Shown piece after piece: positions 1-64,000 of a stretch of DNA of 64,000 nucleotides. The stretch lies in NCBI GenBank assembly GCA_011389815.1, contig JAABTP010000004.1, forward strand, positions 1 through 64,000, in the 5' to 3' direction. The DNA comes from Desulfobulbaceae bacterium (GTDB taxonomy: Bacteria > Desulfobacterota > Desulfobulbia > Desulfobulbales > Desulfobulbaceae). How positions within the stretch are numbered: position 1 is the first letter of the stretch; each line of letters begins with the position of its first letter. Made by a program: the position numbers and the translations under genes. The notes below the pieces were generated by a model that saw nothing but the letters and a program-made list of their open reading frames with translations, did no database searches and had not been told where the DNA came from.

Positions 1-200
1 CCCTGCTGGCCACTGAGAATATCTTCAATACGGCGGCTGAGATCGGGCCACTGCTCTTTTGGCAGGGAGAAATCCGTCCCCAGGTTCAAAAGGGTATACT
101 GCCGTACCCCCTTTTCGGTTCGACGGGATTCCACTAACCGATAGGTAAAATATTTGCCGCCACCCTTCTTGCTCTTGATTGATGTTTTCCGAATATACAT
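1..200 (-). CDS. IS1634-like transposase, N-terminal part, cut by window edge
   Basis: The minus strand reads an open frame from ATG at 200 to the left window edge, beginning MYIRKTSIKSKKGGGKYF. This resembles the N-terminus of IS1634/IS4-type DDE transposases, which open with a short basic segment followed by a YRLVESRR-like strand. Only about 66 residues are visible and the catalytic DDE domain lies outside the window. I saw no inverted repeat between 200 and 360, so the element's end is not defined. The family call rests on N-terminal resemblance only. Confidence 0.55.
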   Translation of the reverse strand, partial: MYIRKTSIKSKKGGGKYFTYRLVESRRTEKGVRQYTLLNLGTDFSLPKEQWPDLSRRIEDILSGQQ

Positions 201-359
201 GGGGCGTATATTGACTTATTTTGTGTCCCATGTCAATCCCTGCCCCGCACTCTCTGGCACTACATTAAGAATCCGAAAATCTGTGATGAGTAATTACAGA
301 TATTTGAAAGAGGAGCAAGGCCCCAAAAAGGACTTTTTTTCGTGTTTTGAGCACAAATC

Positions 360-2090
360 CTACGAACTTGGGTTAGGGTAGAAGGTCGCAGTGGCACTGT
401 CTATACAATCTATCGGACCCCAGTGGAACGTGGCCTCAAAGGTGATCTCCGCCGGGGTGACATCATCTGCCGGAGCAACTATGGTGACAACATTGTCAGT
501 GTCAATAGTAACCGTCCAAGCTGCAGGGACATTCAATGCCTGCCAGGTGACATCGGAACATTCGCAGGTCTGATAGTCATCCAAATCAAAGGTCGAGAAC
601 GGCGCATACTGACCGGGTATCCCGGAAACTTGAGGGCTTTCATATGCCTCGCCGGAAGCAGCATCCTCCGTTTCCATTGTAATTCCTCCGCCGGTGACAT
701 TCAGCACAGCTTTCCATGTGTAAACGCCCAGATCATCACTGGGGATATTGTAGTTCACAGTGTCTGATCCCTGGAAATCGGTCAGTGTAATGGTGTCGTA
801 TTCAACGCCATCTCTATAGACGGTCAAAGTCCCGTCTGCCAAGAACCGTTCCACGCTGTAGTGAACGCTGACATCGTATCCCGTGTCTGTGCAGGCTGTT
901 CCCGGTACTGTGACATCAACGGAAACAGGGAAAATAGTTGCCTGAAGTATCACTATATACCAAGGCGTTGCTAGGTATTGACCAGCATAGTTATAACCGT
1001 TCCAATAGCCCGAGTCCGATGTTGGATGAATCTGATCATTGACCAAAAATTCACAGTAGTGACCCCACCAATCACCAGCCGGGGTTTCCGTATTTGGTTG
1101 AGCATTGGGGATTTCTGTTATCTGTAACAGCTCGAGTCCCTTAAACACGCCGAACATGGCATAAGGATGACCAAGATTTCCAAACCAACCGCCGGAAGGG
1201 CCGTCATTCCAACGCGAGTTGATGTAATCAATGGCCTTTTGTACTCTCGGACTATCTTTATCATCACCGAGATAGTAGAATTCTACAAGTAAACCGCCTG
1301 TTTTTGCAACGTTTATCCAATTGCCTTGAACATCATATCCTGAGCCGCCCGTTACCGGGTCCTGAATAAAGGTAACCCAGTGCTGCATTTCATCTTTCAC
1401 AAACTGGGGAGCATAGATCTCCCATTGTTCAGCAGCGACAAGACCAAGGGTGGGCCATTGTGCTACGGAATTGTCACCATAGCCAGTTGCATTATTGTAA
1501 TAAGAATAGCGCCAAGCACCGCGCCCATTCTCACCGTCTATCTGCGCCCAGGCACAGAAGTCCACCAAGTCTTCCATGACTTCCCGATAGGTCATTCCTT
1601 TTAGATCACCTGTGGAAACAACCCGATTCGGTGTGCTGCTGGCCACAAGAGCCTGCATGACAATACCGGTTTCATACATGTAGGTGTAGCCAGTGGAGTC
1701 GAAGTAAACACCTTGACCGTTGCCGTTGGTGTCTGGGTCGTCATTCCGGCCAGGATAGCCAACGGTCTGAAGATTGATGTTTATTTTATGACCATATTGG
1801 AAAATAAAATCCAACCCTTTCTCCACTTCATCAGAGTAGGAAGAGCCACCGCCGGGAAAATGCCCCTCGTTTTCCAATGAGAGTACCGCTGTAGCTGTGT
1901 TTGCCAGATAATAGTCCCACCCCGCCTGCCCGAAAGAACCATCAGCACGCTGCTGGCTCGCCAGCCAAGCCAAGCCGTCCTGAATGGCATCATCAATTTC
2001 GGCCTCGGTGGCTGCATTCACCTGTGCTGTTATAATCGGTAGCAGGCTACCGATTAGTGCCATCGTAATGGCAATGAACTGTTTTTTCAT
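360..2090 (-). CDS. Secreted alpha/alpha-toroid (prenyltransferase/squalene-oxidase repeat) protein
   Basis: This 576-residue protein starts with a clear signal peptide (residues 1-26, ending near QVNAATEA), so it is exported. Residues about 30-390 carry helical repeats with QQRADGSFG, a QKAIDYI helix and GGWFG-type turns. Such repeats occur in terpene cyclase/prenyltransferase-like toroids and in related secreted bacterial proteins of unknown role. I see no DXDD cyclase motif, so enzymatic activity is unlikely. Residues about 395-576 look like two beta-sandwich (Ig-like) domains, the last with a CEC motif and one more Cys. A GGAGGAAAGA ribosome-binding site precedes the ATG. It is monocistronic, with a MITE-like element just upstream that may carry or disrupt its promoter. 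A structural or adhesive cell-surface role is inference. Confidence 0.6.
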   Translation of the reverse strand: MKKQFIAITMALIGSLLPIITAQVNAATEAEIDDAIQDGLAWLASQQRADGSFGQAGWDYYLANTATAVLSLENEGHFPGGGSSYSDEVEKGLDFIFQYGHKININLQTVGYPGRNDDPDTNGNGQGVYFDSTGYTYMYETGIVMQALVASSTPNRVVSTGDLKGMTYREVMEDLVDFCAWAQIDGENGRGAWRYSYYNNATGYGDNSVAQWPTLGLVAAEQWEIYAPQFVKDEMQHWVTFIQDPVTGGSGYDVQGNWINVAKTGGLLVEFYYLGDDKDSPRVQKAIDYINSRWNDGPSGGWFGNLGHPYAMFGVFKGLELLQITEIPNAQPNTETPAGDWWGHYCEFLVNDQIHPTSDSGYWNGYNYAGQYLATPWYIVILQATIFPVSVDVTVPGTACTDTGYDVSVHYSVERFLADGTLTVYRDGVEYDTITLTDFQGSDTVNYNIPSDDLGVYTWKAVLNVTGGGITMETEDAASGEAYESPQVSGIPGQYAPFSTFDLDDYQTCECSDVTWQALNVPAAWTVTIDTDNVVTIVAPADDVTPAEITFEATFHWGPIDCIDSATATFYPNPSS

Positions 2091-2128
2091 TCTTTCCTCC
2101 TTATGTTTTTCTTGATGGTTACTTGTTT

Positions 2129-2356
2129 CAATACCTTCGCCATTCTGAATGGCGATCTTTCAGCAGAGGTTACAGTGTTTCAAAGAGTTAATAATTGACC
2201 TGTAAATTAAAAAACGGTCCGGGATTTGGCGGACAGAGTTTTAATTATTTTTATCTATACTCAACGAGTTACAGTGACAACCCACGAACACGTATTATAG
2301 CCCAATTAGCAAGCAAGTTGGGATGTAAGTCTGTTAGCTGAATGGCGAAGGTATTG
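2129..2356. mobile_element. MITE-like element, 17-bp terminal inverted repeats and 6-bp target duplication
   Basis: The segment begins with CAATACCTTCGCCATTC (2129-2145) and ends with its exact reverse complement (2340-2356). Immediately outside both ends lies the same hexamer TTGTTT (2123-2128 and 2357-2362), as expected for a target-site duplication. It is 228 bp long, AT-rich inside and has no ORF. The left end also folds on itself (CGCCATT-CTG-AATGGCG, 2139-2155). No transposase that would move it is visible in the window. Confidence 0.65.
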
Positions 2357-2432
2357 TTGTTTAACATTTTTCTGTTTTTCGATATCCACCTCCTTTTTTC
2401 GATTGATCACTGTCTGCCCCGAATAAGGCCGC

Positions 2433-2789
2433 CTATTCCTCCGGCTCCTCCTTCTTCTTCCCCCGCTTAATCTCACTGGTACGGGTGCCACCCGCCATTT
2501 CGTACTCGCTGCTGTCCTTGCCGTACTTGACGCCCACCCCGGCCAGCATCCGACCGGACTTGGTGCCGAGTTTTTTCTCCCGGTCGTTCAGCTCATTGAG
2601 TAATGCGTCGGCCTGGGCAAGCAGGGTATTGTACTGCTCCAGAGTGCTTTGCACCTCGGCGATCTCGTCCTCAAAGGCAGCGACCGTGAGGCCGTTGCCC
2701 AAATCCAGGTTCGGATCAATAGCCTTCAGGTTGGTGGCGCGTTCCTTTGCTTCGGCGATGACTTGTGATGATCTGCGTTTGTAGGCCAT
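2433..2789 (-). CDS. Hypothetical basic/charged 118-residue protein
   Basis: I chose ATG at 2789 because AGGAGGAAATCTC sits directly before it. The product begins MAYKRRSSQVIAEAKERA, has a long central helix rich in Glu/Gln/Leu (likely coiled coil), and ends with a TRTSEIKRGKKK basic tail. No catalytic motif is visible. The frame stays open upstream and is continuous with a heptad-repeat region up to 3185 except for one TGA at 3078-3080. The gene may therefore once have been the C-terminal part of a longer protein, or simply lie downstream of a decayed one. I do not recognise a named family. Confidence 0.55.
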   Translation of the reverse strand: MAYKRRSSQVIAEAKERATNLKAIDPNLDLGNGLTVAAFEDEIAEVQSTLEQYNTLLAQADALLNELNDREKKLGTKSGRMLAGVGVKYGKDSSEYEMAGGTRTSEIKRGKKKEEPEE

Positions 2790-2840
2790 GAGATTTCCTC
2801 CTGAAAAAATGGGTTTATCTTTGCCGTCACGGCGGTTGCG

Positions 2841-3185
2841 CATGTCCGGCAGCTGTTCCGGGATGTTCAATGTCTCATTTTGTACACCCCGGATGACGTT
2901 TCGTATATCCGGGAACACGTTCGGAACATCCTGAATCTCATCTCGGACGTTCAGAATGACGTTTTGGATGTGCAGAATTTCTTCCCGAACATCCGGGATC
3001 TCGTTTCGGACATTCAGAACCGCGTTTCGGATGTACGAGATCTCGTTTGGAACCTCCGTAATCTCGTCCCGGATATTTCAGATAAGGCTTTGTATCTCCG
3101 AAATCTTGATCAGGACATCCTCAACGAGGATTGGAACATCCAGAGGCTCGTTCTGATCATCCAGATTATTATTTCGTGTAGACAT
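2841..3185 (-). repeat. 21-nt periodic heptad-repeat region, coding-like, one in-frame TGA
   Basis: The minus strand from ATG at 3185 (preceded by AGAGGTG) encodes a tandem heptad pattern of the type NVRNEIP-DVREEIL-HIQNVIL, at least ten units with a 21-nt period. A TGA at 3078-3080 ends the first ORF after 35 residues (3078-3185). The same frame then continues uninterrupted into the gene at 2433-2789. The TGA sits where other units have Ser, Thr, Leu or Pro, so a TCA-to-TGA change is the simplest origin. The plus strand over the same stretch also encodes a heptad pattern, with only a TTG start, which follows from the near-palindromic unit. Confidence 0.55.
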
Positions 3186-3482
3186 GAGCACCTCTGAACG
3201 TTATGAATGGAGAGTGAAAAGATGCAGAGGTACTTTGGCAAGCTCTGTCATGCAAATCGGTTGTTTCAACCTTTGATCATAACAACATTCTCTGTTATCA
3301 GGAAAAAGTCAAGCGGAAAATTAAAGCAAAACAGACAGATAAATGAGATTGATAATCATTGCCGTTGTCTTGTGGCGATTCCATCCGCATCGAAACAGGT
3401 ACGGTGGGATTACTTTGCAGCACCTCCCGACCTTTTTTTGCCTGCTTGTGCAGAGGCTGATCTCTTGGTATAGTTGCCCATT

Positions 3483-4994
3483 ATGAAAAAGAATGATAAG
3501 TATATCCTTTCCGCTGCTACCGTACTGGCCCTGTTCCCGGACGGGTTAGTGGAGAAGCTGGCAGCCGTGCATCAGGAATTCGGCGGTGAAATCTATTTGG
3601 TAGGCGGTGCAGTGCGTGATCTGCTTCTGGGGCGGCAGCCTGGCGATCTTGATTTCACCGTAGCTTGCAATGCCGAACAATGGGCAGAAAAGTTACAAGT
3701 TATCACCGGCGGAACCTATGTGGAATTGGGTCGGGAGGAAGACGCAGCCCGGATTGTGCTTCGGAAAGGAGTGGATGTTGATTTTTCTTCGTTCCGGGCC
3801 GGTGCGCAGTCCATTGCAGAGGATCTGGAGAAACGTGACATCACTGTGAATGCCTTGGCCGTGCCAGTCCATGATCTGCTCACAGGTCGTTGTCAGGACC
3901 AGAATGAGTTACCAATCATTGATCCGACAGGTGGGCTTGTTGATTTGGAGCAACAGCAGGTACGGGTTGCCGGGAAAAAGAGTTTTTCTGATGATCCGTT
4001 GCGGATGCTCCGGGTGTTTCGTTGTGCTGCGGTCCTTGATTTTACCATTGAATCGGATACCCTGGAACAGATCCACCAGCAGCGGGAAAGTATTGATCGG
4101 GTAGCCACGGAACGGGTTGCCTATGAGCTGGACTTGATTATGGCCTCACCCAGAGCGCATCAAACCTTCAGCGCGATGCGGGACAGCGGGTTGCTTTGGG
4201 AAATTTTGCCAGAACTGCGGGCAGGGCAGGGCATGGATCAGCCTGCCAGTCATCATCTGGATGTGTTTGAGCATTGCCTGGAGACTCTGTATCAGATGGA
4301 GCAGGTGCTTGCAGACCTTGAACATTACTTCCCGGTGACTTTCCCGGTAATGACAGAGTATTTGGCAACGAAAAAACGGCAGGTGCAGATGAAATGGGCT
4401 GCTCTGTTCCATGATGTGGGCAAACCCGTTACCTATGGGATCAATGAGGACAAAGGCGGGCGGATCACCTTTTATAACCATGATCTGCGCGGGGCTGACA
4501 TCCTGACTGAAATCGCCGGGCGGCTTCGGTGGGCCAAAGAAGACACTGCGCTGGTCGCTCGGTTGATTGGTGGCCATATGCGTCCGTTTTTTCTTGCCAA
4601 TAATCAGCGGCAGGGCAAGCTGACCCTGAAAGCCTGTCTGCGTCTGGTGCGAAAAATTGGAGAACACCTTCCTGGTTTGTTTCTGGTCGCCATGTCCGAT
4701 GCTTTGGCTGGGAAAGGTGAGGCCAGCCCTGATGATATTGAGCAGGAGGTGGCCGGACTTTTTGACCGTCTGCTTCAGGTCGAGGAAAAGCATGTGACCC
4801 CGGTGCGCACGGCTCCTCCTCTGATTACAGGCAGGGATTTGATCGAAGAACTCGGTCTTACACCTGGTCCCTTGTTCCGTGAAATTTTGGACCAAGTGGA
4901 AGAGGCCCATATGGAACATCGGGTCAGTACCCGTGAGGAAGCACTGGCTTTGGCAGCCTCGGAGGCGGAAGACCTGTCCCGCCAATCCTTCTGA
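3483..4994 (+). CDS. cca: CCA-adding tRNA nucleotidyltransferase / poly(A) polymerase family with HD domain
   Basis: The product adds or repairs the 3' CCA of tRNA. The class II nucleotidyltransferase head is clear at residues about 35-60 (GGAVRDLLLGR followed by GDLDFTV, the metal-binding DxD). An RNA/nucleotide-binding segment follows (DPLRMLRVFR, with RVATERVAYEL after it). The C-terminal half holds an HD phosphohydrolase-type domain (LFHDVGKP). At 503 residues it matches HD-containing CCA/PAP enzymes. I took ATG at 3483 over an upstream in-frame TTG at 3474. It precedes rlmE with two palindromes in between. Whether it adds the whole CCA or only part of it cannot be read from sequence alone. 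Confidence 0.85.
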   Translation: MKKNDKYILSAATVLALFPDGLVEKLAAVHQEFGGEIYLVGGAVRDLLLGRQPGDLDFTVACNAEQWAEKLQVITGGTYVELGREEDAARIVLRKGVDVDFSSFRAGAQSIAEDLEKRDITVNALAVPVHDLLTGRCQDQNELPIIDPTGGLVDLEQQQVRVAGKKSFSDDPLRMLRVFRCAAVLDFTIESDTLEQIHQQRESIDRVATERVAYELDLIMASPRAHQTFSAMRDSGLLWEILPELRAGQGMDQPASHHLDVFEHCLETLYQMEQVLADLEHYFPVTFPVMTEYLATKKRQVQMKWAALFHDVGKPVTYGINEDKGGRITFYNHDLRGADILTEIAGRLRWAKEDTALVARLIGGHMRPFFLANNQRQGKLTLKACLRLVRKIGEHLPGLFLVAMSDALAGKGEASPDDIEQEVAGLFDRLLQVEEKHVTPVRTAPPLITGRDLIEELGLTPGPLFREILDQVEEAHMEHRVSTREEALALAASEAEDLSRQSF

Positions 4995-5012
4995 GCAATA
5001 AAGTCAAGAAAA

Positions 5013-5058
5013 AGCCCTGAAGGGGCTGTAATTAACCAGCTCAGGGTAACACCCTGAG
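5013..5058. repeat. Two short palindromes after cca (REP-like / possible terminator)
   Basis: AGCCC-TGAAG-GGGCT (5013-5027) is followed by CTCAGGGTAACACCCTGAG (5040-5058), a perfect hairpin with a 3-nt loop. A near-identical CTCAGGG palindrome recurs at 58859-58877, so this is a dispersed repeat family rather than only a local terminator. No long T-run follows. Confidence 0.5.
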
Positions 5059-5084
5059 TATTTTCATGTACAATCTGAATCACC

Positions 5085-5681
5085 ATGCGGAAAGAACAGG
5101 ATTTTTATTTTCATAAGGCGAAAAAAGATAATTACCCGGCTCGGTCAGTATATAAGCTGGAAGAGGCCCAGCAGAAGCATAAATTTCTTAAAAAGAAACA
5201 ACGTGTTTTAGATCTGGGCTGTCATCCGGGCAGCTGGAGTCTGTATGCAGCCAAGGTGGTTGGAGCCAAGGGAGCTGTGGTTGGTGTTGATCTCCAGCAC
5301 ACCGATATTCCCACCCAAAAAGACCATGCTGAAATTACCTGGCTCTGTTATGATGTCTATTCTGATGAACTGGTCCCTGAGCTGCGCAAACTTTGGCCCG
5401 GTTTTCACGCCCTGATCAGCGATATGGCTCCGAGAACCACCGGTAATCAATTTTCCGATCACCAGTACTCCCTGCGCCTGTGCCGTCGGGCTTTGGAAAT
5501 TGCTGAGTTGATGCTCCATGAGAACGGCAGTTTCTATTGCAAGGTCTTTCAGGGGGAAGATTTTCCGGAGTTTCAGCAAGAATGCAAACAGCGCTTTTCC
5601 ACGGTTAAGGTGGTGAAGCCTCAGAGTTCCCGTACTGAAAGCCGGGAGATATTTTTGTTGGGACGTGGGTTTAGGCGATAG
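5085..5681 (+). CDS. rlmE: 23S rRNA (uridine-2'-O)-methyltransferase RlmE (FtsJ/RrmJ)
   Basis: RlmE methylates the 2'-OH of U2552 in the 23S rRNA A-loop, using SAM. The 198-residue protein shows the whole family plan: ARSVYKLEE with the first catalytic Lys, LDLGCHPGSWS as SAM motif I, LISDMAPRTTGN with the catalytic Asp, YCKVFQGE with the second Lys, and SSRTESREIFLL with the Glu. The K-D-K-E tetrad is therefore intact. It lies between cca and yebC on the same strand with gaps of about 90 bp, so co-transcription is possible. Confidence 0.92.
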   Translation: MRKEQDFYFHKAKKDNYPARSVYKLEEAQQKHKFLKKKQRVLDLGCHPGSWSLYAAKVVGAKGAVVGVDLQHTDIPTQKDHAEITWLCYDVYSDELVPELRKLWPGFHALISDMAPRTTGNQFSDHQYSLRLCRRALEIAELMLHENGSFYCKVFQGEDFPEFQQECKQRFSTVKVVKPQSSRTESREIFLLGRGFRR

Positions 5682-5759
5682 AATTTTTTCGAAGGAAAAC
5701 ACCGGCGATGTCGGTTCGATTTTTATACATGATTTAACAGTAACGAAGGAGAAGTAACC

Positions 5760-6509
5760 GTGTCAGGACATTCAAAATGGAGCACCATTAAGAGGAAGAA
5801 AGGTGCCAACGATGCAAAGCGAGGCAAGATTTTCACCAAGCTGATCAAGGAGATCACCGTGGCAGCCAAGATGGGCGGCGGCGACCCGGACGGTAACCCC
5901 AGGCTGCGTAGTGCCATTAATGCGGCCAAGACCGAAAACATGCCCAAGGATAATATCGACCGAGCCATCAAAAAAGGTACCGGCGACCTGGACGGCGCAG
6001 TCTACGAAGAGATCCTCTACGAGGGCTATGGGCCTGCTGGCGTGGCTGTGCTGGTGGAGACCATGACCGATAATAAGAACCGGACGGTCGCGGATATTCG
6101 TCATTATTTTTCCAAGAGCAACGGCAATCTGGGCGAGTCCGGCTGCGTGGCCTGGATGTTTGATAAGCGTGGCGTGATCGTGGTGGATGCCGAAGGCGTG
6201 GAAGAAGAGGAGCTAATGGAATTGGCTATTGAGGCTGGTGCGGAAGACGTGGTCGAAGAGGAAGGCAGCTTTCGAATCCTCACCACTCCCGAGGACTTCA
6301 ACGATGTGGTTGATACCTTGGAAAAAGCCGAGATTAAGATGGATGAGGCATCCATCTCAATGGTACCGCAGAATACTGTGGAAGTGGCTGAAGAGAAACC
6401 GGCCAAGAATCTGCTGAACCTGCTGGATAATCTGGACGATCATGACGATGTCCAGAAGGTTCATGCCAACTTCGACATCCCGGATGAAATCATAGAGGCC
6501 CTGTCATAG
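5760..6509 (+). CDS. yebC: YebC/PmpR family protein (translation/transcription regulator)
   Basis: It starts at GTG 5760 after an AAGGAG box. The N-terminus [20 protein letters not shown] is the family signature, and the length (249 residues) is typical of the three-domain YebC fold. Family members were described as DNA-binding regulators, and more recently some have been reported to relieve ribosome stalling. Its position directly before ruvC is conserved in many bacteria. The C-terminus is acidic. Its stop overlaps the probable start of ruvC. Confidence 0.92.
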
Positions 6510-7018
6510 ACAATTTCCGGCCTCTTTATCGGCAAGGCGAGCCGGTACGGATTATCGGCATTGATCCCGGCTCCCGGATTACCGGCTACGGCATCATTGA
6601 TAAGCAGGGGGCAGGGCTTGGCTTTGTCACCTGCGGCACCATCCGCACCGGCACAGAAAAAGATTTTTCCCGGCGCCTCCTCATCATCTTTCAAGGGATC
6701 TCTGAGGTTATGGAACAGTATAAGCCGGAGGTTGCAGCAGTGGAAGATCTGTTTTCTGCCCATAATGTGCGCTCAGCCCTTAAGCTGGGCCAGGCTAGAG
6801 GTGCTGCCGTGACAGCAGCCATGAACCAGGGTTTACCGGTGGATGATTACACGCCTCGGGTGGTCAAACAGGCCGTGGCTGGCTACGGGCATGCTGAGAA
6901 AGAGCAGGTGCAACACATGGTGCGCACCTTGCTCGGTCTCAGCGGCGCACCGAGTAGCGATGCTGCTGATGCCTTGGCTGTGGCTATCTGTCATGCCAAT
7001 CATATGGATCGGTTGTAG
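6506..7018 (+). CDS. ruvC: Holliday junction endonuclease RuvC, non-canonical start
   Basis: RuvC cleaves Holliday junctions after branch migration by RuvAB. The RNase H-fold catalytic residues are present: Asp in [15 protein letters not shown], Glu in [11 protein letters not shown], and the C-terminal Asp residues in [13 protein letters not shown]. The frame is open from 6488, but no ATG, GTG or TTG lies upstream of the conserved core. The best local fit is ATA at 6506: it overlaps the yebC stop and an AGAGG lies 7 nt upstream, giving 170 residues. GTA at 6545 or ATT at 6551 would give about 155. The 5' boundary is therefore uncertain, while the gene identity is not. No ruvA or ruvB follows here. 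Confidence 0.85.
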
Positions 7019-7043
7019 TTCTTTCGAGTCAAGGAGGTGATTT

Positions 7044-7451
7044 ATGGGTACTGTTCAGCGCAACCTGCTGGTTTATCTTCCATTGATCGGCGTAATCATT
7101 GCCCTTGGACTGCCTGCCCGTCTTGTTCCTCATTTCCTGCCCAACTGGTATGTCACCTATGCCGGTGATTTTCTCTGGGCCATGCTGGTCTTTTTTCTTT
7201 ACGCACTCCTCTTTCGCTTTTCCACGAAAACATGCATCGTTGTTGCGCTGCTGACTGCCTACCTTATCGAACTTTCCCAGCTCTTTCATCCGGCCTGGCT
7301 GGACTCTCTCCGTTCCATCCGCCTCTTTGGTTTTATCCTTGGCTTTGGCTTTCTCTGGTCTGATCTTGTTGCCTACACCTTGGGGATCTCCTTGGCAGCC
7401 GGTATTGATTGGTTGTTGCTCAATACGGTATGCAAAGATGCTGATTATTAG
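7044..7451 (+). CDS. DUF2809-type small membrane protein
   Basis: This 135-residue protein has four predicted membrane segments (about residues 9-27, 40-60, 66-82 and 95-125). It carries the family pattern of an Asp in GDFLWAMLVFF and an ELSQLFHPAWLDSLR loop between membrane helices. These features match DUF2809 proteins, whose function is unknown. An AAGGAGG site precedes the ATG and the gene follows ruvC by 25 bp, so it may ride on the yebC-ruvC transcript. Confidence 0.7.
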   Translation: MGTVQRNLLVYLPLIGVIIALGLPARLVPHFLPNWYVTYAGDFLWAMLVFFLYALLFRFSTKTCIVVALLTAYLIELSQLFHPAWLDSLRSIRLFGFILGFGFLWSDLVAYTLGISLAAGIDWLLLNTVCKDADY

Positions 7452-7519
7452 TGTGGGAATACTGCGGGGGAAGAAAAAAGAATGTTTTCGGGGTGAGAGG
7501 GCAATGTGTTTTTTTTACA

Positions 7520-7596
7520 TGGTAGGCGAGGCGGGATTCGAACCCGCGACCTTCGGCTTCGGAGGCCGACACTCTATCCAGCTGAGCTACCCGCCC
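7520..7596 (-). tRNA. tRNA-Arg (anticodon CCG)
   Basis: The minus strand folds into a standard 77-nt cloverleaf. The acceptor GGGCGGG pairs (with two G-U pairs) with CTCGCCT. The D-arm begins TAGCTCAGC and the anticodon loop is CTCCGAA, giving anticodon CCG for the Arg codon CGG. The T-arm is GCGGG-TTCGAAT-CCCGC, followed by discriminator A and an encoded 3' CCA. It stands alone between two protein genes. Confidence 0.95.
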
Positions 7597-7791
7597 GTAC
7601 TCTGGGTAAGGAATGCCTGTACGATGAATAAGTATGAGAATCAATATCCAACCTCTGGCATTCGCTGACCCAATATAGTATTATTACTGTACGTCTGTAA
7701 ATAAAAAAAAGCTCTATCCAATAAAGAAAATCCAGCGTTCTTGTTACTTGCCCCTCAAAAGAGGGGAAATCTGTTGACCCTTTTGTTTTTT

Positions 7792-8502
7792 ATGCAGAAA
7801 AAAAGATTGACCGAGTTGGCAGCAGTGACTGTTGCCCTCCTGTTGGTGACCGCCGTTCTCTGGCTCACCGATGCTGATCGTTTTATCACCTCGCTTGTTC
7901 CCCGTGACCTTACTATTGCTGCTGTGCTTCCTGAGTGCAACAGGGCCTGGCCTGTGGGAAATCTTTTTCCCTGGAATATCCTGTATGAGGTTGCGCCGAT
8001 CCCGGCAGTTATCCTTGCTGTTTCAGCCGTATTTGTTCTGTTGATGGGTTTTTTTCGTGAGCGCTTTGCCCATTGGCGTAAAAAGGCTCTTTTTATCCTG
8101 TTGTTGCTTGCCATAGGTCCAGGGCTGGTTATCAATGTCCTGCTTAAAGGAGAGCTTGGCAGACCCCGTCCCCGTCAGATCGTTGAATTTGGTGGAGAGC
8201 ATCAGTTTACCCAGTGCTGGCAACCGGGCGGCGGAGGCAGCAATAGCTCGTTTCCTTCCGGTCATGCTGCGATTGCTTTTTTTCTCATGGCCCCTTGGTT
8301 TGTGTTACGGGATGGAAAGAAACGGTATGCAGAGGCCTTTTTGGTTACTGGCCTCCTGTTTGGCACCCTGGTTGGCGTTGCCCGGATTCTTCAGGGAGGG
8401 CATTTTGTCAGCGATATTCTATGGGCTGGAGGGATTTTATATCTTGTAGGCAGTCTGTTAGGGCTTGCCTTGGGAATGCATAAGGATGGTGTGGCTGATT
8501 AG
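7792..8502 (+). CDS. PAP2-family membrane phosphatase
   Basis: The protein carries the three PAP2 signatures in order: KGELGRPRPRQ, then FPSGHA, then ARILQGGHFVSD. The catalytic His residues are in the second and third motifs. Six membrane segments surround them. PAP2 enzymes dephosphorylate lipid phosphates such as undecaprenyl pyrophosphate, phosphatidylglycerol phosphate or lipid A, with the active site facing the periplasm. The LpxE/LpxT-like insertion GGEHQFTQCWQPGGGGSNSS between motifs 1 and 2 hints at a lipid A or polyprenyl substrate, but this cannot be settled from sequence. ATG 7792 was preferred to an upstream TTG. It ends tail-to-tail, overlapping the next gene by 4 bp. Confidence 0.75.
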   Translation: MQKKRLTELAAVTVALLLVTAVLWLTDADRFITSLVPRDLTIAAVLPECNRAWPVGNLFPWNILYEVAPIPAVILAVSAVFVLLMGFFRERFAHWRKKALFILLLLAIGPGLVINVLLKGELGRPRPRQIVEFGGEHQFTQCWQPGGGGSNSSFPSGHAAIAFFLMAPWFVLRDGKKRYAEAFLVTGLLFGTLVGVARILQGGHFVSDILWAGGILYLVGSLLGLALGMHKDGVAD

Positions 8503-9431
8503 GGATGCAAGTGAGGAGGCTTGTTGCTGCGGATTGAAACGATAATGCCTGGAAGTGATGCAGCCAGCGTGACCAGCCCGTAGAGCAGGGATAAGGTCAG
8601 TATCTGTGATTTTTCCGCTCCGATCAGGAGGAAAAAGGCCACCATCGCTCCTTCGCGGACTCCCCATCCAGCCAGTGATATGGGTAAAAGAGTCAGCAGG
8701 ATGACTGGCGGAACCATGACAAAATAGGTCTGTATAGAGAACGTCAACCCTATCCCTTGACCGAGAAAGAAAAAGGTACTCATGGAGAAAAGATGAACCA
8801 GGAGGGAAAGACTCATTTGACTGGAGATGGCTGGCAGCGAAGAGTAAACTTGAAAATAACGCTCTGAAAGGCGACCCAGAAAGCCCAAGTATTTACCAAC
8901 AGTAAAAAAGGAAAAATTACGCAGAAAAAAGAGGAGAAAGAGACCGGTTACCAAGATAATAAGAATGAGCAGGAGGGGATAGTAGACTTGTGTTGGTAAC
9001 AGGTTGTGATTGAGCAGGATGGCAGCAATATTCAGAAGCAAGAGTCCGGCTAAGCCTATAATACGATCAATAAAGACACTAAAAAAGGCATCTTCAGTAG
9101 AGCTGGTGACTTGGGCGCAATCATAGATACGTACCCCATCTCCGCCAATACTGGTGGGAAGCCCTTGATTGAAAAAGGCCCCTTTAAAATAGCTGCCAAG
9201 GTAAAAACTCAAGGGAGCGTTGAAGCCCAGGCGATCAACGATGAGCTGCCAGCGATACGCAGCCACTGTGAGACTGGCCAGCTGGGTAAGCAGGGCAACA
9301 AGGAGATGGAGCGGAGAGATTGTTGTGACTGCTTTAAGAACCTTTTCTGGATGGATACTACGAAAGATCAGGAAGAGGAGCAGACCAGTGACCACGAGTT
9401 TCAGACTGTATTGCAGACTTGTCTTGGCCAT
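8499..9431 (-). CDS. Lysylphosphatidylglycerol synthase transmembrane-domain (UPF0104) protein
   Basis: This 310-residue integral membrane protein has about eight hydrophobic helices and the family motifs AAYRWQLIVDRLG, FFNQGLPTSIGGDGVRIYD and PISLAGWGVREGAMV. They are typical of the flippase-like MprF/AglD/UPF0104 family. Family members are thought to move or modify lipid-linked substrates across the inner membrane. No cytoplasmic synthase domain is attached, so it is the membrane half only. The start is 3 bp from the stop of lptF, on the same strand, so the two are probably one envelope operon. Confidence 0.75.
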   Translation of the reverse strand: MAKTSLQYSLKLVVTGLLLFLIFRSIHPEKVLKAVTTISPLHLLVALLTQLASLTVAAYRWQLIVDRLGFNAPLSFYLGSYFKGAFFNQGLPTSIGGDGVRIYDCAQVTSSTEDAFFSVFIDRIIGLAGLLLLNIAAILLNHNLLPTQVYYPLLLILIILVTGLFLLFFLRNFSFFTVGKYLGFLGRLSERYFQVYSSLPAISSQMSLSLLVHLFSMSTFFFLGQGIGLTFSIQTYFVMVPPVILLTLLPISLAGWGVREGAMVAFFLLIGAEKSQILTLSLLYGLVTLAASLPGIIVSIRSNKPPHLHP

Positions 9432-9434
9432 TGA

Positions 9435-10877
9435 TCAGGTATGGTATGTATCAACCTGGATTTTGCAGTATGGACAGGGGGCAAAACCAGCCTCATAGGC
9501 AACAAAGGTGCTGTTGAACTGAAGGGTGCAGTTTTTACAATGGTATTGTTCGCAACCCGGTAGGTGAAAGACCCGTTCCTGGGCATCAGCATGGACCAGC
9601 ATTCCTTGCCAATCCGGCTCGTTTTCTGGTTTCTTATTCCCTTTACTCCGGCGTATGCTCAGGATCTGGTGGAATAAAGTGGAGAGTCTCTTTAGTGGGT
9701 TGAGGAAGAGGACATCAATAACATATTCTATCCACAGGGTCAGGCGTTCAGAGAAAATCGGGCGTTCCTGCTCAACCCTCCAGAAAATAATTCCTGTGAT
9801 AATTGCAAAAATAACATTGGGCAACCACATGCCTGTCAGCAGGGACACGGCCATATCTTCTACCATGACTCTGAACAGGGTAAAAACAATATAATAGAGG
9901 ACAAAGAATCCTAATCCCAGAGGGATGCCAACGGCCTTACGTCCTGGGCCAGCCTGCAGGCCTAAGGGTAATCCTAAGAGGCTGAGGATGAGGCAGCCCA
10001 CGGGCAGGGCCAGGCGATGGTGGTACTCTGTCAGATAAATGATGCCAGCCGGGGTATCAACTCCGTACTTCTTGGCAGCGGCCTGGAGCTGTTCCTGTGA
10101 CATGCTGCCCCGGCTCAGAAGGGTGACATCATCCCCATCAATACGGGTAGGCGGTTTTAAAGGGATATTGAGCTGGTACCGTTGGAAGCGGACGATCTGG
10201 CTATCCAGTGCATCGGTATTATGCAAGGTACCCCTGCTGAGCACGATGGTGACAGACATGGTACTGATATCTGCCTTCATCCGGCCTTTTTGGGCCATGA
10301 TGATAATGGGTTGCTCCCGGCCACGCATGTCTGAGACATAGACACCGTTCCAGTGCTCGTTCTCATCAATATCATCAACATACACAACAAGGTCGCCCAA
10401 GGCCTCGGTGAATTTTTTTTCCTTGATTCCACTGTCTATCTTTTCCTTTGCCAGCTGGAACATAAGTTGGTGCATAGCAGTTTCACCAGCCGGAATAAGG
10501 CGGACTGAGAAATAGCCTGTCAGGGCTGCGATAAAGGTAGAGACAATAATAACAGGTGGAAGCATCTGCCGCAGGCTTATACCACAGGCCTTGAGCGCGA
10601 GAATTTCCCGTTCATTGGTGAGACGGGTAAAACCGATAATCACCCCGGCCATGCTGGCCATAGGAATAACATAGAGCAACATGTGCGGGAAAATATAAGA
10701 AAAAAGCCGGATGAAATCGGGAAAATTTATTCCCAGTTCAAGGACGACCTCAAGCAGCGGAATGAGTCGGATAAGGAAAAAGACCCCGTACAGGATAAGA
10801 AAGCTGGCAAAAAAGGGAGCAAGCAGTTCTGTTGCCAGATAGCTGTACAGAAGAAAAGGGATACCGTTGCGCTGCAT
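9435..10877 (-). CDS. lptF: LptF/LptG-family permease with Cys-rich C-terminal domain
   Basis: LptF/G are the inner-membrane permease subunits that, with LptB, extract lipopolysaccharide for export. N-terminal membrane helices, the TRLTNEREILALKACGIS cytoplasmic coupling motif, a periplasmic beta-jellyroll (about 115-265) and C-terminal helices are all present. At 480 residues it is about 100 longer than usual. The extra tail (about 390-480) ends in HLPGCEQYHCKNCT and APCPYCK, a C-x5-C-x2-C plus C-x2-C set that looks like a zinc site of the Ada-metal-binding/CKNC type. No lptG or lptB follows here. Assignment to LptF rather than LptG is tentative. Confidence 0.8.
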   Translation of the reverse strand: MQRNGIPFLLYSYLATELLAPFFASFLILYGVFFLIRLIPLLEVVLELGINFPDFIRLFSYIFPHMLLYVIPMASMAGVIIGFTRLTNEREILALKACGISLRQMLPPVIIVSTFIAALTGYFSVRLIPAGETAMHQLMFQLAKEKIDSGIKEKKFTEALGDLVVYVDDIDENEHWNGVYVSDMRGREQPIIIMAQKGRMKADISTMSVTIVLSRGTLHNTDALDSQIVRFQRYQLNIPLKPPTRIDGDDVTLLSRGSMSQEQLQAAAKKYGVDTPAGIIYLTEYHHRLALPVGCLILSLLGLPLGLQAGPGRKAVGIPLGLGFFVLYYIVFTLFRVMVEDMAVSLLTGMWLPNVIFAIITGIIFWRVEQERPIFSERLTLWIEYVIDVLFLNPLKRLSTLFHQILSIRRSKGNKKPENEPDWQGMLVHADAQERVFHLPGCEQYHCKNCTLQFNSTFVAYEAGFAPCPYCKIQVDTYHT

Positions 10878-10904
10878 GGTGTTTTATAAGATGTGAGTGG
10901 CTTT

Positions 10905-12287
10905 TTATTGGATAATATTGTTAATATTCACATCAATCCAGTGCTGATCCCACCATTCAACCGGGGTGACAAAGATGCCGTGGACCAGCATGGAAAAGTG
11001 AAGATGATCGCCTCCAGCCATGCCTGTGGTGCCTGAGTTGCCAATAACCTCTCCTTGTTCCACGAATTGCCCTGGTTCAACCCCAATTCGGCTGAGATGA
11101 GAGTACAGGCTGGTCAGGCCCTGGCCATGATCTATCATGATCATGTTACCGTAAATGCCAAGATAATTTGCAAAGATGACTTTTCCTCTGTTTGCAGCTT
11201 CAATAGGGGCCTTTGCTGTTGAAGCAATGTCCATGCCCAGGTGGGTTTGGTAATCAATGGCCTCTCCTTGGTAATAATAGGTCCGTTGATCAGCAAAACC
11301 AGCCTTGCCAGCTCCGGCCATGCGGAGGAAGCGACCCTGCCATAATTGTTCACTTGCGGTGTTTTTGCAGATGTCAGCAATTTTTTCCGCATTGCGAATG
11401 CGAACCTTCCTGTTGACAATAAGATATTTTTCCAGGTTGCTTCCTGTGAGTTCCGGGTAGCTGTTTTGGAATTCCGGAATTTTTTTATTGAGAAAACCGT
11501 CTGAAACGTAAATGCGGTCTTTCCTTTCTTTTGCAGCCTTTATATGCATGGAAAAGATACTGCTTCCTTCATTACCAGCCTGATCCACTCCTACAACCCG
11601 CATCTGTTCTGGTTTGCCACTATCCCAAGGCAGAGCAATGTATGCTATAAATCGTTTTTTGCTGCCTGCAAGAGGGTATCCCTGAAAAAAGCTGTCATCC
11701 AGCATAACCCCATGACGTTTTGAGGGCTCGGAGATGCTGTAGACCACAATGCCACTTCCACCTGGTGACATATATTGCTGAGCATGTTCAATATGAACCC
11801 GTGGAGGACTGGTGTCAATAGTTACCGGGAAAACATGGGTTGTCACATTACCCTGTAAATTGCCGTTCAAAGAAAAGTCATGGACAGAAACCTGAAGTTT
11901 GGCCTTGCCTTCTTGGGCCTCGGTCTTTTGAACATCCAGAGTAAAGGTTTCCTGAATTGTATCAGGACCTGCTTTTGTGAGCCAGGCCTGACGGGGAAAG
12001 CTTTTGCTGAAGAGCTGGAATTCTTTTTCGTTTTGTTGAAGAACAATAGAGACGTGTTGAATACCACTTCGTTGATCTGCTGCCTGTACCTGAATTTCCT
12101 GGGGGCTACCAAGAAAGAGCAGGTCTTTATTCAAGGTTATTGTTGGTTTTTCTGTCTCAAAGAGTATGAAACCGGCTGCCACACCAGCAAGAAGAATAAG
12201 GAGGATGAGGGTGATGAGGACGTTGCGACCCAGTCTTTTTTTGCTGGAACGGGAATTGCCTATTCTGCGTTTGTTTTTTGAGATCAT
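10905..12287 (-). CDS. Membrane-anchored M23-family peptidoglycan endopeptidase-like protein
   Basis: One N-terminal membrane anchor (about residues 23-44) follows a short basic cytoplasmic tail. A long periplasmic region (45-320) has beta-sandwich character. The C-terminal LytM/M23 domain (about 340-445) contains HLGMDIAS (first zinc His and Asp) and GGDHLHFSM (HxH), so the metal site looks intact. Such enzymes cut peptidoglycan cross-bridges or activate amidases. It sits 27 bp upstream of lptF and downstream of rng, all minus-strand, fitting an envelope-linked cluster. Confidence 0.8.
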   Translation of the reverse strand: MISKNKRRIGNSRSSKKRLGRNVLITLILLILLAGVAAGFILFETEKPTITLNKDLLFLGSPQEIQVQAADQRSGIQHVSIVLQQNEKEFQLFSKSFPRQAWLTKAGPDTIQETFTLDVQKTEAQEGKAKLQVSVHDFSLNGNLQGNVTTHVFPVTIDTSPPRVHIEHAQQYMSPGGSGIVVYSISEPSKRHGVMLDDSFFQGYPLAGSKKRFIAYIALPWDSGKPEQMRVVGVDQAGNEGSSIFSMHIKAAKERKDRIYVSDGFLNKKIPEFQNSYPELTGSNLEKYLIVNRKVRIRNAEKIADICKNTASEQLWQGRFLRMAGAGKAGFADQRTYYYQGEAIDYQTHLGMDIASTAKAPIEAANRGKVIFANYLGIYGNMIMIDHGQGLTSLYSHLSRIGVEPGQFVEQGEVIGNSGTTGMAGGDHLHFSMLVHGIFVTPVEWWDQHWIDVNINNIIQ

Positions 12288-12344
12288 GGTAGCAGGTAAG
12301 ATAAGGAGTGATCGTTTGAGGGTTTAAGCTTTTCTTTGAAAAGA

Positions 12345-13862
12345 TTATTCGTCCCAGATAATCTCATATTGTGGTTTATGAAGATTGTACTCTGGAGATA
12401 CAGTAATTTTTTTACCAGTGGTTTTTTCAAGATGGTGAAGGTGATGCGCTTCCTTTTGGGACAGAGTGTTCGCAATATGAGGATGCACCTTAATCGTTAT
12501 ATTTTTGCCATCAGCATGACGGTTGTCTCGGTATATTTTACGAAAAATTTCATAACAAACAGTCTGTCGTGATTTGACAATACCTTCTCCGCCGCAATGA
12601 TAACAGGGCTCGCACATCAGTTGGGACAGGCTTTCACAGGAGCGTTTCCGGGTCATCTGAACCAGGCCAAACTCTGAAACCTTGAGGATGTTTACCCGGT
12701 TTTTATCCTTGCGCATAGCCTCCTGAAAGGCATTATATAGTTCTTCTCTATGCTGTTCTGTTTCCATATCTATGAAATCAATGATAATAATTCCACCGAT
12801 ATTGCGAAGTCTAAGCTGGTAGGCAATCTCTTTGACTGCCTCCATGTTTGTTTTAAAGATAGTCTCGTTGAGATTATTTTTTCCAACATAACGGCCTGTA
12901 TTGACATCGACCACTGTTAACGCTTCTGTGGTTTCAATAATAAGGTATCCACCAGAACGGAGCCAGACTTTTTTGTCAATAGCCCGGGCAATATCCACCT
13001 CAATGCCGTAGGCATCAAACAGGGGAACCTCACTGTCATAATAGACTATCCTGTTTTTCAGCTTGGGCGCAAAGGTAAGGACAAAGTTGAGAAGGCGCTC
13101 ATGCATACTTTTTGAATCAACAACAAGCTCATTGACACTGTCTGTAAAGAGGTCTCGCACTGCCTTGAGAACCATGTCCAGATCTTTATAAATCAGGCAA
13201 GGTGCTTTGGCTCGTTGGGCCTTGGAGTGAATATCATCCCAAAGCAAGAGAAGAAACTCCATGTCTGCTTCAATTTCAGCCTTGGTAACATTTTCAGCAA
13301 CAGTGCGGACAATAAATCCTGTTCCTTCTGGTCGCAGTTGCTCAATTTTTTGCCGGAGTTCCTTTCGAATACTTTCGTCTTCTATTTTACGTGAAATGCC
13401 GATATGATCGGTAAAGGGCATAAAAACCAGGTTGCGGCAGGGAAGGGTGATATGACAGGTCAGCCGGGCACCCTTGGAACCGATGGGCTCCTTTTCAATT
13501 TGCACTAAAATGGTTTGCCCTTTTTTGACCAGATCTTCAATAGCAGGATGAGATGAGGTGTTGGATTCCCCATTCTTTTCTGACCATGAAGAATGCTTTC
13601 CTGAATGTCTCTCTGAGGTGGAGAGCTGTGACATTGATGTGTCAATATCATCAACATATAGAAAGCCTGTACGATCAAGACCAATGTCAACAAACGCAGC
13701 CTGCATACCTGGCAGTACCCTGACTACTTTGCCCTGGTATATATTGCCCACCAACCCTTTTTCTGTCAGACGTTCAAGGTGGAACTCAAGCAGGTTGCCA
13801 CGTTCCACCACCGCAATACGGTTTTCATAAGGTGTTGCGTTTATTACAATGTCTGTATACAT
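12345..13862 (-). CDS. rng: Ribonuclease G (RNase E/G family)
   Basis: The 505-residue protein begins with the RNase E/G N-terminus, then an S1 domain (GNIYQGKVVRVLPGMQAAFV). This S1 domain is interrupted by a low-complexity Ser/Glu insertion at about residues 78-110. The catalytic core follows with VDVNTGRYVGK and IIIIDFIDME, which hold the metal-binding Asp residues, and the zinc-link-type CEPCYHCGGEG near the C-terminus. The size fits RNase G: there is no long disordered RNase E scaffold tail. It processes rRNA 5' ends and degrades mRNA. Confidence 0.88.
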   Translation of the reverse strand: MYTDIVINATPYENRIAVVERGNLLEFHLERLTEKGLVGNIYQGKVVRVLPGMQAAFVDIGLDRTGFLYVDDIDTSMSQLSTSERHSGKHSSWSEKNGESNTSSHPAIEDLVKKGQTILVQIEKEPIGSKGARLTCHITLPCRNLVFMPFTDHIGISRKIEDESIRKELRQKIEQLRPEGTGFIVRTVAENVTKAEIEADMEFLLLLWDDIHSKAQRAKAPCLIYKDLDMVLKAVRDLFTDSVNELVVDSKSMHERLLNFVLTFAPKLKNRIVYYDSEVPLFDAYGIEVDIARAIDKKVWLRSGGYLIIETTEALTVVDVNTGRYVGKNNLNETIFKTNMEAVKEIAYQLRLRNIGGIIIIDFIDMETEQHREELYNAFQEAMRKDKNRVNILKVSEFGLVQMTRKRSCESLSQLMCEPCYHCGGEGIVKSRQTVCYEIFRKIYRDNRHADGKNITIKVHPHIANTLSQKEAHHLHHLEKTTGKKITVSPEYNLHKPQYEIIWDE

Positions 13863-14177
13863 ATTGCGATATTGCGAGTACTGTCAGGATACTTTTTTCG
13901 GACAGGGTTTTTATTGTAAAGAGTCAGAGCAAAGTTTTAGCAGATGTAGAAACTTATTTCCTGAGCAAGCATCAGGGTACTTTTGTAAATGCGAAAAATG
14001 CTTTATGATACTCGACAACAAAGGAATTTCCCAGAAGAAATTTTTTACTGCATTGGCCAGTGAAGAATATAAGCAAGAATTGTTCTATAGTTACGTCTGG
14101 CTTGAAATTTTTGAAATGTATCCTATGCTGTGTTGTTGTCCCTTATCACCAGAGGGATGAAAGTTGGAGGTATTGCC
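13863..14177. other. Divergent intergenic region between rng and holA
   Basis: This 315-bp stretch separates minus-strand rng from plus-strand holA, so it should hold both promoters. A Cys-rich ORF (13849-14160, plus) spans it, but it has no ribosome-binding site, overlaps the rng start and lacks family resemblance. I treat it as non-coding. Nothing else stands out. Confidence 0.4.
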
Positions 14178-15545
14178 ATGCCTGTTTATGAAAGAAAAAC
14201 ACTGCCCACCCTTTTACAGCAGATCAAAAAAGGGGAGGTTGTTCCTGCTTATCTGTTGATCGGAGAACGTTATCTCTGCCAACAGGCCGCAGACCAGATA
14301 GCCACCTTGCTCTGTACTGCTGGAGGAACGGTCCATAGTATTGACGGTGATACAGAGGATAGCAACCTGACTCTTTCTAAGCTCAGAAGTTTTAGTTTGC
14401 TGGGAGGCCGGCAGATTTTCAGAGTGAATAATACAAGATTATTTCATTCTAAGAATGTTGCCCAGGCAATTTGGAAACGGGCCGTACAGGCCCATGAAGG
14501 TAACAAGCCTGAGAATGCCTTGAAGTATCTCCGGGCCATGATGGAAGCGGGCGGTTTAGAAGCCAATACAGCAGAAAATGATCCTGCCAGCCTGACTGCT
14601 GCCCAATGGAAAAAATGTTTTGGTTTTGCCAAGCCTGCTGAAAAATTAGAATGGACAGGAGAAATTCTTACCCGTTTTTCCGGTCAACAAGAAGCAGAAT
14701 CAAGCAGGATCAATCTTTCCCAAAATAACGGAGAAATGGTGCTGGCAACCCTTGAAGGAGGAATACCAGAGAATAATATTTTGATGCTGTTGGCTGAAGA
14801 GGTTGATAAGCGTAAAAAACTGTTTAAATCCTTTAAGGAAAAATATGCAGTGATCAATCTGCATGTGGATACCGGAGCAAGTACACAGGCCAAAAAGGTG
14901 CAACAGGCAGTCCTGCAGGAACAAGTAGCTGCTGTGCTGGGGAAGATGAACAAGACAATGGCCCCAGGAGTGATGGAGCAATTACTTGAGCGGGTTGGCT
15001 TTCATCCAGTTGCTGCAGTCATGGAAACTGAAAAACTGGCCTTATCTGTGGGAGAGGCTGAAAAAATTACCATGCCAGACCTGGATCGTATGGTTGGCCG
15101 TACACGACAGGAGGCTTTTTTTGAGCTGACCCAGGCAATCAGTGAGAAAAAGCCAGAACAGGCCCTGCTTATTGCTTCACGGCTTCAGGAAAATGGTATT
15201 CATGCCCTGGCTCTTGTTGCAACCTTGCGTAACTTCACCAGGAGTTTATTGCTCTTTCGCATTCTTCTGGAACAGCGACAGTATCATTTTCGCCCTGGTA
15301 TTTCAGCAAATGCGTTTCAGGAACAATGTTTGCCAGCCTTAAAAGAAAATGAGCGTTGGAAAGCAGAGCTTTCTGGTCATCCTTTTGCTGTGTACATGCG
15401 CTTTAAAGCAGCTGCTTGTTTTTCCATTCCTTTTCTTCGTTCCTGGTTGCAGGATATTTTGGCAGCAGATATGCGCCTGAAAGGGTCTTCTGTGGATACA
15501 GAGACTATTATCCAGCATTTGATTCTTTCTATGATGACTGCCTGA
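14178..15545 (+). CDS. holA: DNA polymerase III delta subunit
   Basis: HolA is the clamp-loader subunit that opens the beta sliding clamp. The ATG at 14178 has TTGGAGG 7 nt upstream and gives MPVYERKTLPTLLQQIKKGE; upstream in-frame starts lack such a site. Family features include the early PAYLLIGERYLCQQAADQI segment, a central AAA+-like fold without a Walker A motif (normal for delta), and a C-terminal collar domain (SEKKPEQALLIASRL, HALALVATLRNFTRSLLLFR). Residues about 100-185 contain an insertion relative to typical delta subunits (455 against about 340 residues). Confidence 0.8.
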   Translation: MPVYERKTLPTLLQQIKKGEVVPAYLLIGERYLCQQAADQIATLLCTAGGTVHSIDGDTEDSNLTLSKLRSFSLLGGRQIFRVNNTRLFHSKNVAQAIWKRAVQAHEGNKPENALKYLRAMMEAGGLEANTAENDPASLTAAQWKKCFGFAKPAEKLEWTGEILTRFSGQQEAESSRINLSQNNGEMVLATLEGGIPENNILMLLAEEVDKRKKLFKSFKEKYAVINLHVDTGASTQAKKVQQAVLQEQVAAVLGKMNKTMAPGVMEQLLERVGFHPVAAVMETEKLALSVGEAEKITMPDLDRMVGRTRQEAFFELTQAISEKKPEQALLIASRLQENGIHALALVATLRNFTRSLLLFRILLEQRQYHFRPGISANAFQEQCLPALKENERWKAELSGHPFAVYMRFKAAACFSIPFLRSWLQDILAADMRLKGSSVDTETIIQHLILSMMTA

Positions 15546-15622
15546 TATTTGAAGTCAAGAAAGGAAGCTTGCAAAATCATCCTTGGGCATTACAATACAA
15601 GAAGGTAAGGAGAAGAATCTTT

Positions 15623-15712
15623 ATGAGTAACGCCGGACATATCGGGCTGTTTTGTATTGACCCGAAAAGCATGTGTATGCTGAAGAATGGATGGCAAAAG
15701 ATTGACATTTGA
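15623..15712 (+). CDS. Possible 29-residue small protein upstream of clpS
   Basis: An AAGGAG site lies about 12 nt before ATG 15623, followed by a short frame starting MSNAGHIGLFCIDPKSM and ending at TGA 15710-15712. It sits between holA and clpS and could be a leader or small ORF. No family is recognised and length alone makes it weak. Confidence 0.25.
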   Translation: MSNAGHIGLFCIDPKSMCMLKNGWQKIDI

Positions 15713-15738
15713 GATTTTAACAGCATATAATCAAGAAG

Positions 15739-16053
15739 ATGGGAAAAACAGATTCAGGACATAAGGAAGAGATACTGACCAGGGATAAAAAAGATTTTCA
15801 AGAACCTCCCTTGTATAAGGTGCTTCTCCATAATGACGATTATACAACCATGGAGTTTGTGGTTATGGTGCTGGAAACGATCTTTGGTAAGGATACCTCA
15901 GAAGCAACCACGATTATGCTTAATGTCCATCATCAGGGGATGGGAGTAGCTGGAGTATACTCCCGGGAAATCGGAGAGACCAAGGTGTCTGAAGTGCATC
16001 AGACAGCCCGGAAAAATCAATTTCCGTTGAAATGTTCGTTAGAAAAGGCATAA
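15739..16053 (+). CDS. clpS: ATP-dependent Clp protease adaptor ClpS
   Basis: ClpS delivers N-degron substrates to ClpA. The 104-residue protein has the disordered N-terminal tail and the YKVLLHNDDYTTMEFVV core with the Asn-Asp-Asp that contacts the N-terminal residue. It also has VHHQGMGVAGVYSREIGE with the conserved His of the binding pocket and the ETKV segment. Its position directly before clpA, on the same strand, is the usual arrangement. Confidence 0.93.
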   Translation: MGKTDSGHKEEILTRDKKDFQEPPLYKVLLHNDDYTTMEFVVMVLETIFGKDTSEATTIMLNVHHQGMGVAGVYSREIGETKVSEVHQTARKNQFPLKCSLEKA

Positions 16054-16099
16054 CTGACCTTTCTGCATTGAGACGGTGTACTTTACCCATAATACTGCT

Positions 16100-18382
16100 A
16101 TGTTGAGTAGAGAATTAGAATTAGCCTTGATCAAGGCCATTAAAGAGGCTAAGGCAAAAAAGCATGAATATGTGACAGTTGAGCATATGCTCTGGGGGCT
16201 TTTGTATGATGATCTTGCCGCTCATATTATCAATAAATGCGGCGGTGACAATAATTCAATCAGAGAACGGCTCCAGTCCTTTCTTGCTGGTGGTGTGCCG
16301 CTCTTAGGTGCAGGCAAAGACGAGCCCTCTCAGACCGTTGCCTTTAACCGGGTTCTGCAGCGGGCTGTTAATCATGTCCAGAGTTGCGGAAAAAAAGAAG
16401 TGGATACCGGCGATGTCCTGGTTTCAATTTTTGCTGAGCCAGACTCTCACGCCGTTTATTTTCTGGGCAGTGAAGGTGTTGGCAGAATGGAGGTTGTGGA
16501 GTATATCTCTCATAATATTCCGGAAAAAATACAGAAAAAACCTGCTCCTCAACCAGATGACTCGGCGTCTGCTGCGAAAAAGCAAAAAGGCAAAGAGGAT
16601 GTTCTGGAACAGTTCACAGTGAATTTTGCAGAACTGGCTGAGCAGGAGCGCATTGACCCCCTGATTGGGCGTAGCCGTGAACTTGAGCGGATGATGCAGG
16701 TGCTTTGTCGTCGACGAAAAAATAACCCCTTGCTGGTTGGTGAGCCAGGGGTGGGGAAAACAGCCATTGCTGAGGGCTTGGCCCTGCGTATCTATGAGGA
16801 CGGCCTTGCCCGAAAAGGAGGAGAGGAAAAGGAAGAGCCAGACCCTGAAAAACTGGTACCGGATTTGCTGCAAGATACCACTATCTATATGTTGGATATG
16901 GGTGCCTTGGTTGCCGGAACAAAGTACCGCGGAGATTTTGAGAAAAGGCTCAAGGCTGTGGTGACAGCTGTGGAAGAGAAAGATAATGCTATCCTCTTTA
17001 TTGACGAGATGCATACTATCATTGGAGCGGGTGCCACCAGCGGGGGGTCTATGGATGCCTCCAACCTTTTGAAGCCTGCTTTACAGGCCGGAACCATTCG
17101 CTGTATTGGCTCAACAACCTATGAAGAGCATAAAAATTATATTGAAAAAGACCGGGCCCTGTCCCGTCGGTTTCAAAAAATTGATATTGAAGAGCCTTCG
17201 ATTGAAGATACCTGTGAGATCCTGAAAGGTTTGCAATCCCGTTACGAGGAGCATCATAATCTTTCCTATTCTGCGGAAGCAATCGAAATAACAGCTGAAC
17301 TTGCTGAGCGATACATCAATGATCGTTTTCTCCCGGATAAGGCTATTGATGTTATGGATGAGGTCGGAGCCTCTTTGCGTCTGGCAGGGAAGATTGGTGA
17401 GACAGTAACTGTTGAAGATGTGGAGAAAATTGTCTCTAAGATGGCAAGGGTTCCTGTGGTATCTGCAAATAACGATGAAACCGATGGACTCCGTCATTTA
17501 GAGGATGAGCTCAAGTCTTTAATTTATGGTCAGGATGAGGCTGTGAGCGAAGTGGTACAAGCCGTGAAACGTTCTAAGGCTGGTTTGGGCAATCCGCTCT
17601 CACCCACAGGGTGTTTTCTTTTTGCCGGTCCTACTGGCGTGGGGAAAACCGAGGTGGCCAGACAGTTGGCCCAGTCTATGTCTATCCATTTTGAGCGTTT
17701 TGATATGAGTGAATACATGGAAAAACATGCTGTGGCACGGCTTATCGGTGCTCCTCCGGGCTATGTTGGTTTTGAGCAGGGTGGTTTGTTGACAGATGCC
17801 ATCCGCAAGCATCCCCATACTGTGCTCTTGTTGGATGAAATTGAAAAAGCCCATCCTGATGTTTTTTCTATCTTGCTTCAGGTGATGGACCACTCAACCC
17901 TGACTGATAACAGTGGACGGCGGGCTGATTTTCGCAATGTCATCCTGATCATGACTACCAATGCCGGTGCCCGTGAAATGAGCGAGAGAAGCATTGGCTT
18001 TATCGGCGATTCCAAAGGAAGAGAGCAAAAAGCCCTGAAAAATCTTTTTACCCCGGAATTCAGAAACAGGCTTGATAGTGCCATCACCTTTCATGCCTTG
18101 GAAATGGGTGCGGTTGAGCGGATCGTTGATAAGATGGTGATTGAGCTTCAGGCCCAGCTGGCAGATAAAAATGTCGAGATCTCCCTGACCCCGGCAGCCC
18201 GGCGTGGTCTGGCAGAAGAGGGGTATGATCCGGCCTATGGTGCCCGTCCGTTGCGCCGGCTGATTATGAAGGAAATCGGCGATGTGCTGACAGAGGAGAT
18301 TCTTTTTGGTAAACTCAGCAAGGGGGGCAAGGTACGTATTGGTCGTCGGAGGGGAAATATGACGTTTTCTTATCCTGAATAA
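16100..18382 (+). CDS. clpA: ATP-dependent Clp protease ATP-binding subunit ClpA
   Basis: This AAA+ unfoldase works with ClpP and the ClpS adaptor. I took ATG 16100 (MLSRELELALIKAIKEA), the usual ClpA N-terminus, over GTG 16076. The Clp N-domain (1-150) is followed by AAA module 1 with Walker A GEPGVGKTA, a Walker B ending FIDEMH, and AAA module 2 with GPTGVGKTE and LLLDEIEKAHPD. A C-terminal D2-small domain carries ARPLRRLI. The 760-residue length is typical and no middle coiled coil of the ClpB type is present. No clpP is nearby. Confidence 0.93.
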   Translation: MLSRELELALIKAIKEAKAKKHEYVTVEHMLWGLLYDDLAAHIINKCGGDNNSIRERLQSFLAGGVPLLGAGKDEPSQTVAFNRVLQRAVNHVQSCGKKEVDTGDVLVSIFAEPDSHAVYFLGSEGVGRMEVVEYISHNIPEKIQKKPAPQPDDSASAAKKQKGKEDVLEQFTVNFAELAEQERIDPLIGRSRELERMMQVLCRRRKNNPLLVGEPGVGKTAIAEGLALRIYEDGLARKGGEEKEEPDPEKLVPDLLQDTTIYMLDMGALVAGTKYRGDFEKRLKAVVTAVEEKDNAILFIDEMHTIIGAGATSGGSMDASNLLKPALQAGTIRCIGSTTYEEHKNYIEKDRALSRRFQKIDIEEPSIEDTCEILKGLQSRYEEHHNLSYSAEAIEITAELAERYINDRFLPDKAIDVMDEVGASLRLAGKIGETVTVEDVEKIVSKMARVPVVSANNDETDGLRHLEDELKSLIYGQDEAVSEVVQAVKRSKAGLGNPLSPTGCFLFAGPTGVGKTEVARQLAQSMSIHFERFDMSEYMEKHAVARLIGAPPGYVGFEQGGLLTDAIRKHPHTVLLLDEIEKAHPDVFSILLQVMDHSTLTDNSGRRADFRNVILIMTTNAGAREMSERSIGFIGDSKGREQKALKNLFTPEFRNRLDSAITFHALEMGAVERIVDKMVIELQAQLADKNVEISLTPAARRGLAEEGYDPAYGARPLRRLIMKEIGDVLTEEILFGKLSKGGKVRIGRRRGNMTFSYPE

Positions 18383-18500
18383 TTTATTTTTTCGTCATGA
18401 AGAAGAGGTGTTGGGGTCAGCCTATGGGATTCATAGTATCTACTTTAATATATCCTGTGCATTAACTGTGCATTAAGGATGAACCGAAAAGGGGAGAAAA

Positions 18501-18842
18501 ATGGTTAAGAATATTATTTATATTGTTATTGTTGCGGTGATTGGAGTGCCATCCTGGCAGATTGGCACCGTGATGCTGGAAAAAAAGAAAACAGGCTATA
18601 TGCTTCAGGAGCAGGCCAATAAGATTAAGAAATATGACAATCCAGAGCTTATAAAGAAAAAAGTGGAGGAGAATCTGGAGCTTATGGGGTTGCCGACCAA
18701 GTTTTCTTTGAAATCTCTTGAACGAAGGAAAATCCAACTTAATTACACCTATCATGGGGATGCCACGATTTTTGGCTATACCTATTATCAGGTAGAAGAA
18801 GAGATGGAGAAGATAACCGAAGATGGTGAGTTTGATCGGTAA
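18501..18842 (+). CDS. Small membrane-anchored hypothetical protein
   Basis: A GGGGAG site precedes the ATG. The 113-residue product has one N-terminal hydrophobic segment (about 4-20) and then a charged soluble part with a PELIKKKVEENLELMGLP helix and a FSLKSLERRKIQLNYTYHGD segment. It looks like a periplasm-facing anchored domain of the DUF4845 kind, but this is a resemblance only. A strong terminator follows at 18884, so it ends its transcript. Confidence 0.55.
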   Translation: MVKNIIYIVIVAVIGVPSWQIGTVMLEKKKTGYMLQEQANKIKKYDNPELIKKKVEENLELMGLPTKFSLKSLERRKIQLNYTYHGDATIFGYTYYQVEEEMEKITEDGEFDR

Positions 18843-18883
18843 CAGGAGAGAGTAAATTCGAGTGATATCCGCATTACGGAATC

Positions 18884-18926
18884 CAGGGCAAACAGATCAG
18901 TCCTCCCCTGTTTGCCCTGTTTTTTT
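18884..18926 (+). terminator. Rho-independent terminator
   Basis: CAGGGCAAACAG (18884-18895) pairs perfectly with CTGTTTGCCCTG (18908-18919) over 12 bp and is followed by seven Ts. It terminates the transcript of the small membrane protein and separates it from the transglutaminase-like gene. Confidence 0.85.
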
Positions 18927-19000
18927 ATCCCTCTCTTTTGGTAAATACTTCAGCCTCTCCAGCCCAGCTTTTTTAGCCAATTTTCCTTGCTTAACCCACC

Positions 19001-20473
19001 ATGCCTGTCCGAATATTGAAATTTTTTATTATCTGCTGTTGGCTCGCCCTTCTTGTTACCTTGGTGAAACGGGATTTTTTGATTAATGCTCTGAAGAGTG
19101 ATGAGCAGGAGGTCTTGATTCAAGCAAAACATCAGCAGTACTATGGTGTGCATCTTCATGATAAGCGCATAGGCTATGTCATGGAAGATATCCGCCCTGA
19201 CGGAGAAGATCGTTTGCGTGTCCGTCAGGAGGCCTCACTGCGTCTTAAGGTACTTAACTCAGTGCAACCGATTCGGATGGATCTCACAGCGACAGTGGGC
19301 AAAAGTCTCCAGCTCCGTACCTTTGAATTTCTTTTTTCTTCACCATTTTATACGACCAAGGCAGAGGGAGAAGTTCAGGGTAATACGGTTCACTTTACCT
19401 TAGATACCGGGGCCACAGTTATTCAGGATACTATCACTCTGCAAGGCCCACCTGTGTTGCCTTTGAATCAACGGGGTTATCTCTTGGGAGCAATGGATGA
19501 AAAAGGAGATAAAGTAAAGATTCCCTTTTTTGACCCTTTTTCCCTTGCTGCCCGATCTTCTGTGGTCACCTATAATGGCCAGGGAAAGAAGCTGTTGAAC
19601 GAACGAATATACCATCTGCATCATTTTACAGAATCGTATTCAGGGATGCAGGTTAATTTTTGGCTGGATGATCAGGGCAAGGTTATCCAGCAGCGCTCAC
19701 CAGCTGGTTTTGTTTTTCAGGCAGAACCTAAATTTAAAGCAATGGATATTCGGGATAGTGGCGATGAACTTTTGTCCACGGTTGCTGTGCAATATACAGG
19801 CAAGCTTTTTCAAAAAGATGCCCGGAAGGCGGTATTTCAGTTGCATTTACCAGAGGGAGCAGGGGTTGCACTTAATGGTGGGCGACAGCGTTTTGCCGAT
19901 GGTCGTCTTGTCTTGACGCAGGAAATTTTTCCTCCGCTTTCAGAAGATAAAACAGGTGAGTCTCTTGACCTGCAACAGAGCTGTGGAGGAGATGGCGCAA
20001 ATATCCGTGCCAGCCGCTATGTTCAGGCTGATGACCCGGCTATTAAGAAAAAGGCCAGAGAGATTGTTGGAGGTGTGACTGAGCCTGCACGTCAGGTCGC
20101 CCTGCTGGCAGATTGGGTGTACAAAGAAATTGAAAAACGACCGGTTATTGGTTTGCCTGATGCCCTCACAACCCTGAAGAGCGGCAAAGGGGATTGTAAT
20201 GAGCATGCCGCCCTTTTTGCAGCTTTGGCCCGGAGTCTTGATATTCCCACGGCTATTGCTGCTGGCGTTACGCTTCAAAATGATGCCTTTTATTATCATG
20301 CCTGGAATGAGGTCTGTCTGGATGGGCAATGGATCAGTCTGGATACCACCGTTAATCAGCTCCCAGCTGATTTGTATCATATCCGTTTTACCCGTGGGGA
20401 TCTGGAAGGTCAGCTTGCTATTGGGGCCTTAATCGGCAAGTTAGAGATTGAGATTTTGCCGCCTCATGAGTAA
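19001..20473 (+). CDS. Exported transglutaminase-like (Cys-His-Asp) protein
   Basis: An N-terminal hydrophobic segment (residues 7-22) acts as signal or anchor. Residues 40-320 form an all-beta region resembling domains found upstream of bacterial transglutaminase-like folds. The catalytic domain near the C-terminus has GKGDCNEHAALFAALARSL (Cys), FYYHAWNEV (His) and WISLDTTVNQ (Asp), a complete papain-like triad. Such proteins act as peptidases or cross-linking enzymes in the periplasm, and the substrate is unknown. The start lacks a strong ribosome-binding site, but the signal sequence supports it. Confidence 0.75.
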   Translation: MPVRILKFFIICCWLALLVTLVKRDFLINALKSDEQEVLIQAKHQQYYGVHLHDKRIGYVMEDIRPDGEDRLRVRQEASLRLKVLNSVQPIRMDLTATVGKSLQLRTFEFLFSSPFYTTKAEGEVQGNTVHFTLDTGATVIQDTITLQGPPVLPLNQRGYLLGAMDEKGDKVKIPFFDPFSLAARSSVVTYNGQGKKLLNERIYHLHHFTESYSGMQVNFWLDDQGKVIQQRSPAGFVFQAEPKFKAMDIRDSGDELLSTVAVQYTGKLFQKDARKAVFQLHLPEGAGVALNGGRQRFADGRLVLTQEIFPPLSEDKTGESLDLQQSCGGDGANIRASRYVQADDPAIKKKAREIVGGVTEPARQVALLADWVYKEIEKRPVIGLPDALTTLKSGKGDCNEHAALFAALARSLDIPTAIAAGVTLQNDAFYYHAWNEVCLDGQWISLDTTVNQLPADLYHIRFTRGDLEGQLAIGALIGKLEIEILPPHE

Positions 20474-20716
20474 CAGGAGCCTTTCCTATCCCTCCTCAAA
20501 AGGATGATTGCGGAGAAAAGATTGTGCCTTTGGGGGAGGATATGCGTGTCTGCCCGGCATAAAAGAAGTGGTGAACACACAGGTTCGCCACTACGACATG
20601 CGAAATAATGGGCAAGGTGTTTCTTGTTGAGTCCCTTATATTTTAAATTTTAACTGCCTGTGTTAGTCACCTGCTTGAGGTGATTTTACTGAGGGAGGTT
20701 TTTGGGTGCCTCTCGA

Positions 20717-21337
20717 CTAAAAAAGATCAAGTATTTTTCTAAGTTTATTTCTCTTTGAAATAAAAATTCTATTGCAAACTAAATTATCACTAAAGCAGAA
20801 AAAATCTCGTCGTGCAATCTCATCCTTCAAAATAAGAGGATTAGTGCTGTGAGTGGAAATGTCAGATTTTAGAGCTTTGTAGCTAGCTGTTTTCATAGCA
20901 ATAAATTCAACCCCGATGCCGCTGTCAGTCTTTCTGGTTATTACTCCAACACTACGGATAGCAGAATCTGAATAGCCATTCGCAGTTCTGATTGCTATTT
21001 TACAAATATCGCCTTTTGCTTGTTCGAATGAACCGTTAATAAAAAGACCGCTGAGGCTGATATTTTCAAGAACGCCATGATATTTTTTTTTAGAAAAATC
21101 AATATGTACTGCCCGTTGAATTGCTATCCGGGAAAATTTACGCTTATTCCCATTCCTCATCTCTCTATACGAGTTTTCAATATCTTGGAGCTCTTGATTC
21201 AACCTTTCAAGATAATAAAAATTAGTCTGATAAAGAAATGGATGACTGTCCCTATACGTATCAAGTGTTGCTTCAGTACAGCCTATCTTTACTTTTAACT
21301 CTTTAAGACGATTAAGCTTTGTTTTTGGGTCATTCAT
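20717..21337 (-). CDS. PilZ-domain protein (likely c-di-GMP receptor)
   Basis: A coiled-coil-like N-terminal part (1-62) is followed by a PilZ domain. RKFSRIAIQR approximates the RxxxR c-di-GMP motif, and ENISLSGLFI matches the second (D/N)xSxxG motif. The tail past residue about 165 is not recognised. Base composition is more AT-rich than that of the housekeeping genes. The gene stands alone, convergent with the transglutaminase-like gene. It probably links c-di-GMP to surface behaviour, but the target is not visible. Confidence 0.75.
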   Translation of the reverse strand: MNDPKTKLNRLKELKVKIGCTEATLDTYRDSHPFLYQTNFYYLERLNQELQDIENSYREMRNGNKRKFSRIAIQRAVHIDFSKKKYHGVLENISLSGLFINGSFEQAKGDICKIAIRTANGYSDSAIRSVGVITRKTDSGIGVEFIAMKTASYKALKSDISTHSTNPLILKDEIARRDFFCFSDNLVCNRIFISKRNKLRKILDLF

Positions 21338-21649
21338 GATGAACTCGTGTATAACTTGAGAGTTGTTATAATCGTGAAAAGCCCAACACGATTATGAGAT
21401 GTTATTTGAGCGTTTTTTGTGAAGATAAATTTCAGTGACAGTGCAACGAGTAATTTACCACATTCCTGATTGATTGATAACAACTATAATGAACCCATAT
21501 TTAGGACAGCTATTTAAGGTAGATTTTTTCTAAAAATGGTGATTGCGATTTTGATCACTCGGCAACGAGTTTACAAGTTATACCGGGAAGATACAGTGAC
21601 TATCATTTCGTGCATGTTTCATGATAAAAAATGAGGTGATGTATGAACA
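21338..21649. other. Intergenic region upstream of the PilZ gene
   Basis: This AT-rich stretch has no plausible gene. The motif CAACGAGTttac and nearby CAGTGAC words recall words inside the MITE-like element at 2129-2356, but the similarity is too short to call a copy. Confidence 0.35.
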
Positions 21650-21792
21650 GCCGAGAAATACTATCATGGGCTTTAGCCCTGGTAGCTTCCTGAATCCCAG
21701 CGATAAATCAATGGGCTATGAACAAATGTCCCTTCATGATTAAGAAGTCCCAGAGGGACGAACCGAACATAGCCCACCGTTTTAACGGTGGT
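21650..21792. repeat. REP/MITE-like palindromic repeat
   Basis: The stretch has several self-complementary words: GGGCTTTAGCCC (near 21668), GTCCCTTC pairing with AGGGAC (21729-21759), and CCACCGTT..AACGGTGG (21774-21791). This combination, ending in the CATAGCCCACCGTTTTAACGG motif, is typical of dispersed palindromic elements. Its right edge interrupts the reading frame of the Uma2-like fragment. Confidence 0.5.
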
Positions 21793-21795
21793 TGT

Positions 21796-21860
21796 ATTTT
21801 TCTTTCCCCGGCAAGATATTCCGACTGACTGATGTGTTGCTGCTCCTGTGCCTGCATCAT
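21796..21860 (-). pseudogene. 5' fragment of a Uma2-like (DUF820) gene, cut by a repeat
   Basis: From ATG 21860 (AAAGGAGACACA upstream) the minus strand reads MMQAQEQQHISQSEYLAGER, resembling the N-terminus of Uma2-family putative endonucleases (ISxxEYLxxE). After residue about 20 the frame runs straight into the palindromic repeat. Only the first exon-like piece survives, with its ribosome-binding site. Confidence 0.45.
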
Positions 21861-21880
21861 TGTGTCTCCTTTCTTAATGG

Positions 21881-22063
21881 TTACTGTTCCAAGACAACAC
21901 GAAAAAGCTGCACCAGGCCAGTTTGCTGCTCTCTGCTGAGAAACCACGGAGCACAACGCAGGTTTTCAAGGCTGTCTGGAAAATAACCGTCGCAATAAAT
22001 GCGAAAGACCGAATCTGCACTGAAGTGTACGCTCTGGTCTTTCAGCCACTGGCAACAGCCTCC
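21881..22063 (-). pseudogene. Gene remnant, C-terminal piece of an unrecognised protein
   Basis: A minus-strand frame ending at TAA 21881-21883 reads WLKDQSVHFSADSVFRIYCD and then continues with protein-like composition to a C-terminus RVVLEQ. It has no start codon in frame and abuts a fragment of a recD-like gene, so I read it as the 3' end of a deleted gene. I do not recognise the family. It is directly upstream of the Uma2-like fragment. Confidence 0.4.
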
Positions 22064-22113
22064 TGGTTATGGTAGGTGATCTGCGGGACAATGCCTTTGA
22101 GTTTTTCTGTGTT
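22062..22113 (-). pseudogene. Fragment of the 5' end of a recD2-like gene
   Basis: About 50 bp match the start of the recD2 gene at 27291-27338 with a handful of mismatches. The minus strand encodes EKLKGIVPQITYHNQ, against EKVRGIVQRITYHNRD in the intact gene. The fragment stops abruptly where the neighbouring remnant begins, indicating a deletion junction. Confidence 0.5.
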
Positions 22114-22438
22114 GTGTGTGTACACAGGAAAAAAGTACGTTGAAGTCCTTGCAGGATGAAAAGTTTTTTGTTTAGGTGTAACCTGATAATAAATACCCCA
22201 GACAGAAAAAAAACACAACAATTCATCAATTCCAATCTGATAGAATCAGATTTCGCCTTCAGATCGTGGTGAGATCAGATCAGGTGATTGAAGGGGGCAA
22301 ACTTGATGGTGTCGTAAAAAGATCGTTTTTTTTTCGGAATCTTATTCCGTAGTTCGCTGAATTGCTGTTAGCAATTCGCCATTTTCTGACTTTTTACTAA
22401 ATCATCAAACTCGAATTCAAATAAGAAGAGTAAGGGGA
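22114..22438. other. Intergenic region before the symporter gene
   Basis: No gene is seen. The stretch contains a T9 run near 22326 and ends with a TAAGGGG ribosome-binding site for the symporter. The promoter of the symporter and binding-protein pair should be here. Confidence 0.4.
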
Positions 22439-23704
22439 ATGAGTATTAAAAAATTACTGCTTGATCCCAAAACAGTTCTTATCGGAGTCTGTGCAGGATT
22501 CATTATAGGGCTGTTTATGAAGCCATTGGGAGCTGCACTGTTTCCGTTCGGCAGCATTTATGTGTCGTTTCTCTCGATGTGTCTGGTGCCTATTTTAATT
22601 ACAGCTATTATTGAAGGTATTGCCGGGCTGCTTCGGGATCCAGACACACGGCTGCTGTTCAGAACAATTGCAGTCTACTATATATTCGGACTGATTCTGC
22701 CGTGCGCCGGTGGTATTTTCACTGCTCTGCTGCTTGGTCCGGGGGTGGATCTGGGAGCAGAGGCAGAAAAAAGTATCGGCGCATTGATTATTCAGGCCCC
22801 TGTAGAATCAGGACAGGAACTCGGTGTGCTCGACTTTCTTGCCACCATAATTCCTACGAATATCTTCGAAGCACTCAGCACAAACCAGGTGATGAGCATT
22901 GTTTTTGTCAGCATCTGCACAGGACTGGCTATGGGAATAATTGAAAGCAAAGGGATCGACCGGGCACTTGAGCTGGTTGAAACCATAAACGAAACTTTTA
23001 TGCAGCTCTTCCGCTGGGCTATTGTCCTTCTTGCTCCCGGTCTTTTATTTCTGGTCGCCGGAGTTGTATCCAGGATTGATCCTAATACGCTTATTGCACT
23101 TGTCAAATTTGTTGTTATGTTTTATGCAGGAGGAGCCGTACTCATGATGCTGTACCTCCTGCTCTTCTGGGCCGCTGTGCGCGGCCCTCTGATCCCTGTA
23201 TTGGCAAAATTGAGTAATCCCAATATGCTCGCACTCATGACCAACAATCCCGTGCTCGCTCTTCCCGTCACCCTGGAAACACTGGAGCAATCTTTTAAAA
23301 TTGACCGGCGTGTTCCTGATCTGATTATTCCTTTTGGCATTTTTGCAAATCAGCACGGTGCGGTATTTCTGCTTTCCTTTCTCACCGTCTTTCTATCGCA
23401 AATCTATGTTATCGACTTGGGATTACAAGAATATATTATTATCGCAATCGGTAGTATAATTGCTGGCTCTACAGCGGTTGGAGGCGGTGCAGTACTGATC
23501 CCTACAGTTGCACCGATTCTGGGTGCAATCGGGATACCGACACCTGTAGCGCTGGTTGTTCTGGCAACTACAGATAACATCATTGGTCCGGTACGAACTG
23601 TACTCACATTGCAGGCGAATATTACTCTGACCGCTCTGACGACACGCAGCAGCAAAGAGGTGTCCGAGCCAGAGTACTGTCCCGAAATAACAGAAGAAAC
23701 ATGA
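22439..23704 (+). CDS. Dicarboxylate/amino acid:cation symporter (DAACS/SDF family)
   Basis: The 421-residue membrane protein has the hydrophobic profile of the GltP/GltPh family, with two re-entrant hairpin regions. Family-like segments are FLSMCLVPILITAIIEGI, TNQVMSIVF, and GSTAVGGGAVLIPTV in the HP2 region. TM8 reads TTDNIIGPVRT, keeping Asp and Arg. The usual NMDG of TM7 is replaced by ANQHG, so substrate and cation use may differ from glutamate/Na+ transporters. It overlaps the following binding-protein gene by ATGA, so the two are translationally coupled. Confidence 0.78.
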   Translation: MSIKKLLLDPKTVLIGVCAGFIIGLFMKPLGAALFPFGSIYVSFLSMCLVPILITAIIEGIAGLLRDPDTRLLFRTIAVYYIFGLILPCAGGIFTALLLGPGVDLGAEAEKSIGALIIQAPVESGQELGVLDFLATIIPTNIFEALSTNQVMSIVFVSICTGLAMGIIESKGIDRALELVETINETFMQLFRWAIVLLAPGLLFLVAGVVSRIDPNTLIALVKFVVMFYAGGAVLMMLYLLLFWAAVRGPLIPVLAKLSNPNMLALMTNNPVLALPVTLETLEQSFKIDRRVPDLIIPFGIFANQHGAVFLLSFLTVFLSQIYVIDLGLQEYIIIAIGSIIAGSTAVGGGAVLIPTVAPILGAIGIPTPVALVVLATTDNIIGPVRTVLTLQANITLTALTTRSSKEVSEPEYCPEITEET

Positions 23705-24546
23705 AGAAAATAAATATATTGACAGCAGTATATCTCCTGCTGTTTCTGGTACACAGCTCTGTATCTTCAGGAACTGAAGGCTCCTCTTTTTCTGATATTC
23801 AACGAATACTGGATAACGACAGATTGCTTGTGGCAATACTCGCCAAGGATGCTCCTCCTATGATCATGACAGACTCTCAGGGAGGAATGACCGGTTTTGA
23901 AGCGGATCTTGCGCGGGATATCGGGGAAAAAATAGGCGTACCGGTCGAATTCATCCGCACTGCGGAAACATACGATGAGGTAATTGATATTGTTGCTCAG
24001 AAAAAGGCGGATATCGCTGTATCCTTTCTGAGCAGTGATGTTCGCCGGGCAAAAAAAGTACTCTTCTCAAAGCCATATGTAAAACAAAACCATAAATTTT
24101 TTTTTAACAGGGAGCTGTTTGTTCAGCTCAAACGTAAATACGGAATAGAATCTGTAGAGGAGATAGCAGCGAAACCGGGTGCTGCAACAGTCACGTTTGG
24201 AGTTCTGCAAGGCAGCGTTTATCAGGCGGCACTGCAAAGAGAGTTTCCCAGGTTACAGATCCAGCTCTATCAAACTCTTCCAGAAATCATGCAGGCTGTC
24301 AGAACCGGAAAAATTCTGGCTGGTTTGCATGGTCAGCTTCAGCTGGAATTCTTTATGCGTATGCATCCTGAAACGGCAATCTATGTCGGGATTGATCCGA
24401 AAGTAAGACATCCGAGCGACATCAGTATCGCAGTACGTCCGGATGCTCCCCATCTGCTGCAATGGATCAATATTTACCTGACCAACCAGATAGGTACACT
24501 TGATGTCATGTCAGTCGTGAAAAAATATCAGCAAATTTTACCTTAA
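23701..24546 (+). CDS. Periplasmic solute-binding protein, family 3
   Basis: A signal peptide (residues 1-24) is followed by the SBP_bac_3 fold. It shows LLVAILAKDAPPMIM, MTGFEADLARDIGEKIGVPVEFI, and KKADIAVSFLSSDVRRAKKVLFSKPY, close to the family's DAIIxxxSITxxR pattern. Family 3 proteins usually serve ABC importers of polar amino acids. Here the partner gene is an SDF symporter with overlapping start/stop, and no ABC genes are near. It may feed or regulate the symporter; this is inference from the overlap. Confidence 0.78.
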   Translation: MKKINILTAVYLLLFLVHSSVSSGTEGSSFSDIQRILDNDRLLVAILAKDAPPMIMTDSQGGMTGFEADLARDIGEKIGVPVEFIRTAETYDEVIDIVAQKKADIAVSFLSSDVRRAKKVLFSKPYVKQNHKFFFNRELFVQLKRKYGIESVEEIAAKPGAATVTFGVLQGSVYQAALQREFPRLQIQLYQTLPEIMQAVRTGKILAGLHGQLQLEFFMRMHPETAIYVGIDPKVRHPSDISIAVRPDAPHLLQWINIYLTNQIGTLDVMSVVKKYQQILP

Positions 24547-24859
24547 CGCTACTAAGATTGTTCGTTTTCTGTATGCATTCATACAGTTAAGTGGATCGTA
24601 CGTAATTTCTCAATAATTGGTAATATTGAACGATTTCAAGAGGTTGCATGTCATGTTTTACGGGCGGTTTTATACGATGCCATTAGACGTGAATGCTCAA
24701 TTATTTGATATATCAACTTTGCTTTTTGGCTCGAATTTTGCTAAAAGTGAGTTTTGTCGCTAGTGTAACATCCTGATTTTATTTGCTACCACCACTTATT
24801 GAGAAGTTACTTATTAACACAGCAACCACCCGAAAGAAATTATTTTCTGCACCCGGAGT
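24547..24859. other. Convergent intergenic region
   Basis: This 313-bp AT-rich stretch lies between the binding-protein gene and recD2, which converge on it. I see no gene, no clean terminator and no long repeat. A 28-codon ORF at about 24677 has no supporting signal. Confidence 0.4.
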
Positions 24860-27364
24860 TTAGAAATTTTCTCTCAGCAACTCCCTCAACGCCGTCTGCC
24901 GCAACCCCGTATCCTGATTATGCACAGCCATAGCCAGGGCCTTTCTCGTCCCGACAAACACGGCCAGTTTCCGCGCCCTGGTCAGGCCAGTATAGACCAG
25001 GTTACGGAAGAGCATCCGAAAATGCTGGGTCAGGACAGGTATAATCACGACCTCGAACTCCGATCCCTGGGATTTATGAATGGTAATAGCGTAGGCCAGC
25101 TCCAGTTCAGTGATCTGCTCGCGTTGGTACTCCACCTCCCGCTGATCCGGGTGAAAGCAGACCCGCAGGGTCATGGCCTCATTATTGACTGCAATAATCC
25201 TGCCGATGTCGCCGTTAAATACCCCCAGATCATAATTATTGCGTCGGTGAATCACCCGATCCCCGACCCGAAAGACCCGTTCCCCCACCAAAATCTCCGC
25301 CTTGCCCTGCCCACCCGGATTGACCGCCTGCTGAAGCGTATTATTGAGCGCAGCTGTGCCCAGGCTGCCCCGGATCATAGGGGACAAGACCTGAATTTCG
25401 CAGTCAGGGCCGCAGTATTTGGGGATCCACTCGGTGTAGAGCCGCTGCACCACATCCACCGCTGTCATGCCGTAGTAGAGGGATGACCAGGGATGCACCT
25501 TCTTGGCCACCACAGCCAGTTCTCCGGCCGGGCCTTCTGCTGTGGTCAGGGCCTGAAGATTTACATGCTGAAACTGTTCAGGGATCTCAAAACCCTGGTA
25601 CGAGTTGTTCGGCCTTATTGTATCAACGGTATCAACAGGATCAGCGGCAAAGGGATCATCTTTGCCTGCTGCTTCCCGAGCCTCAATGGTTTGCAGATGC
25701 TGCCTGGTGCGAGCAATAAAGCTCAACTGAGCCTTGGTGGCCTCGTCTGAATCAATAAAAAAGCAATCTGCTTCCTGCCAGATCTCCGGTTGTTTAAAAG
25801 GCGAGGCAATCCGTGGGGATGTCCCTTGGTTGATCTGATGGGCATAGGTGATAATCCTGGATTCCCTGGCCTGGCGGAAGATGGTCTTCAGGGTGTGGGT
25901 GGGGATAACCCCGGAGGCGATCATATCCCGCAGCACGTTGCCCGCCCCTACTGAGGGCAGCTGATCCGCATCGCCGATAAAGAGGATGGCGGTCTCGTCA
26001 GCCACGGCCCGGAGCAGGGAGGCCGTCAGGCTGATATCCAGCATGGAACATTCGTCCAGAATGAGCACATCGGTCTGGAGGGGATTCTCTTCATTGCGCT
26101 TAAAGCCGGTGCCCTGAAATTCCAGGAGACGGTGGATGGTCTTGGCCTCTATGCCAATGACCTCGCCCATACGCTGGGCTGCTCTACCAGTCGGCGCGGC
26201 CAGCAACACGGAACGGCCCATAGCCCGGAGCAGGGCCACCAGCACCTTGGTGGTGGTGGTCTTGCCGCAGCCCGGCCCGCCAGTGAGGATGGCGCATTGA
26301 TATCCGGCAATGGAGCGAACCGCAGCAGCCTGTTCAGCAGAGAGTAAAACCCCGGTTTGTTCAGCGTAGCGTTCCAGCCAGGAGGTAATCCGGGCCGAAT
26401 CATGTTCCAGCGGGTGTGTCAGCCTGCGCAGGCGTTTGGCAACGTAGTCTTCATCGTAATACAGGCTTTTGGAATAATAGCAACGTTCCGGCTCCTGCAT
26501 CGCGTCAGGGTTGGGATAGGGAATCAGGAGGCGGACTCGCAGGGCGTCATCCTGTTCCATCTCGTGGAGAAACAAGGCGATCTGATCAGTCAGGTTCATC
26601 TCCAGCAGCTTATTGACCTGCTTGCCAATCTGCTCCTGGGTGAGATAGCAATGCCCCTGTTCCCGACTGGCGGACAGGACATGACGAATGGCCGCTGTGA
26701 TGCGCAGGGGTGAGTCCGGGGCAAAGCCGATGGACAGGGCCACCTTGTCAGCAGAGAAGAAGCCGATCCCGTAAAAGTCCGCTGCCAGCCGGTAGGGATT
26801 TTCCGAGACCAAGGCGATGGAGTTGTCGCCGTATTGCTTATAGATGCGCACGGCAAACAGGGTGGAGATGCCGTGGGATTGGAGAAAAAGCATCACATCA
26901 CGAACGGCCCGGTGCTCCTGCCAGGCCGCGCTGATAGAGGTGAGCTTCTTTTCGGCAATGCCGGGAACCTCGGTGAGGCGTTGGATTCGTTCTTCAAAGA
27001 CCTCCAGGGTGTCTTTGCCAAAATGACGGACAATCTTCTGCGCTGTCTTGGGGCCGACCCCTTTGATCAGGCCGGAACCGAGATACTTCTCCAAGGCCCC
27101 GGCAGAGGCCGGTTTCAGCTCTGTGGCTTCGTTGGCCTTGAACTGACGACCGAACTTGGGATGGACAGTCCAGGAACCGGAGAACTCCATAGTGGCCCCG
27201 GCAAAGACCTGCATCTGATGCACGGTGACTGTGACGGTCTCGCCGTGGGCATCAAAGGGGTTGACCCGCAACACCGACCAGCCGTTATCCCGGTTATGGT
27301 AGGTGATCCGCTGGACAATGCCTCGGACTTTTTCGGCTATATGGGCGGGCAGGGAAGGGCGCAT
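24860..27364 (-). CDS. recD2: RecD2-type ATP-dependent DNA helicase
   Basis: RecD2 is a 5'-3' SF1B helicase found without RecBC. The 834-residue protein has an N-terminal OB-like domain, tandem helix-hairpin-helix motifs (GLIKGVGPKTAQKIV, LTEVPGIAEKK) and the pin region. The helicase motifs follow: Walker A LTGGPGCGKTTTTK, LILDECSMLD, FIGDADQLPSVGAG, and TIHKSQGSEF near the C-terminus. Between motifs III and IV there is an insertion of about 100 residues (about 525-625) longer than in typical RecD2. A fragment of its 5' end is present at 22062-22113. Confidence 0.88.
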   Translation of the reverse strand: MRPSLPAHIAEKVRGIVQRITYHNRDNGWSVLRVNPFDAHGETVTVTVHQMQVFAGATMEFSGSWTVHPKFGRQFKANEATELKPASAGALEKYLGSGLIKGVGPKTAQKIVRHFGKDTLEVFEERIQRLTEVPGIAEKKLTSISAAWQEHRAVRDVMLFLQSHGISTLFAVRIYKQYGDNSIALVSENPYRLAADFYGIGFFSADKVALSIGFAPDSPLRITAAIRHVLSASREQGHCYLTQEQIGKQVNKLLEMNLTDQIALFLHEMEQDDALRVRLLIPYPNPDAMQEPERCYYSKSLYYDEDYVAKRLRRLTHPLEHDSARITSWLERYAEQTGVLLSAEQAAAVRSIAGYQCAILTGGPGCGKTTTTKVLVALLRAMGRSVLLAAPTGRAAQRMGEVIGIEAKTIHRLLEFQGTGFKRNEENPLQTDVLILDECSMLDISLTASLLRAVADETAILFIGDADQLPSVGAGNVLRDMIASGVIPTHTLKTIFRQARESRIITYAHQINQGTSPRIASPFKQPEIWQEADCFFIDSDEATKAQLSFIARTRQHLQTIEAREAAGKDDPFAADPVDTVDTIRPNNSYQGFEIPEQFQHVNLQALTTAEGPAGELAVVAKKVHPWSSLYYGMTAVDVVQRLYTEWIPKYCGPDCEIQVLSPMIRGSLGTAALNNTLQQAVNPGGQGKAEILVGERVFRVGDRVIHRRNNYDLGVFNGDIGRIIAVNNEAMTLRVCFHPDQREVEYQREQITELELAYAITIHKSQGSEFEVVIIPVLTQHFRMLFRNLVYTGLTRARKLAVFVGTRKALAMAVHNQDTGLRQTALRELLRENF

Positions 27365-27895
27365 CAGTTATCTCGGGCTGTACAGAAGGTCTGTCGGGTT
27401 GCTCTTTCTTGTTTCTATTTTTTCGAGCACACGGTTTGCTTATCATAAATAAATCAATTAATTGAGTCAATGATATTTTTTGTGTGCAGATGAGGAATGA
27501 TAACCGTTCATCTTTTTTAAACTTCAGTTATTGTCATTGCAATAAATCGATTTCAAACTTCCTTTTGACTTATTTTGTAAAACAAAAAAAGCAGGATTGT
27601 TTCCATCTTTTTCCCAAAAAAGACATAAAAGGTAATTATTTTTAATAAAATTATTTACTATGTAATATTAAATTTTTTATGAAATATAGACAATACTACA
27701 GGATGTCTACAGTATATATTGCATTAGGATTACTACTATCGTTTAAGCGCAATATGAATGGCAATGTAATATTACAGATTGACAATAAAAATAATATGAT
27801 TAGTTTTTATCGGCAAGATGTTAATTCTAAAATGGCAGGCAATAATGCCTGTCGCTTATTCATTTAGAATTACAACCATCAGGACAAGGATTGTT
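27365..27895. other. AT-rich intergenic region before the ice-binding-like genes
   Basis: This stretch of 531 bp is strongly AT-rich and holds the divergent promoters of recD2 and the first DUF3494 gene. A 62-codon ORF (27679-27867) lacks a ribosome-binding site and coding character. GGCAGGCA-ATA-ATGCCTGTC (about 27834-27853) forms a hairpin 40 bp before the start codon and could be a 5'-UTR element. No known riboswitch pattern was recognised. Confidence 0.4.
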
Positions 27896-28630
27896 ATGAA
27901 CGTATTCAAAACGCATTCCAACAAGTTGTTTATTGCCGCAGTACTCGCCATTTTCGCAACCGGAGTAGCGAACGCCAGCGGTCCGGCACCGGTCGATTTG
28001 GGCGATGCCGAGGGTTTCGCCATTCTGAGTAAGACCGGCATCACCAATGTGTATCAATCAGAAATTGTCGGTAATGTCGGAACAAGTCCCATCACCGGCA
28101 CATCTCTTCTTCTCACCTGCGAGGAAGTAACAGGGAAGGTCTACACTGTTGACGCCGCCGATAATCTGCCCTGCGCAACAGTTGACGCCACTTCCCTGAC
28201 CTCGGCTGTAGGAGATATGGGGCTTGCTTACGACAATGCGGCAGGAAGGGTTTCTCCCGACTTCACTGAAATGGGTGCTGGTGAAATCGGTGGAATGACC
28301 CTCGTGCCCGGTCTCTACAGATGGAGTTCGGATCTTAAGATCAGCACGGATGTTACCTTGGCGGGTGGCCCGAACGATGTCTGGATCTTCCAGGTGGCGG
28401 GAAATCTGGAGCAGAGCAACTCGACGCAGGTGACGCTGGCTGGTGGTGCCTTGGCCAAGAATGTTTTCTGGCAGGTGGCTGGCTCGGTAACGCTGGGAAC
28501 CGATGCCCACTTTGCAGGCATCGTCCTTGGTAAAACGCTGATCGCCGTGAACACGGGAACATCGGTTACCGGTCGATTACTGGCGCAGACCGCTGTTACC
28601 TTGCAGAAGAATGCAATTACAGCACCGTAA
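27896..28630 (+). CDS. DUF3494 ice-binding-like secreted protein, copy 1
   Basis: After a signal peptide (cleavage near VANAS) the protein has the whole DUF3494 plan. It shows VDLGDAEGFAILSKTGITNV, NVGTSPITG, TLVPGLYRWSS, a VWIFQVAGNLE strand, FWQVAGSVTLGTDAHFAGI and the closing GRLLAQTAVTLQKNAITAP. The family forms a beta-solenoid that binds ice in some microbes and acts as an adhesin or surface domain in others. ATG 27896 was chosen since AAGGA precedes it and the signal peptide starts there. Copy 2 follows 150 bp downstream and shares an almost identical 3' half. Confidence 0.82.
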   Translation: MNVFKTHSNKLFIAAVLAIFATGVANASGPAPVDLGDAEGFAILSKTGITNVYQSEIVGNVGTSPITGTSLLLTCEEVTGKVYTVDAADNLPCATVDATSLTSAVGDMGLAYDNAAGRVSPDFTEMGAGEIGGMTLVPGLYRWSSDLKISTDVTLAGGPNDVWIFQVAGNLEQSNSTQVTLAGGALAKNVFWQVAGSVTLGTDAHFAGIVLGKTLIAVNTGTSVTGRLLAQTAVTLQKNAITAP

Positions 28631-28777
28631 GGTTTGTGCGGTGTGTTGTATGGCAGTTGCTCTCTCGCCTGCTTTGGCTTGAAGGATTCAGTGGAAGAGT
28701 CGGTGATGGCAGGTGCGTTTGCCTGGAGAGACTGTGAAGTTCGGTTATTTTCTGATAAATAAAAATGGAGAAAAAGA
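28323..28777 (+). repeat. Direct repeat, unit A (3' half of copy 1 plus downstream)
   Basis: About 455 bp, nearly identical to 29353-29807, with a fixed offset of 1030 bp. It includes the last third of the DUF3494 gene and about 150 bp of 3' flank. The offset equals the gene spacing, so the locus looks like a tandem duplication of a single gene whose 5' parts later diverged, or were kept different while the 3' parts were homogenised. Confidence 0.8.
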
Positions 28778-28784
28778 GGGCAGG

Positions 28785-29660
28785 ATGGAAAAAAAATATA
28801 CGTTGTTCCAAGCAGCGGATCGGGCGAAACGGATGATGACAGGTCTGCTGGGACTACTCTTCGCGCTTGTTGTCCTGTTCTCCTCGGACTCATTTGCCGT
28901 TCCGGTCTCGACCACGATTACCAGCGCTGCTTCCGACCCGACGGTCTCCCGAGTTTCTCCGGTACCTTGGCTGTACTTGTTATTACTGAACAGCAACAGT
29001 ACTCATCGCGGCCCCTCTCCGGTCGATCTGGGTGACGCAGGAACGTTCGCTATTCTGAGTAAGACCGGGATTACCAACGTGCCTCAATCCAGCATTGTCG
29101 GTAATGTCGGAACAAGTCCCATTACCGGCAAATCTCTTCTTCTCACCTGCGAGGAAGTAACGGGAAAGATATATACCGTTGACGCAGCTGGCCCTTCGCC
29201 CTGCTCGATAACTGATGCCACCTTTCTGACCTCGGCTGTGGGCGATATGGAACTCGCCTACAACGATGCCGCAGGGCGTATTCTGCCCGATTATACCGAG
29301 CTGAATGCCGGTGAAATCGGCGGATTGACCCTTGTGCCCGGTCTCTACAACTGGAGTTCGGATCTTAAGGTCAGCACGGATGTTACCTTGGCGGGCGGCC
29401 CGAACGATGTCTGGATCTTCCAGGTGGCGGGAAATCTGGAGCAGAGCAACTCGACGCTGGTGACGCTGGCTGGTGGTGCCTTGGCCAAGAATGTTTTCTG
29501 GCAGGTGGCTGGCTCGGTAACGCTGGGAACCGATGCCCACTTTGCAGGCATCGTCCTTGGTAAAACGCTGATCGCCGTGAACACGGGAACATCGGTTACC
29601 GGCAGACTGTTGGCACAAACCGAAGTCACCTTGCAGAAGAATGCAATTACAGCACCGTAA
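28785..29660 (+). CDS. DUF3494 ice-binding-like secreted protein, copy 2
   Basis: This is a paralogue of the preceding gene, with a different N-terminus: a longer signal region (residues 1-40) and a 35-residue linker before VDLGDAGTFAILSKTGITNV. From about residue 190 to the end it is nearly identical to copy 1, because the DNA is directly duplicated (28323-28777 and 29353-29807). ATG 28785 follows GAGGGCAGG. An ice- or surface-binding role is inferred from the family. Confidence 0.8.
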   Translation: MEKKYTLFQAADRAKRMMTGLLGLLFALVVLFSSDSFAVPVSTTITSAASDPTVSRVSPVPWLYLLLLNSNSTHRGPSPVDLGDAGTFAILSKTGITNVPQSSIVGNVGTSPITGKSLLLTCEEVTGKIYTVDAAGPSPCSITDATFLTSAVGDMELAYNDAAGRILPDYTELNAGEIGGLTLVPGLYNWSSDLKVSTDVTLAGGPNDVWIFQVAGNLEQSNSTLVTLAGGALAKNVFWQVAGSVTLGTDAHFAGIVLGKTLIAVNTGTSVTGRLLAQTEVTLQKNAITAP

Positions 29661-29807
29661 GGTTCGTGCGGTGTGTTGTATGGCGGTTGCTCTCTCGCCT
29701 GCTTTGGCTCGAAGGATTCAGTGGAAGAGTCAGTGATGGCAGGTGCGTTTGCCTGGAGAGACTGTGAAGTTCGGTTGTTTTCTGATAAATAAAAATGGAG
29801 AAAAAGG
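29353..29807 (+). repeat. Direct repeat, unit B (3' half of copy 2 plus downstream)
   Basis: Second copy of the 455-bp unit at 28323-28777. The match ends just before the HK region, where the copies part after AAAAATGGAGAAAAA. Confidence 0.8.
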
Positions 29808-29865
29808 AGTGCTCACCCAATTTCGTCGTATTGGACCAAAGGGATAGAGGAGTGTTCGGTGCCCA

Positions 29866-31440
29866 TCAATCGCATTGCCGGGCATGCTTTTTTCGAGACA
29901 GCAGTTTTTGCATCATGGGAAAAAGCTGTTCAACATCAACTGGTTTTTGAAGAGATGTATCTGCGCCTGCTTCAAGACATTTTTTTTGGTCGCCCTTTGA
30001 AGACTTTTCTGACAGGATAATAATCGGCAGGCTGGAAATAGATTTATTTTCTCTGATCTTCCCAATGGTTGTATGAGCATCTATTTCCGGCATAATGCAG
30101 TTTATCAGCATAATATCCACCTTTGGATCCTGAGCAAGCATATCCAAGGCCATGCCACCGTGTTCTGCAACGCTGACCTCCATGCCTTTGGTCTGCAAAG
30201 CAGCGGAAAGGGAAAAGACGTTCCGCATATCATCATCCACCAGCAGTACCTGTTTATCCTGCAAGACAGAATCCTCATTAGCCTCTTTTTCAGGCATTTC
30301 CGTAGTGGTACCTGACTCCTGTTCCTGCGTTGGTTCTTGCGCCCATTCCTGCTGTTGCGCCAGCTCTGCCTCATCTTGAAGCTGTTCTCTGGAGCAAAAT
30401 TTGTTAAGGATAATGGGGGTTGAATATTTGTTTAGTTTTTCTTCCTCCTTCCAGGTCAGGTTGCGACCTGAGAAGATAATAACCGGTGGCACAGAGACAT
30501 CTGGATCTTCTGATAACTCTCTGAGCAGCTCAATTCCGTTGTAATCAGGCAGATCCACATCCAGAACCATGCAGTCAATACTCTGTGTTCTGAGGATATT
30601 CCAGGCTTGCAAGTCGGTATTTGCCTCCAGTATCTCAATATTTCTGCTTTCAGCAAAATCAACCAGTATGCTGTGTATCCTGGTATCTTCTGTCATCATC
30701 AACAGCTTTTTGATCGGACCCTGATTCTGGTTTTCAGCACGACAGAATGCTGTAATAATGTCTCTCTGTTCCACAGGGATATTGACACCGATGGAGTCAT
30801 TTTTTGAGTTATTCTCTGTATTTCTCGAATCAGTAGCCAGCTCAGCTGATTTTTGTTGAGTTGAGTATTGCTGATTTTCAAGGGGATTGGCTTCGCTGTC
30901 TTCCTGCTCTGCTGGTTCACGGGCGCAGGTACAGTTTTTCTTTGGCTGTTTTTTCTCTGCCTGCAGAGGGAGGAACAGGGAAAAGACGGCCCCTGCTTCG
31001 GGTTCACTACGGAGATGGATTTCACCGCCCAGTACGGTGGCAAGCTGTTTTGCTATGGAAAGCCCAAGCCCCATGCCTCCGTATTTACGGCCAGTTGAGC
31101 CGTCTGCCTGTTGAAATGCCTCAAAGACAGCCTCCTGTTTTTCCGCAGGAATGCCAATGCCGGTATCTGCAACGCTGACAGCAAGGGTCTTTGCAGGAAC
31201 AAGGGTCTCTGAATGGAAACGAACATCTTCTGAAGCCTGGGTAAAAGCAAGGCTTATCTTGCCCTGTTCCGTGAATTTCAGGCTGTTGTCAATAAGATTT
31301 TTCAGGATTTGTTCCAGACGTCTCTGGTCGGTGAACAGAGTCGGAGGCAAGCCTGGATCAACAGAGACACGGAAGGCAAGTCCTTTGGCTGCTGCTGCAT
31401 GGAGGAAAAGATTCTCCATATTGTCGGCCAGATCAGCCAA
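29866..31440 (-). CDS. Hybrid histidine kinase lacking its N-terminal and phospho-His domains (probably truncated)
   Basis: The frame opens at TTG 31440 directly in the HATPase linker. It shows the N box (LKNLIDNSLKFTEQG), G1 (VADTGIGIP) and G2 (YGGMGLGLSIAKQL), then a Glu/Gln-rich linker, a first receiver domain (VLDVDLPDYNG, phosphoacceptor Asp present) and a second receiver. The second keeps LLVDDDMRNVFSLSAAL but has LINCIMPE, an Asn (codon 30100-30102) where the phosphorylated Asp is expected. A TAA just upstream (near 31461), after an A8 run, closes the frame. The sensor and DHp domains with the phospho-His are missing, so the gene is likely a broken remnant or depends on another kinase. 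Confidence 0.7.
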   Translation of the reverse strand: MADLADNMENLFLHAAAAKGLAFRVSVDPGLPPTLFTDQRRLEQILKNLIDNSLKFTEQGKISLAFTQASEDVRFHSETLVPAKTLAVSVADTGIGIPAEKQEAVFEAFQQADGSTGRKYGGMGLGLSIAKQLATVLGGEIHLRSEPEAGAVFSLFLPLQAEKKQPKKNCTCAREPAEQEDSEANPLENQQYSTQQKSAELATDSRNTENNSKNDSIGVNIPVEQRDIITAFCRAENQNQGPIKKLLMMTEDTRIHSILVDFAESRNIEILEANTDLQAWNILRTQSIDCMVLDVDLPDYNGIELLRELSEDPDVSVPPVIIFSGRNLTWKEEEKLNKYSTPIILNKFCSREQLQDEAELAQQQEWAQEPTQEQESGTTTEMPEKEANEDSVLQDKQVLLVDDDMRNVFSLSAALQTKGMEVSVAEHGGMALDMLAQDPKVDIMLINCIMPEIDAHTTIGKIRENKSISSLPIIILSEKSSKGDQKKCLEAGADTSLQKPVDVEQLFPMMQKLLSRKKHARQCD

Positions 31441-31560
31441 TGCAACCTCTTGGACCTGTTTTTTTTACTATCCTGTGCGAAGAAAGAAAGTCAGGCACTT
31501 ACTTGTATAAATACATATCATATCGGAAAACTTAGCGCAAAGAAATAAAAAAAATTATAC

Positions 31561-31776
31561 TTATCTACTCCCTTTTTTTACTCCTGTACCTGTAACTATA
31601 TTCTTAAAATTATGATTCAAGAATTCACTTTCCGCCGGAGTCAGGTCAAAACGGAGCTGAGCCTCAGTGATTACCTGATTACGTTGCTTGTTCGGTTTTT
31701 TTTGTGTAATCTCCCCAATCCATAGTACAGCTTTTTGTAAATTGGTTGACAGGGCTGCTGTGGGACGTTGTGTCAT
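31561..31776 (-). CDS. Small hypothetical protein
   Basis: A GGAGA site precedes ATG 31776. The 71-residue product is soluble and mildly basic (residues ALSTNLQKAVLWIGEITQKK in the first third). No family is recognised. It is divergent from yqgE and upstream of the truncated kinase. Confidence 0.4.
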   Translation of the reverse strand: MTQRPTAALSTNLQKAVLWIGEITQKKPNKQRNQVITEAQLRFDLTPAESEFLNHNFKNIVTGTGVKKGSR

Positions 31777-31933
31777 AGATCGTCTCCGTTCTTCCTTTTT
31801 GTATATTGTTTAACATACATTGTTTTATTTTGGTGCTTTTTTTTGTTCGCTCTATCTTACAAGTTCCCTCTTGACTGTCAATCATAAGCAATGCTAACAT
31901 AAAGATATATAAAGAACCTTGGAGGAGAGCCAA

Positions 31934-32485
31934 ATGGAAGATTTGAGCGGACATTTCATCATATCAACACCGCAGATGCCAGATCCACGATTTCAGGAAC
32001 AGGTTATTTTACTGTGTGCGCATAATAAAGACGGCGCAATGGGAGTGGTTATTAATAAGCCGAATGAGGAGATTTCCATGATGGAGGTGCTGCTCAGCAC
32101 CAATATTTCTTTGCCTGAAGGTCCATTGCCGCCAGTGTATAATGGAGGACCTGTGGAAATGGAGGCAGGTTTTATCCTGTACAGTTCGGATGATGAGGCA
32201 GGCAATGCGCTCAAAGTCAGTCCGGGTGTGTATCTTTCCCGGGAATCAAGGCTGCTGGAAAAAATATCCAGAGGTGAGGGGCCTGAAAAGTATATGTTTC
32301 TTCTGGGTTATGCAGGTTGGGGCCCAGGACAGCTGGAGGAAGAGTTAATGGATAATTCCTGGTTGACCGTGCCTGGTGATATGAATGTGCTGTTCAACAC
32401 ACCAGATGATATGAAGTGGAAACAGGCAGCCCTTCGTTATGGCATTAATATTTCTATATTCAGCAATATTGTTGGTAATGCCTGA
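31934..32485 (+). CDS. YqgE/AlgH family protein (UPF0301)
   Basis: The ATG at 31934 follows TTGGAGGAGAG. The 183-residue product has the family's LSGHFIISTPQMPDPRF start, MGVVINKP, the YNGGPV motif and LGYAGWGPGQLEEEL. The fold is conserved in many Gram-negatives; the biochemical role is not established (AlgH was linked to alginate regulation in Pseudomonas). A hairpin with T-rich tail follows at 32541. Confidence 0.9.
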   Translation: MEDLSGHFIISTPQMPDPRFQEQVILLCAHNKDGAMGVVINKPNEEISMMEVLLSTNISLPEGPLPPVYNGGPVEMEAGFILYSSDDEAGNALKVSPGVYLSRESRLLEKISRGEGPEKYMFLLGYAGWGPGQLEEELMDNSWLTVPGDMNVLFNTPDDMKWKQAALRYGINISIFSNIVGNA

Positions 32486-32540
32486 TGAGCCTGCCGTATC
32501 CAGTCGGTACCTGACGTTTTCTTTTTTCCCATCTTGTTAT

Positions 32541-32579
32541 AACCTCTGGGCCTTGCACAGAGGTTCTTTCTGAATTTTT
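32541..32579 (+). terminator. Probable terminator after yqgE
   Basis: AACCTCTG (32541-32548) pairs with CAGAGGTT (32558-32565) around a 9-nt loop and is followed by CTTTCTGAATTTTTC. The T-tract is broken, so efficiency is uncertain. Confidence 0.55.
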
Positions 32580-32603
32580 CTAAAGTAGAAGGAGGTATGT
32601 GCT

Positions 32604-33368
32604 GTGAAGAAATTTTTTTTCTTGCTGGTCGGTTTGGTCCTGCTTTTTGGTCATCCTGCTGCAGCAAAGAACATCAGCGTGGAAGTGGTTGCTGATCAGG
32701 GAGGTATCTTGCCGACATATCCTGTCAGCTCCTCGCAGGGGAATTACCGGGCCTATGTGCAGGCGGAACGCAATGCCCGGTATGGCGTGCGGATCAGGAA
32801 TCATACCAACAGGCGGATCGGTCTGGTGGTGACAGTGGATGGCCGCAATATCATTTCCGGGAAAAAATCCCACCTGCGCAACACAGAAAGGATGTATGTT
32901 CTTGCCCCCTATGGTGTTGGGGTCTATCGCGGCTGGCGGACCGGAAGGGATAGAGTCAATCGCTTCTACTTCACTGAGCCGAGTGATTCCTATGCCGGTG
33001 CCTGGGGCGATCAAAGTGCAATGGGCGTGATAGCTGTTGCCGTGTATGCAGAAAAGCCGCGCCCTGTTTTTCGTCCCTCAGCCCGACCGCGTCTCTATTC
33101 AGCCCCCTCCCGCTCCCGTGCCCGTGAATCTGTTGGAGCTGATTCTGCTGCCGGAACCGGATACGGTGAGGGAGAGCATTCTTCTTCTGTTCAGGTGGAA
33201 TTCCGTCCAGAAGCTTATGCCCTGGAAAAACATTTTTATAAATATGAGTGGCGCGAGACCTTATGTCGCAAGCAGATCATTTCCTGTGCGCCGAGCTATC
33301 CCCGGCAACCACGGAATCGTTTCTGGCCAGATGATGGTTATGCGCCACCTCCGCCGAGGCGTTATTAA
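32604..33368 (+). CDS. Secreted hypothetical protein
   Basis: It starts with GTG 32604 after GGAGG, and has a signal peptide (1-21, cleavage after PAAA). Residues 24-160 form a compact beta-rich domain with YGVRIRNHTNRRIGLVVTVDGRN and ERMYVLAPYGVGVYRGWR. After that a Pro/Arg/Ser-rich linker leads to a short C-terminal part with two Cys and a Pro-Arg tail. No named family is certain. It resembles exported proteins with one beta-sandwich domain. Confidence 0.55.
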   Translation: MKKFFFLLVGLVLLFGHPAAAKNISVEVVADQGGILPTYPVSSSQGNYRAYVQAERNARYGVRIRNHTNRRIGLVVTVDGRNIISGKKSHLRNTERMYVLAPYGVGVYRGWRTGRDRVNRFYFTEPSDSYAGAWGDQSAMGVIAVAVYAEKPRPVFRPSARPRLYSAPSRSRARESVGADSAAGTGYGEGEHSSSVQVEFRPEAYALEKHFYKYEWRETLCRKQIISCAPSYPRQPRNRFWPDDGYAPPPPRRY

Positions 33369-33426
33369 GCACCCTCTCTCCATGCCTGCTGTCCCTTCGT
33401 ATCCCTGTCTTGAAGGGGCAGAAGGT

Positions 33427-34833
33427 TCATGTACCGACTTGTACCGATTTAGTAAGCCAGTAGAGGGCCAGCTTTAAATTGGCTTGTGCCCATTGAAGCG
33501 GGACATGGTCATTAGGGACAAGCCGCCCTTTCTCGTAGAAATAAGACTCTGGGCAAAGAAGACCTGAGTCTTCCTTTTGTTTCTTTGGCTTCAGCCACCC
33601 AAAAAGAGTGCTCAGAATGCCTGTGTTCTTCTTGGCTGTCAACTGTCCAAGGCTACGGTTCAGGTACCTGATCTGCTCATTCCACTCCTCTGTTCCACCT
33701 TTGCGATGAAGTACCCGCATCCCGTGAATACAGGAAATAATGGAATCAAAGATGCACCACTGGGCCTTCATGCCCTCCTGATGGTACTTGTCACGGTGCA
33801 ACAAATTGTTGCTGAAATCAGTACTGCGAACACCCTTTATAAAAAGTTCTCTATAATCTGGGCACCAGTACGAATCTTTGAGATAGCGTCGAATACCAAT
33901 CTCTCCTTGAAGAGCAGATTTAACATCTGTCAATATTTGCACGGCTTGATCCTGAGAAACCACTTCCAGAGGATAGATTAAAAAAAGTAATGCGGCGTCA
34001 TATCGTCGTTTCGTTTCAGCACCTCTTGATTCATAGGGCAGTATTTTGTTCAGGGCCTCTGTCCCTTTTGTTTCGAGATTATTCAAGAACTGCTCGTTGA
34101 CTCCATGATTGGAAAGCGGTTGCCGCTCGTACAGACCTTGATCCGAACAAAGCTTCCTCATCTGGCGTAGTCCTGCGACAACTGCACCAATTGAGGATGC
34201 ACCTATTCTGCGATACTCCTCCCAGTGACCACTATCACAATCTTCCCAATAGGATATAGCCTGGAGATATACTGCGAGAAGCGCAAGGGTCTCCAGTGAA
34301 CTATCATTAATTCCAGCTGGTCGTTGTGCTGCTGTCTTGCAATAGAACCAAATAAAATAGCCAAGCGCATCATTTTGAGCATGAGCCCACTTTTCCTCCA
34401 ACATCTCTAAAGTCTGCCCGTTAAATCGTATATGGGGCCTATTCATAGGGTCTTCAGCAAGAGAAGGATCATTGATGACCTGCCGAATGCGGTCTTGCTG
34501 CGTCGCAAAAAACTTCATAAGAGCATCGGCTGTCGTCAAGGCTGTCTGTGTTGCTCCCCAGACGAAGTGGGCATAGGCAATATGCACATTATCTCTTACC
34601 CAAGCGTGTTGATAACCGCTTATATCATCCTCCTCTGCTTGTCCGACAGCCGGAAAAAGACCATTCTCCAGGCAGGTGAATTCGAACGTACCAGCTTCCG
34701 TGAGATATGTTTCCAAGCGTGCAATATCTTCATTTCGATATTGTTCTTGTACGTACCGCTGCTGGATATCTGCATTCTGCATCAGAACAGGTGTATTCCT
34801 TTTTATTATGCTTGACGCTTTGTTTTGATTCAT
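33427..34833 (-). CDS. Glycoside hydrolase family 15 / phosphorylase-kinase-alpha-like protein
   Basis: The product shows the GH15/PhK (alpha/alpha)6-barrel pattern: HAWVRDNVHIAYAHFVWGA early, KWAHAQNDALGYFIWFY, YWEDCDSGHWEEYRRIGASSIGAVVAGL, and LCPESYFYEKGRLVPNDHVPLQWAQANLKLAL at the end. Proteins of this type cleave or bind glucans; the Glu of the GHWEEYRR segment sits where a catalytic acid could be. I took ATG 34833 (MNQNKASSII); the frame extends further upstream but that part looks non-coding. It has no glycogen-metabolism neighbours. Confidence 0.65.
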   Translation of the reverse strand: MNQNKASSIIKRNTPVLMQNADIQQRYVQEQYRNEDIARLETYLTEAGTFEFTCLENGLFPAVGQAEEDDISGYQHAWVRDNVHIAYAHFVWGATQTALTTADALMKFFATQQDRIRQVINDPSLAEDPMNRPHIRFNGQTLEMLEEKWAHAQNDALGYFIWFYCKTAAQRPAGINDSSLETLALLAVYLQAISYWEDCDSGHWEEYRRIGASSIGAVVAGLRQMRKLCSDQGLYERQPLSNHGVNEQFLNNLETKGTEALNKILPYESRGAETKRRYDAALLFLIYPLEVVSQDQAVQILTDVKSALQGEIGIRRYLKDSYWCPDYRELFIKGVRSTDFSNNLLHRDKYHQEGMKAQWCIFDSIISCIHGMRVLHRKGGTEEWNEQIRYLNRSLGQLTAKKNTGILSTLFGWLKPKKQKEDSGLLCPESYFYEKGRLVPNDHVPLQWAQANLKLALYWLTKSVQVGT

Positions 34834-35088
34834 TTTAGTACGTTGCGTAATAATGTTTGCTCTGTATTTTTCCCGGAACCGGCTTGGTACCTTCATATAC
34901 TGTAAATATATTGCCGGACAAAGGCAATGATTATCCGGTTTGCTGTGGGGGGCTTTTTGTTCACCCTGTGGGAGGATTCCGGGACTGGAAAGAATGGGGT
35001 TGAAGGTTGGGGGATGTGGTGGTAAACAAAGTGGATTAGTGAACAGAGGCTTGCCCCAATTTTCTTCAAACAACAAAAGAGATACAAA

Positions 35089-35931
35089 ATGAATGATACA
35101 GGCACCGTTGAGGTTTATTATCAGATAAAAAATATTCCATACACTGAAACAAAACGGGATTGGGAAGATGCTTATTTATCGTATCATTTTGTGATAAATG
35201 AGACTGGAGACGGTGAACTAAAAATCAGCAAAAATAAAATTTTGCCGGATGAGATAGAAGATGCAATTTCTTCTATAGAGGAACAAACCAACTCTTGGTT
35301 CATGTTTTATAAATTCAAATCATCACATTACAATGTATCTTTTGAGAAAAAAGAACAAAAATATAGCGTAGAAAATTTAGGATGCCTTCCTCTTAACGAG
35401 AGAATTACGGTTGACATGATAAAGTGTTGGATGTCGGGCGGTAACTCTTTAGATGTGGATATTACTGTACCAGTCTTTAATTCTGATGGTGAATCATCAA
35501 GAGGTGAATTCCCCGATCTAAGTAGATTTAATAATATTGACGAGATATTAAAACGTTCTTTGTTCACTTACATTCAAACGAAAGAGCTGAGTCTATTATC
35601 TGAAAACTATCCTGATGATATGTTAAAAAGGTGGTTTTTGATTCTTGAGGAAATAGAAGAAAATACCGGGAATATAGATTATCAAAATATAAAACGAGCA
35701 AGACATTTCGTTTCTCATAGTATGTGTGATACGAAAAGCGGAAGAAAAGTTATAGATTTTCTTAAAAGAGAACTGGCTGAGGCAGTTTATACCAATTCAG
35801 AAAATAATGAAGAAGCCCGTTTTGACAGAGGCAACCAGAAACATATTGAATTTGTCCAAAAATATGCAGTGAAGGCCGAAGAAAGAGCGAGGCAACTCTT
35901 GATGCAGCAATTAGAGCAACACCATGATTGA
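35089..35931 (+). CDS. Hypothetical AT-rich accessory protein
   Basis: This 280-residue soluble protein has no recognised family. It has an early beta-rich half (YHFVINETGDGELKISKNK), a central FYKFKSSHYNVSFEKKEQ segment and a helical C-terminus. Its base composition is clearly richer in A/T than flanking genes, suggesting recent acquisition. Its stop overlaps the start of the Mth938-like gene. Confidence 0.5.
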   Translation: MNDTGTVEVYYQIKNIPYTETKRDWEDAYLSYHFVINETGDGELKISKNKILPDEIEDAISSIEEQTNSWFMFYKFKSSHYNVSFEKKEQKYSVENLGCLPLNERITVDMIKCWMSGGNSLDVDITVPVFNSDGESSRGEFPDLSRFNNIDEILKRSLFTYIQTKELSLLSENYPDDMLKRWFLILEEIEENTGNIDYQNIKRARHFVSHSMCDTKSGRKVIDFLKRELAEAVYTNSENNEEARFDRGNQKHIEFVQKYAVKAEERARQLLMQQLEQHHD

Positions 35932-36270
35932 TGCCTACTCCTTCGGCTGCATGGAAATCAACAGCAGGCCCTACCGCAAAGACCTGATGATCCTGCCGGA
36001 CGGCACAATCCTGCATCCCTGGTGGCGCAAAACCGGACACACCCTTTCCCTGACCGACATTCAGGAAATTATTATACCGCCGCCCCGGATATTCTTGTCA
36101 TCGGAACCGGCAGCCCCGGCATGATGCAGCCGGAACAAACTCTATCCAACGAACTCGAAAGCAGAGGCATTGCAACCAAGGCCATGCCCACCAAAGAAGC
36201 CGTACAGGAATATAACGCTCTGCATGAGCAGGGCAGGAAGGTTGCGGCTTGTTTTCATCTCACCTGTTGA
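35924..36270 (+). pseudogene. Mth938-like domain gene with a single-base frameshift
   Basis: Two frames together make one normal Mth938/NDUFAF3-type protein of about 115 residues: MIDAYSFGCMEINSRPY through DIQEII in the first frame. Then YTAAPDILVIGTGSPGMM through VAACFHLTC at the C-terminus in the next frame. The join needs a -1 shift (one missing base) near 36071-36075 (ATTATTATA). The gene is either broken or the base is an assembly error. The family's function is unknown. Confidence 0.7.
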
Positions 36271-36381
36271 GCATCCCCCCACCTCATCCCAACAAATTCA
36301 CTCCACATTCCCTCAAAATTCTGTTAAAATGATAAATCAGACTACCCCGGAGCAATTGGAGCCAGTCCGTTATTGACCACT

Positions 36382-37542
36382 ATGAACTACCAAGCACACG
36401 CGCTGCACAGCGACTTTGAACGGGGCCGGAAAAGCGGCTTCATTACCGTTGATACCGATGCCCTCACCTTCCAGACCGGGGACACCTCTGTCACCCTGCC
36501 TGTACAGGGCCTGGAGATCAGCCTGGGCGGTGCAGGCAACCGCCTGATCTATTTCCGCCATCCTGCCCATCCTGACTGGACCCTGTACTCGGCTGACCAA
36601 AAGATTTTGGAGGACCGCTTTCTGGTCAGGAACCCGGCCTGCGTTGAAGCGGTTAGAGCCATCAAAAAGAGGCGGCTGTTCAGCATAAGCTCGGTGGCGG
36701 TTTTTTTCTTTTGCATCGCGCTCTGCGCAGTCGGGGCCTATTTCGGTCTGCACCTGCTGGCCAGGGTGGCCGCAAACAGTGTTCCGCCGCAATATGAAGC
36801 AAAGATCGGCAAGAAGCTGTTCAGTCTGGTCACAGCGGACAAGCGTTTTCTGGATATGCCGGAGCAGCTTACCACGATTACCGGCCCGCTGACCCAGGCG
36901 GTTGCGGACAAAGACTTCAGCTTTGATTTTTATCTGATTGAGGATTCTTCCATCAATGCCTTTGCCCTGCCCGGCGGCAGGGTGGTGATCCACTCGGGCC
37001 TGCTGCTCAATGCGGCCTCGGCAGAAGAGGTTGCAGGCGTACTGGCCCATGAGATCAGCCATGTGACCCTGCGCCACCATATCCGGGGACTGGTCAGCCG
37101 GGCCGGGACGGTCCTGCTCGTGCAGGCGGTTTTCGGGGATGCCTCGGCCCTGCTTGCCACCCTGAGCGAATTGGGCGGCAATCTTTCCAGCCTGAAAAAC
37201 AGCCGCGCCTTTGAGCTGGAGGCGGACCGCAGGGGCTGGGAGCTTCTGAAACGGGCCAAAATTAATCCGCACGGCATGATCAGTTTTTTTCAGACCCTGA
37301 AGAAGGAGCAGAATGTCCTGCAAAAACAGATTGAAGACAATTTCAGCTTTCTGAGCACTCATCCGGGCACGAATGAGCGGATTCAGGTGCTGAACAGACT
37401 CTGGCAGGAGGAGGTCCAAACGCTCCAGAGGCACAGGCTACAGATTGATTATCAGCAGGTACAACAGGAAGTGGAGGCAGCAGTCAGGGAGGCGCACCGC
37501 AAGGAGCAGGACAACAAGGGCAGCGGTGGCCCGAATCCATAA
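36382..37542 (+). CDS. Membrane-anchored M48-family metalloprotease
   Basis: A PH-like N-terminal part (1-95) precedes one membrane segment (about 97-120). The M48 domain follows with FALPGGRVVIHSGLL, the zinc motif LAHEISHVTLRHH (HExxH) and a later ELEADRRGWELL (the third zinc ligand region). A coiled-coil C-terminus ends the protein. Such enzymes do periplasmic or membrane protein quality control. Three AIM24-like genes follow on the same strand within 25 bp of each other, suggesting one operon. ATG 36382 was preferred to TTG 36373. Confidence 0.85.
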   Translation: MNYQAHALHSDFERGRKSGFITVDTDALTFQTGDTSVTLPVQGLEISLGGAGNRLIYFRHPAHPDWTLYSADQKILEDRFLVRNPACVEAVRAIKKRRLFSISSVAVFFFCIALCAVGAYFGLHLLARVAANSVPPQYEAKIGKKLFSLVTADKRFLDMPEQLTTITGPLTQAVADKDFSFDFYLIEDSSINAFALPGGRVVIHSGLLLNAASAEEVAGVLAHEISHVTLRHHIRGLVSRAGTVLLVQAVFGDASALLATLSELGGNLSSLKNSRAFELEADRRGWELLKRAKINPHGMISFFQTLKKEQNVLQKQIEDNFSFLSTHPGTNERIQVLNRLWQEEVQTLQRHRLQIDYQQVQQEVEAAVREAHRKEQDNKGSGGPNP

Positions 37543-37563
37543 AACCAGCAACAAGGAGGCGGC

Positions 37564-38262
37564 ATGAAAACAGAACTTGCAGGAAAACCGGTCTTTGCCT
37601 ACGGGCATGTGGATCTTGAGCCGGGAGAGAGCATTATTGCGGAATCAGACGCCATGGTCAGCATGGATGCGGACCTGGACATGAAGGCCGGGCTGAACGG
37701 GAATGTCTTTTCTGCCCTGTGTAAGAGATTTCTCGGCGGGGAAAGCCTGTTCGTCAATACCTTTACCAATCTCGGCGGGGAAAGCCTGTTCGTCAATACC
37801 TTTACCAATAATACCAAAGGAGTGAAACGGGTGACCCTGACCCAGGCCACCCCAGGAGACATCCGAACACTGGAGCTGAACAATGAAAGCTACTGTCTCC
37901 AGCCCGGTGCCTATATCTGCTCCACACCGGGAGTCAAACTGGGGGTCAAATGGGCCGGGTTCGCCTCTTTTATTGGCCGCGAAGGGCTGTTCAAGCTCCA
38001 GGTCTCCGGGACCGGCACGGTCTGGTTCGGGGCCTATGGCGGTCTGCTGGAACGGGAGATCAACGGGGAATACATCGTGGATACCAGTCATCTGGTGGGC
38101 TATGAACCGCAGATGAAACTCAAGGTTCAGCTGGCTGGTGGTCTTTTCTCCAGTTTTTTCAGCGGCGAAGGCCTGGTCACACGGGTCACGGGCACAGGCA
38201 AAATTGTTGTCCAGACCCGCAGTATCTCCGGGCTGGCTGGCTGGGTGAACCGAAGTCTTTAA
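37564..38262 (+). CDS. AIM24/TIGR00266-family protein, paralogue 1
   Basis: GGAGGCGGC precedes the ATG. The product has the family's beta-rich fold: EPGESIIAESDAMVSMDADL near the start, a central SGTGTVWFGAYGG, NGEYIVDTSHLVGY and a C-terminal FFSGEGLVTRVTGTGKI. Bacterial members are of unknown function, and the mitochondrial homologue AIM24 affects inner-membrane organisation. A perfect 39-bp tandem duplication (37732-37770 and 37771-37809) repeats 13 residues (GESLFVNTFTN core), so this copy is slightly longer than its paralogues. Confidence 0.78.
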   Translation: MKTELAGKPVFAYGHVDLEPGESIIAESDAMVSMDADLDMKAGLNGNVFSALCKRFLGGESLFVNTFTNLGGESLFVNTFTNNTKGVKRVTLTQATPGDIRTLELNNESYCLQPGAYICSTPGVKLGVKWAGFASFIGREGLFKLQVSGTGTVWFGAYGGLLEREINGEYIVDTSHLVGYEPQMKLKVQLAGGLFSSFFSGEGLVTRVTGTGKIVVQTRSISGLAGWVNRSL

Positions 38263-38276
38263 CAGGGGGAAGAAAC

Positions 38277-38954
38277 ATGGATATCAAGATACATTACAGG
38301 CCCGGCTCTTCAGCGGCCCTTGTCAGCATGCAGCCGGGAGAAGTCCTGACCGCAGAGGGCGGTGCCATGATCACCATGAGCGGCGATATGGATATCAGCA
38401 CCACGACGCATAAGAAAGGTGGTGGCGGCATTGCCAAGGCACTCAAGCGCATGCTTTCCGGAGAGAACTTTTTTCTTAACCATTTTACTGCCGGCGAAAA
38501 GGGTGGCAAGGTCTTTCTCGGCACGGCCCTGCCCGGTGATATGATGGACTATGAGCTGGACAACGAACGCCTGATTGTCCAGGGCGGCTCCTATGTGGCC
38601 TCGTCTGAAGAGGTGGAGGTTGATTTCGGCTGGCAGGGCTTCAAGTCCATGCTCTCCGGCGAAGGCATGTTCTGGCTCAATATCAGCGGCAAAGGCAAGG
38701 TGCTGATCAACTCCTTTGGCGCAATCTATCCGGTCAAGGTCAAAGGCGAATACATTGTGGATACCGGTCATATTGTGGCCTTTAATGAAACCCTGGATTT
38801 CACCCTGATCAAGGCCGGAAAGAGCTGGGTTTCTTCCTTTCTTGGCGGCGAAGGACTGGTCTGCAAATTCAAAGGCCACGGCACGGTCTGGTGCCAGTCC
38901 CATAATCCAGGCTCGTTCGGTCATGCCCTCGGCCCTTCCCTCAAACCCCGTTAA
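38277..38954 (+). CDS. AIM24/TIGR00266-family protein, paralogue 2
   Basis: Second of three tandem paralogues, starting 15 bp after the first. It shows the same motifs: QPGEVLTAEGGAMITMSGDM, KRMLSGENFFLNHFTA, KGEYIVDTGHIVAF and FLGGEGLVCKFKGHGTVW. No catalytic residues are evident. An operon with the M48 protease is likely from the spacing. Confidence 0.78.
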   Translation: MDIKIHYRPGSSAALVSMQPGEVLTAEGGAMITMSGDMDISTTTHKKGGGGIAKALKRMLSGENFFLNHFTAGEKGGKVFLGTALPGDMMDYELDNERLIVQGGSYVASSEEVEVDFGWQGFKSMLSGEGMFWLNISGKGKVLINSFGAIYPVKVKGEYIVDTGHIVAFNETLDFTLIKAGKSWVSSFLGGEGLVCKFKGHGTVWCQSHNPGSFGHALGPSLKPR

Positions 38955-38973
38955 GACTTGTCAGGAGATTATC

Positions 38974-39657
38974 ATGGAGACAAAACGAACAGATTTTCCC
39001 TTCAAACTCGAATGTCAGCCTGACTTCGCCTTTCTGACCGTGACCATTCCCGGCGGCCAGACCCTGAAGGTGGAGGCGTCAGCCATGGCAACCATGGATA
39101 CCAATATTGCCATGAAGACCAAGTTTAAAGGCGGATTCAGCCGCTTTCTTACCGGCGAATCCCTGTTTATCAATGAGTTTACAGCAGAACACGCTGACGG
39201 CGAGATATCCATTGCCCCGCCTGCACCGGGGGACATGGCCCATGTCTATCTGGACAACGAGTCCATCTTTCTCCAGAATTCCGCTTATGTGGCCTCTTCC
39301 ATGAGCATTGAGGTTGAGAGCAAATGGCAGGGCCTGGTCAAGGGCTTCTTTTCCGGTGAAAATATGTTTCTGATCAAATGTTCCGGCACTGGTGACCTCT
39401 GGTTCAACAGCTATGGCGGTATTATCGCCCAGAATGTGAACGGGGAGTTTGTGGTGGACACCGGCCATATTGTCGCCTTTACCCAAGGGCTTGAGTATAC
39501 GGTTTCCAGTGTGGGCGGTTATAAATCCCTGTTCTTTTCCGGTGAAGGACTGGTTTGCCGGTTTCGCGGCCAGGGAAAGGTCTGGATGCAAACCCGGCAG
39601 CTCCCGGCCTTTCTCAGCTGGGTCTGGCCGTTCCGACCAACAAAGAATAACAATTAG
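38974..39657 (+). CDS. AIM24/TIGR00266-family protein, paralogue 3
   Basis: Third paralogue, with ATG 38974 preceded by CAGGAGATT. Motifs are shared with the other two: GGQTLKVEASAMATMDTNI, FLTGESLFINEFTA, NGEFVVDTGHIVAF and FFSGEGLVCRFRGQGKVW. Ends 140 bp before cobU. Confidence 0.78.
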   Translation: METKRTDFPFKLECQPDFAFLTVTIPGGQTLKVEASAMATMDTNIAMKTKFKGGFSRFLTGESLFINEFTAEHADGEISIAPPAPGDMAHVYLDNESIFLQNSAYVASSMSIEVESKWQGLVKGFFSGENMFLIKCSGTGDLWFNSYGGIIAQNVNGEFVVDTGHIVAFTQGLEYTVSSVGGYKSLFFSGEGLVCRFRGQGKVWMQTRQLPAFLSWVWPFRPTKNNN

Positions 39658-39797
39658 CGAGCAGGCGCAGGGCTGAGTCCGGCTGATACTTGCCAGAACC
39701 GTTGCATTGTGTAATAATGTACCTCTAACGACAGATAAGGGGTAAGATATGACGCACATACTTCTCTCTTCAGGAAAGCGGAAAGTACGAGAAAGCA

Positions 39798-40328
39798 ATG
39801 ATAACCCTTATCACCGGCGGCAGCCGCTCCGGCAAGTCCGCCTTTGCCCAGCAGGAGGCTGAGAAAATCAACGCCCCCCGCCTCTTTATCGCCACCTGCC
39901 CCCGCATCGACCCGGAAATGGACGGGCGCATTCTCCGGCATCAGCAGGACCGGGAAGGGTTGGGCTGGCAGACCGCAGAGGTGCCGGTCCGCCTTACTGA
40001 AGAGCTGGACCGCACCCCTGCCGGAACCACAGTCCTCATTGACTGCCTCACCCTCTGGATCAATAACCTGATGTACCAGGCAGAGCAGAAGGAAAAAGAG
40101 ATCAGTGAAGATCAAATAACCGCTCTTGCAGAAGAACTGGCCCGTGCTGTTCGTCAACACCAAGGGCAGGTCTTTCTGGTCACCAATGAGGTGGGTCTGG
40201 GCATTGTCCCGGATAATCCGTTGGTTCGGCGTTATCGTGATCTGGTGGGACGCTGCAATCAGGTCATTGCCGCTTTTGCGGATCAGGTCTTTCTGGTGAG
40301 CTGCGGAATTCCGATGCGGATCAAATAA
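39798..40328 (+). CDS. cobU: Adenosylcobinamide kinase / adenosylcobinamide-phosphate guanylyltransferase
   Basis: CobU phosphorylates adenosylcobinamide and transfers GMP to it, the activation step before lower-ligand joining by CobS. The 176-residue protein has the P-loop ITGGSRSGKSAFAQ at the start, the conserved RHQQDR-type His region (RILRHQQDR), VLIDCLTLWINNL and VTNEVGLGIVPDNPLVRRYRD. It is separated from cobT and cobS by a 20-kb island, though these genes are normally adjacent. Confidence 0.92.
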   Translation: MITLITGGSRSGKSAFAQQEAEKINAPRLFIATCPRIDPEMDGRILRHQQDREGLGWQTAEVPVRLTEELDRTPAGTTVLIDCLTLWINNLMYQAEQKEKEISEDQITALAEELARAVRQHQGQVFLVTNEVGLGIVPDNPLVRRYRDLVGRCNQVIAAFADQVFLVSCGIPMRIK

Positions 40329-40388
40329 CCTGCGTTTGCAGAGGTGCCCCGTATGCCTGCCCTCGTACCGCCACCCCGGTGTAAAATC

Positions 40389-40412
40389 GGGCGACCAACC
40401 GGTCGCCCCTAC
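40389..40412. repeat. REP-like palindrome before Rpn copy 1
   Basis: GGGCGACC (40389-40396) pairs with GGTCGCCC (40401-40408) and is followed by CTAC. The same hairpin class recurs at 52668, 53698, 60075 and inside the CobD-CobQ gene. Confidence 0.6.
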
Positions 40413-40490
40413 GCCTTACCTGCAATCATTTCAGAATTCCCGCCTCTTTCCTGCTTGCCGATCCTGACGGATATCTGTTATATTCATCAT

Positions 40491-41483
40491 GTGAGTTCTG
40501 TAACCAATCCACACGACCATGTTTTTCGGCAGACCTTCGGGCAGCCCGAGGTGGCGGCAGGCTATTTCCGTCATAATCTTCCGGAAGAACTGCTGGAGCA
40601 TATTGATCTGGAAACGCTGGAGCGGATTCCAGATACCTTTGTTGATCCCGAGCTGCACCCTTCGGCATCCGACCTGCTCTACACCGTGGATTACACGCCC
40701 GTACAGGGCGGCGAGACAAAAAAACTCCTGCTCTATCTGCTCCTTGAGCACAAGAGCTATGCCGACCCCATGACCGTGTTTCAGGTTCTGCGTTATATGG
40801 TGCGTATCTGGGAAGAATACTGTGCAGCACATCCCAAGGCAACAACGCTACCGCCTGTGTATCCGATGATCATCTATCACGGGCCACGACCCTGGCAACA
40901 TCCGGTGAATTTTCATTCTCTGTTCACGGTTCAGGAACCGGCTCTGCTGTCGCATCTGCCGGAATTTTCTCCGGTGCTTCAGGATTTTTCCCGGCTGGAC
41001 GACCGGGATATCCGGGGCGGGGTGTCGGCCCGGACTGTGCTGCTGACCCTGAAACATGTTTTTCGTGACGATTTGCCGGAGCGGCTGCCGGAAATACTGG
41101 CCCAGGCTCAGGAAATGCTGAAAAATGAAAACGGACGCGAGATTATATTCACCCTGCTCTATTATCTCACCGAGGGCACGGGCAAACTGGACGAAGAAAC
41201 ACTTGAAACAGTTCTGGAAGATTCTGTTCACGGAGGTGGTATCATGCAGTCTTTTTTAAAGAAATATTATGATCAGGGGCTTGAAAAGGGTATGCAGCAG
41301 GGTGTGCAGCAAGGAATGCAGCAGGGAGAACAGCTACTCCTTTCACGTCAGCTAAGGAAACGCTTCGGAGACCTCCCTGAATGGGCAGAGCAGATGCTGA
41401 AAGAGGCGTCAGGCAGGATGCTTGAGGTTTGGTCCGAGCGCATTCTCATCGCTACCACCCTTGAGGATGTCTTTGCCGAATAG
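40491..41483 (+). CDS. Rpn-family recombination-promoting nuclease / putative transposase, copy 1
   Basis: The 330-residue product begins at GTG 40491 and opens SVTNPHDHVFRQTFGQPEVA, the typical Rpn start. It continues with LLYTVDYTPV and LLYLLLEHKSYADP, where the latter holds the PD-(D/E)XK-like E-x-K (LEHKS). Rpn proteins are DNA endonucleases that promote RecA-independent recombination. The C-terminal region holds a short (QQG-x) repeat, here GMQQGVQQGMQQGEQ, before a helical tail. It is nearly identical to the gene at 59036-60040, which lies at the far side of the island. Confidence 0.82.
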   Translation: MSSVTNPHDHVFRQTFGQPEVAAGYFRHNLPEELLEHIDLETLERIPDTFVDPELHPSASDLLYTVDYTPVQGGETKKLLLYLLLEHKSYADPMTVFQVLRYMVRIWEEYCAAHPKATTLPPVYPMIIYHGPRPWQHPVNFHSLFTVQEPALLSHLPEFSPVLQDFSRLDDRDIRGGVSARTVLLTLKHVFRDDLPERLPEILAQAQEMLKNENGREIIFTLLYYLTEGTGKLDEETLETVLEDSVHGGGIMQSFLKKYYDQGLEKGMQQGVQQGMQQGEQLLLSRQLRKRFGDLPEWAEQMLKEASGRMLEVWSERILIATTLEDVFAE

Positions 41484-41588
41484 CGGGACAGGAGGAGGTT
41501 TTGATTTTTGTTTGAAACAAGGCCTCAGTCTTTATGCCTGTGGCCTTGGAGGGGAAGGGGAACCGGCTGTATCAGAGACCGGAGAGCG

Positions 41589-42095
41589 TTATACAATTTT
41601 CAATGTGTTTAATAGGATAATTGCAAGACGATGTGTTGTATTGGCTACATCGCAATAAATATATTCATTGAATATTGTCCAATGCTCTGATTTTTGTATC
41701 TCTCTTTGATCGGCAAATATGATAATAGGGACGGATGGTTTTGCCGACTCAAAAAGTTCTTTATATCTAGTATAGTCAGTATCGTAGCCAACGATATAAA
41801 CAGCATTTTTATTTATCGGTTGCAATATTTTTGTGGACATTGAGATGTCTTTAACTTCTCCAGCTATATTAAATACATTCAAATCAATCAGTTTCTTTCG
41901 TTCAGCTTGCAGGTCATGTTTGCCTGATGTTTTCAGAAAGTATACTTCTCTTTTTAGATTTTTTCTAAACCGCCATTGGACTTTTATATACCTTCTGAAA
42001 TAAAAGAAAAAACCACCTAGTAAAACGGTTGCTATCCAGTGCAGGAGAGCAATGCTCCCCAATGTGCTCCAGATCGTTTGAAAGAAGTTATTCAT
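41589..42095 (-). CDS. Single-pass membrane protein with C-terminal alpha/beta domain, next to cmr genes
   Basis: The 168-residue product has one strongly hydrophobic N-terminal segment (about 12-33), a basic juxtamembrane stretch, and a soluble domain of alternating strands and helices. In that domain AVYIVGYDTDYTRYKELF and PSVPIIIFADQRE read like a Rossmann or receiver-type fold. No known family is recognised and no HEPN or nuclease motif is visible. It lies 93 bp beyond cmr6, on the same strand, and is more AT-rich than the cmr genes. Its location suggests a membrane effector or accessory gene of the type III system. This is inference. Confidence 0.5.
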   Translation of the reverse strand: MNNFFQTIWSTLGSIALLHWIATVLLGGFFFYFRRYIKVQWRFRKNLKREVYFLKTSGKHDLQAERKKLIDLNVFNIAGEVKDISMSTKILQPINKNAVYIVGYDTDYTRYKELFESAKPSVPIIIFADQREIQKSEHWTIFNEYIYCDVANTTHRLAIILLNTLKIV

Positions 42096-42188
42096 GTTCT
42101 GTTCCTCGTACAGGTGATGATTAATCAGCTTTTAATCTAGCACGTTACCCTTATCTTTTTAAATATAATCCTTTCGGTATAGCCGGGG

Positions 42189-43433
42189 TTATTCGTCGTC
42201 TTTTGTTTTCAGCAATGCCTTTGCTGCGTTCAGTCTCTTTTGCCTGATTTTTTTGTCCAATAATGGGACAGCACGTTCAATGCTCCTCAGTGCCTCCTGT
42301 CTATCAGCGACCTCTGCGTCGGGCCACTTATTGTGTTTCAAAATTTTTTTAAGTTGTCCCTGAAGGTCACTCCTGATATTTTTTGCAGCTGGCCCCATCT
42401 TGTTGGTAAGATTGTCATGCTGATCTAATAACGTATTGAGTTCATGGGTAAGTTGTTTCTCTGGAGTCAAGCTTGAAAGCCACGCAGCCTCTTTTTCGGC
42501 AGCAATTTTTTCCTGCTCTGCTTTTTCATCGGCTACCCGCTGGGCCTCCTTTTTTGCCTCTTCAGCGGCAATTTTATCACGCTCCTCCTTTTCTCGTGCT
42601 TCTCTTTCTTTTCGTCGCTCTTCCTCCTCAACAAAATACCCATACCCGGCAGCAACCTTCCCGCCGATACCATCCGCTTCCAGGGCTAACGTGAGAAACT
42701 TCATACCCAGTTCCGCCCATTGCTGCGCACCTTCCACGACAAAATAAAAGCTCCCCTGTACCGCTAATTGCTGATTGGGATTAGGTGATTCCATATCAGG
42801 ATGGGGAGCAATTTCTCCTTGATTTTTATAGTATTCCACTGCATGGACAGTGACGATTTCCGGGGCATAAGGCTTATCTTCGCAACCGCCTTCCTGTTTG
42901 GGAATCCACCAGGCATCGTGGAAGATCAGGTAGCCGGTATCGGCTTCAGTTTCCGGGTGTTTGGGATCATTGCAGTCCGGCCCGAACAGAACATTGACGA
43001 TATCCTGACTCATACCGTATTCACCTTTATCGGCATACTGTTTTGCCTTGGCGCGGGCCAGTCCCTTCAGAGCCGAGCCGGGAATATAGGGCATCCCATA
43101 CACCGGGTGGCGGCAGACCTGGGTTTCCAGGACATGGGCCATGCCCAAACCGATGAACAGGCGGGTTCCGTCAAGTTGGCCAAACCAGCGGGCGAAGCGA
43201 TTTTTATCCGCAGTTTTTCCAAGCCAGCGGCGGTAAGCTGCTTTGTAAACATCTGAGACCGGGATGTCGCAGACAATTCTGATGTGATCGCCTATGTCTT
43301 CGCCCCGTTCTCCATCTTTTTCAGCATTCCATTCCTCAAATCCCTTATCAAAGAACAGGCCGGGATTGTCCCACTTTTTCCCTTCCTTTATCAACTCAGG
43401 AAGGACTTGCCGTCGCATTTTAATCGCCGTCAT
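42189..43433 (-). CDS. cmr6: Type III-B CRISPR RAMP protein Cmr6 with long charged C-terminal extension
   Basis: Cmr6 is the Cas7-like subunit capping the Cmr effector filament. The RAMP core spans residues about 1-275: FIGLGMAHVLETQVCRHPVYGMPYIPGSALKGLARA (split here as its GMPYIPGSALKGLARA part is diagnostic) and LEADGIGGKVAAGYGYF, the G-rich loop. After this comes an extension of about 140 residues, first a Glu/Lys/Arg-rich coiled coil (EEEERRKEREAREKEERDK), then a helical segment. The extension is unusual for Cmr6. Overlaps cmr5 by 14 bp. Confidence 0.85.
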   Translation of the reverse strand: MTAIKMRRQVLPELIKEGKKWDNPGLFFDKGFEEWNAEKDGERGEDIGDHIRIVCDIPVSDVYKAAYRRWLGKTADKNRFARWFGQLDGTRLFIGLGMAHVLETQVCRHPVYGMPYIPGSALKGLARAKAKQYADKGEYGMSQDIVNVLFGPDCNDPKHPETEADTGYLIFHDAWWIPKQEGGCEDKPYAPEIVTVHAVEYYKNQGEIAPHPDMESPNPNQQLAVQGSFYFVVEGAQQWAELGMKFLTLALEADGIGGKVAAGYGYFVEEEERRKEREAREKEERDKIAAEEAKKEAQRVADEKAEQEKIAAEKEAAWLSSLTPEKQLTHELNTLLDQHDNLTNKMGPAAKNIRSDLQGQLKKILKHNKWPDAEVADRQEALRSIERAVPLLDKKIRQKRLNAAKALLKTKDDE

Positions 43434-43869
43434 GGTTTCCTCTGTCCGTTGTTTCTTCTATGGAAGTCCCTGTGGCATCGATCTTTAATACGCTCTCAAC
43501 AAAGCGTCGGTACCAGAGAGCCACTTCCAGGCAACGACGGGTATGGCGCATGTAGCTTTGCAGATCAGCTCTTGCAAGATCCTTTAGGATGTTAACCTGA
43601 TCCGGTTCACTGTTTAAGTTTAATGTCGCTAAGATATGGTCAAGAAACAGCCCTTCAGCCGTGTCTCTCGTGTTCTGTCCAGTTTCCGCCTTTGCATGCG
43701 CCTTGCCCGCATAAAAAGCAAGGGTCTGCTGGAGGCCATTCTGTCGGATCAAAAAAGGAAAACGATGGACAGCGGTGGCGTAGCTCTTCTTAAACTCTTC
43801 TTCTTGTTCCAGGACGTTCTGAACATCTTCCAACGCCTGCAAAGCATCCTGCTGTTGTCGTGTCTGCAT
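43420..43869 (-). CDS. cmr5: Type III-B CRISPR protein Cmr5 (small subunit)
   Basis: This 149-residue all-helical protein fits the Cmr5/Cas11 small subunit, which lines the inner side of the effector filament. RFPFLIRQNGLQQTLAFY is the family hallmark. The ends are Gln/Asp-rich. It sits between cmr4 and cmr6, as expected. Confidence 0.88.
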   Translation of the reverse strand: MQTRQQQDALQALEDVQNVLEQEEEFKKSYATAVHRFPFLIRQNGLQQTLAFYAGKAHAKAETGQNTRDTAEGLFLDHILATLNLNSEPDQVNILKDLARADLQSYMRHTRRCLEVALWYRRFVESVLKIDATGTSIEETTDRGNHDGD

Positions 43870-43872
43870 GGC

Positions 43873-44937
43873 TCATTCCCCCTTTTGTCCGGGAATCCAG
43901 CGCACCCGGCCCCGACCGACTGTGGCATTACCGCCGATTTGTAACGAGATTGCGGCGTCTTTTCCTTTTCGCCCCTCCAGGTCGGATCTGAAATACTCCA
44001 TGAGATCAGGAGATTCTTTTTCTTCACCTTCTTCCTTTGGTCTTCGGGAGCGATCACATCCCAGAAGCCCCCACAGCAGGGTCTCGGCGGGTAGATTTTC
44101 TTCGTACCACAAAGCACCATCTTCCACTGTCCGAGTACCTTCCTTGAGTTTGATCCTCGCTCGAACCTCAGTGGCGGTTTCAGCCAGAAAGCTGAACACG
44201 TTATCTGGGATAATCAGAAAGCGTTTTTGGAAAAAATCTTGCCAGTTATCGTCTGGAGCAGAAGCAGTTGGGAATATGGCCTGGGCAATTTCTCCTGCAA
44301 TGAGGTCCGCAGATTGCCTGTCTTCAGTCGTCTGAAAATCTAAGTCTTCAAGGAAAACAGATTGTCCGTCGCTTGAACAGAGCTGGCTGCCCGTGGTCAC
44401 CAGCACCATGGTTTTCCCCTCTGTGTTTGATTTCCCGTCCAGAGAAGGAATTACAGGCAAGTTCGGGCGGTCTTCTTTGACCTGCGTATACACTTCATCC
44501 AGATCCCGCTTATATCTCTGCAAAATAAAAGGACAGGTCACCCAGGCAAAGACCCCGTACACCGAGCGCACGGGCAGGCAGAGCAGCTGGGCATCCTGAA
44601 TGTTCAGGGCACCGGCAAAGATTTTTCGTTCTTCCTCTTTATCATTATCAACCTCTTTGGCATCCGGTCCGAACAGGGTTGTCCATTTCTTTGTTGCTTT
44701 GTTATACTCCTGTTCATCTTGTTGAGCCTGTTCAGGAGTGGTTTCTTTAAAATCTGACTCCTCGTCTTTTATGGGCCGCAACTCCTCCCGCAAAACCCCC
44801 TTGATCCCGCTGCCCGGCACAATGGGCAGGCCGGTTGATTTTTCCCTGGCAATGGGCAGATCAATAACCCCGACGCCTTGGCCTGTTCCCGCATGGAGGG
44901 CGGTGAGGGTATGGATGTAATAGCACATGGTCTTCAT
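43873..44937 (-). CDS. cmr4: Type III-B CRISPR RAMP protein Cmr4 (Cas7 backbone, target RNA cleavage)
   Basis: Cmr4 forms the repeated backbone and cuts target RNA every six nucleotides. The N-terminus has LHAGTGQGVGVIDLPIARE, which includes the conserved loop Asp (VIDLP), the catalytic position in Cmr4. GLPIVPGSGIKGVLRE and the C-terminal IGGNATVGRGRVRW (G-rich loop) mark the RAMP fold. The start overlaps the cmr3 stop by ATGA. Its length of 354 is somewhat long. Confidence 0.9.
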   Translation of the reverse strand: MKTMCYYIHTLTALHAGTGQGVGVIDLPIAREKSTGLPIVPGSGIKGVLREELRPIKDEESDFKETTPEQAQQDEQEYNKATKKWTTLFGPDAKEVDNDKEEERKIFAGALNIQDAQLLCLPVRSVYGVFAWVTCPFILQRYKRDLDEVYTQVKEDRPNLPVIPSLDGKSNTEGKTMVLVTTGSQLCSSDGQSVFLEDLDFQTTEDRQSADLIAGEIAQAIFPTASAPDDNWQDFFQKRFLIIPDNVFSFLAETATEVRARIKLKEGTRTVEDGALWYEENLPAETLLWGLLGCDRSRRPKEEGEEKESPDLMEYFRSDLEGRKGKDAAISLQIGGNATVGRGRVRWIPGQKGE

Positions 44938-46241
44938 TTCTCTTTCTCCTCTGCGGTGTTTGTTTGCTTCTCGTCTTGTTTCCAGATACCCGGCAGAACC
45001 AGGCCGTAGCCGTCGTTCCGGTCCTGGGGCAAATCACTGATCGGTCGGAGCCAGAGTTCAGGGAGATGTTCGTGGCCTTGTTCGACTTCAAACCAGTACA
45101 CAGCCCCGGCAGGCACCATCCGACGGACAGCGCGGGCAGCACCTGATCCTTTTTTTTCCGGTTTATCTCCGGGTTGAGGATTTCTCACCAGATCCCAGCC
45201 GGAAACCGGCTCCCAGCGCGGAGTGATAAAGGCCCGTAGGCGAAGGCGGATACGGGGTTCCGAATCTTTAGCAAAGCCCGGAGGACAGCCTGTCATATCA
45301 TCTTGGATCCAGCCTGGTCGCCAACCATTGGCGAACAGGGCCGGAGTGGCAAGGATGAGGCGGATGCCTCGGATTTCTTTATCCTGCTCCAGTTTGCCCA
45401 GCGCAGAGGTCAGTGCTTCCGGGATTCCCGGCCAAGCTTCCGGTCGTCGTTCAACCCGGGCAATTCGTCCTTCTCCACCGAGGCGGCGAAAAAATTCTGG
45501 TATGTCTTTCAGATTATCATCCGGTAGCCGGGCAAGAAGTCCGTATTGCTCTGTATTCCATCCATCTTTTTCTTCTCGTTGTCTGGGGGAAAAAGAAAGG
45601 TTGTTGGTTTGAAAGAGTTGGCCGGTTGCAGCGGCCAGGGTTTCTGATTCCAGCTGGACATGGGTGCGCAGTTCCTGCTCGGGGCCGGACCAACCCAGAC
45701 TTTCAGGGGTAATATCCTTGAGTTTATGGTTATTCAATAACCAGTCAGTGAGCCGAGCTTGGCACCACCATCTGGCATTGTCTTTATTTTTATATGGTTT
45801 ACCCGTAAGTTCCTTTTCCGGGTAGATTGGCAGCAATCCTTCAGGCAGGTCGGCCCAGGTGTCGGTCCCGGCATATTCAGGGGTGAGTTGCAGGACTTCA
45901 GTTTCTCTATTATTCCTTTCCCGGCCTTCCTTCTTGCTATCCTTCCGCATATAGACAGCATCTTCCGGTTTGGGAAAGAGCGGCTCTGCCCCGTCTTGGG
46001 TAATCAGGGCGGCCAGCGGGCCATGTACCGGGATATTTTTCAGTGTATGGCCGTCTTTGCTGAAATCCATATTATCTGCATCGCCGATGGCGGTGCGACA
46101 GGCCCCGGCAATGGTCGAGGGCAGAGGGAAATCCAGAGAAACCGGGTCACCTGCCTGATCAAAGGGTCTGCCGGTGCGGAAGACCAAGGGGGATTTGGGT
46201 TCAAAAAGATAGGCGGTGCTGCTTTTTGTTTCGTTGCTCAT
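44934..46241 (-). CDS. cmr3: Type III-B CRISPR protein Cmr3 (Cas5-like)
   Basis: Cmr3 binds the crRNA 5' tag and joins the Cas10 head. The start at 46241 (MSNETKSS) follows GGAGGAAAGAGA and overlaps the restored cmr2 stop. Motifs are FEPKSPLVFRTGRPFDQAGD and SLDFPLPSTIAGACRTAIG near the N-terminus and NDGYGLVLPGIW near the end, all typical. The 435-residue length is within the family range. Confidence 0.87.
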   Translation of the reverse strand: MSNETKSSTAYLFEPKSPLVFRTGRPFDQAGDPVSLDFPLPSTIAGACRTAIGDADNMDFSKDGHTLKNIPVHGPLAALITQDGAEPLFPKPEDAVYMRKDSKKEGRERNNRETEVLQLTPEYAGTDTWADLPEGLLPIYPEKELTGKPYKNKDNARWWCQARLTDWLLNNHKLKDITPESLGWSGPEQELRTHVQLESETLAAATGQLFQTNNLSFSPRQREEKDGWNTEQYGLLARLPDDNLKDIPEFFRRLGGEGRIARVERRPEAWPGIPEALTSALGKLEQDKEIRGIRLILATPALFANGWRPGWIQDDMTGCPPGFAKDSEPRIRLRLRAFITPRWEPVSGWDLVRNPQPGDKPEKKGSGAARAVRRMVPAGAVYWFEVEQGHEHLPELWLRPISDLPQDRNDGYGLVLPGIWKQDEKQTNTAEEKEK

Positions 46242-48191
46242 TCTCTTTCCTCCCCGTGTGCGCCCAGCCAACGGGCGATGAGATGTTCTTTATACACGGA
46301 CTCAATATCAAAATTTTTCTGCCCGGCATGGGCAAGGACTGCCTTTGTGGTTGTTTTTTTTAATTTTTTCTCCCCCGCCGCCCTGATTTTTGCGTTTTAA
46401 AATTCGATCGAGTTCCAGTTTGGCAATCTTTTTTGCCTCCTCGTCACTCATCCCTTTGACCAAGCGGGCCGTTTCCCGTAACTCATAACCAAAGCCAGCT
46501 GGTAGGTCTTCATCTCGGTACAAATCAGCAAGGTCATGTAGCTCTTCTACCGGACTTCTCTGTTCGTTCTGTTCAATATCATCTTGTTTTTTGGATGGTT
46601 CTCTTTCCCATTTTGCCCGGAAGCTCATATCTGCCCCGGAGCGGGGGGCAACAATAATCGCCAAGGCGTTGCGGGGATCATCTGTGTCTGAACCTTTTGC
46701 CAAATCCTCTGCCCGATGAACCAGTTTGCGCACCCGACCCACAGGTGCCTGCATGTGAGCGATGACAATGCCGACGCTGAAGGTGGGAGCATCTTTCTCT
46801 AATTCACCGGCAATGCCCTCTAATGTTGTCGTAAAGGCTTTGCGTAGTTCGTCAGCCAGCAGGAGCACGGTGTCCAGGGGGGCCATGAGCAGGACATCAT
46901 CACCGCCTGCGTAGATGCAATGGGCACAATAATCTCTTGCGATTTTTGGTACGAATTGGGCAAATGCGGACAGGCATTGTGAGATTTCTTTATGATGACC
47001 TTTGTCCTGTGCAGCTTTAATCAGGCGACCCATGTGGTCACCGTCTGCCAGGAGCAGGGCATAGTATGGGCAGGGTTGGCGATATTCTTTCCATGCCTTT
47101 TTAAGGACTTCACTTTTACGTAGCTCTGATAAAATCCTCTGAACAGAGGAGCGTTGCGGGAATTCTTTGTCGTGTTTTACCTTGGCGATCACCGCATCCA
47201 GAACACTCCGGTAGAGCAGGCCCGCATCAAAAGGCATATCGCCGTATATTCCTTGGTTGCCCTGAACCTTGGTCATCAGGCCGGTATCAAGCAGAATCTT
47301 TTCATATTCACGACTCTCCAGCTTGTCCTGAATTTTTTCCAAGTCGGCCAGCCCATTTTCAGCTTCTTTAATCTTCCGTATCCACGGATCAATAGCAATG
47401 CGGGTGGTGGGAGTAAATTGGAGGGAGGAGCGACCAGAATTTTTTTCATCATTTGGATCGCCACCAGCTAATCGCTTGACCAGCCCCAGCACATCCAGCT
47501 GCTCGCCTTCGCCCATGCGCAGTTTGCGCCGGATTTTTTTGTCCAGGCCTTCCGGCAACACGGTTTCCCGCCGTCCGTCCAGAGAGGATTTGGGCAGACC
47601 GTACAGCCCTGCTTCATTGGGTGCTTGTGCAGATTGACGGAAATCACGGCTGTTCTTGCGGGCTGAATTGAGTTGGCTGAGACGTTGCCATGCCTCCGGG
47701 TACGTTCCGTTGATGCGGGCGGCTGTGCCGTAAAGTTCAAGGAGGTCTTCAGGTTTGGCCTGTATCTCCCAGATTTCATCACGCAAGGTGATCTTCTGCT
47801 CATCCGGCTTTTTGTCTCTGTTGATGATCCTTTCTGCCTCTTTCTTTGCCTTTTGGATAAACTCTTCCAATAACCATTTCCTGGCGGCATTTTTTCCGGT
47901 GTTGATGACATCTTTTACAGTATCTTCATCTCCTGAAACCTGAGCCACAATCCGGTTGGCGACGTTGATCTCTACTGGTTTGAGCTTGTCGCTCTCTTCT
48001 TCAGCAGGAAAAATCAGTTCGGTGTGTATGTTTTGTTGATTGTAGTCATTGATGGCGATGGCAGCGGCTTTGCTCACTTCCGAGAGCATGTGGGAGCCGA
48101 ACCAGAGGTCGCGGGTGCGGAGGGCGGCGGAGATGAAGTCCTGGACCGGGCCTATGGAGAGGCTGATGAGCCAGATTTCCTGGTTGCTCAT
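46238..48191 (-). CDS. cmr2: Type III-B CRISPR Cas10 (Cmr2), GGDD cyclase, with an apparent 3' frameshift
   Basis: Cas10 of type III-B systems; the cyclase palm makes cyclic oligoadenylates. YYALLLADGDHMG is the first palm motif and IYAGGDDVLLMAP holds the GGDD. The N-terminus begins LSIGPVQDFISAALRTRDLW. I see no HD-nuclease motif. Read literally, the frame ends at 46308 with 15 odd residues. If one A is dropped from the A8 run at 46354-46361, the frame runs on through VYKEHLIARWLGAHGEERE and stops at 46238, overlapping the cmr3 start as ATGA. That longer end looks authentic. Either the run is miscounted or expression needs slippage. Confidence 0.85.
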
Positions 48192-49522
48192 GGCTTTTTG
48201 CCTCCGTTTTCAAAGAAGGTCATGAAGGCGGTGAGGGCGTCGGTGCCGTCATTGTCTCTGATTGGATCTACGAGTGTCGCCTTGCTTGCTTTCCACCAGT
48301 TTTTCGACCACTTCGCAGGTGGTCCTGATATATATATTTCACCTTTTTTGAGAGCCAATGTCATTGCTTTAATATGATCTTGATTTTTCATCAACAACGC
48401 AGCGGGTACATACCGGGTGATTCCGTTTTCTCGTACCGGATAAGCTGTCAAAATTAATGGACTGGCCAAGCGTTCAAGGTTTGGATCAGCTGGAACTAGA
48501 TGAGTTGTTTCGGGATCGTTCTTCTTTTCATCTCTGGATTGAGTATCTTTGGGGCTAAATTTGAATTCAATAGGTAGACCAAAAGCGGCTCTCGGGAAAG
48601 CAGGCATTGCTTTATGCGTTGGCTTATGTGTAAAAGGTCTACCTTTATGATATCCTTTAAAATAACTGTTGGTTATTTTTCGGATGCTGTCCGGTTCCGG
48701 CCATTTTGATCTGCCGAACCTGTTATTTCTTCCATGATTACGAGCTATATTTGGTGCTTGGCGGAATTTATAAAGGATATCAATCGCTCGCTTCCAAGAC
48801 GGAATGGGGTTCCTTGGAGTCTCTCCTTTCGGAAAAACTAATTCGCAGCCTACAGCTTTTGCTTCTTTTCTGGTTACAGGAGGAAGATTTCCAAGTTCAT
48901 TAGTGCAGTATACACTGCCGCAGCCGCGACGAGTACGTGCCCCTATGCCGCCAAATGTTACCCACCAGCGCAATGCGCATTTGATCTCTTTTCTTTTGTT
49001 GTTATCTAAAATGCGTAGCTGCAAATTAAAGGTCATTCTTTCTCGTATCAATTTTTTAGGATGGTCTTCATCCGCCTCCTTACGTGCTGGGAAGAGTGCG
49101 TAGCCAGCTTCTTTCTCATCATAATATTTAATGTTTTTGTTCTGGATGTCGCAAATTTTAATCCGCACCTTACTGCTATGATCTTCCCCATCCTCAGCCA
49201 TACCACCCCAAATATCGCGCTCATCCCGAAATAGCCTTTTCTGCTCTTTGCGATCTGTGAGATCTCGGTTGGCACTCTCCAAAAATCTCCACCAATACCG
49301 CAACTGCCCCCGAATAGCCGAGGCCCGGATCGGCATCTTCGTGTCCGGCTCACCAGCCTTGACCCCGCCACCGAATATTGGGGTAATGACCTCAATTTTG
49401 TATTTATGCCATTTTTTCTCTTCCTGCTTTGCAGCCTGTTGATCAAGATCTTGTAAGGTTTGCTCCAGACTGAATTGTGGTTTCAGCTGTGCAATTTTAT
49501 CCTTTGGGTCACGCAATCTCAT
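48188..49522 (-). CDS. cmr1: Type III-B CRISPR RAMP protein Cmr1
   Basis: Cmr1 caps the 3' end of the crRNA-bound complex. The start at ATG 49522 follows AAGGAGCAGG; the open frame further upstream looks non-coding. Motifs are VITPIFGGGVKAGEPD, IRASAIRGQLRYWWRFLES (the RAMP loop), and WWVTFGGIGARTRRGCGSV. It begins the cmr1-2-3-4-5-6 operon and overlaps cmr2 by ATGA. Position 49523-49620 should contain the operon promoter. Confidence 0.88.
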   Translation of the reverse strand: MRLRDPKDKIAQLKPQFSLEQTLQDLDQQAAKQEEKKWHKYKIEVITPIFGGGVKAGEPDTKMPIRASAIRGQLRYWWRFLESANRDLTDRKEQKRLFRDERDIWGGMAEDGEDHSSKVRIKICDIQNKNIKYYDEKEAGYALFPARKEADEDHPKKLIRERMTFNLQLRILDNNKRKEIKCALRWWVTFGGIGARTRRGCGSVYCTNELGNLPPVTRKEAKAVGCELVFPKGETPRNPIPSWKRAIDILYKFRQAPNIARNHGRNNRFGRSKWPEPDSIRKITNSYFKGYHKGRPFTHKPTHKAMPAFPRAAFGLPIEFKFSPKDTQSRDEKKNDPETTHLVPADPNLERLASPLILTAYPVRENGITRYVPAALLMKNQDHIKAMTLALKKGEIYISGPPAKWSKNWWKASKATLVDPIRDNDGTDALTAFMTFFENGGKKP

Positions 49523-49711
49523 AGTCCTGCTCCTTGAAGATGAAGGATGCCTGTTGCTATTTATATAAATTCTCTCATATCTAACTCTACGGGGCGAAAT
49601 GTCAAGAGAATTCTTGGGTACATCTTGACAAGGCAGTATCAGGTTGCTACTCTCTGAATCAGGTCGCCTGGAAGACAGGGAGGTTACCAAGAAAAGAGCA
49701 GAGGCTCGAAA

Positions 49712-49910
49712 ATGAAAAAACAGGATCAGCAGGGAAATTATTAAAAAACTGAAAAAGGACGGCTGGATTCTGCATCATACCAAGGGCGACCATCATCAGT
49801 TCAAACACCCTGTCAAATGCGGGAAAGTCACTGTTCCGCATCCGAAAAAGGATTTTCCTGTCGGAACGTTACGAAATATTTACCGGCAGGCGGGCTGGGA
49901 TTGGAGGTAA
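49712..49910 (+). pseudogene. hicA: HicA toxin, start region out of frame
   Basis: The frame ending at TAA 49908-49910 encodes SREIIKKLKKDGWILHH, TKGDHHQFKHP and VTVPHPKKDFPVGTLR, a complete HicA mRNA-interferase fold with the catalytic His (DHHQFKHP). The nearest ATG (49712) is out of frame: deleting one A from ATGAAAAAAC would give MKNRISREII and a full-length HicA. As written the gene has no start codon in frame, so it is frameshifted or miscounted. hicB follows 4 bp later. Confidence 0.65.
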
Positions 49911-49913
49911 GTT

Positions 49914-50315
49914 ATGAACTACCCGGTTGCAATTCATAAAGATGAGGACTCCGGTTACGGGGTGACGTTTCCCGACATCCCCGGCTGCTTTTCCGCAGGC
50001 GATTCTATCGAAGAAGCTCTTGCTATGGCACGGGAGGCTGCGGAATGCCATATCGAAGGTCTGTTGTTGGATGCAGAGCCGATTCCCGTGGCTCGTCCCG
50101 TGGAAGATCATCGGAACAACAAGGAGTACCAGGATGCTCTCTGGGCCTTGATTGACATCGACCTCAGCAAACTCTCCCTGAAGTCGAAACGGATCAACAT
50201 ATCAATTCCAGAAAGACTGTTGAATGTTGTGGATCATTTTGCCGGAAAGCACGGAGAAACCCGCTCAGGGCTGCTGGCTCAGGCCGTGACCGAATACATG
50301 GCCGCTCGTCAATAA
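49914..50315 (+). CDS. hicB: HicB antitoxin
   Basis: The 133-residue protein has the degraded RNase H-fold N-terminus YPVAIHKDEDSGYGVTFPD with IPGCFSAGDSIEEAL, and a C-terminal ribbon-helix-helix DNA-binding part (RINISIPERLLNVVDHFA). HicB blocks HicA and represses the operon. The GGAGG in the end of hicA serves as its ribosome-binding site. Confidence 0.88.
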   Translation: MNYPVAIHKDEDSGYGVTFPDIPGCFSAGDSIEEALAMAREAAECHIEGLLLDAEPIPVARPVEDHRNNKEYQDALWALIDIDLSKLSLKSKRINISIPERLLNVVDHFAGKHGETRSGLLAQAVTEYMAARQ

Positions 50316-50358
50316 ACACTCGTCCCTCCCCTCCGAGGTGGGAGAACAAAAATCCAAC

Positions 50359-50636
50359 ATGCAAAACTGCACACCCAATCTCCTCCTTGCTTCCGGGTGC
50401 TTAAGGATTGCGCTGCCCAATCCGAGCTTATCAGCATTAATCTGCGCCCGCATACAACCACCTGCTGGTCAGCTCGACCGGGCAAGGTGGTCGAGTTCAG
50501 GGGGTTTCTGGGAACGGTGGATTTTGCCCCCACGGAACCTGAGCTGTTCTGGCCTTTTCTTTTGCTCGGACAGCGGTTGCATATCGGTAAGCAGGCCAGT
50601 AAGGGGTTTGGGCGGTATCAGTTGTTGAGCCGGTGA
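50359..50636 (+). pseudogene. Internally deleted copy of cas6
   Basis: The N-terminus (MQNCTPNLLLA) and the last 80 codons (from LKDCAAQSEL to the C-terminal GKQASKGFGRY) match the intact cas6 at 56084-57022, but the middle is missing and the two parts are in different frames. It is a decayed duplicate. It sits between hicB and the CARF gene. Confidence 0.75.
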
Positions 50637-50741
50637 TAGCCCTTCCCGCAACCCTGCGACCCAGGCGTTTCTTCACAAAACCGGGTACCATAACGGCGAA
50701 ATTGCAACCCACCGATTCACCACGTACCCGGAGCCCGAACC

Positions 50742-51860
50742 ATGCTGCAACCCCACGAATATCCCCGCCGCATCCTCCTTGCCGTCATCGGCATGACTCC
50801 ACAAATCCTTACGGAAACCCTGTACAAACTGGCCGTGGACAGCAGCCCGGCCTTTGTGCCCACGGAAGTCCACCTGATCAGCACGGCCCAGGGTGCGAAC
50901 TCTGCCCGGAACGCCCTGCTCGGGGTTGGAGGCGACAAAGGGGAATTTCATCGTTTTTGTGAGGATTACTGTCTGGAAGGTATCTGCTTTGCATCCGACC
51001 ATGTTCATACAATAGCAGGCCCGGACGGTCCTTTTGTCGATGATACTGAATCGGCGGAGCATAACACCATGACAGCGGATTTTATCACCGAGCAGGTCAG
51101 ACACTTTACTGAAGACAATCAAGCTGCGCTCCACCTTTCCCTGGCCGGAGGTCGTAAAACCATGTCCTATTATGCGGGCTATGCCCTGAGCCTGTACGGA
51201 CGGATGCAGGACCGCCTTTCCCATGTCCTGGTGGCGAAACCCTTTCAGGAAAACAAGGATTTTTTCTACCCTCCGCCCCGACCGCAACGCATTGCGGTCA
51301 ACAATACCTGGTACTCCACTGAAGAGTCCCGGATTATCCTCTCCGATATTCCCTTTGTCCGGATGCGGTATCAGATCCCGGAGGCCCTGCTTACAGGCAG
51401 TGCCGGATTTCAGGAAACCGTGGAAACCATCCAGCGTTTTTCCAGCCCTGAAACCATAGAAATTGATATTCGTTGCAAGCAGGTACGATTGAATGCTCTG
51501 AAGGTGCGCATGGGGGATGCAGATCTGGCACTTTATCTCTGGATGTGCCAACGCCGTAAAAACGGAGAACCGCCCTTTATCCCGGATGAAGATGCCTTTG
51601 TTGATGAGTATATTGCTGTTTATAGCAAAATTGTCGGAGAATGGAGCGGTAGGATCGACCGGGTGGAGGAGGTGGCCCGGGGTCGGGATGCTGCTCAGCA
51701 GAAAGAGTGGTTTCTTCAGCGGAAATCCAAGCTGAAAAAGGCTGTTGTGTCAGTGCTCGGGGAACGGGCGGCCCGTCCTTTTCTTATTCAGACCGTGGAG
51801 GTTGACGGGCAGGCAGGTTATCTTGTTGAAATGGAACCAAGGGATATATTAATCAGCTGA
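50742..51860 (+). CDS. TIGR02584 (NE0113)-family CRISPR-associated CARF protein, putative ring nuclease
   Basis: The N-terminal CARF domain has ILLAVIGMTPQILTETLY and STAQGANSARNALL. A central LHLSLAGGRKTMSYYAGY follows, all family marks. The C-terminal part (about 230-372) contains a winged-helix-like stretch (LNALKVRMGDADLALYLW) and the closing SVLGERAARPFLIQ element. No HEPN RxxxxH is seen. Such proteins sense or degrade cyclic oligoadenylate made by Cas10. The array begins about 420 bp downstream on the same strand. Confidence 0.82.
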   Translation: MLQPHEYPRRILLAVIGMTPQILTETLYKLAVDSSPAFVPTEVHLISTAQGANSARNALLGVGGDKGEFHRFCEDYCLEGICFASDHVHTIAGPDGPFVDDTESAEHNTMTADFITEQVRHFTEDNQAALHLSLAGGRKTMSYYAGYALSLYGRMQDRLSHVLVAKPFQENKDFFYPPPRPQRIAVNNTWYSTEESRIILSDIPFVRMRYQIPEALLTGSAGFQETVETIQRFSSPETIEIDIRCKQVRLNALKVRMGDADLALYLWMCQRRKNGEPPFIPDEDAFVDEYIAVYSKIVGEWSGRIDRVEEVARGRDAAQQKEWFLQRKSKLKKAVVSVLGERAARPFLIQTVEVDGQAGYLVEMEPRDILIS

Positions 51861-52279
51861 CTTGTGGCCTTGTCATTGCTGTCTGTGTTTTTTTTCGTGT
51901 TATCTCTTCGTAATGGTGTTATATTGCCTTTTGTTGACATGAGTTAATTTCAGGGGAGGATGAAAATATTCCGGGTGTATTTTTGGAGAAAACCGGTCAG
52001 ACATCAATTTTTTTGGTGCTGAAAATTTTTATTGTCATAATCTATCATGATTGAAAAATCATATTTATTGCTTTGAATTTTCAGGAGAAAATTTTTAAAA
52101 AATGATTAGAAATACAACTTTTGATACTGACTATGACAAAGTGGTCACGATGTTGCGCATCTCTTTGTGTAGGCGTTTATAATGACGGTTCAAATTTCAC
52201 AACTTTCAAAATCCGATTCCATGTCACTTTTTTACTTGCTTAATTCGCTGAATCTATTATTGTTAAAAGCAAGGCTGCT
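51861..52279 (+). promoter_or_regulatory. AT-rich putative CRISPR leader
   Basis: This gene-free 419-bp stretch lies directly upstream of the first CRISPR repeat and is AT-rich in its second half. The array's degenerate last repeat is at the far end, so the leader should be on this side. No promoter boxes can be called with confidence. Confidence 0.55.
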
Positions 52280-52663
52280 GTCGTAGCACCTACCCTATGA
52301 AGAGGGTATTAAGACGGAATTTTATTTTCTGAAAAACAAAAAGAACACACTGTCGTAGCACCTACCCTATGAAGAGGGTATTAAGACCCTCCCTTGAGAC
52401 AATTTAATAACTAACTCTAGTCGTAGCACCTACCCTATGAAGAGGGTATTAAGACATAGCTTGTTCTTCTGTAAATCCACATATCATCGTCGTAGCTACC
52501 CTATGAAGAGGGTATTAAGACCCCCTCGGCAATAAAGCCTCAGAAAAATTAACTGTGATGTCGTAGCACCTACCCTATGAAGAGGGTATTAAGACTATAA
52601 AAAAAGATCCTCTAAAAGTTATTGCTAGTCGTAGCACCTACCCTATGAAGAGGGTGTTAAGAC
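52280..52663 (+). CRISPR. CRISPR array, 6 repeats and 5 spacers
   Basis: Repeats are 36 nt and begin GTCGTAGCACC, with TACCCT-ATGAAG-AGGGTA forming a 6-bp hairpin. Their positions are 52280-52315, 52352-52387, 52420-52455, 52489-52521 (33 nt, 3 bases missing), 52560-52595 and 52628-52663 (one A-to-G change near the end). Spacers are 36, 32, 33, 38 and 32 nt. The terminal mutation places the array's trailing end on the right. The repeat suits the Cas6/Cmr system around it. Confidence 0.95.
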
Positions 52664-52880
52664 CCATAAGGGCGACCGCCGGTCGCCCCTACGCCACACC
52701 CACAATCATTTCAAAACGCCCACCTTCTCCGCAGTTGCCAAAATAAGCGAACATCGGTTATATTCCTCGTATGAGCACGGTAACTTCTCAGCAGTGCTTC
52801 AGGATTTTTCCCAGCTGGACGACCGGGATATCCGGGGCGGGGTGTCGGCACGGACTGTGCTCATCCGCAATCGTTTCGAA
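52664..52880 (+). repeat. REP hairpin followed by an internally deleted Rpn remnant
   Basis: The trailing repeat is followed by GGGCGACC-gcc-GGTCGCCC (52668-52685 approx). After a stretch like the Rpn upstream regions, ATGAGCACGGTAACTTC (near 52771) mimics the Rpn start and is fused to an internal Rpn segment (GTGCTTCAGGATTTTTCCC, then to about 52861). Most of the gene is deleted. Confidence 0.7.
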
Positions 52881-52988
52881 ATTTCTGCCTTTTCCATAGT
52901 TGCCAAACCCACCTGAAATCGGTACAATATGTACGTAACATTTTTCAATGTCCATTTAACGGGCTGTGGTTATTTCATGAGAGGGCCT

Positions 52989-53276
52989 ATGGAAAAGAAC
53001 AATATTTTGCAACTGTTGAAAAAGAAAAAGCCGCATATTGAGCACCGGTTTTCGGTGAACAGTATTGGACTGTTTGGCTCATGCGCTCGTAATAGCATGC
53101 ATAGTAGAAGTGATATAGATATCCTGGTTTCTTTCTCTGAACCATCCTTTGATCACTACATGGATCTGAAATTTTACCTGGAAGACCTCTTTGGCTGGCC
53201 AGTTGATCTGGTTATGCAGCAAACCGTAAAAAGACGTTTACAAAAGGTTATTCAGCAGGACACGCTGTATGTATAG
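52989..53276 (+). CDS. mntA: MntA-type minimal nucleotidyltransferase (antitoxin)
   Basis: ATG 52989 gives a 95-residue protein with the MNT-fold signature [20 protein letters not shown] (Gly-Ser and the DxD pair). MNT partners AMPylate a Tyr of the HEPN toxin to silence it. It overlaps the HepT gene by 8 bp. The gene symbol is by analogy with the MntA-HepT system. Confidence 0.82.
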
Positions 53277-53610
53277 AGACTGGAAAGTCTATATTGAAGA
53301 TATTATTACTGCTATTGAAAAGATAGAAAGATACACCTGTACTCAGAACCAGGAACTTTTTCTAAACAATGAAGAGAAACAGGATGCTGTTATCCGAAAT
53401 CTTGAAATTATCGGTGAAGCTGCCGGTAAGGTGCCCGATTCAATCCGGGAAAAGGCCCCTGAAGTGGAATGGAGGAAAATTATCGGATTGCGCAATATCC
53501 TGATCCATGAATATTTTGGTGTGAGTATTCCTATGGTGTGGGATATTGTGCAAAGCAAGCTTCGACCTTTGAAGGTTTCCTGTCAAAAACTCCTGATTAA
53601 TGAATCTTGA
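53269..53610 (+). CDS. hepT: HepT-type HEPN ribonuclease toxin (DUF86)
   Basis: The 113-residue all-helical protein contains RNILIHEYF, the HEPN R-x4-H-x-Y motif whose Tyr is the AMPylation site in HepT. It also has [12 protein letters not shown], a family hallmark. It forms a toxin-antitoxin pair with the overlapping MNT gene. Confidence 0.85.
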
Positions 53611-53670
53611 ACACCTCTTTACCATGCTGAATATATCGCTGTTTTAAATAGTTCTGCTGCCGAAAACCTG

Positions 53671-53722
53671 CCCTGTGAAGAGGGTGGCGTAATGTAGGGG
53701 CGACCGGTGGTCGCCCTTTTTT
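53671..53722 (+). repeat. CRISPR-repeat-like core followed by a REP hairpin/terminator
   Basis: CCCTGTGAAGAGGGT (53671-53685) resembles the hairpin core of the array repeat. Ten bases later GGGCGACC-GGT-GGTCGCCC (53698-53716) with six Ts forms a terminator-like hairpin for the toxin-antitoxin pair. Confidence 0.6.
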
Positions 53723-53855
53723 GTTTCAGCTCCTCTCCTCTTATTGCACTCTTATTTCATCCCGCAACCTTGCCGGACAGGCAGGGACGAATACAGAGGG
53801 GTGCCCTGGCAGCTCCCGCCTCGACCGTCTGAAAAACAGCATAGGTTTTGCCTTT

Positions 53856-53967
53856 CAAAATACATGTATTTTGACTTGTGGAATACCTGTATTTCGTGAA
53901 TCAAAATATAGGTATTTTGATATACAGAATATGGGTATTCGTGATTCACGAAAATACAAAAACTCGT
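53856..53967. repeat. Cluster of palindromes around TATTTTG/CAAAATA words
   Basis: CAAAATACATGTATTTTG (53856-53873) is a perfect 18-bp palindrome. TCAAAATATAGGTATTTTGA (53901-53920) and TTCGTGATTCACGAA (53938-53952) are near-perfect ones. The period is about 20-22 nt between related words, and both strands lack long stop-free genes with signals. It resembles the 21-nt unit pattern at 2841-3185 in character, not in sequence. Confidence 0.55.
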
Positions 53968-54011
53968 AGATTTCGGGTGAGCGGAGCGAATCCCGACATA
54001 TTGTAGCCAGG

Positions 54012-54196
54012 CCGGGGTAACACCCCGGACGAAGCTCACCCGCAATTCTTTCCGCCCCCCTCTCTACGCCATTGCCAAAACCGGCGCATATCGGTTATAT
54101 TGACGGCATGAGCACGGTAACCAATCCCCACGATCATGTTTTTCGGCAGACCTTCGGGCAACCCGAGCTGCACCCTTCGGCATCCGACCTGCTGTG
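54012..54196 (+). pseudogene. REP palindrome plus internally deleted Rpn remnant
   Basis: CCGGGGTAACACCCCGG (54012-54028) is followed by the same 5' flank that precedes Rpn copy 2. ATG 54108 then opens with the Rpn start (about 19 codons) fused to a later Rpn segment CTGCACCCTTCGGCATCC. The remnant ends at about 54196, just before the AAA/nuclease gene. Confidence 0.75.
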
Positions 54197-54260
54197 AGTT
54201 TTGCGGTATTGCGTTTTTCCTGTTCCCGGCTATGATCCTCTCCGTCCTTTAATTGACACT

Positions 54261-55985
54261 ATGAAACGACGAGTTCTCTACAGCGAGGCCAACTATCCCG
54301 TTATTGTGCGCAACAGGGGATATTTTGTCGATAAGACCCAGTACCTCGAACGGTTGGAGACCGTGGCCAATCCGGTTTTTCTCCGTCCCCGGCGTTTCGG
54401 CAAGACTCTGCTTTGTTCCATCCTGCGCCATTATTACGATCTGAATACTGCGGATGAGTTTGAGGAGCTGTTCGGTCATACCTGGATAGGAAGGCACCCG
54501 ACCGGCAATCAGAACAGCTGTATCATTCTGTCACTGAACTTCTCTCTGGTTGAGCTGGGCAGAGATATCCGAAGGATTGAACGGAATTTCCAGCAGTACT
54601 GCAACGGTGAGCTTGCTGATCTGCGGGATTTTTATCCTTCCCTGCTGGCGGAGCAGCCGGAAGTCATTATGGATGCTCCGGTGGCGGAAAACCTGACCAA
54701 GATACTGCGCTATCTGAAAAAGAATCGTTTGCCGCCCCTGTACATCATTATTGACGAATACGACAATTTCGCCAATCAGCTGGTGGTTGCCCATCAGGAT
54801 CGGCTCTATCGGGAGCTGACTGCGGATGACGGCTTTATGAAGACCTTTTTCAAGGCCATGAAGGCGGGCCGGGAAAACAGCACCATCCGTAATATCTTCA
54901 TCACCGGGGTGCTGCCCATCACCATGGATGATATGGCCTCTGGCTTTAATGTGGCCAACTTCATCACCCTGCATCCTCGATTCGAGCATATGCTGGGCTT
55001 TACCCAGGCGGAACTGGACGAGCTCCTGGATGCGGTCTATCAGGATTACGAGATTGATCCTGCCACCCGCAAAGAAGTCGGGGCGGTGATGAAAAATCAG
55101 TACAATGGTTATTCCTTTGTTCAGATGGGCGGAGAGGGTGTTTATAACTCCACCTCGGTGATGTATTTTCTCAACTGGTTTCAGGATTATCAGACCATTC
55201 CCAAACACCTGACCGACCTGAACCTGAAGACCGACATCTCCTGGGTCCGCCGCCTGACCGCCTCCAATCCGCGACTGACCGAAGAATTTGTCAACCGGCT
55301 GGCTGTCCATGGCACTATCCGCTATGATGATGTGATGCTGGTGGAGAAGTTCAACATGCACCAGTTTTTTGAAAAGGGCTTTTTCCCGATCTCGTTTTTT
55401 TATCTGGGTATGCTGACCCGAAAGGACGAGTATTTTCTGCAGCTGCCCAATCTGAACATGCGGCGGATATTCACCGAGTATTTCAACGAGATTCACCGGA
55501 TTGACGTATCCACACGCTACACCGAATTCATGCAGGCCTTTTCCGATAACCCGGAACTGGAGCCGCTCTTTGCGGGGTACTGGCAGGAGTATGTCTCCCA
55601 GTTGCCCGAGGCGATCTTTCAGCAGGTCAACGAGAATTTCTACCGCACCACCTTTTACGAGCTGTGCAGCCGTTATCTGTCGCGCTGGTTCACCTGGCAT
55701 GTGGAGCGTTCCTATCCGCAGGGGCGGAGCGACCTGGAGTTTGTGGGCAAGTATAACGAGATCTATGCCGGTCTGCGCTGGGTGATTGAGTTCAAGTATG
55801 TTTCCAATGCGGAACTGGGGCGATTGAAGACAGGCATTGCCGATTTTCAGCTCCGACCCGAGGATACGGAGCAGATAGCGGGGTATGCGGAAGGATTGCG
55901 GGAGGAATATCCAGAGGCGCGTATCTCCCTGTTCGTGATCTACTGCTTCGGTAATCAGGGGTTTTCTGTATTTCAGGTACCGTAG
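54261..55985 (+). CDS. AAA-ATPase-like protein with PD-(D/E)XK nuclease domain (DUF1703 type)
   Basis: The 574-residue protein starts MKRRVLYSEANYPVIV and has the family's RPRRFGKTLLCSIL P-loop variant, IIIDEYDNFA Walker B, LGFTQAELDELL and YNGYSF. The C-terminal nuclease-like domain has SDLEFV and WVIEFKYV, an E-x-K (EFK) pair. Such proteins are common in repeat-rich genomes, with unknown function and likely mobile or defence roles. It follows an Rpn remnant without clear promoter. Confidence 0.8.
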   Translation: MKRRVLYSEANYPVIVRNRGYFVDKTQYLERLETVANPVFLRPRRFGKTLLCSILRHYYDLNTADEFEELFGHTWIGRHPTGNQNSCIILSLNFSLVELGRDIRRIERNFQQYCNGELADLRDFYPSLLAEQPEVIMDAPVAENLTKILRYLKKNRLPPLYIIIDEYDNFANQLVVAHQDRLYRELTADDGFMKTFFKAMKAGRENSTIRNIFITGVLPITMDDMASGFNVANFITLHPRFEHMLGFTQAELDELLDAVYQDYEIDPATRKEVGAVMKNQYNGYSFVQMGGEGVYNSTSVMYFLNWFQDYQTIPKHLTDLNLKTDISWVRRLTASNPRLTEEFVNRLAVHGTIRYDDVMLVEKFNMHQFFEKGFFPISFFYLGMLTRKDEYFLQLPNLNMRRIFTEYFNEIHRIDVSTRYTEFMQAFSDNPELEPLFAGYWQEYVSQLPEAIFQQVNENFYRTTFYELCSRYLSRWFTWHVERSYPQGRSDLEFVGKYNEIYAGLRWVIEFKYVSNAELGRLKTGIADFQLRPEDTEQIAGYAEGLREEYPEARISLFVIYCFGNQGFSVFQVP

Positions 55986-56072
55986 GGGCGAATCCCTGTG
56001 TTCGCCCGTAATGATCACTCTGATTTTTCAGGCAGGCTCAGGGGCCTGCCCCTGCAAATCCTACTCATCTGA
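55984..56072. repeat. REP-like palindromes between AAA gene and cas6
   Basis: GTAGGGGCGAATCCCTGTGT (55984-56003) continues with TTCGCCC, pairing within itself. A downstream GGGGCCTGCCCC (near 56041) adds a second hairpin. Same class as the insert in the CobD-CobQ gene. Confidence 0.5.
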
Positions 56073-56083
56073 AAACCTCTGAC

Positions 56084-57022
56084 ATGAAAGACTGCACCCC
56101 CAACCTCATCATCGCTGAATACCGCTTCACCTTTACGGCCCGTGATCATCTCACCCTGCCGCTTTTTTCCGACCCGCTCCGTCGCAGTGTGTTCGGACTG
56201 GCCCTGCATCAGCAGAGCTGTATTACCCCGGATGCTGATTGCGCCGACTGCATGCTCGGACATCAATGCGATTTTGCTTTTTTCATCAAAGGGCTGAGAC
56301 CGCCGGAAGCCAGGATGATGCGCAAGGTGGGTACAGTGCCGCTGCCCCATATCTTTCACAGTGACCAATGCGGTGCGGCGAGCATTGCTCCGGGTGGGTT
56401 ATTTACTCACGGATTGGTGTTGGCCGGTGCAGCCTGCAAACGCCTGTCTGCGGTGATCCGGGCTATGGAAAAATCAGGGCAGCTGGGCTTTGGTTCGGAT
56501 CGGGCAAAGGCGGAGTTGATCCAGGTCAGTCAGGTTTTGCCTGGTAGTCAGCGGCTGCTCCGGGACCGGCAGGGGGAGGTTCAGGAGGGTGTTATGGAGC
56601 CAATGCCGGTGCCGCCTGCACCTGCTGCTCTGCGCCTCCAGTTTGTTACGCCCTACCTGCCTTCGGATACATCCTTTCGGCCAGAGACCCTTGAGATCAG
56701 TCGCCTGCTCATGGCTGTGATCCGGCGTGTCTCTCTGCTTCAGTATTTTTATATGGGTTGTCCCCTGGAGGCCGACTTCCGGGCACTCAAGGAATGTGCT
56801 GCCCAGTCCGAGGTCATTGGTATTGCGCTGCGTTTGCACAAAACCACCTGCTGGTCAGCACGACAAGGCAGGGCGGTGGAGTTCAGGGGCTTTCTCGGGA
56901 CAGTGGATTTTACGCCTGCGGAACCGGAGCTGTTCTGGCCTTTTCTCTATCTCGGCCAGTGGCTGCATATCGGAAAACAGGCCAGTAAGGGGTTTGGGCG
57001 GTATCAGTTGCTGGAAAGGTGA
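56084..57022 (+). CDS. cas6: Cas6-family pre-crRNA endoribonuclease (RAMP)
   Basis: Cas6 cuts the array transcript within repeats to make crRNAs. The 312-residue protein has a Cys-containing segment DCADCMLGHQCDFAF (about 47-61) and a C-terminal RAMP domain with GFLGTVDFTPAEPELFWPFL and the G-rich GKQASKGFGRY loop, matching Cas6 proteins of type III systems. The catalytic His is not certain. It is 4.6 kb from the array and 7 kb from cmr1. Tail overlaps the Fic gene by 19 bp. Confidence 0.8.
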   Translation: MKDCTPNLIIAEYRFTFTARDHLTLPLFSDPLRRSVFGLALHQQSCITPDADCADCMLGHQCDFAFFIKGLRPPEARMMRKVGTVPLPHIFHSDQCGAASIAPGGLFTHGLVLAGAACKRLSAVIRAMEKSGQLGFGSDRAKAELIQVSQVLPGSQRLLRDRQGEVQEGVMEPMPVPPAPAALRLQFVTPYLPSDTSFRPETLEISRLLMAVIRRVSLLQYFYMGCPLEADFRALKECAAQSEVIGIALRLHKTTCWSARQGRAVEFRGFLGTVDFTPAEPELFWPFLYLGQWLHIGKQASKGFGRYQLLER

Positions 57023-58188
57023 TTTTCGGCTGTTTCAGTGCCCTGATTCATCAGATCAATATACGCAGTATAGCTGTACAGCCGGTTGCGCTGCTGCCCG
57101 CTGATTTCCGTGACCACACCCAGCTGTTCCAGGCGCAGCAGGACAGAATTGACCGTTGCCGGTGACAGGGCGGTTTTTTCTGCCAGCTGTCCGGACGAGA
57201 CGATGGGCTGTTCCAGGAGCACCTGCTGTATCCGTAAAGCGGATCCCGCTGTCCTGCCAAGCGCATTGATCCGCTGTCGATCCGTTTCAGCAAGTTGGGC
57301 CAGATTGCGGGCCGTCTCCACAGCCAGACCAGCTGTTGCAATGATCGCATCGGCAAAGAATTCCAACCAGCTTTCCCAATCTCCGGTCAGGCGAACATGA
57401 TTTAGCAGGCTATAATACTGCTGTCGGTGGCTTTTGAAATACAGACTGAGATAGAGCAGAGGCTCGTGCAGTATCCCTTCCGAGGAGAGCAGCAGGGTGA
57501 TCAGCAAACGGCCCAGCCTGCCGTTGCCGTCCAGGAAGGGATGAATAGTTTCAAACTGGACATGGGCCAGAGCCGCCTTAACCAGGGATGGTGTTTTTTC
57601 CGGTTGATCATGGAGGAAATATTCCAGTGCGCCCATGCATTGTATGAGTCGGTCAGCAGGGGGCGGGACAAAACAGGCATTTCCTGGCCTGGTTCCGCCG
57701 ATCCAGTTTTGACTGCGTCGGAATTCTCCCGGTGTTTGCTGACTTCCTCTCCCCTTGCTCAGCAGGACGGCATGCATCTCTTTAAGCAGACGGAGCGAGA
57801 GGGGAAAACCTTCTTCTATCCTGAGCAGCCCGTGCTGCAGGGCTGCCACGTAATTGCTCACCTCTTGTACGTCATTCAGGGGGACGCCCGGCTGTCGATT
57901 GACTTCATGCAGAAGAAGGTCGGAAAGGGAGGATTGGGTTCCCTCAATCTGCGACGAAAGTACAGCCTCTTTGCGCACGTACATATAGAGGAACAAACCG
58001 GTGTCCGGGACCAGCACGGAAACAGCGTCCAGACGGCCCAGGGCCACCAGGGCGCGGTCGAACTTGTCGCGCAGCTCTGCATTCCAGACCAGAGGCGGGT
58101 CTGGCGGCAGTGGCGCTGGAATAAAGGCCTGGACTGCTTCTCCCACCGTGCTTACGGTGGTGTAACTCCCTTGCAGATCGCGTTTCAT
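57004..58188 (-). CDS. Fic-domain protein (AMPylation-type enzyme) with N-terminal inhibitory motif
   Basis: ATG 58188 gives 394 residues. HPFLDGNGRLGR is the Fic catalytic motif, with the His, Asn and two Arg intact. SSQIEGT near residue 85 fits the (S/T)xxxE(G/N) inhibitory helix of class II Fic proteins. A C-terminal winged helix (TALSPATVNSVLLRLEQLG) may bind DNA. Such proteins transfer AMP to target proteins; the target is unknown. Confidence 0.85.
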   Translation of the reverse strand: MKRDLQGSYTTVSTVGEAVQAFIPAPLPPDPPLVWNAELRDKFDRALVALGRLDAVSVLVPDTGLFLYMYVRKEAVLSSQIEGTQSSLSDLLLHEVNRQPGVPLNDVQEVSNYVAALQHGLLRIEEGFPLSLRLLKEMHAVLLSKGRGSQQTPGEFRRSQNWIGGTRPGNACFVPPPADRLIQCMGALEYFLHDQPEKTPSLVKAALAHVQFETIHPFLDGNGRLGRLLITLLLSSEGILHEPLLYLSLYFKSHRQQYYSLLNHVRLTGDWESWLEFFADAIIATAGLAVETARNLAQLAETDRQRINALGRTAGSALRIQQVLLEQPIVSSGQLAEKTALSPATVNSVLLRLEQLGVVTEISGQQRNRLYSYTAYIDLMNQGTETAENHLSSN

Positions 58189-58320
58189 CGTTTTTTGTTG
58201 TCCCACCCCGAGGGGCGGATGGAAGGTTATTTTATTTTTTGAAATAAGCAGTGTTGTTATTTTAAGTTCAGCTTCATTTTAAAATAACGTTTTTTGAGCG
58301 GGTGAGCTACGATTTTTTGC

Positions 58321-58433
58321 TGGTACCCAAGCTCTGCTTGGGTACTTTGAATACAGAAGCTCCGGCTTCGGAAAATGAAGCGGAGCTTCGGAAAAAGCGG
58401 TTCCCAAGCCGGAGCTTGGGAACCAGACAAAAA
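58321..58433. repeat. Cluster of CCAAGC/GCTTGG palindromes
   Basis: GTACCCAAGC-TCT-GCTTGGGTAC (about 58322-58344) and GGTTCCCAAGC-CGGA-GCTTGGGAACC (about 58400-58425) are perfect hairpins. Between them is a GAAGCTCCGGCTTCGG palindrome. They form a compact REP block without gene content. Confidence 0.6.
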
Positions 58434-58519
58434 AGCGGCTACTGCTGGTAAGCAGCGGTCGCAAGACGTTATTTGAATAATTAGTTCGCGTGCAGCCACG
58501 AAACATGAGCAGAGGGATT

Positions 58520-58756
58520 ATGAAGAAAACAGCTAATCATTCAGAGAGTGACGACCTGAAACCTGAATATAACTTCGATTACAGCAAGGCACGCCCCAAT
58601 CGGTTTGCCGAACGGGTTACCGAGGATAACGTGGTGGTTGTGCTTGACTCGGATGTGGCTCAAGTCTTTTCTTCTGCCGAGGACGTAAACGCTGTCCTGC
58701 GTGCGCTCATTCAAAATATGCCTAAAATTTCCTCCCCGGCGGCAAAGGCATCTTAA
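58520..58756 (+). CDS. Small antitoxin-like protein, no partner seen
   Basis: ATG 58520 follows AGAGGG. The 78-residue product has an early DLKPEYNFDYSKARPNRFAE segment and VVVVLDSDVAQVFSSAEDVN, recalling small proteins often annotated as antitoxins. No toxin lies beside it. It is immediately followed by a solitary CRISPR-repeat fragment. Confidence 0.45.
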   Translation: MKKTANHSESDDLKPEYNFDYSKARPNRFAERVTEDNVVVVLDSDVAQVFSSAEDVNAVLRALIQNMPKISSPAAKAS

Positions 58757-58765
58757 CAGTTGGAA

Positions 58766-58822
58766 CACCTACCCTATGAAGAGGGTATTAAGACAAGGGG
58801 CGGATCTATGTGTCCGCCCCTT
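58766..58822 (+). repeat. Solitary CRISPR-repeat fragment followed by REP hairpin
   Basis: 29 nt (58766-58794) match the last 29 nt of the array repeat exactly. AAGGGGCGGA (58795-58804) then pairs with TCCGCCCCTT (58813-58822). The array's 5' part GTCGTAG is missing. Confidence 0.8.
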
Positions 58823-58858
58823 CCTGTTTCCACTGCGAGAGTGTGAACATGCAGAATA

Positions 58859-58950
58859 CTCAGGGTGTTACCCTGAGCTGAAGAGATATAGCCCCTTCGG
58901 GGCAATGCCCTGAAAGGGCAATATGTAGCCAGGCCGGGGTAACACCCCGG
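58859..58950. repeat. Four tandem palindromes before Rpn copy 2
   Basis: CTCAGGGTGTTACCCTGAG (58859-58877), GCCCCTTCGGGGC (58891-58903), GCCCTGAAAGGGC (58907-58919) and CCGGGGTAACACCCCGG (58934-58950). The first matches 5040-5058, and the last matches 54012-54028. Confidence 0.65.
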
Positions 58951-59035
58951 ACGAAGCAGAGTCTCACCCGCAATTCTTTCAGCCCCCCTCCCTACGCCAT
59001 TGCCAAAACCGGCGCATATCGGTTATATTGACGGC

Positions 59036-60040
59036 ATGAGCACGGTAACCAATCCCCACGACCATGTTTTTCGGCAGACCTTCGGGCAGCCCGAGGTGGC
59101 GGCAGGCTATTTCCGTCATAATCTTCCGGAAGAACTGCTGGAGCATATTGATCTGGAAACGCTGGAGCGGATTCCAGATACCTTTGTTGATCCCGAGCTG
59201 CACCCTTCGGCATCCGACCTGCTCTACACCGTGGATTACACGCCCGTACAGGGCGGCGAGACAAAAAAACTCCTGCTCTATCTGCTCCTTGAGCACAAGA
59301 GCTATGCCGACCCCATGACCGTGTTTCAGGTTCTGCGTTATATGGTGCGTATCTGGGAAGAATACTGTGCAGCACATCCCAAGGCAACAACGCTACCGCC
59401 TGTGTATCCGATGATCATCTATCACGGGCCACGACCCTGGCAACATCCGGTGAATTTTCATTCTCTGTTCACGGTTCAGGAACCGGCTCTGCTGTCGCGT
59501 CTGCCGGAATTCGCTCCGGTGCTTCAGGATTTTTCCCGGCTGGACGACCGGGATATTCGGGGCGGAGTTTCGGCCCGGACTGTGCTACTGACACTGAAAC
59601 ATGTTTTTCGTGACGATTTACTGGAGCGGCTGCCGGAAATACTGGCCCAGGCTCAGGAGATGCTGAAAAATGAAAACGGACGGGAAATTATATTCACCCT
59701 GCTCTATTATCTCACTGAGGGCACGGGGAAACTGGACGAAGAAACACTTGGAGCAGTTCTGGAAGATTCTGTTCACGGAGGTGGTATTATGCAGTCTTTT
59801 TTAAAGAAATATTATGATCAGGGGCTTGAAAAGGGTGTGCAGCAAGGGATTCAAAAGGGCGTACAGCAGGGAATGCAACAGGGTGAGCAGCGGGTTCTTT
59901 CACGCCTGCTGAGAAAACGCTTCGGAGACCTGCCTGAGTGGACGGAGCAGATGCTGAAAGAGGCGTCAGGCAGGATGCTTGAGGTCTGGTCCGAGCGTAT
60001 TTTCACCGCTACCACCCTTGAGGATGTCTTTGCCGAATAA
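59036..60040 (+). CDS. Rpn-family recombination-promoting nuclease / putative transposase, copy 2
   Basis: ATG 59036 gives 334 residues. It shares the whole plan of copy 1, including LEHKS of the PD-(D/E)XK core. From ACCAATCC the first about 450 bp appear identical to copy 1. The C-terminal (QQG-x) repeat has one unit more (GVQQGIQKGVQQGMQQGEQ), which accounts for the four extra residues. It marks the right end of the island. Confidence 0.82.
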   Translation: MSTVTNPHDHVFRQTFGQPEVAAGYFRHNLPEELLEHIDLETLERIPDTFVDPELHPSASDLLYTVDYTPVQGGETKKLLLYLLLEHKSYADPMTVFQVLRYMVRIWEEYCAAHPKATTLPPVYPMIIYHGPRPWQHPVNFHSLFTVQEPALLSRLPEFAPVLQDFSRLDDRDIRGGVSARTVLLTLKHVFRDDLLERLPEILAQAQEMLKNENGREIIFTLLYYLTEGTGKLDEETLGAVLEDSVHGGGIMQSFLKKYYDQGLEKGVQQGIQKGVQQGMQQGEQRVLSRLLRKRFGDLPEWTEQMLKEASGRMLEVWSERIFTATTLEDVFAE

Positions 60041-60352
60041 AGCCTGTTCTGCCCTATGAAGAGGGTATTGAGATGTAGGGGCAGACCCGTGTGTCTGTCC
60101 TTGTACGCGCCACCCCGGCTGAAAAAACCGACCGCTTTTTTCTACACCCTTGCCGGGACATAAGCAGCCGACAGCCTCTTTTTCTTTCTTATAGATACCA
60201 CAACGCTAACCTTGTCTTGCCCTTGCTTTTTTCATGCGGTATATAGGGGAAACAGACAAACAGGTTCGCGCCCCTGTGTCGGTACGGAGTATCCCGATCA
60301 GAGATAATCGGGCAGACACGCAGCTCTGCCCTACGCCAAATGACAAAAGACT
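60041..60352. repeat. CRISPR-repeat-like core, REP hairpin and gap before cobT
   Basis: CCCTATGAAGAGGGTATT (60052-60069) is identical to the CRISPR repeat core and is followed by GTAGGGGCAGACCCGTGTG, a REP half. Further palindromic words (GGGCAGACACG, AGCTCTGCCC) lie near 60310. No gene is seen up to cobT. Confidence 0.6.
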
Positions 60353-61456
60353 ATGCCAACAACATATCAACCCAACAGATCTGACAACGTGGATTATCTT
60401 GAAGCCACCTTTCGTAAAATTTTCCCCCAGGACAGCGAATATCGGGATAAAGCCACAGCCCGGCTTGAGCAGCTGACCATGCCCCATTGGGCCTTGGGAG
60501 ATCTTATGGATCTGGCCGTGGATCTGGCCGGGATGACCCGTTCCATGCATCCCCCGGTGCAGCGGAAGAGGGTGGTGGTTATGGTGGGTGATCACGGGGT
60601 CACTGCAGAAGGGGTGTCTAAATATCCGGCTGAGGTCACGGCACAGATGGTCTCTAATTTTGTCAATGGCGGGGCTGGCATTAACGCCTTGGCCCGGCAG
60701 GCCGGAGCAGAGGTTGCTGTGGTGGATATGGGATGCTCTGAGGATCTCTCTGATCTGGTGAAACAAGGCAAGATTATCTCCAAAAAGATAGCTGCCGGCA
60801 CCGAGAACATGGTCTACGGACCAGCCATGACCCGTACCCAGGCGGTCATGGCCGTGGAAGCTGGTATTGAGGTGGCTGAACAAATGGCCTCAGAGGTGGA
60901 CATCTTTGCCACCGGCGATATGGGCATAGGCAATACCACTGCCAGTACCGCTGTTATTGCAGCTATGACGGACAAGACTCTGGATCAGCTGACCGGGAGG
61001 GGAACCGGCCTGGATGATGAGCAGCTGGAGCATAAGAAACGAATTCTGGCCAAGATCCTGCAAATGAATAAACCTGACAGCAACGACGGCCTGGACGTGC
61101 TGGCCAGGGTGGGGGGCTATGAGATTGGCGGGATTGCCGGGCTGATCATCGGGGCTGCGGCCCAGCAAAAGCCGGTGCTGGTAGACGGTTTTATCTCTAC
61201 TGCCGGGGCCTTGATCGCCTGCAAGTTGGAGCCTTTTGTCAGGGATTATATCATCTGTGCCCATCGCTCTGTAGAGCAGGGCCATGCCGTGATGCAGGAG
61301 CAGATCAGGTGCAAGCCCCTGTTGGATCTCAATCTGCGTCTTGGGGAGGGTACCGGAGCTGCCCTGGCCATGAACGTGGTTGAGGCGGCTGTGGCTGTGC
61401 TTACCGAAGTGTCCACCTTTGCCGATGCCGGGGTCACGGGAACCCCAACAGAATGA
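60353..61456 (+). CDS. cobT: Nicotinate-nucleotide:dimethylbenzimidazole phosphoribosyltransferase
   Basis: CobT makes alpha-ribazole phosphate, the activated lower ligand of cobalamin. The 367-residue protein has VVVMVGDHGVTAEGVSKYP, NFVNGGAGINALARQ, ATGDMGIGNTTASTAV and the C-terminal RLGEGTGAALAM with the catalytic Glu. The stop overlaps cobS by ATGA, so they are coupled. Confidence 0.93.
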   Translation: MPTTYQPNRSDNVDYLEATFRKIFPQDSEYRDKATARLEQLTMPHWALGDLMDLAVDLAGMTRSMHPPVQRKRVVVMVGDHGVTAEGVSKYPAEVTAQMVSNFVNGGAGINALARQAGAEVAVVDMGCSEDLSDLVKQGKIISKKIAAGTENMVYGPAMTRTQAVMAVEAGIEVAEQMASEVDIFATGDMGIGNTTASTAVIAAMTDKTLDQLTGRGTGLDDEQLEHKKRILAKILQMNKPDSNDGLDVLARVGGYEIGGIAGLIIGAAAQQKPVLVDGFISTAGALIACKLEPFVRDYIICAHRSVEQGHAVMQEQIRCKPLLDLNLRLGEGTGAALAMNVVEAAVAVLTEVSTFADAGVTGTPTE

Positions 61457-62373
61457 AGTTCCTCAACAGACGCAGCTCCGGCAACAGGCGCAGAAAAAAG
61501 ACATCGCGGTTTCAAAGACAAGTTTCTGAGAAACAAGAAAAAGCTCCGCAAAGGAAGAGCGAATCCAGATCCAGTCAGCCGCTGAACAGAAGCATCATTA
61601 CCGCAATTGGCTCCTTTGTTGCGGCTCTGCGTTTTCTCTCTATTATTCCTGTTTCCGACAGCTTCGGAACGAACGAGGAAGAACTGGCCCGATCAGTGCC
61701 TTTTTTCCCCTTGGTTGGCCTGTTCTTTAGCTGTATAGCCTTGCCCCTGGCCTGGGGCTTGTACATGGTTTTGCCGTCTGCGGTGGCAGCAGTACTGATG
61801 GTTTTTCTCCTGCTTGGTTTTTCCGGTGGATTGCATTTGGACGGATTAGCTGACACGGCAGATGGTTTTTTCAGTGCCCGGCCTCGGGAACGGATGCTGG
61901 AAATCATGCGGGATTCAGCCACCGGTGCTATGGGGGTGATGGCCCTGCTTCTTCTGCTCTCTCTCAAGATTGCCTGTCTGGCTGCTCTTCCAGCTCTAGG
62001 AGACAAGCTCTTTCTTGCAGTTTTCTTCATGCCCATTGCAGGGCGTATCGCCATTCTCCTGCTCATGGCCTTATTGCCCTATGCTCGCCCCGAAGGCGGG
62101 TTGGGAACCCTGTTTAAAGATTCCTTTGCCACCAATCAGGCCCGGCTCAGGGCCTTGGCTGTTATGCTGGTTTTCAGTGGTATCTCCTGGGCCGCCGCAG
62201 GGCCACAGGGGATTCTTGCTGTCTGTGCGGTTCTGCTCATCACTGCTCTGTTCGCTCTCTTTTGTCGGCAAAAGATCGGCGGAGTGACCGGAGATACCTT
62301 GGGCGCAGCCTGCGAGTTAGCTGAAGCCACCATTGCCCTGGTTTTTGTCCTTCAGTTGGGCAGCGGAGTATGA
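61453..62373 (+). CDS. cobS: Adenosylcobinamide-GDP ribazoletransferase (cobalamin synthase)
   Basis: CobS joins adenosylcobinamide-GDP and alpha-ribazole in the membrane. The protein has about six membrane segments and motifs [40 protein letters not shown] and [14 protein letters not shown] basic N-terminal extension of about 50 residues (many Arg/Lys) precedes the usual start at [13 protein letters not shown]. It overlaps the next gene by ATGA. Confidence 0.92.
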
Positions 62374-64000
62374 GCGGGCACGGCGGTAATATCAGAGAAC
62401 TGACTGCTCGCCTGGGATGCCTGCCGGAAGAAATTTTGGATTTCAGTGCCAACATCAATCCCCTTGGGCCGCCTGAGCATCTCTGGAATCTGCTGGCTGG
62501 CTGTTTAGGCGATATTTTGCAGTATCCTGACCCGGATTCGACGGAACTGGTGCAGGCCATTGCAGAGCAGTATCAGCTTCCGGCAGAGCAGATTGTTCCG
62601 GGGAATGGCACTTCAGACCTGCTCTACGCAACCCTTCGTGCTGTAGGGGCGAACCCCTGTGTTCGTCCTTGTCCATCGGGCAGACACAGGGACCTGCCCC
62701 TACATGAATCCCTGGCAGAAAAAAAAATACAACGGGCCGTGATTCCGGTTCCAGCCTATATTGATTATCGTCATGCCTGCGAACGAGCCGGTCTTGAGGC
62801 TCTGCCTTTTCTTCTACCGGCAGAGGATGATTTTCAGCCGAACCTGGACCATATTTCTCCGCTGCTTCAGCCCGGTGATTTGCTGATTCTCGGTCAACCC
62901 AATAATCCGACGGGCAGGATGATCGACCGGACGGCCCTGCTGGCCCTGGCTGATCAGCACCCGGATGTCTTTTTTCTGCTGGATGAGGCCTTTGCCGGTT
63001 TTGTTGCAGGATATAGTTCGTTGGCAGGCTCTCGGGAAAACATCATCACCCTCTGCTCTTTAACTAAACTCTTTGCCGTGCCTGGTTTGCGACTGGGATT
63101 TCTGGCCGCTTCTGAAGAGTTGTGCAATGCGATACAAGAACAGCTTGCTCCGTGGTCGGTGAATGCCCTGGCCCAGGCTGCTGGCAAGGCCATGATCGGC
63201 GATACAGACTATATCCGCAAAACGCAGGAACTGATCCGGAAAAATCGTGAAACCCTCAGTAAAGATCTGGCCGGAATCCCTTTACTCCGGGTTATTCCGG
63301 GAACCGCAGATTTCCTTCTGGTTCAGTTGAAGGGCAGGCTAACAGCTGCTGAACTGGAAGATAGGCTTCTTCAAGAGGCCCGAATCGCCATTCGGCTCTG
63401 TGCCAATTATGAAGGGCTGGAAGAACAGTATTTCCGGGTGGCGGTGCGCTCGGAAGAGGAAAATAATCGCTTTGTTGCCGCATTACAGGAAATCCTGCTG
63501 CCCAGGCAGAAAAGAGGAAGTTTTTCCGTAGGGTACGGCTCCCGCATCAAAAAGACACCCTCCCTGATGCTCCTCGGCACAGGCTCGGATGTAGGTAAAA
63601 GCGTGCTGGTGGCCGGACTCTGCCGGATCCTCTTGCAGGACGGCGTGCGAGTGACCCCGTTCAAGGCCCAGAATATGTCCCTGAATTCCTATGTAACCAG
63701 AGACGGCGGTGAGATGGGTCGGGCCCAGGTGGTCCAGGCCCAGGCCTGCCGTCTTGACCCGGATGTGCGTATGAATCCGGTGCTGCTCAAGCCCTCCTCA
63801 GATGTGGGCAGCCAGATCATCGTTCTCGGAAAACCTGTAGGCAATATGCGGGTGACAGACTATGTCCGCTATAAGGAACAGGCCTGGCAGGAGGTCTGTC
63901 AAACCTATGATGCACTGGCAGCGGATTTTGACTGCATCATCCTGGAAGGGGCGGGCAGTCCGGGCGAGGTGAACCTGAAATCCCATGATATTGTGAACAT
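62370..64000 (+). CDS. Fused CobD (threonine-phosphate decarboxylase) - CobQ (cobyric acid synthase), runs off window
   Basis: One uninterrupted frame runs from ATG 62370 to the window end (543 codons). Residues 1-385 form a PLP-dependent CobD/Cob[46 protein letters not shown] and [15 protein letters not shown] with the PLP Lys. From about residue 398, [20 protein letters not shown] (the CobQ P-loop) and [21 protein letters not shown] follow. CobD makes aminopropanol phosphate and CobQ amidates the corrin ring. A REP palindrome inserts about 24 residues after residue 91. The C-terminal amidotransferase part is not visible. Confidence 0.88.
62643..62703. repeat. 61-bp REP palindrome inserted within the CobD coding part
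   Basis: It starts GTAGGGGC and ends GCCCCTAC, with internal GGGCGAACCCC- and CAGACACAGGG-type complementarity. The reading frame stays open across it, adding residues like [17 protein letters not shown] between strands that are adjacent in homologues (LRAV and RAVIPVPAY). Confidence 0.8.

Follow-up and report, generated by a model that had tools for sequence, protein, structure and literature searches.

A 21-bp-periodic, quasi-palindromic repeat array lies upstream of a small helical-protein gene family in Desulfobulbaceae and other bacterial groups

The stretch of DNA analysed here, referred to as the window, comprised 64,000 nucleotides of contig JAABTP010000004.1 from a Desulfobulbaceae bacterium (assembly GCA_011389815.1), whose genome amounted to 4.0 Mb in 233 contigs. 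The strongest periodicity of the window came from a repeat on the minus strand, with self-match values of 0.577 at lag 21, 0.614 at lag 42 and 0.651 at lag 63. Windowed self-match at lag 21 was 0.577 at position ~2867 and did not exceed 0.413 elsewhere in the 64 kb. TRF described the repeat with a period of 63 nt, 3.0 copies and a score of 174. The repeat is far above chance expectation. Read from 3185 to 2433, the minus strand started with MSTRNNN, ran through heptads to a TGA at 3080-3078 and then continued as an open frame into an ORF of 118 codons, exactly as the initial annotation had described. The similar heptad on the plus strand was also present as claimed, in an ORF at 2880-3197, and it exists because the repeat unit is quasi-palindromic. 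Self-complementarity of the window array (L001) was 0.72 compared to a mean of 0.38 in permuted columns (p 0.004).

Table 1. Features identified at the repeat locus, in window positions.
Feature	Position	Strand	Basis
118-codon ORF	ATG 2789-2787, stop 2435-2433	minus	ORF listing
Cassette gene for the conserved helical 118-aa protein	2433..2789	minus	ORF, family alignment, purifying selection, AF2 model
Shine-Dalgarno AGGAGG of the 118-aa gene	2797..2802	minus	by reading; GGAG core invariant in 10 aligned loci, window not among them
21-bp-periodic quasi-palindromic repeat array, ~14 units	2862..3162 (approx.)	minus	autocorrelation, unit table, dyad symmetry
Possible leader ORF MSTRNNN..., 35 codons, ending at TGA 3080-3078	3078..3185	minus	G002 and G004 orthologs share the start, C43 paralog has lost it
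TTGACT hexamer before the array, tentatively -35-like	3307..3312	minus	by reading; present in C43
Unit common to the window and paralog G000:C43	2437..3365	minus	87% over 937 alignment columns

In the group of the window, the array ended ~70 nt before the ATG of the 118-aa gene, and it may be transcribed. No good -10 was seen by reading for the TTGACT hexamer. The homology between the window and C43 extended as far as the final codons of the 118-aa gene and ended there. Between this gene and the next one, an inverted repeat was noticed by eye at 2128-2160 and 2338-2357 (CAATACCTTCGCCATTC ... GAATGGCGAAGGTATTG). Positions 360-2090 of the minus strand encoded a 576-aa secreted-looking protein with a domain similar to the C-terminal domain of squalene-hopene cyclase, which scored 32.9 bits with a cut-off of 26.1.

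The 118-aa protein was aligned with its homologs, 20 sequences showing invariant columns around IDPxLDLG and EYxxAGGxRxS. An AF2 model from seven sequences predicted helices at 9-24 and 36-89, with a mean pLDDT of 88.8 and a pTM of 0.58. Family libraries held nothing credible: the best value in Pfam was 0.062, NCBIfam gave none at E <= 1 and the best PHROG match, at 0.0045, was a family of unknown function. The designed ankyrin repeat protein 6mol_A was found in the PDB sequence search with a whole-sequence E of 3.1e-12, but no single stretch passed and the match was taken as a repeat artefact; the remaining rows had E 0.28 or more. The best matches of the model in fold searches were E 4.9 in the PDB and E 1.4 in BFVD, with none at E <= 0.001. 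Viral contigs yielded 64 pattern matches, none of them a relative, and the plasmid search for the family returned one record, Kovacikia minuta pA. The family gene was rare. It was present in 11 of 96 relatives, in 9 of 298 and 12 of 286 genomes of two further sets, and in one of 395 genomes sampled phylum-wide, namely the window genome itself.

The initial annotation had interpreted the heptads as a protein-coding repeat gene interrupted by the TGA. Such a gene, coiled-coil-like and either degenerating or phase-variable, with the TGA as a nonsense mutation or read through, would be in line with several WIN-type arrays (C34, C43, C204 and the G004 ortholog) having no stop in the frame. It would also be in line with the SD-like GAGGTG before ATG 3185 and the MSTRNNN start common to three orthologs. 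Codon changes argue against it. Between the window and its sister species G002, the 81 codons after the TGA differed at 8, 8 and 9 bases by codon position (pS 0.158, pN 0.086), compared to 3, 3 and 13 in the 118-aa gene (pS 0.170, pN 0.018). Amino-acid-changing codons after the TGA numbered 15, with 16.5 +- 2.2 in the neutral simulation, while the 118-aa gene had three, with 11.7 +- 1.8 simulated. In the comparison with G004, 16 codons of the post-TGA heptads were changed (17.6 expected) and 14 of the 118-aa gene (32.9 expected). The post-TGA codons therefore changed as neutral DNA does, whereas the 118-aa gene, judged by its codon changes, is under strong purifying selection. Codon-position bias was absent at p 0.05 from all nine array pairs (chi2, lowest p 0.067) and from both orphan-array pairs (p 0.465 and 0.568). 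The family gene showed it in eight of nine pairs, the ninth pair having one difference.

The composition of the repeat pointed in the same direction. The WIN-type unit consensus was nnGGAYRTYCnnAACGAGnTT (184 units), and the third base of its codon 1 was G in 162 units while the amino acid varied. A 21-nt period by itself keeps any stop-free frame open. Upstream arrays of other subfamilies differed in sequence and carried stops in the frame, and stops occurred in all six frames of L042 and L049. Since the heptad frame of the G004 ortholog ended at its own stop before the 118-aa gene, the frame shared by heptads and gene in the window does not argue for a single fused gene. A coiled-coil heptad protein was rejected, as amino-acid purifying selection and third-position bias were both missing in the array, and the more general case of a degenerating or phase-variable heptad gene is very improbable. 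The 35 codons before the TGA were less changed than neutral (5 compared to 10.2 expected in the simulation, P 0.001), which speaks for a heptad gene, though the changes were clustered in few codons. From their codon changes, these 35 codons possibly represent a short translated leader ORF.

The TGA is not special, and both it and the heptads would simply follow from 21 nt being seven codons. It was also present in G002. The frame of the G004 ortholog lacked the TGA, and an 84-nt block of the array was missing there. In other arrays, the heptad frame was broken by different stops, contrary to a coding constraint. Two in-frame stops were found in G004b and several each in G006 and G007b; C129 had TAA where its ortholog has CAA, and in C206, G002_C1a and C173 the 21-nt repeat continued beyond an in-frame TAA. 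Because SelB is encoded in the genome (match at G000:C75, 381.5 bits with a cut-off of 242.25), the machinery alone does not speak against selenocysteine. A SECIS-like hairpin was looked for just after the TGA and no stable one was found directly behind it (z -0.77 for 61 nt, +0.42 for 41 nt). The 91-nt stretch after the TGA had a fold z of -2.06, as the inverted symmetry of the array would give. Despite SelB, a selenoprotein or programmed readthrough was rejected, as both the adjacent hairpin and a post-TGA protein constraint were lacking. Of the initial interpretation, the heptad gene broken by a TGA, readthrough and selenocysteine were not supported. Its suggestion that selection could act on the DNA repeat itself was supported.

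What had been missed initially is that the repeat forms part of a widespread cassette. The cassette consists of a 21-bp-periodic array followed by a gene of the 118-aa family and recurs across several bacterial groups. It was duplicated inside the window genome, with a paralogous copy at G000:C43. A first check in cable bacteria and near relatives gave upstream lag-21 values of 0.43-0.90 for 23 of 23 genes, with a shuffled maximum of 0.39. It covered 26 loci, three of which repeated a gene already included under a different id, and five further loci missed by the motif of this check were looked at later. The profile search had 124 matches. Once those with fewer than 60 model positions and duplicates were dropped, 52 distinct genes remained among the matches listed and with a locus returned; they include many orthologs or paralogs and are not 52 independent events. 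Lags of 10-60 were scanned, and an array was called when the best lag was 21 or 42 with a score >= 0.5. Such arrays were present upstream of 40 of the 52 genes and downstream of 0 of 52. In the control, none of the 593 overlapping segments of the window qualified. Regardless of score, the best lag was 21 or 42 upstream of 47 genes, downstream of two and in 8% of null segments. L102 was cut at a contig end and gave no valid test; it is within the 47 and outside the 40. The 12 genes under 0.5 were L100, L161, L102, L178, L179, L180, L059, L043, L012, L184, L185 and L168. At other loci of the window genome, five of 39 segments had a best lag of 21 or 42, all at 0.39-0.44.

Strong arrays were located beside genes of the cable-bacterium genus and of genus g10 of the same family. 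They were also present in genomes from the classes to which an Anaerolineales MAG and a Verrucomicrobia MAG belong, and beside two genes of the plasmid pA of the cyanobacterium Kovacikia minuta. At L156 of this plasmid, a second array with period 41 (0.80) was found at ~3942, downstream of the gene. The family gene L052 in the same-genus genome G001 behaved identically to L099, named Ca. Electrothrix gigas, which makes a Candidatus Electrothrix, a cable bacterium, the probable source of the window. WIN-type arrays without a family gene of >60 model positions in the fetched flanks occurred at 11 loci (L064-L067, L103-L109). A conserved 5' segment before the array was common to six orphans, C206, C173, G002_C1a, G006, G007a and G007b.

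Unit sequences of the arrays differed by subfamily. Distances between arrays correlated with distances between proteins (Mantel r 0.63, p 0.0005, 31 loci), a correlation also expected from shared descent or co-inheritance. Column permutation identified 30 of 46 arrays as palindromic at p <= 0.05 and 26 at <= 0.01; the other 16 showed no significant palindromy, and arrays related to each other do not count as independent cases. As a general rule, a YR step at the dyad was dismissed, since it held only for the WIN, L003 and L140 types. Differences among L003-type arrays were almost only transitions, with transition-to-transversion counts of 28:2, 27:5, 31:2 and 28:3, compared to 11:8, 15:12, 1:0 and 17:16 in the gene. 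CpG mutability was rejected as the cause, as CpG sites were not consistently the most changed. L048 and L040 differed at one of 340 aligned bases of the gene and at 33 of 264 of the array (31 transitions), and their upstream DNA looked unrelated.

The arrays could act as RNA, either as a leader or as a separate transcript, whose palindromic repeats would fold into consecutive hairpins recognised by the 118-aa protein or by some other partner. When the first 250 nt of each array were folded and compared to 20 shuffles, the sense strand reached z -2 or lower in 37 of 46, and the array was close before the gene in the group of the window and at L009. The transitions in L003-type arrays would be tolerable to G-U pairs. 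A leader RNA would also suit the lone Rfam match in 11 loci, similar to the c-di-GMP-I riboswitch (L009:2445-2367, minus strand, 54.9 bits, below the gathering score of 65.9), which was located upstream of the array and of a distant family member, outside the array. However, the antisense strand folded equally (36 of 46). RNAalifold energies for four L003-type arrays were alike on both strands (-62.3 sense, -64.8 antisense), with two and zero doubly changed pairs, respectively. Helix mismatches were G-T in 31 and A-C in 25 cases without strand preference, so that G-T was not favoured. The arrays themselves had no Rfam match at E <= 0.1 in the 11 loci. An invariant TTGACA was located between array and gene in 10 aligned loci, placing the array upstream of the likely promoter. 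Strand-symmetric folds, scant covariation and similar G-T and A-C counts favour inverted symmetry of DNA over RNA, and a role as RNA is considered unlikely.

A lack of any function, with the arrays as neutral minisatellites or mobile-element remains travelling with the gene by chance, was also considered. Copy number shifted by whole units: the largest gaps between related arrays were 21, 42, 63 and 82-84, although smaller gaps of 1-17 also occurred. Duplication of the cassette within the genome, the existence of orphan arrays and the lower conservation of window-group arrays compared to their flanks (0.87 and 0.97) would all be compatible with neutrality. Against it, L003-type arrays were more conserved than their flanks (0.88-0.91 compared to 0.68-0.77, with 0.91 and 0.72 for the L003 group). 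Placement was upstream only, and the same 21-bp period was kept in distant lineages with unrelated units, which is not like random minisatellites. Functionless arrays are thus rather improbable.

The array recurs upstream of the gene across distant bacteria, is not read as a heptad protein and varies by subfamily with the protein. We infer that double-stranded DNA is the unit of selection. With slightly better than even chances, the locus is a two-part cassette in which a non-coding 21-bp quasi-palindromic array provides double-stranded DNA sites next to the gene of a small helical protein. As 21 bp correspond to two helical turns, all dyads would point to the same side of the DNA. A single protein, in the simplest case the product of the cassette itself, could occupy neighbouring dyads as dimers, and the resulting nucleoprotein array might control the cassette, perhaps its copying or segregation. 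Counter-evidence to DNA binding is that the protein has no known DNA-binding fold, its model matching nothing in the PDB or among viral models at E <= 0.001. Counter-evidence to DNA sites comes from the non-palindromic arrays (16 of 46), the genes below 0.5 (12 of 52), the 11 WIN-type arrays without gene and the window-group arrays that are less conserved than their flanks.

Several known systems share parts of this arrangement. In Rep-iteron systems of plasmid origins, direct repeats about two helical turns long adjoin a protein gene, as they do in the cassette. The 118-aa protein differs in having no Rep-family match in Pfam, NCBIfam or PHROGs; the cassette copies are chromosomal and multiple, and binding is putative. 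Par systems (parC/ParR, omega/heptad sites) have centromeres made of phased repeats in front of the gene of a small protein; the cassette is alike in this, and autoregulation is possible. Par operons also include an NTPase (ParA, ParM or TubZ). Reading by eye the flanking ORFs listed for 23 loci, we noticed neither a partner similar to ParA or ParM nor any other constant partner gene. REP/RAYT elements comprise palindromic repeats in solo copies and in copies beside a gene, all of which the cassette has in common with them; its gene had no transposase match in the libraries and its arrays keep a regular 21-bp phase. In form, the arrangement resembles iteron or par arrays, but neither the family searches with the 118-aa protein nor the flanking ORFs read by eye showed a defining partner of those systems. 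Large sulfur bacteria of the Beggiatoaceae have abundant intergenic TAACTGA direct repeats, according to the beginning of an abstract (PMC4679880), which does not mention a linked small gene. That repeat is a 7-base unit of one sequence (PMC4679880), whereas the cassette arrays have 21 bp and many sequences. Titles and abstract beginnings of the open-licence PMC literature contained no description of such an array and gene cassette, and the passages of PMC10580974 and PMC10926707 in open-licence PMC text did not mention 21-bp arrays. The cassette might represent an undescribed class of element, a diversifying 21-bp palindromic array, phased at two helical turns and inherited together with a dedicated small helical protein. 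Every cassette would then have an array sequence of its own and a protein variant to match, and the element would spread by duplication and leave solo arrays. For this reading we see somewhat less than an even chance.

If the cassette reading is right, a conserved array-plus-protein module has been overlooked, since its repeats pass for short ORFs of low complexity and its gene for an isolated hypothetical protein. As a caution, 21-nt DNA repeats, being seven codons long, can mimic heptad-repeat genes with in-frame stops. The module is present in cable bacteria, which are multicellular, in genomes of Anaerolineae and Verrucomicrobia type and on a plasmid of a filamentous cyanobacterium. The cassette offers a clean, testable pair of one small protein and its putative sites.

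Follow-up and report, generated by a model that had tools for sequence, protein, structure and literature searches.

A one-base frame break near the end of cas10/cmr2 in a type III-B CRISPR locus of a Desulfobulbaceae bacterium

Introduction

Cells are known to escape type III self-targeting through frameshift indels in cas10 (PMC5687920). Runs of A in or near coding sequences can also change the reading of a gene at the level of transcription. In Citrobacter rodentium tssM1, an A11 run allows a transcriptional rescue of about 25% (PMC4256274), and in Thermus dnaX slippage occurs at an A9 run (PMC1088944). For E. coli RNA polymerase, no one-base deletion was detectable at the poly(A) runs tested, which were as short as the run of eight described here (PMC6260861). 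Here we describe a type III-B cas10/cmr2 gene in which the family reading frame is lost close to the end of the gene, at a stretch with such a run, and we compare it with these systems.

Results

The window, by which we mean the whole stretch of 64,000 nucleotides that was analysed, is from a cable-bacterium-like genome and contains a type III-B locus running from cmr1 to cmr6 (49690-42189, minus strand), together with an accessory gene:

48188-49690, minus strand: cmr1, intact, with an ATGA overlap with cmr2
46308-48191, minus strand: cas10/cmr2 as read directly, 627 residues, stop codon TGA at 46310-46308, last 17 residues not of the family
44934-46241, minus strand: cmr3, intact
43873-44937, minus strand: cmr4, intact, with an ATGA overlap with cmr3
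43420-43869, minus strand: cmr5, intact
42189-43433, minus strand: cmr6, intact
50742-51860, plus strand: accessory gene of the Cas_NE0113 family (NCBIfam: CRISPR-associated ring nuclease Csm6), intact and 87% identical to that of a relative

The preliminary description had extended the ATGA overlap to the other cmr junctions. This is right for cmr1/cmr2 and cmr3/cmr4; cmr4 and cmr5 are separated by a 3-base gap, and cmr5 and cmr6 overlap by 14 bases. No further copy was found in viral contigs, searched with one exact-match pattern, or in plasmids. Elsewhere in the window, at 37731-37808, an open reading frame carries an exact 39-base tandem duplication (LGGESLFVNTFTN repeated). On another contig (G000:C129:5529-5957), a RAMP-domain match lies within an open frame of 1094 residues, possibly a multi-RAMP or gRAMP-like gene.

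The Cmr2 protein scores 151.4 bits against the type III-B Cas10/Cmr2 model TIGR02577 (curated cut-off, 79.4) and 111.3 bits against the Pfam palm2 model, also above the curated cut-off. Its palm GGDD motif is intact, and an HD domain is absent. The first 610 residues of the direct reading are family sequence, after which the protein continues into a non-family tail, KKNNHKGSPCPCRAEKF, and ends at 46308, as the preliminary description had correctly stated. The frame offset by one base translates to KKTTTKAVLAHAGQKNFDIESVYKEHLIARWLGAHGEERE, and its stop codon (46240-46238) overlaps the ATG of cmr3 (46241-46239). Between 46310 and 46398 both frames are open, and homology narrows the switch to an A6-TT-A8 stretch. 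The features concerned are as follows:

46364-46369, minus strand: A6 run, which in the gene precedes the A8 run with two bases between them
46354-46361, minus strand: A8 run on the cmr2 sense strand, where the frame is lost, absent from relatives
46238-46360, minus strand: true end of Cmr2, in the frame offset by one base, with about 39 codons and a final TGA that forms an ATGA overlap with the cmr3 start

The proposal that a one-base slip at the A8 run restores the C-terminus thus stands as far as the offset frame is concerned, but the length change could equally sit in the A6 run.

We compared the end of the gene with that of four close relatives (about 68% identity), three of which are closed genomes of the same genus (G004, G006, and G007) and one of which belongs to the same family (G034). 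In all four, the frame continues without a break into ...EHLIARWLGAH(G/R)E(E/D)R(G/E) and has the ATGA overlap. Against a C-terminal profile built from 56 relatives, with the window excluded, the read-through form scores 205.7 bits, about 23 bits more than the 182.5 bits of the direct form, and the offset-frame tail alone reaches 14.5 bits, compared to 6.8 for the best of 200 shuffles. The preliminary description had allowed that homologues might end at the short form. This is not what we found, as 55 of the same 56 relatives that built the profile reach beyond profile column 190, whereas the direct form ends at column 170. A codon comparison in the offset frame gave dN/dS values of 0.23 to 0.38 for the tail and 0.15 to 0.20 for the gene body. 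Relatives, profile gain, and dN/dS all identify the longer C-terminus as that of the family, as the preliminary description had proposed. On these sequence comparisons, the offset-frame codons are the true C-terminus of Cmr2 and are under purifying selection, which indicates that any break must be recent.

The AlphaFold model of the intact protein of relative G004 (mean pLDDT, 90.5) agrees with solved Cmr2 structures and places the final helices at residues 605 to 621 and 628 to 645. The direct reading leaves the family sequence at the position equivalent to residue 603-604 of this intact relative and therefore lacks both final helices, so that its C-terminal helical bundle is incomplete. The equivalent end of Cas10d forms a Cas11-like bundle (PMC7689449). 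Loss of the two last helices may weaken assembly of the III-B complex or signalling here.

The preliminary description had suggested that conservation of the run among relatives would bear on whether it is used for slippage. The A8 run is absent from all four close relatives. In 71 distant relatives, searched over the last 210 bases or just past the stop codon, there is no run of at least eight, and A7 occurs in only 2. The conserved slippery run that is looked for in programmed transcriptional slippage is thus missing. A8/T8 runs are common in this genome (968 copies). On the sense strand of 401 genes, A8 was observed 81 times compared to 47 expected from synonymous shuffling (ratio, 1.72), and depletion of A runs on the coding strand (ratio below 1) begins only at A10 and longer. 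A8 is not avoided in the way of a run that is long enough to slip here and, following the reasoning of Baranov et al. (PMC1088944), its enrichment in coding sequence suggests that it is not noticeably slippage-prone in this lineage.

A frameshift HMM scan of the assembly mostly flags gene boundaries and is blind to short C-terminal tails, and for this reason only its homopolymer subset was used. In a 712-kb sample of the assembly, 111 interior A/T runs of at least eight were in frame, and the single flag was a boundary between two genes. When each of these 111 runs was shortened by one base in silico, 72 (65%) were flagged. Frequent frame breaks at homopolymers were therefore not seen in this assembly and, with no confirmed break in 712 kb at 65% sensitivity, no more than a few percent of such runs should be in error. 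Homopolymer errors are thus unlikely to be pervasive, but a single one may well have occurred.

The only other Cas10 gene detected in the genome (L055:3097-4719, contig C3) carries a GGDE motif and belongs to a multi-RAMP type III locus. An in-frame TGA (4135-4137) interrupts it at a position that is Lys in its two closest homologues. In G006 and G010, the homologous genes are unbroken. The rest of its codons can still be aligned with those of relatives, and the adjoining RAMP genes are intact. In an interruption screen of 94 gene pairs against relatives, 7 were flagged. Four were left once spurious cases had been removed by hand, namely both Cas10 genes, one Roco protein, and one small degenerate gene. 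An apparent break in L083 was set aside, as the stop precedes the start, and one in an antisense L055 frame was set aside as a shadow open reading frame. About 2 of 88 other compared genes (about 2%) are thus interrupted. The Roco-type gene (LRR-Roc-COR, L078:7784-9853) has its in-frame TGA at 8140, near the C-terminus in comparison with G006. That both of the two Cas10 genes are broken, compared to about 2% of the others, is suggestive of real loss; the pattern emerged only in hindsight and may be coincidental.

The window also carries a small CRISPR array:

52280-52663, plus strand: CRISPR array with six 36-base repeats and five spacers

None of the five spacers matches this genome elsewhere with up to 3 mismatches, and self-targeting was therefore rejected for the local array, which is the one that this search covered. 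Contigs C16 and C26 carry more arrays with the same repeat. Within the local array, the repeat at 52486-52521 has lost three bases (GTCGTAGCTACC instead of GTCGTAGCACCTACC), and the last repeat (52628-52663) has one substitution. Solitary copies of the repeat core lie outside arrays at 58769-58794 and 60049-60074 of the window and on contig C184 (7422-7447).

Discussion

All relatives examined are intact and lack the run, which points to a mutation that is recent and private to this genome, or to an error in the sequence, and not to a built-in slippage switch. We give an even chance to a real lesion, in which the A6-TT-A8 stretch of cmr2 has recently changed in length by one base in this genome only. 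The change would then be present in the organism itself and would leave the final 39 codons of the gene in the wrong frame. The resulting Cmr2 would keep its palm and GGDD sites and lose the two last helices of the C-terminal bundle, and assembly of the III-B complex or its signalling would probably be weakened or lost. A real lesion is favoured because there are no confirmed breaks at other runs and because the second Cas10 gene has a lesion of its own beside intact partner genes. Against it, the tail shows no clear relaxation, and the local array offers no self-targeting spacer that could account for selection for loss. A consensus or assembly error, with the organism's cmr2 unbroken and only the run length wrong, is an explanation that we share with the preliminary description and regard as a tentative second choice. 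A single homopolymer indel in a draft of 233 contigs is what a consensus error classically looks like, reading through restores the exact family sequence, with a residue count from GEK to VLAHA equal to that of a relative, and the tail codons look fully constrained. However, the other interior runs of at least eight gave no confirmed frame break, and the lesion in the second Cas10 gene is a nonsense codon and not a homopolymer indel. A real lesion is more likely than an error.

The preliminary description had also raised transcriptional slippage that tunes Cas10 levels. If the A8 run is real, RNA polymerase might slip there, leaving one base fewer or two more in the transcript, and partly restore the product, so that long and short Cmr2 would both be made. 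The precedents at longer runs, A11 in tssM1 (PMC4256274) and A9 in dnaX (PMC1088944), and the continued constraint on the offset tail frame fit with this, but the run is missing from relatives, it is enriched in coding strands with depletion only from A10, and the E. coli polymerase was silent at the poly(A) runs tested (PMC6260861). We consider such a rescue unlikely, and the claim of programmed slippage for cmr2 should be dropped. Programmed ribosomal frameshifting is far less probable still. A perfect -1 heptamer, A_AAA_AAC, is present in phase, but a -1 shift leads into a third, non-family frame (KKQPQRQS...), whereas the family frame requires a +1 shift. Shifting by -1 was rejected because the resulting frame is wrong; moreover, the downstream RNA structure is not significant (z, -0.73), and the site is unconserved.

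The frame break in cmr2 is in itself an ordinary feature of an already known kind. If it is real, it is another natural case in which Cas10 is lost and the remainder of the type III system is kept. With a second broken Cas10 gene in the same genome, selective loss of signalling or DNase activity becomes a testable idea. It is conceivable, and in our view improbable, that both Cas10 genes are being inactivated selectively, each by its own recent lesion, with the RNA-cutting RAMP subunits retained, or that the cmr2 run lets the population switch Cas10 signalling reversibly on and off.

Among described systems, the type III-A cas10 escape mutants of S. aureus (PMC5687920) share with this locus a frameshift by a single-base indel and otherwise intact cas genes, whereas the present case is a natural genome in whose local array no self-targeting spacer was found. 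C. rodentium tssM1 likewise has a poly(A) run shortly before a premature stop codon and a family C-terminus in another frame; the run described here is 8 and not 11 bases long and is not conserved. With the type III-B Cas10/Cmr2 proteins of TIGR02577, the gene shares the Palm2 and Cmr2_N domains, the GGDD motif, the cmr1-6 operon, and the C-terminal helical bundle, and it differs from them in that its final 39 codons are out of frame in the present genome.
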